The notes under the pieces are model-generated. The model was not told where the DNA came from and did no database searches. It saw nothing but the letters and a program-made list of their open reading frames with translations. Position numbers and translations under genes: made by a program. Shown piece after piece: positions 1-53,253 of a DNA stretch of 53,253 nucleotides (position 1 is its first letter; each line of letters opens with the position of its first letter). The stretch lies in assembly GCA_003223455.1 (NCBI GenBank), contig QHVE01000065.1:42228-95480 (forward strand), given 5' to 3'. This DNA is from Gemmatimonadota bacterium (GTDB lineage Bacteria > Gemmatimonadota > Gemmatimonadetes > Gemmatimonadales > Gemmatimonadaceae).

Positions 1-86
1 TCAGCGATCGGCGCGAGCGGCTGTTCATCAGCGGCGTGGGGAGCGAACGCGTCGCGGCGTTGCCGGCGGAGCCGGGAGCTCGCTGA
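1..86 (+). CDS. C-terminal tail of an unidentified protein (partial)
   Basis: One frame is open from the window edge (codons from base 3) to a TGA at 84-86, giving a 27-residue tail that contains the motif LFISGVGSERVAALP. No family can be assigned from so short a piece. It could be the end of a real gene whose body lies outside the window, or chance coding in GC-rich DNA. The following 288 bases hold no gene. Confidence 0.3.
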   Translation, partial: SDRRERLFISGVGSERVAALPAEPGAR

Positions 87-155
87 CGCGTCAGCAGGGG
101 CACCGCCCGATCCGCTCGATCCCCTTAGCCGCTCCGTTCTCGATGCTCGCGCAAT

Positions 156-229
156 GGGGTCAGAGCCGTGGGGTCAACCCCGAAAAGCAAATGCGCAACG
201 ACGTGAGCGTTGGTCAAGGAGTCTGACCC
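156..229. repeat. GGGGTCAGA / TCTGACCC inverted motif
   Basis: The gap before the first complete gene holds GGGGTCAGA at 156-164, a second GGGGTCAA-type unit at 170-176, and the inverse TCTGACCC at 222-229. The same motif forms a much stronger palindrome at 31285-31327, so it looks like a dispersed short repeat of this genome. A separate hairpin with arms GCGCGCTC and GAGCGCGC lies at 297-315, between the repeat and the next start codon. Its role is unknown. Confidence 0.4.
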
Positions 230-374
230 TCTTGCTCGGTGCAACCTAGAACGCTGGCGGGCTCTTCCGTCCTATCTCCTGGCGGCACACATTGGAGCGC
301 GCTCGAGGAGCGCGCACGCTTCCCCCGCCTCCCGCCAGATGTCGCTCCTCGCCAGTCGACGCCCACGTACGTCG

Positions 375-1316
375 ATGATGATTCGGTGGAGCGGTTGGTC
401 GATGCTCGCCACGTTCCTCGCGGTCGCGTGCGCGGACGGTTCGACGGCGCCGGCTGCGACCGACCGCCTCGAGATCGTGTTCGGGTTCGCCGTCGGTGAT
501 ACGATCCCCAATGGCGAGCTGCGATTGATGAGCGCCGACGGCAAGACGCAACGACAGCTCGTGAGCCTCCCCGGTCCCGAGTACGATCCGAACTGGTCCC
601 CCGACGGTCGCGTCATCATGTTCGCGCGCGAGTATGGGAGCCCGCTCTGGCTCGTGAATGCCGACGGCACCGGTTTGCGCGCCCTTCCCATCCCGCCTCA
701 CTTCAGTGGCGGGGCGCGATGGTCGCCCGATGGCGCGTGGATCACCTTCGCCTACTGGGCGGAGGATGGCGGCTCGTCGCAGATCGGCGTCATGCGAACC
801 GACGGCACCGGCCTGCGCTCGGTGACCGGCGAGCAGGTGAGAGACGCCGTCAGCGGTCCCGCGTGGTCGCGGGATGGTCGAATCGCCTTCACTCGTCAAG
901 GCGCAGGCGGCGCCTCGAGCATCTGGACGGTGAACGTCGACGGCACGAACCTGACGCGTCTCACGACCGGTACGTGGGATGTGCTGCCGCGCTGGTCGCC
1001 CGACGGAAGGCAACTGTTGTTCGAGACCGAGCTGAATCCGGCTCCTGGGGTGTACGAGGGGCGCATCGCCATCGTGAACGCCGACGGCTCGGGTCGACGG
1101 TTGCTCACCTCGTCCATCGCAGACGGCGATGATGACAACCCATCATGGTCGCCCGATGGCCAGTGGATCCTGTACTCTCACTGGACCCGTACGCCGAGGA
1201 TCGACTGCTCCTTCTACAAGATCCCCGCGAACGGCGGCACCCCGGTGCCGATGATGTCCGACATGCCGGCGGGGGCATGCCTGGGGTCATCGTGGCGGGC
1301 ACCTGGCGCGCCATGA
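375..1316 (+). CDS. TolB-like PD40 beta-propeller lipoprotein
   Basis: A 313-residue secreted protein. The start was placed at the ATG at 375 rather than the longer frame opening at 210, because a lipoprotein signal follows directly: hydrophobic stretch SMLATFLAVAC with the lipid-bearing Cys about residue 20. The rest is a PD40/WD40-like propeller. Blades recur with the signature WSPDG (for example ARWSPDGAW, PRWSPDGRQ, PSWSPDGQW) and NADGT/NVDGT turns. Such propellers in TolB and in kinase ectodomains bind proteins or small ligands and have no catalytic residues. The domain resembles the extracellular halves of the kinases in this window, so it may be a free-standing sensor or scaffold in the periplasm. 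It ends in GSSWRAPGAP. Confidence 0.85.
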   Translation: MMIRWSGWSMLATFLAVACADGSTAPAATDRLEIVFGFAVGDTIPNGELRLMSADGKTQRQLVSLPGPEYDPNWSPDGRVIMFAREYGSPLWLVNADGTGLRALPIPPHFSGGARWSPDGAWITFAYWAEDGGSSQIGVMRTDGTGLRSVTGEQVRDAVSGPAWSRDGRIAFTRQGAGGASSIWTVNVDGTNLTRLTTGTWDVLPRWSPDGRQLLFETELNPAPGVYEGRIAIVNADGSGRRLLTSSIADGDDDNPSWSPDGQWILYSHWTRTPRIDCSFYKIPANGGTPVPMMSDMPAGACLGSSWRAPGAP

Positions 1317-1338
1317 TTCGGCCGTAGGGCGGAGCTAC

Positions 1339-1617
1339 CTACCACAGCCCTTCCTCCAAACCGCGCCGATACGCGCCGAGCACCGCCTTCGCCACGCCGC
1401 CGATCCAGACGATGCAGCCGATCAGCCAGTAGATCCGGCCGACGACGACGCCGTTCGTGTGAAAGGCCATGAAGACGAGCGCCATGCCGAGACCCGTCCA
1501 GAGCACGATCTCGCCGACCGCGCGTCCCCACGCCCGCAGCGCGTCCCAGCGCGCCGCGCGCTCCGAGGCGGCGGTCGTCTCGATGAGCTGGCGGCGGTAC
1601 TTCTCGGGAAGCGGCAT
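1339..1617 (-). CDS. Small two-helix membrane protein, unknown function
   Basis: A 92-residue protein with a charged N-terminus (PEKYRRQLIETT), then two hydrophobic helices (roughly residues 35-53, VGEIVLWTGLGMALVFMAF, and 61-80, VGRIYWLIGCIVWIGGVAKA), and a short charged tail. No family is recognised. Its ATG follows directly after the TAG that ends the kinase remnant upstream on the same strand, so the original arrangement may have been a kinase gene followed by this gene. It probably depends on translation or transcription from that decayed locus. Confidence 0.7.
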   Translation of the reverse strand: MPLPEKYRRQLIETTAASERAARWDALRAWGRAVGEIVLWTGLGMALVFMAFHTNGVVVGRIYWLIGCIVWIGGVAKAVLGAYRRGLEEGLW

Positions 1618-1719
1618 CTACCCGACCGCGGCCTCGTCGGCGACGAACACGCGCGACATGCCGCCGCCGCCGAGCGCATGCTCGACGGTGTAGAAGGTGC
1701 CGCGCGCGCGCTGCAGATG
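1618..1719 (-). pseudogene. Relic of a Ser/Thr kinase N-terminus (glycine-rich loop)
   Basis: Reading leftward, the frame encodes YTVEHALGGGGMSRVFVADE and then AAVG before a TAG at 1620-1618. This is the start of a bacterial Hanks-type kinase lobe (glycine loop GGGGMS, then VFVADE), cut off just where the VVVKVL lysine strand should follow. No kinase sequence follows downstream, and upstream it runs into the lipoprotein gene in another frame. The GGGGMSRVF type matches kinase F at 51448 (LTGGAMSHVYVAEE) better than the GAGGMATVYLA type of the other kinases. It is most likely a truncated leftover of a deleted kinase gene. Confidence 0.65.
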
Positions 1720-1727
1720 TGCCTTCC

Positions 1728-2585
1728 TCAGGATGCGGTGGGCGACCGGACGTACGCGCCATCGACGAAGTCGGACATCATCATCACCGAGTTGTACTTC
1801 ACGACCAGCCGATCGCCCTCGAGCGCGCCGGTTGCTCCCCATGGTCCTGCCAAGCTCCAGCCGTCCCAGTCGAATGTGACGAGCGAGTCGGCCCTGGTCC
1901 AGCGGCCCAAGTACTGGAAGCTCTGGCCGGCGCCCACGAACTGCAGCTCGAAGGTGCCGTCGTCGTAGAGCACGTAGCGGGACTGGAGATGAATGTCATG
2001 GCCTACCCACGCGTACAGCTCCGGCTGCCCGACGTACACCACGCCCGAGCGCGTCAGGGCGGGGAACTCGGGCGTGGTCGGCACCGTGAGTGGGGGCGTG
2101 TGCACCGTCACGGGCGGGCCCGACTCGAGTACGTACGTGCCGTCGATGAAGTCAGACCCGACCATGTCGGAGTTGTACGACACGTCCAGCGAGTCGCCGC
2201 GGAGGACCGCGGTCGCGATCCAGGGTTCCGTGGGGTTCGCGTCGAAGGCGAGGGTGAGCGAGGAACCGGTCACTGCCCAGCGGCCCGGATACTCGAAGAG
2301 CTCCGCGGCATTCCGCGCGCTGGCGAACTGGATGGCGAAGGATCCGTCATCGTAGAGGACGTACCGCGTCGCGTGGCCCGAGCCGAGTAGCGGGGCGTAG
2401 AGTGGGGTCGACTCCCGATAGACGGCGGCCGATCGCGTGACCGCCGGAAAGCTCGGCGACGGTAGGGACGTCGTGTCGACTGGCACTGCGCGGAGCGCGG
2501 TGACGGGCGGAGTGGGGTCGGCGCACCCGATCGAACAGCATACGGCAGCAACGAAGGCCAGGACGGGTCGAGCATGGGACGTCAT
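1728..2585 (-). CDS. Lipoprotein with two tandem copies of a beta-rich domain
   Basis: A 285-residue lipoprotein: signal VLAFVAAVCCSIGC with the acylated Cys at residue 21. The body is two homologous units of about 105 residues (about 46-152 and 172-280). Each starts FPA-TRS, contains RYVLYDDG(S/T)F and YLGRW or YPGRW, and ends VSYNSDM..SDFIDGTYV or VKYNSVM..SDFVDGAYV. This points to an internal duplication of a beta-sandwich or lipocalin-like fold. Length and composition resemble the single-domain lipoprotein at 18691, which also has the W-rich, strand-alternating pattern. Function is unknown. It would sit in the cell envelope. Confidence 0.8.
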   Translation of the reverse strand: MTSHARPVLAFVAAVCCSIGCADPTPPVTALRAVPVDTTSLPSPSFPAVTRSAAVYRESTPLYAPLLGSGHATRYVLYDDGSFAIQFASARNAAELFEYPGRWAVTGSSLTLAFDANPTEPWIATAVLRGDSLDVSYNSDMVGSDFIDGTYVLESGPPVTVHTPPLTVPTTPEFPALTRSGVVYVGQPELYAWVGHDIHLQSRYVLYDDGTFELQFVGAGQSFQYLGRWTRADSLVTFDWDGWSLAGPWGATGALEGDRLVVKYNSVMMMSDFVDGAYVRSPTAS

Positions 2586-3162
2586 ACCGCCTCCTTTTTC
2601 TTCGGACGGTACTCGGCCGCGCTCACGGCGAGATCATCGCACGCTCAGATTTCCCTCAGAGAACGTCTCCGCCCAACGCAGCGGCGTCCTCGTCCAGACC
2701 TTTGGCCGACACGCCTCCGACTGGCATGCTCACTGCACGTGTTTCCAGGCAAAAGCGCGACGTCGCGCTGTCGGGAGGGTGTCGCGGTTGCGGCGATTCG
2801 CCACGCGGAGCGGCGAACGTTGCCGGCGGCCTAAGTGTAGGAATGTCGGGAACTTAGAGCACGCCCAGAGGATAGGTATGATGGTGTCGACATGCTGTTC
2901 ATCCGTTCCCGGAAGACTCTCCACATGTTTTCAACCGAGCTGGTGGCTCACCGCCAGCTTTGTGCTGCATACAATACAACTCGTTCGTCCACAACCCTTT
3001 GACCGCGGACTGGCGCGGAAACACGAGCGAGGGTAACGTGCCCGCCCGCGACCCCCTCCGGCGTTCCGGGCCCGCTCCCGAACTTCCTTCCCGAGCCTGC
3101 CCTCCCCGTCCGTCATACGCGGCCGTATCGTCACCGTACCACCCACTAGGGAGAAGCTGCTG
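2586..3162. other. Intergenic region upstream of nrdJ
   Basis: About 580 bases without a convincing gene; small open frames here lack a ribosome site and family features. The right part holds a near-palindrome (AGCTGG..CCAGCT, 2938-2959) followed by TACAAT at 2970-2975, a plausible -10 box without a good -35. No B12 riboswitch core and no NrdR-box pair could be recognised by eye, although either would be reasonable upstream of a B12-dependent reductase. Confidence 0.4.
2938..2975 (+). promoter_or_regulatory. Possible nrdJ promoter/operator: palindrome plus TACAAT
   Basis: An imperfect inverted repeat AGCTGGTGG-ctca-CCGCCAGCT (one mismatch) lies just upstream of TACAAT, which would be the -10 element. 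The transcript would carry a leader of about 180 bases before the nrdJ start. This rests on pattern only. Confidence 0.25.
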
Positions 3163-5682
3163 ATGCCCCTGTCCTCGACCCCCCCCGTCGGGCTCGCGAC
3201 CCTGTCCGCCAACGCGCGAACCGTGCTGGCGAAGCGGTACCTCGTGAAGGATCAGACAGGCAAGCCGACCGAGACGCCAGAGGAATTGTTCTGGCGCGTG
3301 GCGACCGTCGTCGCCGAGGCCGACGCACGGTACGGAGCGAACGAGGACCAGGTCCAGCGGGTGGCGGAGGAGTTCTACGCGCTGATGACGCAGCGCCGGT
3401 TCGTGCCGAACTCCCCCACGCTGATGAACGCCGGCCGGCCACTCGGCCAGCTCAGCGCGTGCTTCGTGCTGCCGGTGGAGGACGCGCTGTCGAACGGGAA
3501 GAACGGCATCTACGACACCCTCAAGTCGATGGCGATCATCCATCAGAGCGGTGGCGGCACCGGCTTCGGCTTCTCGAAGCTGCGCCCCAAGGGCTCGATG
3601 GTGCGCTCGACGACCGGCGTCGCCAGCGGCCCGGTGTCGTTCATGAAGCTGTACGACGCGAGCACCGACGCCGTGAAGCAGGGGGGAACGCGGCGCGGGG
3701 CGAACATGGGGATCCTGCGCGTCGATCATCCCGACATCCTCGAGTTCATCAGCTGCAAGGAAGACCTCGCGCAGATCACGAACTTCAACATCTCCGTGGG
3801 CGTGACGAAGACGTTCATGGAGGCGGTGAAGAACCGGACGAGCTACGACCTCGTCGATCCGGGGACGCACAAGGTCGTCGGCCAGCTCGACGCCAACGAG
3901 GTGTGGGACAAGATGATCCTCGGCGCGTGGCGCACCGGCGAGCCCGGCGTGTTCTACGTCGACGAGGCGAATCGCTACAACCCCGTGCCGCACCTCGGCG
4001 CGTACGAAGCGACGAACCCGTGCGGCGAGCAGCCGCTGCTGCCGTACGACGTGTGCAACCTCGGGAGCGTGAACGTCGGGCACTACGTGCACGACGGGCA
4101 GATGGACTGGGACGCGCTGCGCGCCGACATCCATCTCAGCACGCACTTCCTCGACAACATCATCGACGTCAACAAGTACCCGCTGCCGGAGATCGACGCG
4201 CTGAGCAAGCGGATCCGCCGGATCGGGCTCGGCGTGATGGGCTTCGCCGACGCGCTCGTGCGGCTCGGCATCGCCTACGACACGCCGGAAGGTGTCGACT
4301 TCGGGCGGAAGGTGATGGAGTTCCTGGACGTCGAGGGAAAGCGCGAGAGCGAGCGGCTGGCGGGAGAGCGCGGCTGCTTCCCCGAATGGCACAAGTCGAT
4401 CTGGGGCCCCGACGCGAGCTGCGCACGCGACGAGCAGGGGAACCGCATCCGTCCGATGCAGGAGCTCCGCAACTGCAACGTCACCACCGTCGCGCCGACG
4501 GGGACGATCAGCATCATCGCCGGCTGCTCGAGCGGACTCGAGCCCCTGTTCGCCGTCGCGTTCATGCGCAATCAGGCGGGCGTGATGATGCCCGACGTGA
4601 ACGAGGACTTCGTCGAGATCGCGAAGCGGGAAGGGTGGTACAGCGATGCACTCATGGAGCGCATCGCCAAGGAAGGCCACATCAACTTCCCCGAAGTGCC
4701 GAAGAAGTGGCAGCGTGTGTTCGTCACGGCCAACGCCATCCCGGCGGAGTGGCACGTGCGGATGCAGGCCGCCTTCCAGGAGCACTGCGACTCGGCGATC
4801 AGCAAGACGACCAACTTCGCGCACACCGCGACGGTGGAAGACGTGCGGGCGATCTATGAGCTCGCCTACGACATGAAGTGCAAGGGTGTCACCGTGTACC
4901 GCGACGGCTCGCGCGACGCGCAGGTCTTGTCCACTGGCGCGACAGAGAAGGCGAAGGCCGAGCGTGACAAGCCGTCGGAGACGAAGGGCGAGCGTCGCGA
5001 GATCGGTGAGCTGATGGGATCGATCGCCGAGAAGGATGCGGAGATCGAGCGGCTGAAGAAGCAGCTCTACGATGTGGAGGCGGAGAACCTGCAGCGTCGC
5101 GCGAAGAGGGCGCGTCCGGACAAGCTGCGGTCCACGTCGATCCGGAAGGAGACGCCACTCGGAACGATGTTCGTGCATCTCACCGAGGACGATCGCGGGC
5201 AGCCGTTCGAAGTCTTCGTGACGCTCGGCAAGGCCGGTGGCTCGGCGATGGCGGATGCGGAGGCGATGGGACGACTGATCTCACTCGCACTGCGCTCCGG
5301 CATTCCGTTGATGGAAGTGCATCGGCAGCTGCGCGGCATCTCGTCGGATCGCGCCGTTGGTCTCGGCCCCAACAAAGTTCTCTCGGTGCCGGATGCGATC
5401 GGGTTGGCGCTCGAGGAGTGGTGGCGGGATCGGACGCTCGGGGTGCAGCAGGACTTGCTGTCTACTACGGGTGAGCAGCCCGTGGTGACGCCGGCGTCGG
5501 AGCCTGTAGCGGTGCGGCCGATGCCTTCGGCGTCAGCTGGGAGCGAGGCGGCTCAGTTGAGCTTCCAGGCGTACAATGGTGGGGAGACGTTCATGGGCAC
5601 TTGCCCCGACTGCGGGTCACAGCTCGAGTATGCAGAAGGGTGTGTGAAGTGCCATGTGTGTGGGTTTAGTGAGTGCGGGTGA
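3163..5682 (+). CDS. nrdJ: Adenosylcobalamin-dependent (class II) ribonucleotide reductase
   Basis: An 839-residue enzyme that reduces ribonucleoside diphosphates to deoxyribonucleotides using a B12-derived radical, so it does not need oxygen. The class II signatures are present: SPTLMNAG, the first redox Cys in SACFVLP (about residue 100), QSGGGTGFGFS, the radical-site motif NPCGEQPLLPY (Cys about 287), the partner Cys in CNLGSVN (about 298), and PTGTISIIAG. The tail has a coiled, charged linker (about 605-650) and a C-terminal zinc-ribbon CPDCG...CVKCHVCGFSECG, whose terminal cysteines re-reduce the active site. The start is the ATG at 3163 after GGGAG. A strong hairpin terminator follows, so it appears monocistronic. 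The length is normal for the family. Confidence 0.97.
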   Translation: MPLSSTPPVGLATLSANARTVLAKRYLVKDQTGKPTETPEELFWRVATVVAEADARYGANEDQVQRVAEEFYALMTQRRFVPNSPTLMNAGRPLGQLSACFVLPVEDALSNGKNGIYDTLKSMAIIHQSGGGTGFGFSKLRPKGSMVRSTTGVASGPVSFMKLYDASTDAVKQGGTRRGANMGILRVDHPDILEFISCKEDLAQITNFNISVGVTKTFMEAVKNRTSYDLVDPGTHKVVGQLDANEVWDKMILGAWRTGEPGVFYVDEANRYNPVPHLGAYEATNPCGEQPLLPYDVCNLGSVNVGHYVHDGQMDWDALRADIHLSTHFLDNIIDVNKYPLPEIDALSKRIRRIGLGVMGFADALVRLGIAYDTPEGVDFGRKVMEFLDVEGKRESERLAGERGCFPEWHKSIWGPDASCARDEQGNRIRPMQELRNCNVTTVAPTGTISIIAGCSSGLEPLFAVAFMRNQAGVMMPDVNEDFVEIAKREGWYSDALMERIAKEGHINFPEVPKKWQRVFVTANAIPAEWHVRMQAAFQEHCDSAISKTTNFAHTATVEDVRAIYELAYDMKCKGVTVYRDGSRDAQVLSTGATEKAKAERDKPSETKGERREIGELMGSIAEKDAEIERLKKQLYDVEAENLQRRAKRARPDKLRSTSIRKETPLGTMFVHLTEDDRGQPFEVFVTLGKAGGSAMADAEAMGRLISLALRSGIPLMEVHRQLRGISSDRAVGLGPNKVLSVPDAIGLALEEWWRDRTLGVQQDLLSTTGEQPVVTPASEPVAVRPMPSASAGSEAAQLSFQAYNGGETFMGTCPDCGSQLEYAEGCVKCHVCGFSECG

Positions 5683-5704
5683 GTCCTGGACCTGAGGAGT
5701 GAAA

Positions 5705-5733
5705 ACGGGGCGCCGATACCTTCGGCGCCCCGT
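5705..5733 (+). terminator. Hairpin terminator after nrdJ
   Basis: A perfect 12-base-pair stem (ACGGGGCGCCGA / TCGGCGCCCCGT) with a five-base loop TACCT begins 23 bases after the nrdJ stop. It is preceded by an A-rich step and followed only by a weak T stretch (CACTTTG), so termination may be hairpin-dominated, as is common in high-GC genomes. Confidence 0.8.
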
Positions 5734-5958
5734 CGCACTTTGCCGCCTGCTTGACCTCGCATGAGTCCTAGAAGTGCAAGGAGACCACAATTCGCGTCGA
5801 CCAGTTTCGCACAGCCGTCTACCCACTCTTGGATCTGATCGATCAGGAATTTGCTCTTGATGGGATGGCAATACGTTCACGCCCATTTAGCGCAGCCTTG
5901 ATGTTGGTGAGGGATTTCATCCCAGCGATTAGCATCGGCGATGTGAGCAGTCGCACGG
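5734..5958. other. Gene-free, locally AT-richer segment
   Basis: This stretch is visibly poorer in G+C than its surroundings (for example AATTTGCTCTTGATGGGATG) and has no open frame with a start, ribosome site and family features. Reading leftward, short stretches look protein-like (KSLTNIKAALNGRERIAIP in one frame, LIDQIQEWVDGCAKLVD in another), which suggests a decayed foreign gene. No family is identified. Confidence 0.35.
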
Positions 5959-5994
5959 GCCCAACAGGCCGACTTCCTCGGCGGGGGAGTGCAT
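5959..5994 (-). pseudogene. Relic: first 12 codons of a second ATP-grasp gene copy
   Basis: Reading leftward from an ATG at 5994, the DNA encodes MHSPAEEVGLLG, which matches the first 12 residues of the ATP-grasp gene at 26852 (MHSPAEEVGLMG) except for one residue. After that the frame carries unrelated residues and stops nine codons later. Upstream, the promoter of the intact gene is preserved too (see 6046-6073). This is therefore the 5' end of a lost paralogue, cut away after codon 12. Confidence 0.7.
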
Positions 5995-6045
5995 GGCGCG
6001 GGGATGCGGGGATGGGGGATGCGGGACTACGACGGCGCTCGCGAG

Positions 6046-6073
6046 ATTCTATCGGGCTCGCCTCCTGCTGCAA
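6046..6073 (-). promoter_or_regulatory. Fossil (or still active) promoter TTGCAG-N16-TAGAAT
   Basis: On the minus strand, TTGCAG, a 16-base spacer and TAGAAT stand 51 bases before the relic start codon. The intact gene at 26852 has the same -35 and -10 boxes with the same 16-base spacing (26889-26916). The spacer sequences differ but the boxes are identical, as expected for a sigma-70-type promoter. It points away from kinase A. Confidence 0.55.
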
Positions 6074-6176
6074 CCGAGCGCGGTCGCACTAGCGGAGGTG
6101 CAGCGGCAGAAGCCTATTACGGCTGAGCCGCGGTCCCGTTCGGTTCGCGGCGCTTCCTTCCGCAGCTGGTGCTCCG

Positions 6177-8870
<2,694 letters not shown>

Positions 8871-8917
8871 TCGATCGTGATCCACCGCCTGCGCGCCAGC
8901 CTCGTACTCGATCCCTC

Positions 8918-9103
8918 ATGAACCGTCATCGTCTACTCGCGACCGTCGCCTTCCTGCTCCCGTTGGTCGCTTCGGCGCAGCGGCGGACCCACACGAACAG
9001 CTCGACACACTGCTCGAGGAGCTCGTCGACATCAACACCAGCGACTCGGCCGGCCACACCGGCGATGCGGCGCGGCTGATGGCAAAGCGACTGACCGACG
9101 CCG
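8918..9103 (+). pseudogene. Truncated, frameshifted M20 peptidase N-terminus
   Basis: The DNA from ATG 8918 is a close copy of the start of the M20 gene at 16074: MNRHRLLATVAFLLPLVASA against MNYHRLLATGALLLPLVSSA. After a one-base-class frameshift near 8982 it continues LLEELVDINTSDSAGHTGD in the next frame. Similarity stops after KRLTDA (about 9103), where the intact gene reads KRLTDAGFP. No metal-binding residues remain, so it cannot make an enzyme. The rest of the gap to 9244 shows nothing recognisable. Confidence 0.8.
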
Positions 9104-9244
9104 AGCTCGGTCCTTTTCAACCGGCTCGAGCGACGACCAGCGCGATCAGAGGCGCGCGCGATACCGCCGTGCCATCGCGCCAGCGGTAGCTTTCGCATAC
9201 CCTCCGAACACGAGAAGACGAGCTCGCCGTCACGATCTTCCGGC

Positions 9245-10171
9245 ATGACGAATCCCTCCGCGCCGAGCGGCATCTACTCCGCGCAATGGATCCCGACCGA
9301 TGCGAACGGCCGCGTCGAACGCGCGAGCCTCGCCGCGCACATCGACTTCGAGCGCCGCGCCGGCATCAGTGGCATCCTCGCGCTCGGGAGCACGGGGGAG
9401 TTCCCGCTCTTCACGCTCGACGAGCGCATGGCGGTGCTTGACGCCGTCGCCGAGCTGGCCGCCCCGCTGCCGGTGTTCGCCAACATCAGCGACATCCGTC
9501 CGGCTGACGCGATCGAGCTCGGCCTGCACGCGAAGGCGCTTCGCCTGCCGGCGGTCGCGCTGATGCCGCCGATGTTCTACCCGGTGTCGCAGGCGGACTT
9601 GCTCACGTACTTCCTCCACGTCGCCGACGTGGTGGATCTGCCGGTGATGCTGTACAACTTCCCCGAGCTGACGGGGAAGCGGATCGAGCTGGAGACGATC
9701 GCTGCGTTCGCCGAGCAATCGCAGATGATCGCGTTCAAGCAGAGCGGCGCCGAGTTCGAGTATCACCGCGAGGTGATCGCGCTCGGACGCGAGAAGGGGT
9801 TCGTCGTCATGTCCGGATCCGACACGCGGCTGCCGGAGGTGTTCGCTCTCGGGGCGGGCGGCGCGATCGGCGGGCTCGTGAACATCGTGCCGGAACTGAT
9901 GGTCCAGATCGACCGTGTGAATCGAAAGGGTGAGCCCGGCGACGCGACGGCTGCGGCCGCGACGATGCAGGAGATCGGTCGCATCATCGATCAGTTGACG
10001 TTCCCGCTCAACGTGGCGGCTGGGCTCGAGGCACGCGGCTTCGATCCGGGCGCGCCGAAGAGCGTGGTCTCGGCAGAGTCGCGCACGCTCTATCAGAAGA
10101 TCGTCGCCGAGCTGAGGGCGTTGTTCGAGCGACACGATCTGATGCCGCGACAAGATCGTCGGCCTGTTTGA
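9245..10171 (+). CDS. DapA/NanA-superfamily class I aldolase
   Basis: A 308-residue TIM-barrel enzyme of the dihydrodipicolinate synthase / N-acetylneuraminate lyase superfamily. Visible family marks are the GSTGE pyruvate-binding loop (about residues 48-52), the Tyr in MLYNFP (about 137) and the Schiff-base Lys in IAFKQS (about 165), followed by GSD and GGAIGGLVN. These enzymes bind pyruvate as a Schiff base and join or cleave it with an aldehyde. The exact substrate cannot be read from the sequence. A lysine-biosynthesis gene would normally be named dapA, but there are no lysine genes nearby. The sialidase gene at 17494 makes a sugar-acid lyase conceivable. It follows the M20 relic. Confidence 0.88.
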   Translation: MTNPSAPSGIYSAQWIPTDANGRVERASLAAHIDFERRAGISGILALGSTGEFPLFTLDERMAVLDAVAELAAPLPVFANISDIRPADAIELGLHAKALRLPAVALMPPMFYPVSQADLLTYFLHVADVVDLPVMLYNFPELTGKRIELETIAAFAEQSQMIAFKQSGAEFEYHREVIALGREKGFVVMSGSDTRLPEVFALGAGGAIGGLVNIVPELMVQIDRVNRKGEPGDATAAAATMQEIGRIIDQLTFPLNVAAGLEARGFDPGAPKSVVSAESRTLYQKIVAELRALFERHDLMPRQDRRPV

Positions 10172-10198
10172 CGGCCGTCGTCACTCGGAGGTAGCGCG

Positions 10199-10590
10199 AT
10201 GCGATTCTTCCGGCAGCTGCTCACACTGGCCCTCCTCGTCTACGCGGCGTCGGCGTGCGCAACGTCAGCGAGCCGCTCCACTGCCTCGGCTGCTCGGCGA
10301 TCAGAGGACGTGGAGCGAGCGAACAAGGAACTACTTCGGCGCTACTACGAAGAAGTCTGGAACGGGAAGCGCTTCGAGCTGATCGACCAGATGGTGGCGC
10401 CGGTCCGTACGGCCACGACGGCTCGATCGCCTCGCTGCGCGAGTTCGTCGAGCACTACAGCGAGTCGGACCTCAAGCTCCTCGCGTTCGATCCGAGCCGG
10501 CTCGAGTCCGGGCTGATCTCTCCCGATCGGTGCCGGTGCGCGTGCCGAGTGGATTGAAGGTGGATCGCCCGTAGCCGAACGGTCGTGCAG
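10199..10590 (+). pseudogene. Broken SnoaL-like (NTF2-fold) lipoprotein gene
   Basis: From ATG 10199, preceded by GGAGG, the frame gives a lipoprotein signal (LLTLALLVYAASAC) and a SnoaL/ester-cyclase-like start LLRRYYEEVWNGKRFELIDQ-MVAP. It then loses frame near 10400. The next frame continues GHDGSIASLREFVEHYSES. A third piece, near 10545-10560, reads RAEWIEGGSP, like the family's usual C-terminal AEEW region. At least two frame changes plus missing middle sequence mean the gene is dead. SnoaL-like proteins are small NTF2-fold domains, often hydrolases or ligand binders. Confidence 0.6.
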
Positions 10591-10705
10591 TCGCGTCCGG
10601 TGAGCGCGACTTGCCGACGCATCCCTGCGCTCGCAGCTTCGTCGCGCTCGAACCGCGAGCGCAGGCGACGCTGTCTGCTTCACCGCCCATCATCGCCATT
10701 CGTCC
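10591..10705. other. Gap with an inverted repeat before the C1 peptidase
   Basis: It holds a perfect ten-base inverted repeat CTGCGCTCGC (10625-10634) and GCGAGCGCAG (10655-10664) with a 20-base spacer. This could be an operator or an RNA hairpin in the leader of the next gene. No clear promoter boxes were seen. Confidence 0.3.
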
Positions 10706-11900
10706 ATGTCGCCCACTCGTCCACGCGGCGCCGCCAAGCGGTCGTCACGCTCCAGGAATGCCGCAACCGGCAAATCGGCTCGCACATCCACGACGCGCAC
10801 CGCACGACAGAGCACCGCGGGCGCGGCACGCTCGGCGGCGACACGCGGCGCGAAGGGCAGTCGAGAGACCGCGGATCCGTCGTATCCGAAGACGACTCGT
10901 CCGTCGGCATCGGAGCGCCGCCCTCCACAACGGAAGATCGACGCGGCCAAGCGGATCCAGCGCAAGCTCGATGCGGTCCCCGACCGAGTCGACATCCGCG
11001 ACTGGCTGTATCAGCCGCGGCTCACCGCGCTCCCCGACCAGGTGGTGAACTGCGATCTGGTGACGCACATCCTCGATCAGGGCCAGGAAGGCGCGTGCAC
11101 CGGCTTCGCGCTCGCCGGCGTGATCAACTACCTGCTGGGGATGCGGCGGATGCCGAGTCGCGTCAGCCCGTACATGCTGTACCGACTCGCGCGACGCTAC
11201 GACGAATGGCCCGGGGAAGAGTACGAAGGGTCGAGCGCGCGCGGCGCGATGAAGGGATGGGTGCGCCACGGCGTGTGCGATCTCGACGCCTGGCCGGACA
11301 GCAAGCCGAAGTCGGATCATCTGCTGGAGATGGTGGAGCGCGACGGACGGTCGGTGACGGTCGCCGACCTGGCGCGCGCGACACCGGGTGGCGCGTTCTA
11401 CCGGATCAACCACCGCGACGTGCGCGACATGCACGCGGCGCTGGCCGAAGTGGGGATCCTGTACTGCACGCTGATGGTGCACGAGGGCTGGGACGAGCCG
11501 GGCCCGGAGCGCGTCGAGGTGCACTACTCGGTGGGCGTGACGGACCGCGTCCGCCAGCTCCCGTTGATCACGCGCAAGGGACGCGCGGACAGCGGCCACG
11601 CGATCGCGCTCGTCGGCTACACGCGGAAGGGGTTCATCGTCCAGAACTCGTGGGGGGAAGACTGGGGCGACGGCGGGTTCGCCCTCCTCCCGTATGAAGA
11701 CTTCCTGCTGCACGCGACGGACGTCTGGGCCGCCCAGCTCGGCGTGGCCGTCGACGTCGACGTGTGGAGCGAAGGGAAGGCGGACACGACGCAGGGACGC
11801 CAGCGCGCATCGGAAGCGATCCCGCTGAGCGAGATCCGCCCGTACGTGATCGACGTCGGCAACAACGGTCGCCTAGTCGATCCCCCGGGCGACGGCGGGC
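10706..11900 (+). CDS. Papain-fold (C1 family) cysteine peptidase domain, frame lost at its end
   Basis: A basic, low-complexity N-terminal tail (Ser/Arg/Thr-rich, about 80 residues) precedes a C1A-like peptidase. The nucleophile is the Cys in EGACTGFA (about 131), the His is in SGHAIALVGY (about 298), and the Asn is in VQNSWGEDWG (about 314). No signal peptide is evident. The nominal open frame runs on to 12829, but after about residue 395 (GNNGRLVDPP) it becomes an Arg-rich shadow of another frame. The natural continuation is the hydrolase frame next door (TAGWKKRR-IMLYLHGG). A one-base-class indel near the run CCCCCGGG (11882-11889) is the probable cause, so the two entries likely were one two-domain protein. 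Confidence 0.85.
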
Positions 11901-12872
11901 TGGAAGAAGCGTCGCATCATGCTGTACCTGCACGGCGGCCTGAACGACGAAGCCAGCGTGGCGCGCCGAGTGGTGGCGTTCCGCGACGTGCTGCTGGCGA
12001 ACGAGATCTATCCGCTGCACGTGATGTGGGAGACGGGCGGCATGGAGTCGATCAAGAGCATGCTGGAGGATCTCGTCGCGCCGCAGGACGCGCGGTCCGG
12101 TGCAGTGGCGGATTGGCTCGCGCGGCTGCGCGACGGGCTGCTCGAGGCGCGCGATCGCACGATCGAGCTGACGACGGCGAAGCTCGGCGGCGCGATGTGG
12201 GGGGAGATGAAGGAGAACGCGGCGCTCGCGTCGGGACGTCCGAACCACGATGGGGCGATGCAGCTGCTCGCCAAACACGTCCAGAGCGCGCTCGCGGACG
12301 CGGACACGAACGCGTGGGAGCTGCACGTCGTCGCGCACAGTGCGGGGAGCATCTTCGCGGCGCATCTGCTTCCGCTGCTGCTCTCGGCGAAGATCCGGCT
12401 GGCATCGGTGCAGTTCATGGCGCCGGCGATTCGCGTCGACGAGTTCAAGTCGCTCGTCTACCCGCACATCACGGCGCGCCGCTGCCCAGCGCCGACTCTC
12501 TACATCCTGAGCGACGTCGGCGAGCGGGACGACACGGTCGGCCCGTACGGCAAATCGCTGCTCTATCTGGTGAGCAACGCGTTCGAGGGACGACGGGAGA
12601 CGCCGCTGCTCGGGATGCAGCGATACATCAGCCAGACCGCGAAGGAGGAGGCACGCATCGCCGACGCCGACATCGAGGTGTTGTTCGCGGGCAACACCGG
12701 CGGACTGCCACGACTGGTGATCGCCGGCGCCGGCTCGAACAAGGCCAGCACGAGCCGGAGCCAGAGCCATGGTGGGTTCGACAACGACAAGGACACGCTG
12801 AACTCCATTCTGCGGCGCATCCTCGGTGACGCGCCGCAGCGCGAGTTCGACGTGCGGGATCTTCAGTACTGA
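11901..12872 (+). CDS. Alpha/beta-hydrolase-like domain, probably the second half of the peptidase gene
   Basis: The frame begins within GWKKRRIMLYLHGGLND (first ATG at 11919) and codes about 320 residues. LYLHGG resembles the oxyanion-hole strand of alpha/beta hydrolases, and VVAHSAGS holds the GxSxG-type nucleophile elbow (here AHSAG). Later segments (LYILSDVGERDD, NAFEGRRETPLLGMQ) fit a serine hydrolase lid and core, but the catalytic acid and base cannot be fixed by eye. It has no ribosome site of its own at 11919, and coding evidence extends upstream of that ATG. This supports a fused peptidase-hydrolase interrupted by a frameshift, though overlapping separate genes remain possible. Confidence 0.75.
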   Translation, partial: WKKRRIMLYLHGGLNDEASVARRVVAFRDVLLANEIYPLHVMWETGGMESIKSMLEDLVAPQDARSGAVADWLARLRDGLLEARDRTIELTTAKLGGAMWGEMKENAALASGRPNHDGAMQLLAKHVQSALADADTNAWELHVVAHSAGSIFAAHLLPLLLSAKIRLASVQFMAPAIRVDEFKSLVYPHITARRCPAPTLYILSDVGERDDTVGPYGKSLLYLVSNAFEGRRETPLLGMQRYISQTAKEEARIADADIEVLFAGNTGGLPRLVIAGAGSNKASTSRSQSHGGFDNDKDTLNSILRRILGDAPQREFDVRDLQY

Positions 12873-12963
12873 GACGTGCCCGCGTGCCGTGGAACGCGTC
12901 GCAGGATTCCGAGAGGTTAACTTGCGCTGCCCGCCAGCCTCTCGTCCCCGACGACTGCCGACC

Positions 12964-14785
12964 ATGCCGGACATGCTTCACCGCGGCCGTTCGCGCCGTC
13001 CCGCCATCTGGACCGCTCTCGTCCTCTCGATGGTGGGCTGTGAGCGAGCACAGAAACCGGAGGCACCACCGATCGATCTTGGTTTCCAGGAGAGAGCCCA
13101 GGGCGCCGGCATCGCCTTTCGGATGAACAATCTCTCGCGAGAACAGGGCGCCGAGCGGTTCCGCATCAATCTGTACGACCACGGCTCGGGCCTCGCGGTG
13201 GGAGACGTCGACAACGACGGTCGCGACGACATCTACTTCCTCACACAGCACGGAACGAACGCGCTCTATCGCAATGCGGGCGGCGGATCGTTCGTCGACG
13301 TCACCACGAAAGCCGGCGTCGCCGTCGGCGACCGCGTCTCGGTCGGCGCCACCTTCGCCGACTACGACAACGACGGTTTCGCCGATCTCTTCGTCTCCAG
13401 CACGCGAGGCGGCAACATCCTGTTTCACAATCGGGGAGACGGCACCTTCGAGGACGTGACCGCGGCCGCCGGTGTGGCTCACGTCGGCCACTCGCAGACA
13501 CCGGTGTTCTTCGACTACGACAACGACGGTGACCTCGATCTCTTTCTCACCAACACCGCGCACTGGACCACCGACAAGTTCGACATCACCAGCGGGACCT
13601 ACGAGGGAAAGGCCAGTCTTCCCGACCTGATGACCAGTCCCACGGAGTCGAACATCCTCTATCGCAACAACGGCGACCGGACCTTCACCGATGTCACCGC
13701 TGCCGCAGGGTTGCGGGGCCGAGGATGGGCCGGCGATGTCGCGGTGTTCGATTACGACGAGGATGGCTTCATGGATCTGTTCGTGCCGAGCATGTTCGGC
13801 CGAGGGCAGCTATACCGGAACAGCGGTCATGGCACGTTCACCGACGTCACGGCCGAGACACTGGGCAAGACCTCGCACGGCGCGATCGGCACGAAGGTGT
13901 TCGACTACGACGGCGACGGCCGGCTCGATCTCTTCGTGGTGGACATGCACTCCGACATGTGGATGGGACTCGACGATCAGGCGACGTCGCGCGAGGCCGC
14001 CAAGGAGTACGAACATCGGCGGTTTCTCAGCTCCGCGGGTCCGACCGTGGACGAGAGCGCTCCCGGCTTCGTCGAGAGCCAGCGGGCGGAGTTCGCGAAG
14101 CATGGGGAGCGCTACGACGCGCTGCTGTTCGGGAACGCGCTCTATCGCAATCTCGGTGGGGGAAAGTTCCAGGAGTCCGCCGTGAGCGCCGGACTGGAGA
14201 CCTTCTGGCCGTGGGGGATCGCGACCGGCGACTTCGACGACGACGGCGACGAGGACGTGTTCATCACATCGGGGATGGGCTATCCGTTCTACTACTGGCC
14301 GAACCAGCTGATGATGAACAACGGCGATGGCACCTTTCGCAATCGGGCGGGCGATCTCGGTGTCGAGCCTCCGACGGGTGGCGTGTATCAGGAGCAGACG
14401 ATCGCGGGGCGACAGGCAGCCCGGAGCTCGCGGAGCGCGGCCGTGGGCGATTTCGACGGCGACGGCCGGCTCGAGATCGTGACCAACAACTTCAACGACC
14501 GCCCCTATTTCTTCGCCAACCGGTTGCCCAGGCGCAACTACGTCGCGCTCCGTCTCACCGGATCCCAGAGCAATCGGGATGCGATCGGCGCGCTGGCGAG
14601 GCTCTGGAGCGGCAACACGGTCATGGTGCGGCAGGTCAACCCGGCGGGCGGCTATCTCGCGCAGTCGAGCAGGGTTCTGCACTTCGGGCTGGGCGACCGG
14701 AGCAAAGTCGACAGCATCCAGATCCGATGCGGTGAAGAACCCGGGGATCAATACCCTGCACCAGATTCGAGAGCCGGCCCACTGA
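12964..14785 (+). CDS. CRTAC1-like FG-GAP/VCBS lipoprotein with ASPIC/UnbV tail, frameshifted at its 3' end
   Basis: The start is taken at ATG 12964, which opens a lipoprotein signal (WTALVLSMVGC); the open frame itself extends further upstream without features. The body is an integrin-type propeller of FG-GAP repeats with calcium loops such as DVDNDGRDD, DYDNDGDLD, DYDGDGRLD and DFDGDGRLE. An ASPIC/UnbV-like domain follows (GAIARL-type, VLHFGLGD, VDSIQIR). After IR the nominal frame reads CGEEPGDQYP and runs into the transporter. Shifting one frame restores a family-like ending, VKNPGINTLHQIREPAH, with a stop at 14783-14785. A small deletion near 14730 therefore fused two genes. It should be an envelope-attached, Ca-binding surface protein. 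Confidence 0.85.
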
Positions 14786-14799
14786 GCCCGACCATTTCG

Positions 14800-16077
14800 G
14801 TGACCTCCGTCGAGCGGTCGTCGCGCTACGCCTGGATCGTCGTCGCGCTCCTGCTGCCGGTAGCGCTGCTCAACTACCTCGACCGGCAGATGCTCGCCAC
14901 GATGAAGGCGTCGATGGTGAGCGACATCCCGACGATCGCCAACAAGGCGGACTGGGGGCTGATCCTTGGCTCGTTCAAGTGGAGCTATGCGCTGCTCGGG
15001 CCGATCGCCGGCTACATCGCCGATCGGTTCAGCCGGCGCTGGGTGATCGGGGCGAGCCTGTTCGTGTGGTCGGTGGTGACGTGGTGGACGGGGCAGTGCA
15101 CGACATTCAACGAGCTGCTGACGGCGCGCGCGTTCATGGGCGTCAGCGAGGCGTTCTATTTCCCGGCAGCGCTGGCGCTGATCACCGAGTATCACCTCGG
15201 GCCGACGCGCTCACGCGCGGTCGGGGTGCACCAGACGGGCATCTATCTCGGTCAGATCATCGGCGGGTTCGCCGGATACGCAGCGGACGCGCCGGCGCTC
15301 GGGTGGCGGTGGGCGTTCTCGACGAGTGGGATCGTCGGCATCGTCTACGCGATCCCGCTCGCCGCGCTGCTGCGGGAACCTGTTCGCACTCGGGCCGACG
15401 ATGGCGCACCGCACACGCCGACGGGCGTCGTGCGCGGACTGCTCGGCAACCGCAACTTCATCCTCCTCATGATGTGCTTCACGCTGCCCGCCATCGCGGG
15501 GTGGATCGTGCGCGACTGGATGCCGGAGATCCTGCGCGAACGGTTCAGCCTCAGCCAGGGCAGGGCCGGCGTGAGCGCGATCCTGTTCGTGCAGATCGCG
15601 TCGCTCGTCGGCGCCCTCGTCGGCGGGACGATCGCGGATCGCTGGGTACGGCGTACCCCACGCGGCAGGATCTTCACGAGCGCGATCGGGATGGTGCTGT
15701 TCCTGCCGGCGCTGTTCAGCGTGGGGAACGCGAGCAATCTCGGCATCGCGATCGTCGGGCTCACCGTCTTCGGACTGGGCTGGGGCTTCTTCGACAGCAA
15801 CAACATGCCGATCCTCAGCCAGATCGCGCGGCCGGAATGGCGCGCGACGGGCTACGGCATCATGAACCTGGTGAGCATCAGCTGCGGCGGCTTCGGCGAC
15901 TGGATGTTCGGGGCGTTGCGGGATCGGAACGTTCCGTTGAATCTGATCTTCGGGATGTTCGCGAGCTTCGCGCTGCTCTCGGTGATGCTCATCGTGATGA
16001 TCCGTCCACGCGGCGACGATGCCGTTGCGGCGGCTTCGCGCGCACGCCGACAAGCCGGTATGTTGGACCCCCAATGA
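14800..16077 (+). CDS. Major facilitator superfamily transporter (ACS-like)
   Basis: About 425 residues with twelve predicted membrane helices. The early motif NYLDRQMLATM and the loop GPIAGYIADRFSRRW (MFS motif A type) place it near the anion:cation symporter branch, which carries organic anions such as sugar acids. The substrate is not readable. The start is set at the in-frame GTG 14800, because the first helix (AWIVVALLLPVALLNYLDR) follows at once. The open frame extends upstream only because of the indel in the preceding gene. Its stop overlaps the start of the M20 peptidase (ATGA at 16074), indicating translational coupling of an importer with a secreted peptidase. Confidence 0.9.
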   Translation: MTSVERSSRYAWIVVALLLPVALLNYLDRQMLATMKASMVSDIPTIANKADWGLILGSFKWSYALLGPIAGYIADRFSRRWVIGASLFVWSVVTWWTGQCTTFNELLTARAFMGVSEAFYFPAALALITEYHLGPTRSRAVGVHQTGIYLGQIIGGFAGYAADAPALGWRWAFSTSGIVGIVYAIPLAALLREPVRTRADDGAPHTPTGVVRGLLGNRNFILLMMCFTLPAIAGWIVRDWMPEILRERFSLSQGRAGVSAILFVQIASLVGALVGGTIADRWVRRTPRGRIFTSAIGMVLFLPALFSVGNASNLGIAIVGLTVFGLGWGFFDSNNMPILSQIARPEWRATGYGIMNLVSISCGGFGDWMFGALRDRNVPLNLIFGMFASFALLSVMLIVMIRPRGDDAVAAASRARRQAGMLDPQ

Positions 16078-17424
16078 ACTATCATCGACTTCTCGCGACC
16101 GGCGCCCTTCTCCTTCCGCTGGTCTCTTCGGCGCAGCGGCCGGAACGGCACACGCAGCTCGACGGTCTCCTCAAGGAGCTCGTCGAGATCAACACCAGCG
16201 ACTCGGCGGGCCACACCGGCGATTTGGCGCGGGCGATGGCGAAGCGGCTGACCGATGCCGGTTTCCCGGCGGCGGACGTGAAGGTAATCGGGGAGACGCC
16301 GAGGTATCAGTGCCTCGTCGCCCGCTTTCGCGGAAAGAACCCGGGCCTCAAGCCGATCCTGATGATCGCGCATCTGGACGTCGTCGATGCACGGCGTGAG
16401 GACTGGTCCACCGATCCGTACACGCTCGTCGAGAAGGACGGCTGGTTCTATGGCCGAGGGGTGATGGACGACAAGCAGGGCGACGCGATTCTCGTCGCGA
16501 CGCTGTTGCGGATGAAGCAGGAGGGGTTCGTTCCCGATCGGGACCTGACTGTCGCGCTGACCGCGGACGAGGAGACGTCGAGCAGCACCATCCAGTGGCT
16601 CGTCGAGAAGAACCGTCCGCTCATCGACGCGGCGTTCGCGCTGAACCTCGACGCCGGGGCCGGCGAGGTGAAGGACGGGAAGAACGTGCGACTCACGGTT
16701 CAGACGGCGGAGAAGGTGTACGCCACCTACGAGCTCAAGGTTCGCAACAGGGGCGGCCACAGCTCCCTTCCGGAACCGGACAACGCGATCTACCGGTTGC
16801 AAGCTCAACGAGACGACGCGGGCATTCTTCGAGAAGGCCGCGGTCACGCAGTCCCCGTCGGTGGCGGCCGACATGCGCGCCGTCGCGAAGACCGGGGACG
16901 CCGCGGCGGCGAAGCGCTTGTCGGCGGTGCCGCTCTACAACGCGACGCTGCGGACGACGTGCGTGGCGACGCGTCTGTTCGCGGGGCATGCCGACAATGC
17001 GCTGCCGCAGGTCGCGCGCGCCACGGTGAATTGCCGATTGCTGCCCGACTACCCGCCCGACAGCGCAACCGCACAGCTACAGCGTGTCCTCGGCGACACG
17101 GCGATTCACGTGAAGGTCGTCCGAGAGGCGACGCTGAGTCCGGCGTCGCCGCTGCGCCCCGACGTCATGGGCGCCGTCGCGAGGAGCGCGGCGAAGTACT
17201 GGCCTGGGGCGGTGATCGTGCCCGAGATGTCGACTGGTGCGACCGACGGACTGTATCTGCGCAACGCCGGCATCCCGGTCTACGGCACCACGTCGATCTT
17301 CGATCTCATCGACGGCGATCGCTCGCACGGCAGGGACGAGCGAATCAACGTCGAGGCGTTTCACACGTCGGGGGACTACTTCTACGACCTGGTGAAGTCG
17401 CTGAGTGCAAACGTGGTCCCCTGA
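16074..17424 (+). pseudogene. M20-family metallopeptidase with internal deletion and frameshift
   Basis: Starts at ATG 16074, overlapping the transporter stop. A signal peptide (HRLLATGALLLPLVSSA) precedes an M20 catalytic domain: metal ligands in MIAHLDVVDA, DDKQGD and TADEETSS, then GGHSSLPEPDNAIYRL. Right after that, about 14 residues of the usual lid/dimerisation segment are missing and the frame changes. The remainder resumes one frame over as KLNETTRAFFEKAAV and continues through TVNCRLLPDYPPDS and EMSTGATDGLYLRNAGIPVYG to a normal end at 17424. The family hydrolyses peptides or aminoacylated substrates outside the cytoplasm. If the indel is real, the enzyme is dead. A truncated relic of the same gene lies at 8918. 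Confidence 0.85.
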
Positions 17425-17493
17425 TCTCAGATCCGTGCGCCGCTGGTTTCACGCGAAGGCGCGACTCCGCTCACGCATCCTTCAGGCAGTCAG

Positions 17494-18537
17494 ATGAAGC
17501 TCATAGCGACCATCGTCCTCGCCGGTTTCCTCACGGGACTCTCCACCCGCGTCGACGATCCCGCGATCATCCTCCAGGAGTTCATCTACGAAACCGGGCC
17601 GTATCCGTCGGTGCATGCATCGACGATCGTCGAGACGCCGGCGCACGAGCTGGTGGCGGCGTGGTTCGGTGGGACGCGCGAACGGGCACCCGATGTCGGC
17701 ATCTGGGTCTCACGTCGAGAGAAGAGCGGATGGGGCACGAGCGTCGAAGTCGCCAATGGCGTGCAGCCCGACGGTACGCGGCATCCGACGTGGAATCCCG
17801 TCCTGTTCCAGCCGCGCAGCGGGCCGTTGATGCTCTTCTATAAGGTGGGACCGTCACCGGAGGAGTGGTGGGGAATGCTGCGCACAAGCAGCGACGGCGG
17901 CCGCACGTGGAGCGAGGCGCGGCGACTGCCCGATGGCATCCTCGGTCCGATCAAGAACAAGCCCGTGCAGCTCGCCGACGGTAGCATCGTCGCGGGGTCG
18001 AGCACGGAGTCGCACGCGGAGCCGAGCCGGTGGCAGGTGCACTTCGAGCGCAGCAGCGATGGCGGGAAGACGTGGACGGCGACGCCGCCGCTCGACGACG
18101 GCACGACGATCGGTGCGATCCAGCCGAGCATACTCTTTCGTGAGAAGATCGGCGGAGAGAAGCTGCTCGCGGTCGGTCGCACGGAGCAGGGCAAGGTGTT
18201 CTCGACGACGTCCGACGATGGCGGGAAGAGGTGGAGCGCGCTGTCGCTGATCGAGGATCTGCCGAACCCCAACGCTGGGATCGACGCGGTGACGCTTCGC
18301 GATGGTCGTCAGCTCATCGTCTACAATCCGACGACGCGCGGACGGACGCCGCTGGCGGTGGCGGTGTCGCGCGACGGGCGCGCGTGGACGAAGGTGCTGA
18401 CTCTGGACGATCAGCCGGGGGAGTACTCGTATCCGGCGGTGATCCAGACGTCGGACGGGCGGGTGCACATCACGTACACGTGGAAGCGGCAGCGGGTGAA
18501 GCACGTGGTGGTGGATCCGACGAAGCTGGCGGGGTGA
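17494..18537 (+). CDS. Sialidase-like six-bladed propeller (BNR/Asp-box)
   Basis: A 347-residue secreted protein with a signal segment (LIATIVLAGFLTGLS). The fold is shown by Asp-boxes SSDGGRTW and SSDGGKTW and a degenerate copy TSDDGGKRW, spaced as in GH33-like sialidases and the related exo-alpha-sialidase family. HASTIVETPAHELVAAWFGG is typical of the family's first blade. In this branch the arginine triad of true sialidases is hard to assign, so the substrate may be another sugar acid or glycoside. It follows the M20 gene after 69 bases. A relic of its own C-terminus lies just downstream, pointing to an earlier tandem duplication. Confidence 0.88.
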   Translation: MKLIATIVLAGFLTGLSTRVDDPAIILQEFIYETGPYPSVHASTIVETPAHELVAAWFGGTRERAPDVGIWVSRREKSGWGTSVEVANGVQPDGTRHPTWNPVLFQPRSGPLMLFYKVGPSPEEWWGMLRTSSDGGRTWSEARRLPDGILGPIKNKPVQLADGSIVAGSSTESHAEPSRWQVHFERSSDGGKTWTATPPLDDGTTIGAIQPSILFREKIGGEKLLAVGRTEQGKVFSTTSDDGGKRWSALSLIEDLPNPNAGIDAVTLRDGRQLIVYNPTTRGRTPLAVAVSRDGRAWTKVLTLDDQPGEYSYPAVIQTSDGRVHITYTWKRQRVKHVVVDPTKLAG

Positions 18538-18590
18538 CGGCAAACGCTCGCGCTCGCCGATGTCGTACGCTGAGCGCGCCGCAGGCGTTC

Positions 18591-18694
18591 GCTGATCCCG
18601 ACGATGACCGCGAGTGGACCAAGGTCCCCACGCTCGAGTCCAGCGAAGTAAGTACCCGTATCCGGCGGAAATTCACACGTCGGATGCACAATGA
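18591..18694 (+). pseudogene. Relic of a second sialidase C-terminus
   Basis: Just after the sialidase gene, the DNA reads DDREWTKVPTLESS in one frame and then YPYPAEIHTSDAQ-stop in the next. The intact gene has DGRAWTKVLTLDDQ followed by EYSYPAVIQTSDGRVH. The relic therefore matches the last blade, with a small frameshift and a stop at 18692-18694 that overlaps the start codon of the next gene. This is the tail of a decayed tandem copy. Confidence 0.75.
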
Positions 18695-19140
18695 AATATC
18701 TCAGCCTGGCGATCCTCACGTTGGCGATCGCCTGCAGCGAAGCGAGCACGAGTCCCGGCAGCACGGGACTCGAAGGGACGTACACCCTGCAGTCGATCGA
18801 TGGGAATCGACTGCCGTACGCGAACATGTCGGACTGGAGCTGCCTGCCCGGTCCGTTCGGGTGTGCGGGACCACATACGATCCGCGGCTTGGCGATCACC
18901 GTCAAGGCGGATGGCACGTGGTCCGCCGCCTACGACTGGTCGCGGTGGACCCTGCTCAATGGCGCCGCGGTCTACGTCTTCACACCAGACGGATCGGTGA
19001 GCGGTGCCTGGACGCGTTGGGACTCGGACGTGATCTTCCGCTCGGATGCGCTGGGTGGCGGCTTCTTCGTCGGCACGGTCGATGGGCCGAGGATGACGCT
19101 GGATAACAATTTCGTCCTGACGCGACCGTCGCCACCCTAG
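18691..19140 (+). CDS. Small lipoprotein, unknown function
   Basis: A 149-residue lipoprotein with signal KYLSLAILTLAIAC (acylated Cys about residue 15) and a beta-rich body with alternating aromatic residues (GTYTLQSIDGNRLPY, WSAAYDWSRW, GAWTRWDSDVIF). The pattern suggests a lipocalin-like barrel, as in the two-repeat lipoprotein at 1728, but no family is recognised. The start codon overlaps the stop of the sialidase relic, so it may have inherited that gene's transcription. Confidence 0.75.
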   Translation: MKYLSLAILTLAIACSEASTSPGSTGLEGTYTLQSIDGNRLPYANMSDWSCLPGPFGCAGPHTIRGLAITVKADGTWSAAYDWSRWTLLNGAAVYVFTPDGSVSGAWTRWDSDVIFRSDALGGGFFVGTVDGPRMTLDNNFVLTRPSPP

Positions 19141-19203
19141 CGCGTTTCGTGGGCAGACGAGTGCCGATCCCTCGACTGCGCGCGAGCCGACGACGGAGGT
19201 GTG

Positions 19204-20007
19204 ATGGCCGACGACGTATCCAGCTACGACGCCGCGGCGGATTTCGGCGCGCTGTACGACGCGATACCGGCGTACGGCGCGCGCACCGACGTCGCGTTCT
19301 ACCTCGAGGAGGCCGCGCGTAGCGGTGCCTCGAGCCGAGTGCTGGAGCTCGGGTGCGGGACGGGCAGACTGACGCTGCCTCTCGCGCGGGCAGGCCACGA
19401 GGTGACCGGGATCGATCTCTCGCCGGCAATGCTCGCCCGCGGTCGCGAGAAGCTCGCCGCCGAGCCGCAGTCGGTCCGGGAGCGCGTGACGCTGCTCGAA
19501 GGCGACGCTCGGCGGATCGCGCTCGCCGAGAAACCGTCGTTCGATCTCGTGGTCGCTCCATTTCGCGTGCTGCAGCACTTCACCGCGATCCCCGACCAGC
19601 TCGAGGTCCTCGACGGCGCGCGACGACATCTGCGGCCGGGTGGCCGTCTCGTGTTCGACGTGTTCAACCCGAGCTATGCGAGCATGACGCGCGACCGGAG
19701 TGCCGAAGTCGAGGATACGCCGGAGCAGTCACTACCCGACGGGCGCACGCTCCGGCGCACCGTGCGTGTCACCGCCGTCCACTGGGTGGAGCAAGTGAGC
19801 GACGTGGAACTGATCTACCACGTTCGCACGGGCGATCGGACGGAGCGAGTCGTTCAGAGCTTTGGGATGCGTTGGTACACGGCCGCCGAGCTGACGCACG
19901 TCGTGGCGCGCGCCGGATTCCGGCTCGAGGCATTGTACGGAGGGTTCGATCGGCCTGCGCTCGATGACTCAGCTCCGGAGATCGTGGTCGTGGGCTCGGT
20001 GCCTTAG
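19204..20007 (+). CDS. Class I SAM-dependent methyltransferase
   Basis: A protein of about 267 residues with a Rossmann-fold methyltransferase core: motif I VLELGCGTGRL, motif II GIDLSPAMLARG, then LLEGDARR and DLVVAPFRVLQHF (acidic loop and motif IV region), and LRPGGRLVFDVFNP. ATG 19204 is preferred over the GTG three bases before it because GGAGG ends five bases upstream of the ATG. The acceptor substrate is unknown. The C-terminal WYTAAELTHVVARAGF is typical of small-molecule methyltransferases of this group. It is cytoplasmic. Confidence 0.9.
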   Translation: MADDVSSYDAAADFGALYDAIPAYGARTDVAFYLEEAARSGASSRVLELGCGTGRLTLPLARAGHEVTGIDLSPAMLARGREKLAAEPQSVRERVTLLEGDARRIALAEKPSFDLVVAPFRVLQHFTAIPDQLEVLDGARRHLRPGGRLVFDVFNPSYASMTRDRSAEVEDTPEQSLPDGRTLRRTVRVTAVHWVEQVSDVELIYHVRTGDRTERVVQSFGMRWYTAAELTHVVARAGFRLEALYGGFDRPALDDSAPEIVVVGSVP

Positions 20008-20102
20008 CAACGGCCGAAGGCTGCGATAGCATTCCGCGGCACGACCGGACAGATTGCCTGCCCCGCGTTGCGCTCGCTCCCACGTGCTCCACGGCACACG
20101 AA

Positions 20103-20984
20103 ATGACACGATCAGAGAACGCACCAGCGCTGGTGATCGGAGCAACGGGCCGCACGGGCCGAGGCGTCGTCGCCGAGCTGCTGCGCGCCGGGCGTCCGGT
20201 GCGCGCGCTCGTGCGCGATCCTGCGACGTCCGGTCTTCGCGCCGACGTCGAGCTCGTGACCGGCGACCTGACCGACCCCGCGTCGATCGATCGCGCCGCC
20301 GAGGGCGCGCAGTCCGCGTTCCTCGTGTGGACGGCGCCGTTCGCGACCGCGCCTGCCGTCGTCGAGGCGCTCGCGCGCCGCGTCGAGCGAATCGTGCTCC
20401 TCTCGTCGCCGCATCAGACGCCGCATCCGTTCTTCCAGCAGCCCAACCGGCTCGCGGTGTTCCACGCGGAGCTCGATCGCATGGTCATCGAGTCGGGGCG
20501 CGAGTGGACGATCGTGCGGCCCGGGATGTTCGCGGCGAATGCCATCCTGTGGTGGGGGTCGCAGATCCAGTTGGGAGACGAGGTGCGCTGGCCGTATGGC
20601 GCAGTGGAGACGGCACCGATCGACGAGCGCGACATCGCCGCCGTCGCGGCGCGCGCACTGATCGACGGCGCGCACGTGGGACGCGACTACGTCGTCACCG
20701 GGCCGACGCCGCTGACGCAAGCCGAGCAGGTGCAGGCGATCGGCGACGTACTCGGACGTCGCCTCGTGTTTCACGAGCTCACCCCCGACGAGTTCCGCGC
20801 GGAGAATCCGGCATACGGGCCGGCGGCGAACATGCTGCTCGCCGCGTGGGCGGCGGCGGTGGGGGTGCCGGCGTATGTGACGTCTACTGTGGAGAAGATC
20901 ACGGGGACGCCAGCGCGGAGCTTCGCGGAGTGGTCGCGTAACAATGCCGAGGCATTCGACAGAGACGTGATCGCGCCGGCCTGA
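20103..20984 (+). CDS. NmrA-like NAD(P)-binding protein (atypical SDR)
   Basis: A 293-residue Rossmann protein starting with the dinucleotide-binding motif VIGATGRTGRGV (about residues 10-21), followed by RPVRALVRDP and VTGDLTDPAS. This is typical of the NmrA/HSCARG group of atypical short-chain dehydrogenases. These lack the full Tyr-x-x-x-Lys pair and are often redox sensors or NAD(P)H-dependent reductases. Further marks are IVLLSSPHQT, WTIVRPGMFAAN and APIDERDIAAVAARAL. It is monocistronic and faces kinase B, which is convergent 41 bases away. No regulator motif was seen. Confidence 0.88.
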   Translation: MTRSENAPALVIGATGRTGRGVVAELLRAGRPVRALVRDPATSGLRADVELVTGDLTDPASIDRAAEGAQSAFLVWTAPFATAPAVVEALARRVERIVLLSSPHQTPHPFFQQPNRLAVFHAELDRMVIESGREWTIVRPGMFAANAILWWGSQIQLGDEVRWPYGAVETAPIDERDIAAVAARALIDGAHVGRDYVVTGPTPLTQAEQVQAIGDVLGRRLVFHELTPDEFRAENPAYGPAANMLLAAWAAAVGVPAYVTSTVEKITGTPARSFAEWSRNNAEAFDRDVIAPA

Positions 20985-21025
20985 TCGAAGCGCACCCCAT
21001 CTCTTCACTGCCATCACACGTCGTC

Positions 21026-23848
21026 CTATCGCGCCGGTAGCTCGATCAGCACGATGTCGGAGTTCTCGCGCGTGTGCTCGAACACGATCCGCGTGCCGTC
21101 GCGCGAGACGTCGAAGCGCTGAAGCGACTCTCCCGGTGCGAGCGAAGTGAGCCGGCGCTTCGCTCCAGTAGCGAGGTCGAGCAGCCAGAAGTCCTGGTGG
21201 CGGAAGCCGCCGAGCTTGACGACGAGCCGCCTTCCATCGGGGAGGAACCGGTAGCTGTCGCCGACGCGATCGACCGTCAGCGACGGCACCGCGTACGGCC
21301 GACCGTCGGGCGTCACGGCCTTCACCGGCACGCTCCGCCCGCGCGGAGTGCCCGAGTACAGAATGAACGTGCCGTCCGGGGACCAGACGGGATTCGACGA
21401 GACGGAGTCCACGATCCGGATCGACGCACCGCCTTCCGCCGACAGCTTGTACACGCGGAGACCACGTCCCTCGCGCGCGGCGACGGTCAGCCAGCGGCCG
21501 TCGGGAGACCATGAAGCGGCGCCGCGCACGTCGAGCTGTTCGGCCACGACGCGTGCGCCCGTGCCATCGGGCGCAGTGCAATGCAGCGTGGACCGTCCGG
21601 CGCGGCGGACGGGAAAGCACACGCGCCTTCCATCGGGCGAGACGGCTGCTCCGTCGACGACGGCGCCGCGACTCGCGTTCCACAGCTCGCTCGCCTGCGC
21701 GCCGGACAGTCGCCAGAGACCATTCGCGCCGCCGCGCGACGCGAGATAGAACAGAGTCGAGTCCGACGCGAACCGCGGCGCCGCGGCATGCGCGGTCGGG
21801 AGTGCGAGGGGGCGCACGTCGCGCTCCGCGGCGACGTCGTTCGCGATGGGCACCGTGGAGAGTCTCGTGCTCGGATTGGACACGGCGGCGACGAGACGAC
21901 GCGGACCATCGGCTGTCGCGGCACTCGCCGCGACGGAGAGATAGTGCTCCACTCCGGTGCTCACGCGGCTCGCCACGCGATCCTCGAGGTCCATCGTGTA
22001 CAGCCACGGTCCGGAGCCGTCGTCCGCCGTCGCGGTGTAGACGAGCGTGCGGTCGTCGAGCAGCGCGGGATAGGCGACGCGCGAGTCGTGATGGGTGATG
22101 CGCTCCACCCTGCCGCCGACCGACGGAATCCGCCAGACGTCCATCTCGTCGGGTGGCAAGCCCGAGGTGAAATAGATGAATCGTCCGTCGGGCGACCAGG
22201 CGAGATGGTGGCAGTGCACACCGGGCTCCGCGATGAAGATGCGCCGCGCGTTCCGGCCGTCGCGGTCGGCGACGTAGATCGGATCGCCCGGCGTCGTCTC
22301 GTGATACGCCAGCCTCGAGCCGTCGGGCGACCACACCGCCATCACGGCGGTGCTCAGAAAGGGTCGGGATGATCCGCCGGTCGTGGGGATGAGCGACACA
22401 CTGGCCGGCGACCCGATCTCGGCGACGCGGATCCAGACATGCGCGCCATCGCCGGAGAACCCCACGTTGCGGACGTCCTCGTTCAACAGCTGTGGCAGGC
22501 GACCGCCAGTGAGATTCTCGAACCGCCCGCTTCCGACGGGTGAGACGAATGCGTCGAACACGGAGTCGCGGTCGGCGAGAAAGGCGGCGAGGCGTCCGTC
22601 CGCCGAGATGGCGGCGTCGACCTCCGAGCCGGGAAAGTCGGTGATGCGCTCGATGCGCGCCTCCTCCCAGCGCGCGCGCCACACGTCGGCAGGAGTGTCG
22701 GTGCGCCGACGGGCGATCATCGTCGCGGTGATGGCGACGCCGACGAGGGCGACGACGCCGGCGAGGATCCAGCGTCGCGATGCGCGCCAGGGCATGCGCG
22801 CGCCGCTCGCGGCGATCGACTCGAGCCGTCGCACGAGATCGTCCGCGCTCTGCCAGCGATCGGCGGGCCGCTTCTCGAGGCACTTCATCACGAGCTCGGC
22901 GAGCGGCGCGGGGACGTCGGGGCGCAACGTCGCAATGTCGACGGGCCGCTCGGAGCGATGCGCCGCGAGCACGCTATCGTGGTCGACGCCGATGAATGGC
23001 GGCCGACCGACGAGGAGCTCGTAGGCGAGCACGCCGACGGAGTAGATGTCGGATCGATGATCGATCGTCGGATCGCCGGTAATCTGCTCGGGCGACATGT
23101 ACGCCGGAGTGCCGACCGTGACCGACGTGACCGCGCCGGCGGCCGACGACTCGGCGGCCGAGCGTGCAATGCCGAAGTCGGAGACGAGGGCGTGTCGGCC
23201 GGCGAGCAGCACGTTGTCGGGCTTGACGTCGCGATGGACGACCCCGGCCTGGTGTGCGTGGGACAGTGCGTCGCACACGTCGCGCAGGAGCGGCACGACG
23301 TCGTGCACGGGGAGGGGTCCCTCGCGCGTGAGCCGATGCCGCAGCGAGGCGCCGGCCTCGTACGGCATCACGAAGTATCGCGAGCCGCCCGCCTCCCCCG
23401 AATCGAACAGCGGAACGATGTGCGGATGGTGGAGCTGCGCGACGATCCCGATCTCCAGCGCGAACCGGTCGGCGGCGAACGCCGAGTACAGCGCGGGATG
23501 GACGATCTTGACGGCGACGTCGCGGGCGTGCTTGAGGTCGTGCGCGAGGTAGACGGTGGCCATACCGCCGCGTCCGATCTCCCGCACGACGCGATAGCGC
23601 TCGGCGAGGACGTCGGGGAACGGCGCGAGCTCCTCGTCGAGCAGCGAGGCGAATCGCTCGGCGGCGGGGCGCTCGAGCAGGGTGATCTCGCGCTCGCACT
23701 CCTCGAGCAGTCGCTCCAGCTCGGCGCGACGCGCGGGGTCGCCGGCACTGAGCTCGGCGATGCGCACCGGCCGTTCGGCGGGCGGAACGTCCAGCAACTC
23801 ATCGACGATCGATGAGATCCTCGCCCAGTCGTCGGGGGCCCCGGTCAC
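21026..23848 (-). CDS. Kinase B: Ser/Thr kinase with PD40 propeller, paired with ECF sigma factor
   Basis: The start is set at GTG 23848, 23 bases after the sigma-factor stop; the longer open frame upstream is a shadow of that gene. About 940 residues. The N-terminal helical segment DDWARISSIVDELLDVPPAER is typical of kinases that sit next to ECF43-type sigma genes. The kinase domain (about 85-350) has IGRGGMATVYLAHD, VAVKIV, HRDVKPDN and DFG. A membrane helix (about 350-372, ILAGVVALVGVAITATMIA) leads to a PD40 propeller with many WSPDGR blades. It most likely senses an envelope signal and controls the co-transcribed sigma factor by phosphorylation, as proposed for this family. The domains look intact. 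Confidence 0.93.
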   Translation of the reverse strand: MTGAPDDWARISSIVDELLDVPPAERPVRIAELSAGDPARRAELERLLEECEREITLLERPAAERFASLLDEELAPFPDVLAERYRVVREIGRGGMATVYLAHDLKHARDVAVKIVHPALYSAFAADRFALEIGIVAQLHHPHIVPLFDSGEAGGSRYFVMPYEAGASLRHRLTREGPLPVHDVVPLLRDVCDALSHAHQAGVVHRDVKPDNVLLAGRHALVSDFGIARSAAESSAAGAVTSVTVGTPAYMSPEQITGDPTIDHRSDIYSVGVLAYELLVGRPPFIGVDHDSVLAAHRSERPVDIATLRPDVPAPLAELVMKCLEKRPADRWQSADDLVRRLESIAASGARMPWRASRRWILAGVVALVGVAITATMIARRRTDTPADVWRARWEEARIERITDFPGSEVDAAISADGRLAAFLADRDSVFDAFVSPVGSGRFENLTGGRLPQLLNEDVRNVGFSGDGAHVWIRVAEIGSPASVSLIPTTGGSSRPFLSTAVMAVWSPDGSRLAYHETTPGDPIYVADRDGRNARRIFIAEPGVHCHHLAWSPDGRFIYFTSGLPPDEMDVWRIPSVGGRVERITHHDSRVAYPALLDDRTLVYTATADDGSGPWLYTMDLEDRVASRVSTGVEHYLSVAASAATADGPRRLVAAVSNPSTRLSTVPIANDVAAERDVRPLALPTAHAAAPRFASDSTLFYLASRGGANGLWRLSGAQASELWNASRGAVVDGAAVSPDGRRVCFPVRRAGRSTLHCTAPDGTGARVVAEQLDVRGAASWSPDGRWLTVAAREGRGLRVYKLSAEGGASIRIVDSVSSNPVWSPDGTFILYSGTPRGRSVPVKAVTPDGRPYAVPSLTVDRVGDSYRFLPDGRRLVVKLGGFRHQDFWLLDLATGAKRRLTSLAPGESLQRFDVSRDGTRIVFEHTRENSDIVLIELPAR

Positions 23849-23871
23849 GATGATCGCGCCGCGCGCCGCGG

Positions 23872-24387
23872 TCAGGAGGCGAGGGCGCGCCGGAGCAGCA
23901 CGCGCGCTTTCACCCAGTCGCGCTGCACCGTGCGCACGGTGATCCCCAGCGCCTCTGCCGTCTCGGGCTCGGTGAGGCCACCGAAGAAGCGGCACTCCAC
24001 CACATGGGCGAGCCGGGGCTCGAAGGCGCTGAGCCGATGCAGCGCGTCGTCGAGCTCGAGCAGCGCGTCCGGCTCCTCGTCGACGGCGAGATGCACGTCG
24101 TCGAGCGTGACGCGGTGCCGAACGCCGCCACGCTTGAGCGTGACGCGCTCTCGCGCGCGATCGACGAGGACGTGGCGCATCGCGAGCGACGCGACGGCGA
24201 GGAAGTGTGACCGATCGTACGAACCGGTCCCCGGCTGCTCGGCGAGCCTGAGATAGGCCTCGTTGACGAGCGCCGTCGTCGAGAGCGTGCCCGCCGGACC
24301 GCGTGCGGCGAGCCGGCGATGCGCGATGGCGCGCAGCTCGTGATAGGCGAGCGCGACGAGCCCGTCGATCGACTCGAATCGGGGCAC
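23872..24387 (-). CDS. ECF-type RNA polymerase sigma factor (ECF43-like)
   Basis: A 171-residue sigma factor starting at GTG 24387; an in-frame stop 30 bases upstream excludes a longer start. Region 2 is LVALAYHELRAIAHRRLA through TALVNEAYLRL, DRSHFLAVASLAMRHVLVDRAR. A linker and region 4 follow (LDDALHRLSAFEPRLAHVVECRFF then ETAEALGITVRTVQRDWVKAR, the helix-turn-helix). This resembles the TIGR02999/ECF43 group, which is usually encoded beside a Ser/Thr kinase rather than an anti-sigma factor. It forms an operon with kinase B. Its target promoters are unknown. Confidence 0.93.
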   Translation of the reverse strand: MPRFESIDGLVALAYHELRAIAHRRLAARGPAGTLSTTALVNEAYLRLAEQPGTGSYDRSHFLAVASLAMRHVLVDRARERVTLKRGGVRHRVTLDDVHLAVDEEPDALLELDDALHRLSAFEPRLAHVVECRFFGGLTEPETAEALGITVRTVQRDWVKARVLLRRALAS

Positions 24388-24525
24388 GATGTCGTGATTC
24401 GAAGCGGTTTCCCGTTAATCCGGACGAGGGGCCACGTCACCCCATCGGCCGATCCAACATACGGCTTTGCCGGTCGGCCGGACAGCAGAGGGCGCCTCAA
24501 CTCACCCACAGTCTCCGGAGGCTCC
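24388..24525. promoter_or_regulatory. Divergent promoter region between sigma factor and cupin gene
   Basis: These 138 bases separate two divergent genes. They include the palindrome ATCGGCCGAT (24444-24453) and an inverted repeat CGGCCGA (24446-24452) / TCGGCCG (24474-24480). The palindromic site could be an operator or the ECF recognition element. No standard -35/-10 pair was identified with confidence. Confidence 0.35.
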
Positions 24526-25080
24526 ATGTCGTTCCGCAGCCGAGGTTTCGATGCACTTCTGCTCCTCACCGTCGCCGGCGCGTGCAGCGACGCGAAGGAA
24601 TCGGTCAGCACGTCGTCGTCCGGGACGATCGCGCCCACGTCGCCGATGCTCGCCACCGTTCCCGCCGTCTCCACCTCGACCCCGCTCGGTCGCGCCACCT
24701 TCGTCGACCCGAAGGACCCGGTGCTCATGGTGAAGCGCATCACGGGCGACTTTCACGTCGAGGTGAAGGCCAAACCGGCGCTCGACGTCGCCATGCAGTC
24801 GATCGCATTTCCCGCCGGCGCGCAGAGCACGTGGCACAAGCACCCCGGGCCCGTGTTCATCATCGTCGCCGAGGGGACGATGACGTTCTACGAGGGCGAC
24901 GATCCGACCTGCACGCCAGTCGTGAAGTCGAAGGGACAGGGATTCCTCGACGAGGGCGAGCACGCCCACATCGCGCGCAACGAGAGCGGCGCGCCGGCGC
25001 AGACGGTGGTGACGTATCTGGTGCCGCAGGGGGCCGCGCTGCGGATCGACCAGCCGCGGCCGGGAAACTGTCCGTTCTAA
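24526..25080 (+). CDS. Cupin-domain lipoprotein
   Basis: A 184-residue protein. Start ATG 24526 follows GGAGG by a short spacer and opens a lipoprotein signal (LLLLTVAGAC, Cys about residue 19); the open frame begins earlier without features. The body is a single cupin barrel. Motif 1 is WHKHPGPVFIIVAEGTMTFYEGDD (H-x-H and Glu positions) and motif 2 is LDEGEHAHIARNES. It probably holds a divalent metal. Function is not readable: secreted cupins include sensors, dioxygenases and binding proteins. It is divergent from the ECF sigma factor and might be its target. Confidence 0.85.
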   Translation: MSFRSRGFDALLLLTVAGACSDAKESVSTSSSGTIAPTSPMLATVPAVSTSTPLGRATFVDPKDPVLMVKRITGDFHVEVKAKPALDVAMQSIAFPAGAQSTWHKHPGPVFIIVAEGTMTFYEGDDPTCTPVVKSKGQGFLDEGEHAHIARNESGAPAQTVVTYLVPQGAALRIDQPRPGNCPF

Positions 25081-25267
25081 GATCAACTACGGAACGCGGA
25101 AACAACGGATGACGCGGGAAGTGCCGGATCTAAAACCGCAACAGATCGACGCGGAGGACGCGGAGGTAGTGCGAGCACGCGGAAAACGGCTCTCGGCGTC
25201 GAAATGCCTGCGGCCGATCACCACTCCTCTCCATCCACACCATCGAAGTCTTTGATGATCCGGCGGA

Positions 25268-25334
25268 CGGATCCCCGCGCCGGGCTCCGCGCCTCCGCGG
25301 GATCCCTCGACTCGCTTCGCTCGCTCGGGATGAC
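25268..25334. repeat. REP-like palindromic repeat
   Basis: The 269-base gap after the cupin gene contains GATCCCTCGACTCGCTTCG followed by CTCGCTCGGGATGAC (25301-25334). This is the inverse of the element at 50450-50484. An adjoining hairpin GGATCCCCGCG / CGCGGGATCC (25268-25306) has one bulged C. The elements resemble the short repetitive extragenic palindromes found between convergent genes. Nothing else recognisable lies in the gap. Confidence 0.55.
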
Positions 25335-25349
25335 GGCGTGGCGTCGTAG

Positions 25350-26852
25350 TTACGTCGTCGCCGCGCGCTGGATCGCGTCTGCGTCGAACTTGAGGCCAAG
25401 CTCGCTCTTCCTGAGCGACGTCGCACCGACCATCACGGCGCAGATGCCGCCATGCTGGGCGACGTTCACCACCTGCTGCTGCGACGCGCGCGCCATCAGC
25501 GCCACGCCGTAGCGGCTCGGCGCCAACCCCATCACGACGTAGAACGGCTCGAGCTCGACCTGACCGTCGGCGTCGAGCACGTGGAACGACTGCACCGGAA
25601 TGGGCGCCGCCTGCTGGAGCACGTAGCGCGACTCGGTGTCGCCGAGCGCGCGGTCGAGCGCCGATTCCCACGCGCTCTGCTCGACGGTGTGGCCGACGAC
25701 GACGCCGTCGCCTCCATATGAGCGGTTCGGCTTGAGCACGAGCGCGTCGCGCTCGCGGCGCGCCCACTCGGGGAGGTCGATGCGCTCGCCGTGCGGCGAG
25801 TTGGTGAACCGCGCCGAGAGGAGCCGTGTCCAGAGGACGTGCCGGCGCATCACCTGGCGTTCCTCCACTGTGAACAGGCGCTCGGCGAGCACGGGATCGG
25901 TGAACAGCTCGAAGATGCTCTTCTGGTCGAGCTCCGCGCTGATCGACGAGACGACGCGGTTCTGGCGGAACAGGGTGCGCATCGGGCCGACGTCCACGCC
26001 CTCGGCGGCGTACGCCAGGAGGTCGAGGACGCCCGCGTCGCGGTAGACGACGTCGACGCGTGTGTCGCCGTAGAATACCTCGTCGCCCCTCTGACGGAGC
26101 TCGCTCGGGTCGGCGTGCAGCACGGACAGGCCATGATTGTCCCTGCACCAGCGCGCGACGGCGTCGGGCTCGTCGGGGCCCTCGGCGGCGAACTTGGGAT
26201 CGACGAGCACGATCTGCCCACCGGGCCGGCCGAGCACCTCCAGATGCTCGATCAGATCCTGGAGCAGCAAGTCGCGCATGTCGGGGGGAAGCTGGAGCCG
26301 GATCCCCGGATCCTGCTCGAGCAGACGAGGCACGACGAGCTCGGCGAGGATGCCGACGGCGGTGGCGGCCATGTGGAGGCCGCCAATCCCGCTCAGGTTG
26401 GGCTCCATGAACTTGATGGTGTCCTTCCACATCGCCGACGCGTAATCCACGACCGCGTCGAGCCGGCCGAACACCGGGTTCGTCTCGCGGTGGGCCGGCG
26501 TCCAGCACTCGCGCAGCCACTCCTCCTCGACCGGGCCGACACGGAGGACGTCGCGCACCTCCGGTACCTCGAAGTACATGTCGGGCAGCCGCTTCGTGCA
26601 CTCGAGGATCGTCTGCGAGACGTAATGCGTGTACGCGAGCTGGTCGTTCCGCATCGTGAGCGGACACGGAAGGAGCTGGACGGTCTCGGCGACGCCCTCG
26701 CGGTCGTAGGAGAGATGGCGATCCGTGGCCATCCTTCGGATGGCGCGCATCAGATCGACGAGCGCCGCCGGCGGCACGCGATCGAGCGCGGTCTGCACGC
26801 GCGTGGCGAGCCGCTGGCCCATGAGGCCGACTTCTTCGGCGGGAGAGTGCAT
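25350..26852 (-). CDS. ATP-grasp-fold protein (circularly permuted / glutathionylspermidine-synthase-like)
   Basis: A 500-residue protein. The C-terminal third holds an ATP-grasp signature: LKPNRSYGGDGVVVGHT (phosphate loop and Lys), YVLQQAAPIP, and acidic metal ligands in QVELEPFYVV. The N-terminal two thirds contain EPNLSGIGG and a Rossmann-like stretch (QIVLVDPKFAAEG, YGDTRVDVVYRD). This order, with the nucleotide-binding part last, fits the circularly permuted ATP-grasp families. Such enzymes join a carboxylate to an amine or thiol using ATP. The substrate is unknown. It is divergent from the M32 peptidase over an 88-base gap. A promoter-plus-start fossil of the same gene lies at 5959-6073. 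Confidence 0.7.
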   Translation of the reverse strand: MHSPAEEVGLMGQRLATRVQTALDRVPPAALVDLMRAIRRMATDRHLSYDREGVAETVQLLPCPLTMRNDQLAYTHYVSQTILECTKRLPDMYFEVPEVRDVLRVGPVEEEWLRECWTPAHRETNPVFGRLDAVVDYASAMWKDTIKFMEPNLSGIGGLHMAATAVGILAELVVPRLLEQDPGIRLQLPPDMRDLLLQDLIEHLEVLGRPGGQIVLVDPKFAAEGPDEPDAVARWCRDNHGLSVLHADPSELRQRGDEVFYGDTRVDVVYRDAGVLDLLAYAAEGVDVGPMRTLFRQNRVVSSISAELDQKSIFELFTDPVLAERLFTVEERQVMRRHVLWTRLLSARFTNSPHGERIDLPEWARRERDALVLKPNRSYGGDGVVVGHTVEQSAWESALDRALGDTESRYVLQQAAPIPVQSFHVLDADGQVELEPFYVVMGLAPSRYGVALMARASQQQVVNVAQHGGICAVMVGATSLRKSELGLKFDADAIQRAATT

Positions 26853-26888
26853 GTGCGCGGGTGCGTGTAAGGGGGTGGTCCTCGCGCT

Positions 26889-26916
26889 ATTCTACGGCGC
26901 GAGCAGGGACCTGCAA
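26889..26916 (-). promoter_or_regulatory. Sigma-70-type promoter TTGCAG-N16-TAGAAT
   Basis: On the minus strand TTGCAG and TAGAAT are separated by 16 bases and lie 36 bases before the ATP-grasp start codon. Both boxes and the spacing recur in the fossil copy at 6046-6073, although the spacer differs. That is unusual comparative support from within one window. Confidence 0.7.
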
Positions 26917-26940
26917 CCGAGGCCGAGTGTTCGAAAGCAC

Positions 26941-28440
26941 ATGAATGCCGAGCAAGCCTACGAGACGATGATCGCGCTGTCGCGCGAGGAGACGCTCCTC
27001 GCGTCGTGTCTCGATCTGCTGGAGTGGGACGAGGAAGTGAGCATGCCGCGCGACGGGGTGGAGCACCGCGCCGAGCAGCGCGCGCTGCTCGCCGGACTCG
27101 TGCACGACCGCGAGACGGACCCGCGGTACGAGGAGCTGCTCGCCGCCGTGGAAGGCTCGGCGCTGGTGAGCGATCCGGAGAGTGCCGCAGCGGTGAACGT
27201 GCGCGAGATCCGGCGCTCGTTCAAGAAGGAGCGCCGGATGCCGCGCGCGCTGGTCGAGGAATGGGCGCGCGTCACCTCGATCGCACAGCAGACGTGGGCC
27301 GAGTCGCGGCGCAACGACGACTATGCATCGTTCGCTCCCTGGCTCGAGCAGATCTTTGCCCTGGCGCGCGAGCGCGCGGATGCGGTCGGATACGAGGGCA
27401 CGCGCTACGACGCGCTGCTCGACGACTTCGAGCCCGGGATGACGACGGAGCGGCTCGTGGACGTGTTGTCGAACCTCCAGCAGCGGCTCGTGCCGCTCGT
27501 CGCTTCGTTTCGTGACACGCCCGCGTCATCCGAGATGCTCGAGCGCGACTTTCCGCTCGAGCGGCAGAAGCTGTTCGTCGAGTCAGCGGCAGCGGCGCTC
27601 GGCTTCGATCCACGGGGCGGGCGGCTCGACGTCAGTCAGCATCCGTTCTGCTCGGCCATCGGTCCGGGCGACGTCCGCATCGCGCTGCGCTATCACCCGC
27701 GCGACTTCGGGCAGGGCTTCTTCGCGCTGATGCACGAGCTCGGGCATGCGCTGTACGATCAGGGGCTCGACCGCGCGTTCTACGGGACGCCGATGGGCGA
27801 TGCGGCGTCGCTCGGCGTGCACGAGTCGCAGTCGCGGCTGTGGGAGAACCACGTGGGGCGAAGCGAGGGGTTCTGGCGACACTTCTACCCGCCGCTCTGC
27901 GACGCATTCCCCGAGGCGCTGAACGACGTGTCGCTCGACGCGTTCCGCCGCGCGATGAACCACGTCGCGCCCGGCCCGATCCGGGTGAACGCCGACGAGG
28001 TGACGTACGACCTGCACATCACGATCCGGTTCGAGCTGGAGCTCGCATTGCTCTCGGGCGACCTGCGCGCGGCGGAGCTGCCGGGTGCGTGGAACGAGCT
28101 GTACGAGCGACACCTCGGCGTGCGTCCGCGGAACGATCGCGAGGGATGCCTGCAGGACATCCATTGGTCCGAGGGCCTGATCGGATACTTCCCGACGTAT
28201 TCGCTCGGCAACGTGTACGCGGCGCAGCTGTTCGCCGCGGCGGAGCGCGCGGTCGGTCCGCTGGAGGAATCGTTCGCGCGGGGAGAGTTCGCACCGCTGC
28301 GCGAGTGGCTGCGCGAGCACGTACATCGGCACGGGATGCGGTGGCCGGTGCCCGAGCTGATCGCGCGCGCGACGGGCGAGGGGCCGGACGCGTCGTACCT
28401 CGTGGAGAGTCTCACACGGCGGTATCGCGACGGTCATTGA
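26941..28440 (+). CDS. M32-family (thermostable-type) carboxypeptidase
   Basis: A 499-residue zinc metallocarboxypeptidase that trims C-terminal residues from peptides. The family marks are complete: HELGH zinc site (about 265-269, HELGHALYDQG), HESQSRLWENHV, and DIHWSEGLIGYFPTYSLGN near the end, all in the usual order. The length fits the family. The start is ATG 26941, since the first helix (AYETMIALSREETLLASCLDLL) matches the family N-terminus; the upstream open frame overlaps the divergent promoter. It is expected in the cytoplasm, as no signal peptide is seen. Confidence 0.96.
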   Translation: MNAEQAYETMIALSREETLLASCLDLLEWDEEVSMPRDGVEHRAEQRALLAGLVHDRETDPRYEELLAAVEGSALVSDPESAAAVNVREIRRSFKKERRMPRALVEEWARVTSIAQQTWAESRRNDDYASFAPWLEQIFALARERADAVGYEGTRYDALLDDFEPGMTTERLVDVLSNLQQRLVPLVASFRDTPASSEMLERDFPLERQKLFVESAAAALGFDPRGGRLDVSQHPFCSAIGPGDVRIALRYHPRDFGQGFFALMHELGHALYDQGLDRAFYGTPMGDAASLGVHESQSRLWENHVGRSEGFWRHFYPPLCDAFPEALNDVSLDAFRRAMNHVAPGPIRVNADEVTYDLHITIRFELELALLSGDLRAAELPGAWNELYERHLGVRPRNDREGCLQDIHWSEGLIGYFPTYSLGNVYAAQLFAAAERAVGPLEESFARGEFAPLREWLREHVHRHGMRWPVPELIARATGEGPDASYLVESLTRRYRDGH

Positions 28441-28611
28441 ATCGTTGCGCACGACCGCCACTGCTGAGCTGGCGTCGTTTTCCAGTGAGCACTATCGTCG
28501 CGTCCCTCGGATGTCGCCCGACGCGGGACGTCACCGGGCTCAAAGCCGCCCACGCAGGGCTGGCGGCATCGTGCCCCGATTGGTGGGCCGAGACGATCCA
28601 GAGGTAACACC

Positions 28612-31233
28612 GTGGCAACCCCTCCCCAAACCCCGACGACCGCGTTCACGCGCGACGTCGTGGGCCGGTACGTCTGCAATGGACTGGACGAAGCGCTGGC
28701 CAGCACCACCGGTGATGCGGACGCGCGCCCGTTCGACTACATCGTGATCGGCGGCGGCTCGTTCGGCACCGTGCTCGCGGCGCGGCTCGCGCGGCGCGAC
28801 GTCACCGGAGCGCATCGCATCCTCGTGCTCGATGCGGGCGCGTACGTCTACCCCGAGCACGTGCAGAACCTTCCGCCCGGCCTGGACTCCGGCGAGGTGT
28901 GGGGAGTGCCGTGGAGCTCGGACAGCCCGCGGTCGTGGAACCAGCGCTTTCCCGGGCTCGCCTACTGTCTCGGTGGGCGCTCGGTGTTCTGGGGCGGCTG
29001 GTCCCCGTACTTCATCGACAGCGAGCTGCCGGCGGCGCAGTGGCCGGCGAGCGTCGTGCACGATCTGACCCAGCCGGTCGTGCCGACGGGCGGACAACTG
29101 AAGTCGTATCTCGATCACGCCGCCGACCAGATCGGCACGGCGGAGACGAACGACTTCGTGCAGGGGCCGCTGCACGAGCTTCTCCGCCAGCGCCTGTTCA
29201 GCGCGCTCCAGGGGCGGCCAGCCGCGGGACAGCTCATGCTCACCGGGAATCGCGGCACGCTCACGTCAGCGGCCGATCTCGAGGCGCCGCTCGCGGTGCA
29301 GTCGTCGTCGCCACGGCCGGGGTTCTTTCCGCTCAACAAGTTCAACGCCGTGCAGCTCCTCGTGCGCGCGGCGCGCCTGTCGCGCAGCGAAGCGGAGCAG
29401 AGCGCGCGCGGCGACGAGGCGGCGATCAACCGGCGGCGCCGGTTCATGGTGGTGCCGAACGTCCACGTCATCCGTCTCGAGCGCAACGTGGATGGCGATG
29501 GGCGGCGCATCGTGCGGATCATCACGAACCAGGGCATCGTCGACGTGCCGGCGAATGGGCAGGTGTTCCTCGCCGCCGGAACGGTGGAGAGCACGCGGCT
29601 GGCGCTGCTGTCGCTGCCGAATTCGAACGGAATGATCGGGCGAAACCTGATGGCGCATCTCCGCTCCAACCTCACGATCCGCATCCCTCGCAAGTCGCTC
29701 GAGGCGATCGACCCGAATCTGCCGAAGGAGCTCTCCGTCTCGGCGATGTTCGTGAAGGGCGTGTTCCAGCATGCCGACGGCAGTCCCGGACACTTCCACA
29801 TCCAGATCACCGCCTCGGGGGTGGGCAAGCTCGAGACGGGCTCGGAAGCGGAGCTGTTCAAGAAGATCCCGAACATCGACGAGCTGGATCGGTTCCGCGA
29901 TCTGACGGACCAGTACGTGGTCATCACGCTGCGCGGCATCGGCGAGATGACCGGCGACAAGAGCTCGTCCGATCCGCAGAACCGCATCGCGCTCGACTGG
30001 CTCGGCACGCAGGGGCCATTCGACTACGGGGCGCCGCGCGCGCTGGTGCGACTCGAGGCCGGACCGAAGGACGCGTCGGATCCGCGAGGCGATCGTGACC
30101 TCGACCTGTGGAACGCGATGGACGCGGCGTCGGACGAGGTGGCGCTGATGCTCGCGAGCGGGCAGCCGTCCGACCTCCAGTATCTGCGCACCGCGGGCAC
30201 GCCCGGCGTGTCGTGGTGGGATCCGACGGCGCCACCAGCGAGTGAGCGGCGCGACACGTTGGGCTCCACGCATCATGAAGGTGGCACGCTGTGGATGGGC
30301 GATGATTCGGCGACGTCGGTGACGGACGCGTGGGGACAGTTCCACGAATCCGACAACTTGTTCGCCGTCGGACCGGCAACGTTGCCGACGATGGGCTCGC
30401 CCAACCCGATGCTCTCCGGCGTCGCGCTGGCGCGGCGCACGGCGGATCACGTGCTGCCGGCGCCGGTGGCGCCGGTGCCGGAGCCAGGCTTCCGCACGCT
30501 GTTCGACGGCACACTCGGCACCTTCCAGCAGTGGCGCATCGCCGGACCGGGCGCGTTCGCGCTCCTCGATGGCGCGATGGTCGCCCAGCCCGCCGGCGAT
30601 CATACCGTGTTGTACTACGCGCCCGAGGCGTTCTCCAACTTCGATCTGCGGCTCGAGTTCCGCGTCAACGGCGTCGGTGACAACTCGGGGGTGTTCGTGC
30701 GCTTCCGCAGTCCGCTCCCGGCGTGGCCCGACATCGACGATCCGCGCGTGCTGACCAATCGCGCCTGGGTGGCGGTGCGCACCGGCTTCGAGGTGCAGAT
30801 CGACGATCAGGCGCGACCGGACGGTCTCGACCGAACTCGCACGGGTGCCATCTACGACATCCCGACGGGACAGAACGGGGAGCCGCCGCTCCAGGAGTTC
30901 CGGCGCGCCCCCGATCTCGTGCCCGGCGCGTGGAACACGCTCGAGGTTTCGGTGCACGGCGACACCTACACCGTGCGCATCAATGGTGTACGCACGACGG
31001 AGTTCGTGAACCTCGACGAGGCGCGGGGGCAATCGTCGGCGGAGAATCCGGCGTCCGGCTACCTCGGAGTACAGGCGCATTCCGGGCGCGTCGCGTTCCG
31101 CAACATCCGGGTGAAGCCATTGCCCGCGACGGCCGTCGTCAACACACCGGCTGTGGCGCTCCCCGCGATTGCCGACGCCACGAGTGGTGTACCGTCGACG
31201 GAGCCGCCGCCGCGCCGGCGGATTCCGAAATGA
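28612..31233 (+). CDS. GMC-type FAD oxidoreductase fused to a 3-keto-disaccharide hydrolase (DUF1080) domain
   Basis: An 873-residue two-domain protein starting at GTG 28612 after GAGG. Residues about 42-620 form a GMC-type flavoenzyme: FAD fold DYIVIGGGSFGTVLAARLA, then GGRSVFWGGWSPYF, AAGTVESTRLAL, and C-terminal STHHEGGTLWMG and SPNPMLSGVALARRTADH. Residues about 627-836 form a concanavalin-like DUF1080 domain (FRTLFDGTLGTFQQWR, FDLRLEFRVNGVGDNSGVFVR, FEVQIDDQ, WNTLEVSVHGD). DUF1080 proteins are known as 3-keto-disaccharide hydrolases, which cleave glycosides after oxidation at C3. The fusion would oxidise and then cleave a sugar. No signal peptide is visible. A Pro-rich tail ends the protein. 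Confidence 0.88.
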   Translation: MATPPQTPTTAFTRDVVGRYVCNGLDEALASTTGDADARPFDYIVIGGGSFGTVLAARLARRDVTGAHRILVLDAGAYVYPEHVQNLPPGLDSGEVWGVPWSSDSPRSWNQRFPGLAYCLGGRSVFWGGWSPYFIDSELPAAQWPASVVHDLTQPVVPTGGQLKSYLDHAADQIGTAETNDFVQGPLHELLRQRLFSALQGRPAAGQLMLTGNRGTLTSAADLEAPLAVQSSSPRPGFFPLNKFNAVQLLVRAARLSRSEAEQSARGDEAAINRRRRFMVVPNVHVIRLERNVDGDGRRIVRIITNQGIVDVPANGQVFLAAGTVESTRLALLSLPNSNGMIGRNLMAHLRSNLTIRIPRKSLEAIDPNLPKELSVSAMFVKGVFQHADGSPGHFHIQITASGVGKLETGSEAELFKKIPNIDELDRFRDLTDQYVVITLRGIGEMTGDKSSSDPQNRIALDWLGTQGPFDYGAPRALVRLEAGPKDASDPRGDRDLDLWNAMDAASDEVALMLASGQPSDLQYLRTAGTPGVSWWDPTAPPASERRDTLGSTHHEGGTLWMGDDSATSVTDAWGQFHESDNLFAVGPATLPTMGSPNPMLSGVALARRTADHVLPAPVAPVPEPGFRTLFDGTLGTFQQWRIAGPGAFALLDGAMVAQPAGDHTVLYYAPEAFSNFDLRLEFRVNGVGDNSGVFVRFRSPLPAWPDIDDPRVLTNRAWVAVRTGFEVQIDDQARPDGLDRTRTGAIYDIPTGQNGEPPLQEFRRAPDLVPGAWNTLEVSVHGDTYTVRINGVRTTEFVNLDEARGQSSAENPASGYLGVQAHSGRVAFRNIRVKPLPATAVVNTPAVALPAIADATSGVPSTEPPPRRRIPK

Positions 31234-31284
31234 TCGGCGCATCCGCCGTTCGCGGTGACCGGGGGTAGTCGGGGTCAGGCAATC

Positions 31285-31327
31285 GGGGTCAGACTCCCCC
31301 GGTGTCACACCGAAGGAGTCTGACCCC
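31285..31327. repeat. Long palindrome GGGGTCAGACTCC / GGAGTCTGACCCC
   Basis: Perfect 13-base arms flank a smaller inner repeat (GGTGT..ACACC), and more copies of GGGGTCAG and GGAGTCCGACCCC lie on either side (31271-31350). It sits 52 bases after the GMC stop, so it may terminate that transcript, but the multiplied motif and the related copy at 156-229 suggest a dispersed palindromic element. Confidence 0.6.
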
Positions 31328-31443
31328 CATGAGCTCACCGAAGGAGTCCGACCCCGGTGAGTTCAAACGGTGGCGTCGAGCGGGCTGTCCAAGACACGAT
31401 CACGGCATTGCTCGACCGCCCACCTCCACGGTCCCGACTCTTC

Positions 31444-32370
31444 ATGCGCCAGCTGGTTTGCTCGACCCTTCTCTCCCTGCTCGTCGTGTCGACGCTTTCT
31501 GCCCAGACCCGCACCGTCGCCGAGCGGCTCGGCCATCCGCGGAACGCCAAGCTCCTCATCCTCCACGCCGACGACATCGGCGTGGCGCACTCGGAGAATG
31601 CCGCGAGCTTCGACGCGCTCGACAAGGGCGCCGTCAACTCGGGGAGCATCATGATGCCGACGCCCTGGGTGACGGAGGTGGCCGAGTACGCGAAGCGGCA
31701 CCCTGACGCCGACCTCGGCGTGCACCTCACGCTCAACAGCGAATGGAACACCTACCGCTGGGGCGGGCTCGCGTCGCGCGACGAGACCACGTCGCTGCAC
31801 GATCCGGACGGGACTTTCCCGCGCGATCCCGGAAGCGTTGCGAAGCGGGCCAAGCAGGACGAGGTGGAGCGCGAGCTGCGGGCGCAGATCGACCGCGCGT
31901 ACGCGATCGGGATCAAGCCGACGCACGTCGACAGCCACATGGGGACGCTGTACGCGACGCCGGAACTGTTCCGCACCTACGTGAAGGTCGCCCGCTCGTA
32001 CAAGCTGCCCTTCCTGCACTTCATCGGAGGAGCCGAGCAGGCGAACGTCGCGCAGCTCCTGCCGAGCGACATCGTCGTCGACGCCTCGATCATGGCGTAC
32101 CAGAAAGGGACGCTCGAGCAATGGAGGAAGTTCTACCTCGACGCGATCCGCAACCTCAAGCCCGGGCTCACGGTGATCGGCGTGCACCTCGGCTACGACG
32201 ATGCCGAGCTTCGCGCAGTGACCACCGGATGGGACTCGTGGGGCGCGGACTGGCGCCAGCGTGACTACGACGTGCTCACCAGCGCGGAGTTCAAGCAGGC
32301 GCTCAAGGACAACGGCGTGGTGCTCGTGACGTGGCGCGACGTTCAGAAGGCGATGTATCCGACGCCGTGA
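31444..32370 (+). CDS. YdjC/ChbG-like carbohydrate deacetylase, secreted
   Basis: A protein of about 308 residues. The start is taken at ATG 31444, which opens a signal peptide (RQLVCSTLLSLLVVSTLSA); the open frame is longer only because it runs through the palindromic repeat. The YdjC fold is shown by the metal-binding strand LLILHADDIGVAHS, DLGVHLTLNSEW, and HVDSHMGT, with a closing VIGVHLGYDD segment. Family members remove acetyl groups from chito-oligosaccharides or similar sugars. Placed between the GMC-hydrolase fusion and the sulfatase, it fits a glycan-trimming set. It would be periplasmic. Confidence 0.88.
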   Translation: MRQLVCSTLLSLLVVSTLSAQTRTVAERLGHPRNAKLLILHADDIGVAHSENAASFDALDKGAVNSGSIMMPTPWVTEVAEYAKRHPDADLGVHLTLNSEWNTYRWGGLASRDETTSLHDPDGTFPRDPGSVAKRAKQDEVERELRAQIDRAYAIGIKPTHVDSHMGTLYATPELFRTYVKVARSYKLPFLHFIGGAEQANVAQLLPSDIVVDASIMAYQKGTLEQWRKFYLDAIRNLKPGLTVIGVHLGYDDAELRAVTTGWDSWGADWRQRDYDVLTSAEFKQALKDNGVVLVTWRDVQKAMYPTP

Positions 32371-32634
32371 GCGATCTGCACCCCGGCGCGGATCGGCGCA
32401 CGATGCGCGCGCCTCGAGCGTGAATCGTGCCGCGACCACTCGTCGCGGACGGAGGAGGCAAACGATTTCGCTCGCGGTCACATGCGGGTTCCCAAAGTCC
32501 AATCTCGGGTCGGCTGATCAGGCGTCAGCTTCGCTCACTTCGATGAAGTGCGCCTCGCTTCACGCAGCTCTCGCTGTTCGTTTCGCGTTCGAGCGTGCGC
32601 GAGCAACCATCACGCGACCAACGAGGGATCACCG

Positions 32635-35049
32635 ATGTCAAACCCGCATGACGCTCGCACGGTGCTGCCGATTCCCGACATGCCGAACACCGGCCTGATC
32701 ACCTACGATGCGAAGGATCCGGAAACCAGCTTTCCTCCCATCCCGCAACTGCGGCCACCGAAGGGCGCGCCGAACATCCTCATCGTGCTCATCGACGACG
32801 CCGGCTTCGGCGCGGCGAGCGCGTTCGGCGGTCCCTGCCGGACGCCGAATGCCGAAGCGCTGGCGGCGGGCGGTCTGAAGTACAACCGCTTTCACACCAC
32901 GGCGCTCTGCTCGCCGACCCGCCAGGCCCTGCTGACCGGACGCAACCACCACTCGGCGGGGATGGGTGGCATCACCGAGATCGCCAGCGGCGCGCCGGGC
33001 TATTCGTCGGTCCTCCCCAACACGATCTCGCCGATCGCGAGGACGTTGAAGCTCAACGGCTACTCCACGGCGCAGTTCGGGAAGTGCCACGAGGTCCCGG
33101 TGTGGCAGACCAGCCCTGCCGGTCCGTTCGATGCCTGGCCGACGGGCGGCGGCGGCTTCGAGTACTTCTACGGCTTCATCGGCGGTGAGGCACATCAGTG
33201 GTATCCGTCGCTGTACGAGGGAACCACGCCGATCGAGGTGAAGAAGACGCCGGAGGAAGGCTATCACCTCGTGCCCGACATGACCGACAAGGCCATCGGC
33301 TGGATCGGCCAGCAGAAGGCGCTCATGCCCGACAAGCCGTTCTTCGTCTACTTCGCGCCGGGTGCGACGCACGCGCCGCACCACGTGCCCAAGGAGTGGG
33401 CCGACAAGTACAAGGGCCGATTCGACACCGGATGGGACGCGCTGCGGGAGGAGACGTTCGACCGCCAGAAGAAGCTCGGCGTGATCCCGCCCGACGCCGA
33501 GCTCACGGCGCGGCACAAGGAGATTCCGGCGTGGAACGACATGCCCGAGGCGCTCAAGCCGGTGCTTCGCCGCGAGATGGAGGTCTACGCCGGCTTCCTC
33601 GAGTACGTGGACCATCACGTCGGGCGCATCTTCGATTCCCTGAAGAAGCTGCACGTGATGGACGATACGCTCGTGTACTACATCGTCGGCGACAACGGCG
33701 CGTCGGCCGAGGGGACGCTGAACGGCACGTTCAACGAGATGATCAACTTCAATGGCGCCTCCGCGCTCGAGACGCCCGAGTTCCTGATGGAGCGGATCGA
33801 CAAGCTCGGTGGCCCCGAGTCGTACAACCACTACGCGGTCGGCTGGGCGCACGCGATGAACACGCCGTACCAGTGGACCAAGCAGGTCGCCTCGCACTGG
33901 GGTGGGACGCGCAACGGCACGATCGTGCACTGGCCGACGGGGATCGAGGGGAAGGGCGAGCTCCGCTCGCAGTTCCATCACGTCATCGACGTCGCACCGA
34001 CGCTGCTCGAGGCGGCGGGCCTGCCCGAGCCGCAGTTCGTGAACGGGGTACAGCAGCGCCCGATCGAAGGCGTGAGCATGCTCTACAGCTTCAACGATGC
34101 CAAGGCACCCGAGCGACGAGAGACCCAGTACTTCGAGATGTTCGGCAACCGAGGCATCTATCACGACGGCTGGACCGCAGTGACCCGGCACAAGACGCCC
34201 TGGCTGCTCGTCGGTGAGAAGGTTCCCCCGTTCGACGACGACGTCTGGGAGCTGTACGACACGAGCAAGGACTGGAGCCAGGCGCACGACCTGTCGAAGC
34301 AGATGTCCGACAAGCTGCACGAGCTGCAGCGTCTGTGGCTCATCGAGGCGACGCGCTACAACGTGCTGCCGCTCGATGATCGCGTGGCCGAGCGCATGAA
34401 TCCCGACACCGCGGGCCGGCCGGTGCTGATTCGAGGCACGACCCAGATCCTCTTCGGCGACATGGGGCGGCTCTCGGAGAACTCGATGGTCAGCATCAAG
34501 AACAAGTCGCACGCCGTGACCGCGGAGATCGTGGTGCCGGAGTCGGGGGCGAAAGGGGTGATCATCGCGCAGGGCGGCAACATCGGTGGGTGGAGCCTCT
34601 ACGCCAAGGACGGGAGACTGAAATACTGCTACAACTTCCTCGGCATCACCTACACGTACGTGGAGGCGAGGAACGCGCTGCCGGCGGGCAAGAACCAGGT
34701 GCGCATGGAGTTCGCCTACGAAGGCAAAGGTCTGGGGAAGGGGGGGATCGTGTCGCTGTTCGTCGACGGGAAGGAGGTCGGCAACGGCAAGGTCGCCGCG
34801 ACGGCGTCGATGGTCTTCTCGGCCGACGACGGCTGCGACGTCGGCAAGGACACCGGCTCGCCCGTGTCCGAGGACTACGGGCCGCGTGACAACGAGTTCT
34901 CGGGGACCATCGAAGGAGTGGCGCTCGAGATCGCCGACGCGGCCGAAAGCGACGATCATCTCGTCTATCGTGCGCGTGGCCATGGCGCGGCAGTAGAACG
35001 GCACGCCGATCACCCTGTCGGCAGGGGTGGCGGCGCTCGGGACAGGTGA
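32635..35049 (+). CDS. Arylsulfatase-type sulfatase
   Basis: About 804 residues in the open frame from ATG 32635. The formylglycine motif is CSPTR (Cys about residue 92, TTALCSPTRQALLTGR), with metal site IVLIDDAGFG before it and GDNGAS and HHVIDVAPTLLEAAGL after it, as in the large arylsulfatases. A C-terminal beta-sandwich follows (SVSIKNKSHAV-like, AKGVIIAQGGNIGGWSLY). No signal peptide is seen, so export is doubtful. The last residues look frameshifted: shifting frame near 34965 gives VAMARQ and a stop at about 34997, an ending usual in this group. The extended stop lies inside the terminator stem. Confidence 0.93.
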   Translation: MSNPHDARTVLPIPDMPNTGLITYDAKDPETSFPPIPQLRPPKGAPNILIVLIDDAGFGAASAFGGPCRTPNAEALAAGGLKYNRFHTTALCSPTRQALLTGRNHHSAGMGGITEIASGAPGYSSVLPNTISPIARTLKLNGYSTAQFGKCHEVPVWQTSPAGPFDAWPTGGGGFEYFYGFIGGEAHQWYPSLYEGTTPIEVKKTPEEGYHLVPDMTDKAIGWIGQQKALMPDKPFFVYFAPGATHAPHHVPKEWADKYKGRFDTGWDALREETFDRQKKLGVIPPDAELTARHKEIPAWNDMPEALKPVLRREMEVYAGFLEYVDHHVGRIFDSLKKLHVMDDTLVYYIVGDNGASAEGTLNGTFNEMINFNGASALETPEFLMERIDKLGGPESYNHYAVGWAHAMNTPYQWTKQVASHWGGTRNGTIVHWPTGIEGKGELRSQFHHVIDVAPTLLEAAGLPEPQFVNGVQQRPIEGVSMLYSFNDAKAPERRETQYFEMFGNRGIYHDGWTAVTRHKTPWLLVGEKVPPFDDDVWELYDTSKDWSQAHDLSKQMSDKLHELQRLWLIEATRYNVLPLDDRVAERMNPDTAGRPVLIRGTTQILFGDMGRLSENSMVSIKNKSHAVTAEIVVPESGAKGVIIAQGGNIGGWSLYAKDGRLKYCYNFLGITYTYVEARNALPAGKNQVRMEFAYEGKGLGKGGIVSLFVDGKEVGNGKVAATASMVFSADDGCDVGKDTGSPVSEDYGPRDNEFSGTIEGVALEIADAAESDDHLVYRARGHGAAVERHADHPVGRGGGARDR

Positions 35050-35083
35050 ACGGGACATCGGAGGAAGCCTCCGATGTCCCGTT
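35049..35083 (+). terminator. Hairpin terminator after the sulfatase
   Basis: A perfect 16-base-pair stem AACGGGACATCGGAGG / CCTCCGATGTCCCGTT with a three-base loop begins in the last bases of the sulfatase frame and is followed by a short T-rich step (CCGTCTTG). The overlap with the nominal stop supports an earlier true stop for the gene. Confidence 0.8.
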
Positions 35084-35224
35084 CCGTCTTGTCACGGCTA
35101 TTGTCCAACCGGACCTGGCGCGGGACACCGACTCCGGTATCCCTTTCCCGCTCTCGCTCCTGCCCGCATCCAACACGCGCATCACCTCGGCCTTCGGCTC
35201 CGGCTCCCCCACCCCTCGCGCTCC

Positions 35225-37276
35225 ATGAACTGCCTCGAATCACGAATCCACGCGCTGACCACGGCGCTCGTCCTCATGCTCGCTCCGATCGCGCTCTCCG
35301 CGCAGGCGCCACTCACCGTGGCGTCTCCCGACGGCAGGACGCAGGTGACGATCGCGCTCGACGGCGGCGCGCTGCGCTACGCCGTGCGGCACGCCGGCGC
35401 CAACGTCGTCACGCCATCGCGGCTCGGCTTCGTGTTCAGGGGCGCCGCGCCGCTCGGCGACAGCGTGCGCATCACGGACAGCCGCCGCGCGACCTACGAC
35501 TCCACGTGGACGCAGCCGTGGGGCGAGGTGCGCAGGGTGCGCGATCACCACGACGAGCTGCAGGTCGACGTCGTGGAGACGAAGGCGGCCGGGCGACGGT
35601 TCACCGTGACGTTCCGCGTGTTCGACGATGGCGTCGGCTTCCGGTACGAGCTGCCCGACCAGCCCGCGCTCACGAACTACGAGATCTCCGACGAGCTCAC
35701 CGAGTTCGCACTGGCCGACAACGCGAGCGCGTGGTGGATCGCGTCGAACCGGCCGCGGCTCGACCGCTCGGAGCAGCTCTACTCGGAAGGGCCGGTGAGC
35801 ACGCTCGACAGCGTGCAGACGCCGCTCACGATGAAGATGTCGAACGGGACGTACGTCGTGATCCACGAGGCGAACCTCGTCGACTATCCGCGGATGTTCC
35901 TCGCCGGCCCGCGCATGGAGAGCCGTACGCTGCGCGCCGCGCTCGCGCCGTGGGTGGACGGCGTGAAGGTGCGTGGGCGCACGCCGCTCGTCACGCCCTG
36001 GCGCACACTGCAAATCGCCGATCGCATCGAGGATCTCCAGCCGCAGGTGCTCACGCTCAACCTCAATCCGCCGAGCCGGCTGACGGATGTCAGCTGGATC
36101 GCACCGCAGAAGTACGTCGGCATCTGGTGGGGGATGCACCTCAACACGATGACCTGGTCGTCGGGACCGAAGCACGGTGCCACCACGGCGAACACGCGGA
36201 AGTACATCGACTTCGCCGCGGCGAACGGCTTCAAGGGAGTACTGGTCGAGGGGTGGAACGTCGGCTGGGACGGCGACTGGATCCAGAACAAGAACGCGTT
36301 CACGTTCACCAAGGCGTATCCCGACTACGATCTGCCTGGTCTCGCCGCGTACGCGAAGTCGAAGGGGGTCGGGCTCATCGCGCACAACGAGACGTCGGGG
36401 GGCATCGAGAACTACGAGCGTCAGCTCGAGGACGCGTACAAGCTCTACCAGTCGCTCGGCATCCACGCGATCAAGACGGGCTACGTGGCCGACACGGTGG
36501 GCGGCGGGCAGTCGCACTATGGGCAGTACGCGGTGCGGCACCATCGCAAGGTGATCGAGACCGCGGCGCGCTACGGCATCATGGTCGATGCGCACGAGCC
36601 GATCCACGATACGGGCGAGCGCCGCACCTGGCCGAACATGATGTCGCGCGAAGGCGCGCGCGGGCAGGAGTACAACGCGTGGGGCGCCGAGGGGGGCAAT
36701 CCGCCCGAGCACGAGTCGATCCTCTTCTTCACGCGGCTGCTCGCCGGCCCGATGGATTTCACGCCGGGGATCTTCGACCTGTTGATGAAGAGCGCGGGGC
36801 AGGGTCCGCGGCCGCCCGAGCAGGCGAGGCCGCGCACGACGCTGGCGAAGCAGCTCGCGCTCTACGTCGTGCTCTACTCGCCACTGCAGATGGCGGCGGA
36901 TCTTCCGGAGAACTACGCCGGCCAGCCCGCATTCCAATTCATCCGCGATGTCGCCGTGGACTGGGACACGACGCGGGTGCTCCAGGGCGCGATCGGCGAC
37001 TACGTGCTCGTCGCGCGGCGCCAGCGCGGCGCATCGACGTGGTTCGTCGGCGCGATCACGGACGAGGCCGGACGCACGTTCACGGTGCCGCTCGATTTCC
37101 TCACGCCCGGCAAGCGGTACGAGGCGGAGATCTACGCCGACGGGCCGGGGGCGAACTGGCGTTCGAATCCGCTCCCGGTGTCGATCTCGCGGCGGCCGGT
37201 GACGTCGGCGACGCGGCTCACCGTCGTGCTCGCGCCGGGAGGGGGACAGGCAATTCGAATTCGGCAGCTGCCATAG
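35225..37276 (+). CDS. Glycoside hydrolase family 97 (alpha-glucosidase type)
   Basis: A protein of about 683 residues, with the start at ATG 35225 opening a signal peptide (TTALVLMLAPIALSA). The order is N-terminal beta-sandwich, central catalytic barrel and C-terminal small beta domain, as in SusB-type GH97 enzymes. Candidate catalytic glutamates are in AHNETSGG, MVDAHEP and SREGARGQEY, which is the inverting pattern; the retaining members use an Asp instead. GH97 releases glucose or galactose from alpha-glycosides in the periplasm. The C-terminus PVTSATRLTVVLAPGGGQAI has a relic copy at 50979. It is followed 30 bases later by a small secreted protein. No SusC/SusD genes lie nearby. Confidence 0.93.
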   Translation: MNCLESRIHALTTALVLMLAPIALSAQAPLTVASPDGRTQVTIALDGGALRYAVRHAGANVVTPSRLGFVFRGAAPLGDSVRITDSRRATYDSTWTQPWGEVRRVRDHHDELQVDVVETKAAGRRFTVTFRVFDDGVGFRYELPDQPALTNYEISDELTEFALADNASAWWIASNRPRLDRSEQLYSEGPVSTLDSVQTPLTMKMSNGTYVVIHEANLVDYPRMFLAGPRMESRTLRAALAPWVDGVKVRGRTPLVTPWRTLQIADRIEDLQPQVLTLNLNPPSRLTDVSWIAPQKYVGIWWGMHLNTMTWSSGPKHGATTANTRKYIDFAAANGFKGVLVEGWNVGWDGDWIQNKNAFTFTKAYPDYDLPGLAAYAKSKGVGLIAHNETSGGIENYERQLEDAYKLYQSLGIHAIKTGYVADTVGGGQSHYGQYAVRHHRKVIETAARYGIMVDAHEPIHDTGERRTWPNMMSREGARGQEYNAWGAEGGNPPEHESILFFTRLLAGPMDFTPGIFDLLMKSAGQGPRPPEQARPRTTLAKQLALYVVLYSPLQMAADLPENYAGQPAFQFIRDVAVDWDTTRVLQGAIGDYVLVARRQRGASTWFVGAITDEAGRTFTVPLDFLTPGKRYEAEIYADGPGANWRSNPLPVSISRRPVTSATRLTVVLAPGGGQAIRIRQLP

Positions 37277-37306
37277 GTCGTCTCAATTCACTTCGAGGAG
37301 AGCATC

Positions 37307-37726
37307 ATGTCTCGTCGCCACATCGTTCTCGCAGGATTGGCCGCAGTGGCAGCACTGGGTGCCACGAGGCACGCGCCGTCGACGATCAGTGCACCCAATC
37401 CGCTCGAGGGTGGGTGGGAGCTCATCAATCCGGGGATGCGCGGCCAGTCGTTCATCGCCGGGGGGCACTACGTCGTCTTTTCGACACGGTCCGCTGCGGG
37501 CGCGACCGACAGCGCGACGGTCTATACCGTCGATGCGGGCGCCTACTCGGAAGCGGACGGCATCGTGACGTCGAAGCGTACGTACGCCAACGACGCGCGT
37601 CTGGTCGGGCAGACGTATCGATGGACGTATACGTTGAACGGCGACACGCTCACGTATCACATCATCGACGCCTCGAGCCGGGAGATCGAGAGCGGTCGCG
37701 GGGTACGCCTTCGCCCAGGTCGCTGA
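37307..37726 (+). CDS. Small secreted protein, unknown function
   Basis: A 139-residue protein starting at ATG 37307 after GAGGAG, with a signal peptide (HIVLAGLAAVAALGATRHA). The body is beta-rich and starts PLEGGWELINPGMRG, followed by alternating strands (TYRWTYTLNGDTLTYHII). This resembles the lipocalin-like small periplasmic proteins that report or bind compounds, but no family is recognised. It sits 30 bases after the GH97 gene and probably shares its transcript. Confidence 0.75.
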   Translation: MSRRHIVLAGLAAVAALGATRHAPSTISAPNPLEGGWELINPGMRGQSFIAGGHYVVFSTRSAAGATDSATVYTVDAGAYSEADGIVTSKRTYANDARLVGQTYRWTYTLNGDTLTYHIIDASSREIESGRGVRLRPGR

Positions 37727-37995
37727 GGTAGCTCGTTCGGCGGGTCGGTGTCGGGAGATGCCATGACGAACGCGCCACCAGCCTGGCCGCGCGCCGCGAT
37801 TCTGTTCGAGTCGAGGCATCTGCACTCTCAACGCCGGCCTCGCGCCGGTGAGAGCGACTCGACACTGAGGATAGTGTCCCGCGCGATCGTGTGGGACGTT
37901 GGTCGTACGCAGCGCATGCGCCCGCCGATCGGGCGCACGACGTGCAACTCCGGACGGTACTCGCACCGCGCGCCTTGGTCGCGGAAGGAGGACCG
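37727..37995. other. Intergenic gap with a hairpin
   Basis: The gap holds an imperfect hairpin (CTCTCAACGCC.../GGTGAGAG, 37825-37854) that could terminate the preceding transcript, and AGGAGG (37987-37992) just before the next start. No gene-like frame with a start site is supported. Confidence 0.3.
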
Positions 37996-39012
37996 ATGCG
38001 CCGCCCGCTCACACTGCTCCTCACGACCCTCGGCGCGCTCGCGCTGGCCTGGCAGCACACGGCGCTCGCGCGCGCCGCGATCCATCGGGATGCGCCGAGC
38101 ACGACCGGCCGCGCTGCGACACGCGCCGGGTCGGACACCGTGCTGTGGATGGAGATGCGCAACGTCGATCTCCACATCAATCGGAAGAATGCCATGCGCG
38201 TGCGGTCGCTGCGCGGGCAGGTGCTCACGAAGCCGGGCGCGGTCGCCTGGCTCGACGATCCGGCATCGTTCCGCATTCGCGCCACGAGCGGCGTCGTCGC
38301 GCTCGACGGCGACGCGATCACGTCGCTGCTGAACGAGGTCGCGTTCAACTATCCGGGCGCGCCGATCACCAACCTGCGCGTCACGATCGAGAACGGCAGC
38401 GTCGTGCAGCGCGGCACACTGCACAAGGGCGTCGCCCTGCCGTTCCAGATGTGGTCCGTCCCGGTGCTCCAGCCCGACGGCCGACTCAGGCTGCACCCGG
38501 ACCGCCTCAAGATCCTCGGGGTGAACGGCCTCGCGCTGATGCACGCGCTCGGACTGCACATGGACAGAATGATGGACCTGGGCAAGGCGCACGGGGCGTC
38601 GGTGCAGGGGGACGACATCTACCTCGACCCGCTGCAGATCATTCCCCCGCCGGTCGTCGAGGGGAAGCTGGCCGCGGTGCGCGTCGAGGGCGCGTTCCTC
38701 GTGCAGGAGTTCGCGCGCACGCCGGATGATTCGATCTTCGGCACGTTCGTCGTCGCCGACAGCGGCTCGCGCAACTTCGTCTACTTCCGCGGCGGGAGCC
38801 TCCGCTTCGGTCGGCTGACGATGACCGACACGGACCTGCTGATCCACGACGTCGACGAGCGCGACCCGCTCGACCTGTACTTCGCCGAGTACAACCGGCA
38901 GCTCGTCGCGGGACACACGGGCAATCTGCCCAACCTCGGTCTGCGGACCTGGATGGTCGACTACGGGAAGCTGGAAACCGTGAGCCTCGAGAAGACGTTC
39001 AGCCGGCGGTAG
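37996..39012 (+). CDS. Secreted protein of unknown function
   Basis: A protein of about 338 residues starting at ATG 37996, with AGGAGG spaced four bases before it; the upstream extension of the frame has no features. A signal peptide (LTLLLTTLGALALAWQHTALA) precedes an alternating beta pattern: WMEMRNVDLHI, GVVALDGDAITSLLN, LRVTIENGSVVQRGTL, LRLHPDRLKILGVNG. This is reminiscent of the elongated lipid-binding DUF2993/LmeA-like barrels, but the resemblance is weak. It is likely periplasmic and is the last gene of the glycan block before the TonB-plug-like protein. Confidence 0.7.
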   Translation: MRRPLTLLLTTLGALALAWQHTALARAAIHRDAPSTTGRAATRAGSDTVLWMEMRNVDLHINRKNAMRVRSLRGQVLTKPGAVAWLDDPASFRIRATSGVVALDGDAITSLLNEVAFNYPGAPITNLRVTIENGSVVQRGTLHKGVALPFQMWSVPVLQPDGRLRLHPDRLKILGVNGLALMHALGLHMDRMMDLGKAHGASVQGDDIYLDPLQIIPPPVVEGKLAAVRVEGAFLVQEFARTPDDSIFGTFVVADSGSRNFVYFRGGSLRFGRLTMTDTDLLIHDVDERDPLDLYFAEYNRQLVAGHTGNLPNLGLRTWMVDYGKLETVSLEKTFSRR

Positions 39013-39108
39013 TCGCCCGGTCGAGAGGCGAGTTTCTGACGGGTTGCGCACGAGCGCGCCCCATGCCGATGATTGGTGAGAGAGCCTCTCCCATCGGTGG
39101 AAACACGA

Positions 39109-39873
39109 GTGAGATTCGCGCGCAGCCTCAACGGACTCTTGGGCGTAGTGTTCGCAGCCTCGTGCGCTGCGCCGTCCGCAGCACGCGCGCAGAGTACGCT
39201 CGAAGGTCGCGTCATCGACACCGCTGACGCACGACTCGCGAACGTTCCCGTGGAGCTCGTCGGCATCGCGACCGCCGTGACGGACACCTTCGGCGTCTAT
39301 CGCGTCCACGGACTGCCGGCACAGGCGCTGATCCTCCGCGTGCGAAAAGTCGGGTACCTGCCCACGACGCGAATCGTCACGTTGAGTGCTGGTGAGACGC
39401 GCCGCGAGGATTTCGAGCTTTCCCCAGCCGCGGCCATGCTGGCGCCCGTCGTCACGACGGCGCGTACGTCCACGCTCGTCCGCGATCCATCGGGGTTTGC
39501 GCATCGCCGTGAAACGGCCACGGGCGGCACCTTCGTCACGGAAGATCAGATCACCTCGAGTCGCGTGACGAAGACCGAGCAGCTGTTCGAGCGCTTCGGT
39601 TACATGCGCGTCGGGAGTGGCGGCGTCGTGGGCGGTCCGGTGGTTGGGGCATCGGGCTCGCCGCTACCGCCCCCGCCGCGCGCCAGTGCCAGCAGGTGTA
39701 CGACCGCCGCCGTGTTCGTCGACGGCACGCTCGTTTCGGACAACTTCGACGTCAACAGCATTCCTCCCGGTTCTCTGCGCGGCATCGAGATGTACCGCGG
39801 TCCGGCAACGACCCCCGTCGAGCTTCGCTCGTACGGGGCGACGTGCGGTACGGTGGCGATTTGGACGAAATAG
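39109..39873 (+). CDS. Carboxypeptidase-regulatory-like domain plus TonB-plug domain, no barrel
   Basis: The best start is GTG 39109, eight bases after GGTGGA, giving a signal peptide (SLNGLLGVVFAASCAAPSAARA); TTG 39073 would add residues without features. First comes a CarboxypepD_reg-like beta-sandwich (TLEGRVIDTADARLANVPVELVG, FGVYRVHGLP, LRVRKVGYLP). A plug-like segment follows (ETATGGTFVTEDQI, AAVFVDGTLVSDNFDVNS, LRGIEMYRGPATTPVELRSY) and ends TCGTVAIWTK. A full TonB-dependent receptor would continue with a 22-strand barrel, but the protein stops here at about 254 residues. It may be a soluble partner or a remnant. Confidence 0.8.
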   Translation: MRFARSLNGLLGVVFAASCAAPSAARAQSTLEGRVIDTADARLANVPVELVGIATAVTDTFGVYRVHGLPAQALILRVRKVGYLPTTRIVTLSAGETRREDFELSPAAAMLAPVVTTARTSTLVRDPSGFAHRRETATGGTFVTEDQITSSRVTKTEQLFERFGYMRVGSGGVVGGPVVGASGSPLPPPPRASASRCTTAAVFVDGTLVSDNFDVNSIPPGSLRGIEMYRGPATTPVELRSYGATCGTVAIWTK

Positions 39874-40062
39874 AGGCCTGACGGAGCAGCGCGCGGACGC
39901 TCGACACCCTTGCCGCGCGCCCCCCGGACCCCCAATTTCGCGTTACCGAGCCCGCCGCCCATCGGGTCTCTGCGCTGAACCAGCGCTCCTCCCGCTTCAC
40001 CTCCCCCAATAGTCGCGTCCCGCCCCGCTCACGGAGTGGCGGCGCGCTCGAGGAAAACCGCC

Positions 40063-42738
40063 GTGAGCGACGCCGCCACGCGCCTCTCGACCGCACTCGC
40101 CGACCGCTACCGGGTCGAGCGAGAGCTCGGCGCGGGCGGCATGGCGACGGTCTACCTCGCGCACGACCTCAGGCACGACCGCGACGTGGCGATCAAGGTG
40201 CTGCATCCCGACCTCGGCGCGGCGCTGGGGAGCGAGCGGTTTCTCTCGGAGATCCGCACCACCGCGCGGCTGCAGCACCCGCACATCCTGCCATTGCTCG
40301 ACTCGGGCGAGGCCGACGGACTGCTCTACTACGTGATGCCGCTCGTGAGCGGAGAGACGCTGCGCACGCGTATGCAGCGCGAGCGGCAGCTGCCGATTCC
40401 CGAGGCGGTGCGCATCGCGCGCGAAGTGGCGAGCGCACTGGACTACGCCCACCGGCACGACGTCATCCACCGCGACATCAAGCCGGAGAACATCCTTCTG
40501 CACGATGGCCAAGCGATCGTCGCCGACTTCGGCATCGCGCTCGCCGTGCAGTCGGCAGGGGGACAGCGGATCACCCAGACGGGACTCTCGCTGGGTACGC
40601 CGCAGTACATGTCCCCTGAGCAGGCGATGGGGGAGCGCGTGATCGACGCGCGGAGCGACGTCTACGCGCTGGGCGCGGTCCTGTACGAGATGCTGGCCGG
40701 CGACGCGCCGTTCTCCGGCAGCAGCATCCAGGCGATCGTCGCGAAGGTGCTGACGGAGAAGCCGACGCCGCTGCACACCCTGCGCGACACCGTACCGGTG
40801 CACCTCGAGGAGGCGGTGTTCACCGCGCTGGCCAAGCTGCCGGCCGACCGGTTCGTCTCGGCGGCGGCATTCTCGACCGCGCTGACCAGCACCCACTCGA
40901 CCACGTTCACGCCGAGCGTCGTCCGCGTTCCGACGCGCCCCCTGTGGCGCGACGCACGCACCTGGGTCACGCTGGGCTCGATCGCGACGGCCGTGCTCTT
41001 CGCGGCGCTCCATCTCGCGCGACCCGTTGCGCGCGACGCGGTGAGCCGGCAGCAGGTGCTGCTCTGGCAGAGCACTCTCCCGACGCCGCTCGCACCCGGC
41101 GCACGGCTCATCGCCACCCAGGCGGCGATCGCTCCGGATGGCTCCAGCATCGTGTTCACGGATTCGGTCGCGACGGGGCTGGTCCTCAAGCGAAAGCTGC
41201 GGGATGCGAGCGAAGCGACGGTGATGGCGGGGACGGACGGCGGGATCACGCCGTTCTTCTCGCCCGATGGCAAATGGGTCGGCTATCTCACGGTCGATCT
41301 CAAGCTTCGCAAGGTGCCCGTGAGCGGTGGCGGCTCGGTCACGCTCGCCGAAGACGTGATGCCCAACTACCGCGCGGCGACGTGGTTGGACGACAACACC
41401 ATCGTCTACAGCGCCAGCGGTGATTCCGTGAAACGGATCTCGGCCGATGGCGGTGCGGGGACGCCACTTCGAGGCTGGAAGTCGACCAACTTCGCGTATC
41501 CCGCCTCGATGGCTCCGTTGCCGGGAAGCAAGGCGTTCCTGCTCTCGGTTTGTCGGAACAACTGCGCGTACGATTCGAGCATCTACGCGTACTCGTTCAC
41601 CACCGACAGCCTGATCCTCCTCGTGCCGCACGCCGCCGGATCGGCGTACGCACCAACGGGACATCTGCTCTACACCGGTCGTGACGGCGGCCTGTTCGCG
41701 GCGGGGTTCGACGTCGGAAGGCTGGCGCTCACCTCGGGGGCCGTGTCGGTCGTCGAGAATGTCGATCCGCTCCGTTTCGCGACGTCGGCGAGCGGCGCGC
41801 TCCTCTACACGACGGACGAGGGGACGCGCACCCAGAATCAGCTGGTGTGGGTCACGCGCGACGGACGCTGGTCGCCGTACGATTCCAGCTGGACCGGACA
41901 CTTCGAGTATCCGGCGCTCTCGCCGGACGGCCGGTCGCTCGCCGTGAGCGTTCGCGACCGGACGACCGACCTGTGGGTCGAGCGGAGCGACGGGACGCGC
42001 CTGAAGCTCCCGGCGCCGGGCGCGCTGAATTGGCGTCCGTCGTGGATGCCCGACGGCAGATCGCTCACGTTCTCCTCCGTGGGCGATCTCGCGAAGAACC
42101 CGCAGGACGTCGCGGTCTACAGCGTGCCCGCCGATGGCAGCGCCCAGGCCAGTCTGCTGATGCGTCACCGCTACGGGGTGTGGGAGACGGAGATCTCGCA
42201 CGATGGAAGCTGGCTGCTGACGCGATCCGATGAGGTGGCGGGGAACAGTCGCGTCCGCGCGCGGCGACTCGACGGCGATACGACGCTCGTCCCCATCATC
42301 GTCGACCCCGTTCAGAGGTTGGTGTCGGCGATCGCGCTCTCACCCGACGGGCGGTGGCTGGCCTATCACACGAACGAGTCGGCGATGCAGTACGAAGTGT
42401 CCGTGACGTCGTTCCCACAGCCGGCGACGAGATTCCAGGTGTCGCGCGGCGGTGGCACGGAGCCGCGCTGGTCGCGCGACGGCCGCGAGCTGTTCTTCGA
42501 GAGTGGCGGCGCACTCAAGGTCGTCCATGTGCCGCCGGGACCGGTGTTCACGCCCAGCAATCCGACGACGCTGTTCTCGCTGGCCGGCTATCGTCGCGCG
42601 CGCAACCGGCAGCAGTACGACGTCTCGCCCGACGGCCAGCGATTCCTCATGATCCGCGAGCAGTCCGGGACGGCCAACCGCGGCGTCGTGTACGTGGAGA
42701 ACTGGTTGACCGAGCTACGCGCAAAGGTCAAGCAGTGA
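40063..42738 (+). CDS. Kinase C: transmembrane Ser/Thr kinase with PD40 propeller
   Basis: The start is set at GTG 40063 (codons for SDAATRLSTALADRYR follow), by analogy with kinases D and E; the frame opens 27 bases earlier. About 891 residues. The kinase domain has GAGGMATVYLAHD, VAIKVL (Lys about 45), HRDIKPEN (about 136), DFG (about 155) and GTPQYMSPEQ. A membrane helix (about 302-320) leads to a PD40 propeller (SPDGKW, SPDGRSL, SPDGQRF). It probably senses an envelope signal. It lies 63 bases upstream of the four-gene overlapping cluster and may share its transcript. The kinase domain looks intact. Confidence 0.94.
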   Translation: MSDAATRLSTALADRYRVERELGAGGMATVYLAHDLRHDRDVAIKVLHPDLGAALGSERFLSEIRTTARLQHPHILPLLDSGEADGLLYYVMPLVSGETLRTRMQRERQLPIPEAVRIAREVASALDYAHRHDVIHRDIKPENILLHDGQAIVADFGIALAVQSAGGQRITQTGLSLGTPQYMSPEQAMGERVIDARSDVYALGAVLYEMLAGDAPFSGSSIQAIVAKVLTEKPTPLHTLRDTVPVHLEEAVFTALAKLPADRFVSAAAFSTALTSTHSTTFTPSVVRVPTRPLWRDARTWVTLGSIATAVLFAALHLARPVARDAVSRQQVLLWQSTLPTPLAPGARLIATQAAIAPDGSSIVFTDSVATGLVLKRKLRDASEATVMAGTDGGITPFFSPDGKWVGYLTVDLKLRKVPVSGGGSVTLAEDVMPNYRAATWLDDNTIVYSASGDSVKRISADGGAGTPLRGWKSTNFAYPASMAPLPGSKAFLLSVCRNNCAYDSSIYAYSFTTDSLILLVPHAAGSAYAPTGHLLYTGRDGGLFAAGFDVGRLALTSGAVSVVENVDPLRFATSASGALLYTTDEGTRTQNQLVWVTRDGRWSPYDSSWTGHFEYPALSPDGRSLAVSVRDRTTDLWVERSDGTRLKLPAPGALNWRPSWMPDGRSLTFSSVGDLAKNPQDVAVYSVPADGSAQASLLMRHRYGVWETEISHDGSWLLTRSDEVAGNSRVRARRLDGDTTLVPIIVDPVQRLVSAIALSPDGRWLAYHTNESAMQYEVSVTSFPQPATRFQVSRGGGTEPRWSRDGRELFFESGGALKVVHVPPGPVFTPSNPTTLFSLAGYRRARNRQQYDVSPDGQRFLMIREQSGTANRGVVYVENWLTELRAKVKQ

Positions 42739-42801
42739 GCGACGCCCTTCGCGCTTGGAGATGTGCATCTCACTTCACATGCGAGGCCGACGGAGGCCCC
42801 A

Positions 42802-43296
42802 ATGACAGTCGAGATCGTCCAGCACGTGCTCTCGATCGCCGCATCACTCGCCATCATCCTCGGCGTCGTCATCGGGCTGCTGCAGCTCCGCTATCAGCAC
42901 AGCCTCCGGCAGGCGGAGATCGCGATGCGGCTCTACTCGTCGTTCGGGGAGGAGAGCTTCGTCCGGCACTATCAGCGCGTCTCGTCGTGGCATTACCCGA
43001 CGTTCGCCTCGTATCGCGAGGATGGTACCGCGGACGATTTCACATCGCTCATGGTAGTGAGCGTGTTCTTCGAGAGCATGGGGCTGCTGCTCAAGCGCGG
43101 CCTCGCGCCGATCGATCTGCTGGACGACCTGCTCTCGGGCCCGGTGATGGAAGCATGGCCGCAGGTCAGACCGATCTGGGTCGGACTGCGCGAGCAGAAC
43201 CATCAGCCGTCCTGGGCCGAATGGTTCGAGTACTTCTACGATGAGATGCGGAAGCGCACGGTGAAGCCGACCGACGCAATGGTCTCTCCAAGGTGA
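42802..43296 (+). CDS. DUF4760-like single-pass membrane protein
   Basis: A 164-residue protein, start ATG 42802 after GGAGG. One N-terminal helix (VLSIAASLAIILGVVIGLLQL, about 9-29) is followed by a helical cytoplasmic part (AEIAMRLYSSF, FFESMGLLLKRGLAPIDLLDDLLSG, VMEAWPQVRPIWVGLREQ). This resembles the DUF4760 group of membrane proteins of unknown function. Its stop overlaps the GTG of kinase D by four bases (GTGA at 43293), so the two are translated together. It may be a scaffold or regulator of that kinase. Confidence 0.75.
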   Translation: MTVEIVQHVLSIAASLAIILGVVIGLLQLRYQHSLRQAEIAMRLYSSFGEESFVRHYQRVSSWHYPTFASYREDGTADDFTSLMVVSVFFESMGLLLKRGLAPIDLLDDLLSGPVMEAWPQVRPIWVGLREQNHQPSWAEWFEYFYDEMRKRTVKPTDAMVSPR

Positions 43297-45668
43297 GCGA
43301 CGTCGCCGCGCGCCTGTCGACCGCACTCGCCGAGCGCTACCGGATCGCGCGGGAGCTCGGCGCCGGCGGCATGGCCACGGTGTACCTCGCCCACGACCTC
43401 CGCCACGGCCGCGACGTCGCGATCAAGGTGTTGAAGCCGGAGCTCGCCGCGGTGCTCGGCGCCGAGCGCTTTCTGAGCGAGATCAGGGTCACGGCGAACC
43501 TCCAGCATCCGAATCTGCTGCCGCTGTTCGACTCGGGCGAAGCCGACGGGCTGCTGTACTACGTGATGCCGTACCTCGAGGGCGAGACGCTGCGCGTACG
43601 CGTGCAGCGCGAGCGACAGCTTCCCGTGGAGGAGACGCTTCGGCTGGTGTCGCTCATGGCCGGTGCGCTCGATTTCGCGCACGCCCGCGGGGTGATCCAT
43701 CGCGATCTCAAGCCGGAGAACATCCTGCTCCAGGCGGGGCAGCCGGTGATCGCCGACTTCGGCATCGCGCTCGCCGTGGCGCAGGCGGGGGGCGACCGGA
43801 TCACGCAGACCGGCGTCTCGCTCGGCACGCCGCACTACATGAGCCCCGAGCAGGCCGCCGGCGACCGCGAAGTGGACGCGCGCAGCGATCAGTACGCGCT
43901 GGCCGCGATCACCTACGAGATGCTCACCGGCGAGCCGCCGCACTCGGGCGCGACGGCGCAGGTGATCATCGCGCGGCTGATGACCGAAGCGCCAAGGAGC
44001 ATCGCGAGCGCGCGGCCTGCTGTCCCGAAGGCCATCGATACGGCAGTGCTGCGCGCGCTGTCGAAGTCGCCGGCCGATCGCTTTTCCTCGTGCGGCGACT
44101 TCGCGCACGCGCTCATCCCGCCGGTGTCGACGGGCTCGGCACAGCGAAGATCGTGGATTCCCGTCGCCGTCGGCGCGATCGCGATCGGCGCGCTCGCGAT
44201 CGCCGCGCTCGCGACGGCGGCCCTGGCCTGGCAGCGCAGAGCGCCGGTCGCGGGCGCCAACCTCAGCTCGATCGCCGTGCTCCCGTTCGCAGATCGAAAC
44301 GCCGCCGGCTCCGATACGCACCTCGGCGATGGCATCTCGGAGACGCTGATCAGCGCCCTCGCGAAGGTGCCCGAGCTCGAGGTGGCGGCACGGACGTCGG
44401 CCTTCTCGTTCCGTGGGAGGGAGGGCGACGTGGCCGAGATCGGTCGCGAGCTCGGCGTCGCCACGGTGCTCGAGGGAAGCGTGCAGCGCGCCGGCGACCG
44501 AATCCGCGTCACGTCGGAGCTCGTCAAGGCGAGCACCGGTCGGACGATGTGGTCGGAGACGTTCGACCGAAGCGCCGCCGAGATCTTCGCCGTGCAGGAC
44601 GACGTCGCGCGCGAGGTGATCGCGGCGCTCAAGGGACGGGTGCTGGCCGAGCACGCGGCGGTGCACACCGGTACCGCGACGCGGGATCCCGAGGCGTACG
44701 ATCTCTATCTCAAGGGGCGGTACTTCTGGGTGCGGCGCAGCACCGCCGACCTCACGAAGGCGATCGAGCTGTTCGAATCGGCGATCGCGCGCGACTCGAC
44801 ATTCGCGCTGGCGTGGGTCGGTCTCGCCGATGCCCTGCTTGGCAAGGCGTTCTGGAGTGGTGAGGCGGCGACGGCGCTGCCGCGCGCTCGCGCCGCTGCG
44901 GAGCGCGCCGTGGCGATCGATCCCGCTCTGGGCGAGGGGCACTTCACGCTCGCCTACCTGTCGATGGTCAAGGACTGGAACTGGAGCGCGTCGGACAGTG
45001 CGTTTCGCGTCGCCGTCGCGCGGAGCCCGCGCTACGCCACCGGCTTGAAGTGGTACTCCGATCTGCTGGCCGTCCTCGGGCGCAGCGACGAGTCGCTCGC
45101 CATGATCACGCGGGCGCGCGATCTGGATCCGCTGTCGCCGATCATCTACTACAACCTCGGCTACAGCTACGAGATGGCTGGCCGGTTCGACGAGGCGCTG
45201 GTGTCGTTCGAGAAGGCACTGGAGCTCGATCCGGACCTTCCCGCCGCCCTCGACTGGACATCGCGCGAGTACCTGGAGCGGGGAGACACGGCGAAATATT
45301 TCCGCGCGCGGGCGCGACTGGACGCCGTCTCGTCGATCGCCGGCGCACCGGTGGACGTGCTGCGCCGAGCCTACGCGACGAGCGGACGCGAGGGGATCTG
45401 GCGCGCGCATCTCGCCGCCGCCAACACGAAGGATCTGCCGTTCGAGCGCGCGGTGTGGCTCGCCAGACTCGGCGAGAAAGACGCGGCGTTCCGTGAGCTC
45501 GACCGCGCGTACGTGACTCACTCGATCTGGATGCCGTATCTCAACGTCAGCGACCTGTTCAGGCCGGGGATGCGTCGCGAGCCGCGCTTCGTCGCACTGC
45601 TCGCGCGAATGCATCTCCCGCAATCGACCGTCGCGGACCGGCCGGGCACAGGAAGGGGCGCACGATGA
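43293..45668 (+). CDS. Kinase D: Ser/Thr kinase with TolB-N-like domain and TPRs
   Basis: A 791-residue protein, GTG start within the GTGA overlap. The kinase domain has GAGGMATVYLAHD, VAIKVL, HRDLKPEN, DFG and GTPHYMSPEQ. A membrane helix (about 289-313, VAVGAIAIGALAIAALATAALA) is followed by a FlgO/TolB-N-terminal-like domain (SSIAVLPFADRN, LGDGISETLISALAKV, VLEGSVQRAGDRIRVTSELV). TPR-like repeats (DYDLYLKGRY-type, ALAWVGLADAL, IIYYNLGYSYEMAGRFDEAL) then run to about residue 700. It therefore senses with protein-protein repeats, unlike the propeller kinases. Its stop overlaps the dehydrogenase start. Confidence 0.93.
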   Translation: MSDVAARLSTALAERYRIARELGAGGMATVYLAHDLRHGRDVAIKVLKPELAAVLGAERFLSEIRVTANLQHPNLLPLFDSGEADGLLYYVMPYLEGETLRVRVQRERQLPVEETLRLVSLMAGALDFAHARGVIHRDLKPENILLQAGQPVIADFGIALAVAQAGGDRITQTGVSLGTPHYMSPEQAAGDREVDARSDQYALAAITYEMLTGEPPHSGATAQVIIARLMTEAPRSIASARPAVPKAIDTAVLRALSKSPADRFSSCGDFAHALIPPVSTGSAQRRSWIPVAVGAIAIGALAIAALATAALAWQRRAPVAGANLSSIAVLPFADRNAAGSDTHLGDGISETLISALAKVPELEVAARTSAFSFRGREGDVAEIGRELGVATVLEGSVQRAGDRIRVTSELVKASTGRTMWSETFDRSAAEIFAVQDDVAREVIAALKGRVLAEHAAVHTGTATRDPEAYDLYLKGRYFWVRRSTADLTKAIELFESAIARDSTFALAWVGLADALLGKAFWSGEAATALPRARAAAERAVAIDPALGEGHFTLAYLSMVKDWNWSASDSAFRVAVARSPRYATGLKWYSDLLAVLGRSDESLAMITRARDLDPLSPIIYYNLGYSYEMAGRFDEALVSFEKALELDPDLPAALDWTSREYLERGDTAKYFRARARLDAVSSIAGAPVDVLRRAYATSGREGIWRAHLAAANTKDLPFERAVWLARLGEKDAAFRELDRAYVTHSIWMPYLNVSDLFRPGMRREPRFVALLARMHLPQSTVADRPGTGRGAR

Positions 45669-47767
45669 GTCCAATCCTTCGCACGCTGGGGCGCGCGACG
45701 CTCGCGATCGGCATCGGCTCATTCGGCCTGCTCGGCGCCTGTAGCCGATCACACGACCTCGACGACGCTGCGCTGCGCGACGCCGACGCCGATTCCGCCG
45801 AGTGGCTGAGCTACGGCCGCACCTACTCGGAGCAGCGGCACAGCCCACTGAAGCAGATCGACGAGGCGAGCGTCTCTCGGCTCGGGCTCGCGTGGTCGGT
45901 GGACATGCAGACCTTGCGCGGGCTCGAGGCCACACCGCTCGAGCGTGACGGCGTCCTCTACACGACGAGCGCGTGGAGCGTCGTGTACGCGATCGATGCT
46001 CGGACCGGAAAGGTGCTCTGGCGCCACGATCCGGGTGTCCCGAAGGACCATGCGAAGTTCGTCTGCTGCGACGTCGTGAACCGTGGCGTCGCGCTGTACG
46101 GCGACAAGGTGTACGTCGGCACGATCGACGGCCGCCTCGTCGCGCTCGACCGAAAGACGGGTGCGCCGGTGTGGTCGGTGCAGACCACGCCGATCGACGG
46201 TCCCTACGCCATCACCGGCGCGCCGCGCATCGCCGGCGGCAAGGTCGTGATCGGGAACGCCGGCTCGGAGTACGCGGTGCGTGGTTTTCTATCTGCGTAC
46301 CAGGCTGAGACTGGTGACCTGGCGTGGAGGACGTACCTCGTGCCGGGCGATCCGTCGAAGCCGTTCGAGCAGGACGCGCTGCGCCGCGCCGCGGCGTCGT
46401 GGTCGGGGCAATGGTACAAGGCCGGCGGCGGCGCGAGCCCGTGGGATCCGATCGTCTACGACCCCGCGCTCGATCTCGTCTACGTCGGCACGGCCAACGC
46501 GAATCCCTGGTATCCGGAGCTGCGCGGCGACAAGGAAGGCGACAATCTCTACGCGTCGTCGATCGTCGCCATCAGGGCGAGCACGGGCGAGATCGTCTGG
46601 CACTACCAGACGACGCCGGGCGACAGCTGGGACTACGACGCCACGCAGCCGATCACGCTCGCCGACCTCGTGATCGACGGACGGCCGCGCAAGGTCCTCA
46701 TGCAGCCGAACAAGAACGCCTTCCTCTACGTCATCGACCGCGAGACCGGGAAGCTGATCTCGGCCACGCCGTACGCGTCGATGACGTGGGCGACGGGGAT
46801 CGACTCGAGCGGCCGTCCGATCGTCAATCCTGCGGCGAGGCCGACGGCCATGGGTGCCATCGTTTCCCCGGCGGATTATGGAGCGCACAACTGGAATCCG
46901 ACGTCGTTCAGTCCGACGACGGGCCTCCTGTATCTCGCGGTGACCGACGGCGGCGTCCTGCTGCACGTCGTCGATCCGAAGTTCAAGCTCAACCCGAACG
47001 ACCGCACGATGGGGCTCGACCCGCGCTACGCCGGACCGCTGAAGGCGAAGCGCGACTCGCTTGCGCCGCTGGCGAAGGGGCGGCTCGTGGCGTGGAATCC
47101 GGTGACGCATCGCGAGGCGTGGCGCGTCGACCATCCGGGGCTGCGCAGCGGCGGCACGCTCAGCACGGCGGGCAACATCGTCTTCCAGGGACGCGGCGAC
47201 GGCAGCTTCGCGGCGTATCGCGCCACCGACGGCAAGCTGCTGTGGCAGTACGATGCGCAGGTCGGAATCGCGGCGGCGCCGATGACGTACGCGATCGACG
47301 GCGTGCAGTACGTCGCGGTGCTCGCCGCACCACCGGGCTACTATCTCGATCCGAAGATTCGACTCGGCCCCGGGCGATTGCTCGTGTTTGCGCTCGACGG
47401 CAAGGCCGCTCTCCCGCCGAATCCCGTCCGGCCGGCGACACCGATTCCGCCGCCGACGTTCACCGTGAAGGCGACCCCGGCCGAGATCACGGAAGGTGGG
47501 GGACTGTTCGGCATGTACTGCCGGCGCTGTCACAATCCCGACTTCAACTACGTCAAGAGCGGCTCCATCCCCGATCTCCGCCGCGCCAACGAGGCGACGC
47601 ACGCGACGTTCGAGCAGATCGTGCGCGGTGGTGCGAGACGCACGCTCGGCATGCCGTCGTTCGCGAAGGACATCTCGAGCGATCAGGTGCGAATGATCGA
47701 GGCGTACGTGCTGGATCAGGCGCGGCAGGTATCGAGCGTGAGCAGGGCGGCGGAGGGAGGACATTGA
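45665..47767 (+). CDS. PQQ-dependent quinohemoprotein dehydrogenase, possibly lipid-anchored
   Basis: A 700-residue periplasmic enzyme that oxidises an alcohol or sugar with PQQ and passes electrons to a heme. A signal segment with a lipobox (FGLLGAC, Cys about 26) suggests a lipoprotein. The eight-bladed PQQ propeller is marked by tryptophan-docking repeats (TGKVLWRHDP, TGAPVWSVQT, TGEIVWHYQ), the vicinal disulfide Cys-Cys in FVCCDVV (about 134-135), and GDSWDYDATQP. A C-terminal cytochrome c domain has CRRCH (about 619-623) and LGMPSF as a likely Met ligand. It overlaps both neighbouring kinases (ATGA at 45665, TTGA at 47764), so its expression is tied to two kinases. Confidence 0.95.
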   Translation: MSPILRTLGRATLAIGIGSFGLLGACSRSHDLDDAALRDADADSAEWLSYGRTYSEQRHSPLKQIDEASVSRLGLAWSVDMQTLRGLEATPLERDGVLYTTSAWSVVYAIDARTGKVLWRHDPGVPKDHAKFVCCDVVNRGVALYGDKVYVGTIDGRLVALDRKTGAPVWSVQTTPIDGPYAITGAPRIAGGKVVIGNAGSEYAVRGFLSAYQAETGDLAWRTYLVPGDPSKPFEQDALRRAAASWSGQWYKAGGGASPWDPIVYDPALDLVYVGTANANPWYPELRGDKEGDNLYASSIVAIRASTGEIVWHYQTTPGDSWDYDATQPITLADLVIDGRPRKVLMQPNKNAFLYVIDRETGKLISATPYASMTWATGIDSSGRPIVNPAARPTAMGAIVSPADYGAHNWNPTSFSPTTGLLYLAVTDGGVLLHVVDPKFKLNPNDRTMGLDPRYAGPLKAKRDSLAPLAKGRLVAWNPVTHREAWRVDHPGLRSGGTLSTAGNIVFQGRGDGSFAAYRATDGKLLWQYDAQVGIAAAPMTYAIDGVQYVAVLAAPPGYYLDPKIRLGPGRLLVFALDGKAALPPNPVRPATPIPPPTFTVKATPAEITEGGGLFGMYCRRCHNPDFNYVKSGSIPDLRRANEATHATFEQIVRGGARRTLGMPSFAKDISSDQVRMIEAYVLDQARQVSSVSRAAEGGH

Positions 47768-50445
47768 GCGACGTCGCCGCACGTCTCTCGAACGCCCTCG
47801 CTGACCGCTATCGGGTCGAGCGCGAGCTCGGCGCCGGCGGCATGGCGACCGTGTATCTCGCCGAAGACTTGAAGCACCACCGCCGAGTCGCGATCAAGGT
47901 GCTGCGCCCCGAGCTCGCGGCGGTGATCGGCGCCGATCGCTTCCTGCGCGAGATCGAGACGATCGCCGGCCTGCAGCACCCGCACATCCTCGGCCTCATC
48001 GACTCCGGCGAGGTCGGCGGCACGGCGTACTACGTCATGCCGTTCGTCGAAGGCGAATCGCTGCGCGACCGGCTCGTGCGCGAGAAGCAGCTCCCGATCG
48101 GCGAGGCGGTGCGGATCGCCACCGAGGTCGCGGCCGCGCTCGACTACGCGCACCGCCACGGCGTGATCCACCGCGACGTGAAGCCGGAGAACATCCTCCT
48201 GCACGACGGCGCGGCGCTCGTCGCCGACTTCGGCATCGCGCTGGCCGCGAGCAAGGCGGGGGGCGAGCGCATGACCGAGACGGGGATGAGCCTCGGCACG
48301 CCGCAGTACATGAGCCCCGAGCAGGCGATGGGGGAGCGCGAGATCAGCGCCGGCTCCGACATCTACGCGCTCGGCGCGACGACGTACGAGATGCTGGCCG
48401 GCTCGCCGCCGTTCACCGGGCCGACGGCGCAGGCGATCGTGGCGAAGATCGTCGCGTCGGAGCCGGAGCCGCTCTCCGCGCTGCGCAGGACGGTGCCGGC
48501 GCACGTCGAGGACGCCGTGCTCACCGCGCTCGAGAAGGTGCCGGCCGACCGCTTCGCGACGGCGAGCGCGTTCGCCAGGGCACTCGAGGGAACGGGGGGC
48601 ACGGTCGCGTCGCGCACCGGACGAACGCGCGCGTCCGCCGCCGCCTCGCGACGACGCAGCGTGCTGTGGCCCGTCGCGATCGGAGTCGTCGGCGTGGTCG
48701 CGCTCGCGGGCTGGCTGCGTCCCTGGTCGCGCGAGTCGAGCACGCCGCCGATACCGCCGACGCAGCTCGCACTGCTCGCCCCCGATTTCGGCGGCGCGAG
48801 CACGGGGTTGCAGCGTGAGCTCGAGCTCACCCCCGACGGTTCGGCGCTGCTGTACGTCGCCCGCGTGGGAGGGACGACCCGCACGAAGCTGGTTTCGCTC
48901 GACGGAAGCGAGGAGCGGTTGCTGGAGGGAGTCGAGCAGAATCTGGCCGACTACTCGATCGCACCCGACGGGCGAACCTTCACGGCGGCCAGCGTCTCGA
49001 CGGGATCGATCTTCCGGTACCCGATCGGCGGCGGCACGGGGAAGCCGCTTCCTCGCGACGTGTCGAGTGGTCAACGCGGGGTGTGGGCGAGCGACGGCAG
49101 CTACTGGCTCGGCAACACGGCGACGGGAAAGGTCGAGATCACCAGGCTCTCCCCGATGGACAGCGTGTCGCATCCGCTCGGTCGCGGACAGACCGACTTC
49201 CTCCTCAACCAGATCCTCCCGGGCGACCGGATGGCCCTCGTCGTCCGGGAGCCGGTAGGAACCGCGACCGGACCGGTGATGCTCCTCGATCTGCGATCCG
49301 GCGATGCGAGCGTGGTGCTCGAAGAGGCGGTGGTCGAAGTGCGCTACGCAGTTGGGCATCTCGTCTACGTGCTCGGCAACGGGAACCTCCAGGCGGCGCC
49401 ATTCGACCTGCGCACGCACCGTCTCACCGCGCCGCCGGTGACGCTCGCTACCGGCGTGACGCTCACGGGGAGCGGACAGGCGCAGTTCTCAGTCGCGTCG
49501 AATGGAACGATCGCGTTCCTCGTCGAGGGAGGCCGGACGCTCGTCGTCGCCGACCGGGCGGGTGCGGGACGCCCGGTGCTCCCGGAGATGAGCAACTATC
49601 ATCATCCGCGGTTCTCGCCCGATGGCCGGCGCATCGCCGTCGATTTCACCGGGCCGGAGGGCAGGGACGTCTGGGTCCTCAACCTGGCCGACGGTGCGTA
49701 CACGCGCGTGACGTTCGACCGCGACGGCCACGACGCGAACTGGAGCAGGGACGGGAAGTCGCTCGCCTACACGTCGTTCCGCGGCGGCGTGTTCGGCGTG
49801 CATCGCATCCGTCCGGGGAGCACGCAGTCCGGCGACTCGCTGCTCACCTCGCCGAACCTCGCCTACTCGGGCATCTGGCTCCGCGACGAGAGCGGCCTCG
49901 TGACCGTCGCTCAATCGCTGCGTCCCGAGTCGAACCTCGACATCGCGATCAACCGCAACGGCGGCCGTGGGCCGCTCGAGCCGATCGTCGCCACGAAGTT
50001 CATCGAGGAGTATCCCGCGCTGTCGCACGACGAGCAGTGGCTCGCCTTCACCTCCAACCAGTCGGGCCGTGAGGAAGTGTACGTGCGTCGTCTGGAGGGA
50101 GAGGGCGAGCAGGTCCAGGTATCGCTCGGCGGCGGCACCGAGCCCGTGTGGAGCCCCGACGGGCGAGAGCTGTTCTATCAGAGCGGAACGAACGCCGACG
50201 CGCGCGCCGAGCCCACGGTCATGGTGGCGACGATCGCGACCACGCCGACGCTCGCCGTCACGTCGCGGAAAGCGCTCTTCCCGGCGGCGGGGATCGTGAC
50301 GTCGAACCCGCACGCGAACTTCGACATCGCGCCGGACGGCAAGAGCTTCGTGTTCGTCCGGTCGAACCCGTCGACGCGGGTGATGGTCATCCAGAATCTC
50401 GCGGCCCTGGTGGCGAAGCGACGCGCGGGTGGACGAACGCCGTAA
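47764..50445 (+). CDS. Kinase E: transmembrane Ser/Thr kinase with PD40 propeller
   Basis: A protein of about 893 residues starting at TTG 47764 inside a TTGA overlap; the first codons then read SDVAARLSNALADRYR, like kinases C and D, which decides the start. The open frame continues upstream only as a shadow of the dehydrogenase gene. The kinase domain has GAGGMATVYLAED, VAIKVL (Lys about 45), HRDVKPEN, DFG and GTPQYMSPEQ. A helix (about 298-318) and a PD40 propeller (WSPDGREL, SHDEQWLAF) follow. A PD40 ectodomain beside the dehydrogenase makes a direct contact possible. The domains look intact. Confidence 0.95.
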   Translation: MSDVAARLSNALADRYRVERELGAGGMATVYLAEDLKHHRRVAIKVLRPELAAVIGADRFLREIETIAGLQHPHILGLIDSGEVGGTAYYVMPFVEGESLRDRLVREKQLPIGEAVRIATEVAAALDYAHRHGVIHRDVKPENILLHDGAALVADFGIALAASKAGGERMTETGMSLGTPQYMSPEQAMGEREISAGSDIYALGATTYEMLAGSPPFTGPTAQAIVAKIVASEPEPLSALRRTVPAHVEDAVLTALEKVPADRFATASAFARALEGTGGTVASRTGRTRASAAASRRRSVLWPVAIGVVGVVALAGWLRPWSRESSTPPIPPTQLALLAPDFGGASTGLQRELELTPDGSALLYVARVGGTTRTKLVSLDGSEERLLEGVEQNLADYSIAPDGRTFTAASVSTGSIFRYPIGGGTGKPLPRDVSSGQRGVWASDGSYWLGNTATGKVEITRLSPMDSVSHPLGRGQTDFLLNQILPGDRMALVVREPVGTATGPVMLLDLRSGDASVVLEEAVVEVRYAVGHLVYVLGNGNLQAAPFDLRTHRLTAPPVTLATGVTLTGSGQAQFSVASNGTIAFLVEGGRTLVVADRAGAGRPVLPEMSNYHHPRFSPDGRRIAVDFTGPEGRDVWVLNLADGAYTRVTFDRDGHDANWSRDGKSLAYTSFRGGVFGVHRIRPGSTQSGDSLLTSPNLAYSGIWLRDESGLVTVAQSLRPESNLDIAINRNGGRGPLEPIVATKFIEEYPALSHDEQWLAFTSNQSGREEVYVRRLEGEGEQVQVSLGGGTEPVWSPDGRELFYQSGTNADARAEPTVMVATIATTPTLAVTSRKALFPAAGIVTSNPHANFDIAPDGKSFVFVRSNPSTRVMVIQNLAALVAKRRAGGRTP

Positions 50446-50449
50446 CTCC

Positions 50450-50484
50450 GTCATCCGAGCGAGCGCAGCGAGTCGAGGGATCTG
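50450..50484. repeat. REP-like element, second copy
   Basis: GTCATCCGAGCGAGCGCAGCG followed by AGTCGAGGGATCTGC lies a few bases after kinase E. It is the inverse complement of the element at 25301-25334 with a few changes. The remaining gap to 50684 shows no gene. Confidence 0.55.
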
Positions 50485-50684
50485 CACCAATCCGCGCCGA
50501 GGCTCTTTCGTCACAGATCTTTCCGCAACGGATTCCACGCGGAGGCGCGGAGCGTGGCGCCATAGCCAGCCACGAAGAACGCATCGGCGAGCGCAGGAGT
50601 TCGCTTGACGCTGGCGCCCGATGTTTCGCATGCTGGCACGTGCCCTGCGCCCCGTTCGGAGTCCCGACTCTTCGAGGAGCTCAC

Positions 50685-50936
50685 ATGACGGACCGCGACA
50701 AGCACCGCGACAACGACGACATGCGTGCACCGCTCCGTGACGACGACCGGTCCGGCACGGCGCCCGATACGAGGAACGAAGCGCGCGGCGACGCGCGTGA
50801 CACCGTCGGCAACAACGCGCGAGGCACCGACGCGAATCCGACCGGGCCGGGAGGGAACGACCGGACCCGCAACCGTCCGCTACGCGACGAGTACGACGCC
50901 GATCTCGAGCCCGACGACCGGGAGCGGTTGGACTGA
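50685..50936 (+). CDS. Small disordered, charge-rich protein
   Basis: An 83-residue protein, start ATG 50685 after GAGGAG. It is almost entirely Asp, Arg, Asn, Gly and Thr, with no hydrophobic core (for example KHRDNDDMRAPLRDDDRSG and NRPLRDEYDADLEPDDRERLD), so it should be intrinsically disordered. Composition and size suggest a stress-related or nucleic-acid-linked small protein, but no family is recognised. The ribosome site makes it likely real. Confidence 0.55.
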   Translation: MTDRDKHRDNDDMRAPLRDDDRSGTAPDTRNEARGDARDTVGNNARGTDANPTGPGGNDRTRNRPLRDEYDADLEPDDRERLD

Positions 50937-50978
50937 CGGTTCCAGGCACGGGTCGACAGTGATCAGTGTGGAGGCGAC

Positions 50979-51058
50979 GCTCGGCGCGCGGTGACGTCGG
51001 CGACGCGTCTCACCATCGCGCTCGCACCGGAGGGGCGGTCAGGCGATCCGCATCCGCG
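50979..51058 (+). pseudogene. Relic of a GH97 C-terminus
   Basis: The sequence reads RAVTSATRLTIALAPEG and, after a one-base shift, QAIRIRA. The intact GH97 at 35225 ends RPVTSATRLTVVLAPGGG and then QAIRIRQLP. The match covers about 80 bases, with no other GH97 sequence upstream, so a second GH97 copy once stood here. Confidence 0.75.
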
Positions 51059-51069
51059 CCGCCGCGCGA

Positions 51070-51317
51070 CAGCGCCGCTCCGGCCCACGCCTCTGCGTCG
51101 GACGAGGCAACCGCCGTGCGCGCGGCGATCGATTCGCTGAACGCCAGCTCCCTCGCCGCCTGCAGCGCGGCGAGGTGAGCACGGCTGCAGCCAACTATGC
51201 AGACGACGCCGTGGTAAGGATGAACTGAAGTACCTCACCGTGTGGCAGCGGGACAGTGCTGGCGCGTGGAGGATCATTCGCGACATCAACAACTCGGACC
51301 TGCCGGCGAAGAAGTGA
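51070..51317 (+). pseudogene. Broken DUF4440-like (NTF2-fold) gene
   Basis: Pieces of a small NTF2-like protein in changing frames: EATAVRAAIDSLNAS, then TAAANYADDAVVRMN, a stop, and YLTVWQRDSAGAWRIIRD followed by INNSDLPAKK-stop. The order is that of DUF4440/SnoaL-like proteins, but the middle is deleted and at least one frameshift is present. It is probably dead. The rest of the gap to 51447 has nothing else recognisable. Confidence 0.6.
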
Positions 51318-51447
51318 GGAGACCCGAGCGGTAGGACCTTCTGGTGCGTTCGGTCCGTCGCGCGTATGATCGGAGCTCGCGCGTTGCGGCCGACCGCTGC
51401 CCCACCGCTGAACTATCCCGCCTAGTCGCTCGGCCGGTGACCGCCCA

Positions 51448-53253
51448 ATGGACGTTCGCACTCGCCTCGAGCACGCGCTCGGCGCCGCCTATTCCATCGA
51501 CCGCGAGCTCACGGGCGGCGCCATGTCGCACGTTTACGTTGCCGAGGAACGCGCGTTCGGGCGCCAGGTCGTCGTCAAGGTCCTGAGGGAGGACCTGACC
51601 GAGGGCGCGAGCGCGGCGCGCTTCAAGCGCGAGATCTCCGTCGCGGCGAAGCTGCAGCATCCGCACATCGTGCCGCTGCTCTCAGCCGGGGAGGAAGGGG
51701 GCACGCTGTTCTACACGATGCCCTACGTGGAGGGGGAGAGCCTGCGTACACGGCTCGATCGCGAGGGGGAGCTGCCGATCCCGGACGTCGTGCGCGTCCT
51801 GCGCGAGGTGGCCTCCGCGCTCGCGTACGCACACCGGCGCGCCATCGTGCATCGCGACATCAAGCCGGAGAACATCCTCCTGTCCGACGGCAACGCGCTC
51901 GTGACCGACTTCGGGATCGCGAAGGCGCTCGAGATCGCGCGGACGCTGGGCGACCAGAGCTCGAGTACGATCACCCAGCTGGGTGTCGCAATCGGAACGC
52001 CGGCGTACATGGCGCCGGAGCAGGACGCACTGGGATGCGTGGCGTACGAGATGCTTTCGGGGCGGCCGCCATTCGAAGGGCGGGCGACCCGGCAGTTGCT
52101 GGCAGCGCACGCGACGGAGGCGCCGGCGCCCATCGGCGCCCGTCGCACGAGTGCGCCCGCGCAGCTGACGGCGCTGGTGATGCAGTGCCTCGAGAAGAGT
52201 CCCGCCGATCGACCGCAGAGCGCGGCGGAGGTGCTTCGGACGCTGGAGACGCTGGCGAGCGAACGGTCAGGTGCGACGACGCCGGTAGAACTCGCGAGTG
52301 CTCGACACGCTAGCGGATCGCGCGTGCGAATAATGCTCGTGGTGAGTGCGCTCGTCGCCGTGGGAGTCGCGGCCGGCGTGCTCGTCGCGCACTCGCGGAA
52401 CGCGACCAACTCAGCGCTCGCGTCGTACGACGTGGGCCTCTCCCCCGACGCGCCGATCGCGTTTCGTGGCTGGTCGGCTCTCTCGATCGCGCCGCGCGGG
52501 GATTTCGTCGTCTATGTGGCGGAGACGGAAGGCGGCATGAGGCTGCGTGACACCATCGAGCGACTCATTCCCGGAACCGACCGAGGGTATGGTCCGCAGA
52601 TTTCCCCCGACGGGAGATCCATCGCATTCATTCGGACGGCGTCGAATGCCGAAGGTCGCACCCCGTACCGACTGGAGATCACGGAAGTCGACGGTTCGCA
52701 GCCGCGGTCCCTCGCCGACCTGCGAGATCCGATCGCGATTCGTTGGATCTCACCATCTCGATTCGTCGTCTTCGACGATGACGGTCTCACATTGCGGTGG
52801 TTCGACCCCCAGAGTGGTGAGGCCGGGAAGAGTACGACGTTGGACCGGAACTGCAACGCGCCATCGCTGCTCGACGCGGGCCAGGCACTTCTCTGCACGC
52901 GAATGCTGCCGAAGTTCGGAGCGGTCGTCGTTCCTGGTGTGGACGGCCAGCGGTTGCTTCGCTGGCGTGCCGGCAACGCCGCTTCCAGTCCGCAGCCTGT
53001 CGTCGGATCGTACTTTCGCGTCGTCGACGGCACGTACGTCGTTTACCTATCCGTTGACGGCGAGCTTCGCGCCGCTCGACTCGATCGCCAGTCGTTCGAG
53101 ATCGGCCGTCCCGTCACGCTCGTATCGGGCATTCGCCGGGAACCGACGGCGGGCGTCGGACAGTACGACATCGCGTCGAACGGCACGCTGACCTACGTAC
53201 CGGGCGACAACGCCGCGGTGGGGCGGCTCATGATCGTGCATCCTCGCTCGAGT
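51448..53253 (+). CDS. Kinase F: Ser/Thr kinase (runs off the window), internal deletion
   Basis: The gene starts at ATG 51448 and is open to the window end (602 residues seen). The kinase domain has TGGAMSHVYVAEE, VVVKVL (Lys about 44), HRDIKPEN (about 135) and DFG (about 154). After GTPAYMAPEQ (about residue 192) about 13 residues are absent, including the conserved Asp of the D-x-R-x-D-x-Y-ALG region; the sequence resumes ALGCVAYEML in the same frame. A membrane helix (about 295-316, IMLVVSALVAVGVAAGVLVA) and a PD40 propeller (ISPDGRSIAF, DGSQPRSLADL) follow. It is of a different branch from A, C, D and E, and close to the relic at 1618. Whether it is active is doubtful. Confidence 0.88.
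   Translation, partial: MDVRTRLEHALGAAYSIDRELTGGAMSHVYVAEERAFGRQVVVKVLREDLTEGASAARFKREISVAAKLQHPHIVPLLSAGEEGGTLFYTMPYVEGESLRTRLDREGELPIPDVVRVLREVASALAYAHRRAIVHRDIKPENILLSDGNALVTDFGIAKALEIARTLGDQSSSTITQLGVAIGTPAYMAPEQDALGCVAYEMLSGRPPFEGRATRQLLAAHATEAPAPIGARRTSAPAQLTALVMQCLEKSPADRPQSAAEVLRTLETLASERSGATTPVELASARHASGSRVRIMLVVSALVAVGVAAGVLVAHSRNATNSALASYDVGLSPDAPIAFRGWSALSIAPRGDFVVYVAETEGGMRLRDTIERLIPGTDRGYGPQISPDGRSIAFIRTASNAEGRTPYRLEITEVDGSQPRSLADLRDPIAIRWISPSRFVVFDDDGLTLRWFDPQSGEAGKSTTLDRNCNAPSLLDAGQALLCTRMLPKFGAVVVPGVDGQRLLRWRAGNAASSPQPVVGSYFRVVDGTYVVYLSVDGELRAARLDRQSFEIGRPVTLVSGIRREPTAGVGQYDIASNGTLTYVPGDNAAVGRLMIVHPRSS

Follow-up and report, generated by a model that had tools for sequence, protein, structure and literature searches.

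A GMC oxidoreductase joined to a DUF1080 domain in Gemmatimonadota: a candidate one-chain enzyme for non-hydrolytic glycoside breakage

In Caulobacter crescentus, the lactose 3-dehydrogenase LacABC consists of separate proteins that are proposed to be periplasmic; its GMC component needs LacB and LacC, and the DUF1080 protein CCNA_01705 is a further separate protein (PMC9007349). This confirms the statement in the original prediction that the known oxidative glycoside route usually uses separate proteins. The order of events, in which a GMC enzyme oxidises the sugar and a DUF1080 protein then acts on its 3-keto product, is like the one we propose for a single gene of a Gemmatimonadota bacterium (assembly GCA_003223455.1), located in a stretch of 53,253 nucleotides called the window here. 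Unlike LacABC, the window protein has neither a PF13618 subunit nor a signal peptide: no PF13618 gene adjoins it, the immediate neighbours encoding an M32 peptidase and a YdjC-like protein. The glycoside 3-oxidases PsG3Ox and CarA (PDB 8qve; PMC10646112) are GMC flavoenzymes that act on the C3 of glycosides and share a His/Asn pair with the window protein, but they are about 500 amino acids long without a lyase domain, and the likeness lies mainly in C-terminal motifs (E 1.4e-9). AtOGE and PuCGE (PMC10628242) follow the reaction logic proposed here, the elimination of the aglycone from a 3-keto-glycoside, but they are Mn2+ TIM-barrel enzymes with a fold unrelated to DUF1080 and are not fused to an oxidase. 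BT2157 of Bacteroides thetaiotaomicron (PDB 3osd, 8tda, 8rr2, 9fbe) has the same Pfam family (PF06439) and fold as the DUF1080 half of the window protein, and both keep the Glu of ExQ and the His of QxH; in contrast, BT2157 stands alone, is annotated as secreted, belongs to another DUF1080 clade and has HxD and SKF motifs that the window protein does not have. A fused GMC-DUF1080 enzyme is unreported in the literature searched, which included few subscription papers, and no paper that brings pyranose oxidase and DUF1080 together was found there either. Both halves are of known kinds, a separate-protein pathway is known (PMC9007349), and the fused form is new within that literature.

The frame begins with a GTG start codon and runs without an internal stop. 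The PF06439 profile matched residues 626-835 with an E value of 3.5e-37 (128.7 bits against a gathering cut-off of 26.8) and PF05199 (GMC_oxred_C) matched residues 500-607 with an E value of 7.7e-13 (49.6 bits, cut-off 24.6). With an FAD motif in the same frame, these matches bear out the prediction that a GMC flavoenzyme is joined to a DUF1080 domain. The parts of the gene are as follows.

28612..31233, + strand: fusion gene, GMC oxidoreductase plus DUF1080, 873 aa (frame read directly and aligned over its full length to orthologs)
28600..28604, + strand: AGAGG, likely ribosome-binding site (read directly, 7 nt 5' of the GTG)
28726..30456, + strand: GMC flavoprotein half, about residues 39-615 (FAD motif and PF05199)
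30457..30486, + strand: short Pro-rich linker between the GMC and DUF1080 halves (ortholog alignment)
30487..31116, + strand: PF06439/DUF1080 domain, residues 626-835, a ConA-like jelly roll (profile match, domain model and fold matches)
31123..31230, + strand: C-terminal tail, residues 838-873, missing in the orthologs (ortholog alignment)

A search for the same architecture elsewhere, which had been put forward as a check, found it: the joined chain is kept in nine other intact fusions. We compared these nine, from three Streptomyces, Geodermatophilus, a Chloroflexia, an Acidobacteriota, a second genome of the same phylum (G006), Rhizobium and Nostoc. Two adjacent genes run together through misassembly or the loss of a stop codon would give a similar frame, and a comparable junction is present elsewhere in the same genome, on contig C19. 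The junction with its short linker recurs in all nine, which excludes the misreading of two genes as one, and we regard such an artefact as extremely improbable. The C19 contig has a separate-gene locus with two GMC genes and a BT2157-type DUF1080. On the same contig (L079, 4503-8015, minus strand), the reading frame of a LacA-type GMC gene continues into a xylose-isomerase-like TIM barrel with a Tat signal (PF01261), which is the fold of the other 3-keto-glycoside eliminases. This looks like a frameshift or a deletion and not a working fusion, because the GMC part is cut short at the junction. Elsewhere in the window, at 12826-16077, an open frame of 1083 residues joins FG-GAP/UnbV repeats to a full MFS transporter, and is either a rare pairing or the outcome of a stop codon lost between two genes.

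The window protein has no signal peptide, as read from its start site and the ortholog alignment: the stretch from the upstream in-frame stop to 28612 is without any start codon, and the ortholog N-termini begin at the same place. The lack of an export signal had been foreseen and was regarded as odd. The absence itself stands; the oddness does not, since it is common to the whole fusion family and points to a putatively cytosolic enzyme, without anomaly.

The full-length relatives were recovered by scanning 84,980 genomes with a sequence pattern. Six genomes or MAGs from three other phyla carry fusions at 54-63% identity: three Streptomyces species (S. cupreus, S. luteolifulvus and S. scabichelini), Geodermatophilus africanus, and one MAG each of Chloroflexia and Acidobacteriota. 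Of 298 genomes sampled within the same phylum, G006 was the only other carrier, at 45-51% identity, and three congeneric genomes do not have the fusion. In plasmid records, full fusions were found in Rhizobium leguminosarum (38% identity) and Nostoc (28%). The same records show a decayed fusion for Azospirillum and, for Cupriavidus, Clavibacter and Bradyrhizobium, GMC relatives that stand alone. The genome scan also found that the Microvirga copy is broken. Viral contigs, when scanned, gave no relative. The remnants of the fusion gene in Microvirga lie in L020 (Microvirga massiliensis, 7001-7948) and L048 (about 7995-8585), and suggest repeated gain and loss. The GMC half is 62-69% identical in the main orthologs and 48-53% in Rhizobium and G006. 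The window GMC half resembles its Streptomyces counterparts (68%) more than that of G006 (53%), and horizontal transfer of the gene is therefore likely, to judge from these identities. Divergence has been faster in the DUF1080 half, where domain identities are 29-59%, than in the GMC half. In the DUF1080 tree the domains from fusions form one group with moderate support (86/82), and this would be consistent with a single old joining event behind all of them.

The FAD-binding and catalytic motifs of the GMC half could be placed directly.

28735..28767, + strand: FAD-binding DYIVIGGGSFG (PF13450, DAO and NCBIfam matches, residues 42-78)
30274..30276, + strand: His555, GMC catalytic His in THHE.GTLWMG, invariant, counterpart by motif of PsG3Ox H440
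30403..30405, + strand: Asn598, GMC catalytic Asn in GSPNP, invariant, counterpart by motif of PsG3Ox N484

The GxGxxG motif lies at residues 45-52, with GGGSFG at 47-52. His555 and Asn598 are invariant in the fusions and in the stand-alone relatives, the surrounding THHE-GTLWMG...GSPNP motif is conserved, and H440 and N484 were proven by mutation to be the catalytic pair of PsG3Ox (PMC10646112). The middle region is divergent, and the GMC N-terminal model PF00732 is not among the matches listed for the window protein. The profile matches place this half about equally far from HMF oxidase, glucose dehydrogenase, pyranose oxidase and fructose dehydrogenase, with aminoglycoside oxidase as a further equally weak match. 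It reaches no NCBIfam equivalog, and its score for pyranose_ox is 23 bits against a cut-off of 544.9, outside AA3_4. Judged by these profiles, the GMC half is a separate branch within no characterised subfamily.

The reaction we propose for this half is oxidation of a glycoside, most likely at C3. The same spread of equally weak profiles, from HMF oxidase to aminoglycoside oxidase and with no equivalog, would also fit an enzyme that oxidises a sugar at C1, C2 or C6, or even a non-sugar alcohol, the DUF1080 domain then acting on that product or binding it. We consider this improbable, given that C3-selective GMC enzymes exist (PMC10646112) and that the family of the partner domain is defined structurally by 3-keto sugar chemistry.

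The two DUF1080 residues on which the argument turns are the following.

30790..30792, + strand: Glu727 in GFEVQID, the near-universal DUF1080 acid (alignment)
31078..31080, + strand: His823 in VQAHSG, equivalent of BT2157 His275 (alignment to the 8rr2 and 9fbe chains)

The Glu of ExQ, E727 in the window protein, was almost universal over 69 aligned DUF1080 domains. None of the nine intact orthologs lacks Glu727, Asp731 or Trp774, and all nine have Arg or Lys at position 743; Gln729 and His823 are each kept in eight of the nine, Geodermatophilus having Tyr at the latter. The sequence search showed that Asn replaces His in the QDHG of the 9fbe chain as compared with 8rr2, and this His is residue 275 when counted from the aligned structure ranges. 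The Asn agrees with the H275N variant of BT2157, which is deficient in hydration and still used for elimination (PMC13273386); by this precedent, losing the His would affect hydration more than elimination. In the titles of 8rr2 and 9fbe the protein is a 3-keto-glycoside eliminase/hydratase, and the bound ligands are alpha-3-keto-glucose and 2-hydroxy-3-keto-glucal. Of the earlier description as a 3-keto hydrolase domain the family is therefore upheld, and the hydrolase label gives way to eliminase/hydratase. The loss of catalytic residues had been named as a finding that would count against the idea, and here the outcome is mixed: Glu727 and, in most orthologs, His823 are kept, whereas the BT2157-type HxD and SKF motifs are missing from the window domain in the alignment of 69 domains (RPD replaces HPD). 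The tree also separates the window clade from that of BT2157.

An AlphaFold model of the full-length protein built from seven sequences was too poor for use (pLDDT 35.5), and a model of the DUF1080 domain alone had a pLDDT of 69.6 and a pTM of 0.74. The best structural match of the latter was the DUF1080 structure 3hbk (Z 17.2; 184 residues at 3.3 A), with 9fbe at Z 16.6 (177 residues at 3.5 A) and lectin domains not far behind at Z 14-15. A galectin-type or legume-lectin origin, raised by these fold matches, was rejected, the PF06439 E value deciding for DUF1080.

The closeness of ConA and lectin folds (ERGIC-53 at Z 15.4 against the best of 17.2), the missing BT2157-type motifs and the less than strict conservation of His823 would all suit a DUF1080 module that has no catalytic role and, like a lectin, brings the GMC oxidase to a glycan or glycoconjugate or keeps it there, the oxidase alone being active and its product being an oxidised sugar together with H2O2 or a reduced acceptor. 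Such a role would be less useful in a protein that looks cytosolic, and Glu727, Trp774, Arg/Lys743 and usually His823 have been kept at domain identities as low as 29-59%. The tree neighbours of the fusions are a stand-alone clade (GWNHYGPGYF type) and actinobacterial ThuA-DUF1080-lectin/CBM proteins. Two of the ThuA proteins (L047, 2583-5939; L051, 7266-8927), which represent a further type of DUF1080 fusion, end in a ricin-type lectin or a CBM6. A separate true CBM or ricin-type lectin alongside DUF1080 argues that DUF1080 is probably not the binding module in these relatives. A possible consumer of GMC-made H2O2 is the DyP-type peroxidase family gene found on the Nostoc plasmid (L041, 8198-9874), 37 bp upstream of the fusion. 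We judge the binding-module reading unlikely on balance, if a serious competitor. A general partnership with peroxidases was rejected as unsupported, DyP being found in 1 of 100 sampled genomes of the phylum. We prefer the catalytic reading, at a probability just under one half, because the family looks cytosolic and the DUF1080 relatives bear extra CBMs.

One stand-alone DUF1080 gene from the clade next to the fusions (G119, L080) adjoins a GMC gene with its PF13618 subunit, two Gfo/Idh genes and a nucleoside/sugar-type symporter. This make-up is that of a glycoside utilisation locus. As a lone case it speaks for a 3-keto role in the wider DUF1080 group, short of proof for the fusions themselves.

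An M32 carboxypeptidase gene lies upstream of the fusion gene, and the following features lie downstream.

31285..31327, no strand: REP-like inverted repeat GGGGTCAGACTCC/GGAGTCTGACCCC in the gap between the fusion and the YdjC gene (copy counts in the genome)
31357..32370, + strand: YdjC-like deacetylase (PF04794, E 1.1e-54)
32548..35049, + strand: sulfatase (PF00884, E 1e-64)
35027..37276, + strand: GH97 glycosidase (PF10566, E 5e-105)

The deacetylase, sulfatase and GH97 had been taken as support for glycan use. All three are present, but as support they are weak, because none is conserved beside the orthologs and because a REP-like hairpin lies between the fusion and the deacetylase. In the neighbourhoods examined, the M32 peptidase, YdjC, sulfatase and GH97 genes recur beside no fused ortholog, and an all-against-all comparison found no widely common neighbour. 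The only shared neighbours each occur in two: a GH13 gene is common to Rhizobium and Nostoc, an M4 peptidase gene to Nostoc and Azospirillum. Beside the window gene, neither a 3-keto-sugar reductase nor a sugar transporter was found. The window context supports carbohydrate work loosely. GH13 alpha-amylase-like genes lie near the fusion in two phyla, on plasmids of Nostoc (L041, 15916-17811) and of Rhizobium leguminosarum (L042, 8403-10310), where the GH13 frame and the 3' end of the fusion gene overlap. The REP-like 13-mer has 55 exact copies in the genome against none for a reversed control. The repeat GGAGTCTGACCCC is seen at 31273-31355 of the window and at 39195-39394 of contig C40; copies are often clustered, in opposite orientations around short gaps, and it may belong to a RAYT-type element.

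We propose, at close to even probability, that the fusion is a cytoplasmic one-chain enzyme with two active sites for non-hydrolytic glycoside breakage, by C3 oxidation and then elimination and hydration. It is favoured because the one-chain architecture is found in several phyla with an invariant GMC His/Asn pair and most of the key DUF1080 residues kept, because the DUF1080 model best fits DUF1080 structures including the eliminase/hydratases 9fbe and 8rr2, and because separate GMC (LacA) and DUF1080 proteins cooperate genetically in Caulobacter (PMC9007349). It is weakened by a DUF1080 clade that differs from that of BT2157 and is without HxD and SKF, by the Tyr of Geodermatophilus, by the faster divergence of this half, by a GMC subfamily that is uncharacterised, and by the absence of an adjoining pathway gene or a widely common neighbourhood. 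In the GMC half, FAD would accept a hydride from one carbon of the glycoside ring, with C3 the most likely, by way of His555 and Asn598, and would hand the electrons to O2 or another acceptor. The 3-keto-glycoside would then be channelled to the tethered DUF1080 domain, which, if catalytic in the manner of BT2157 and perhaps with a metal, would eliminate the aglycone to give a 2-hydroxy-3-keto-glycal and, with His823, add water to release a free 3-keto-sugar. Reducing that sugar would be the job of a separate enzyme.

More tentatively, and with the balance against it, the fusion may represent a widespread and unrecognised cytosolic single chain that carries out oxidation, eliminative cleavage and hydration, three of the four non-hydrolytic steps, with the reactive 3-keto intermediate passed between tethered sites; the electrons would leave to an external acceptor and so would not serve the last, reductive step. 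The non-hydrolytic glycoside route has been defined with separate proteins, and a natural fusion would join its oxidation and cleavage steps. If this is true, a GMC subfamily and a DUF1080 clade, both so far unassigned, would be tied to that route, and the enzyme would be a one-pot deglycosylation catalyst.
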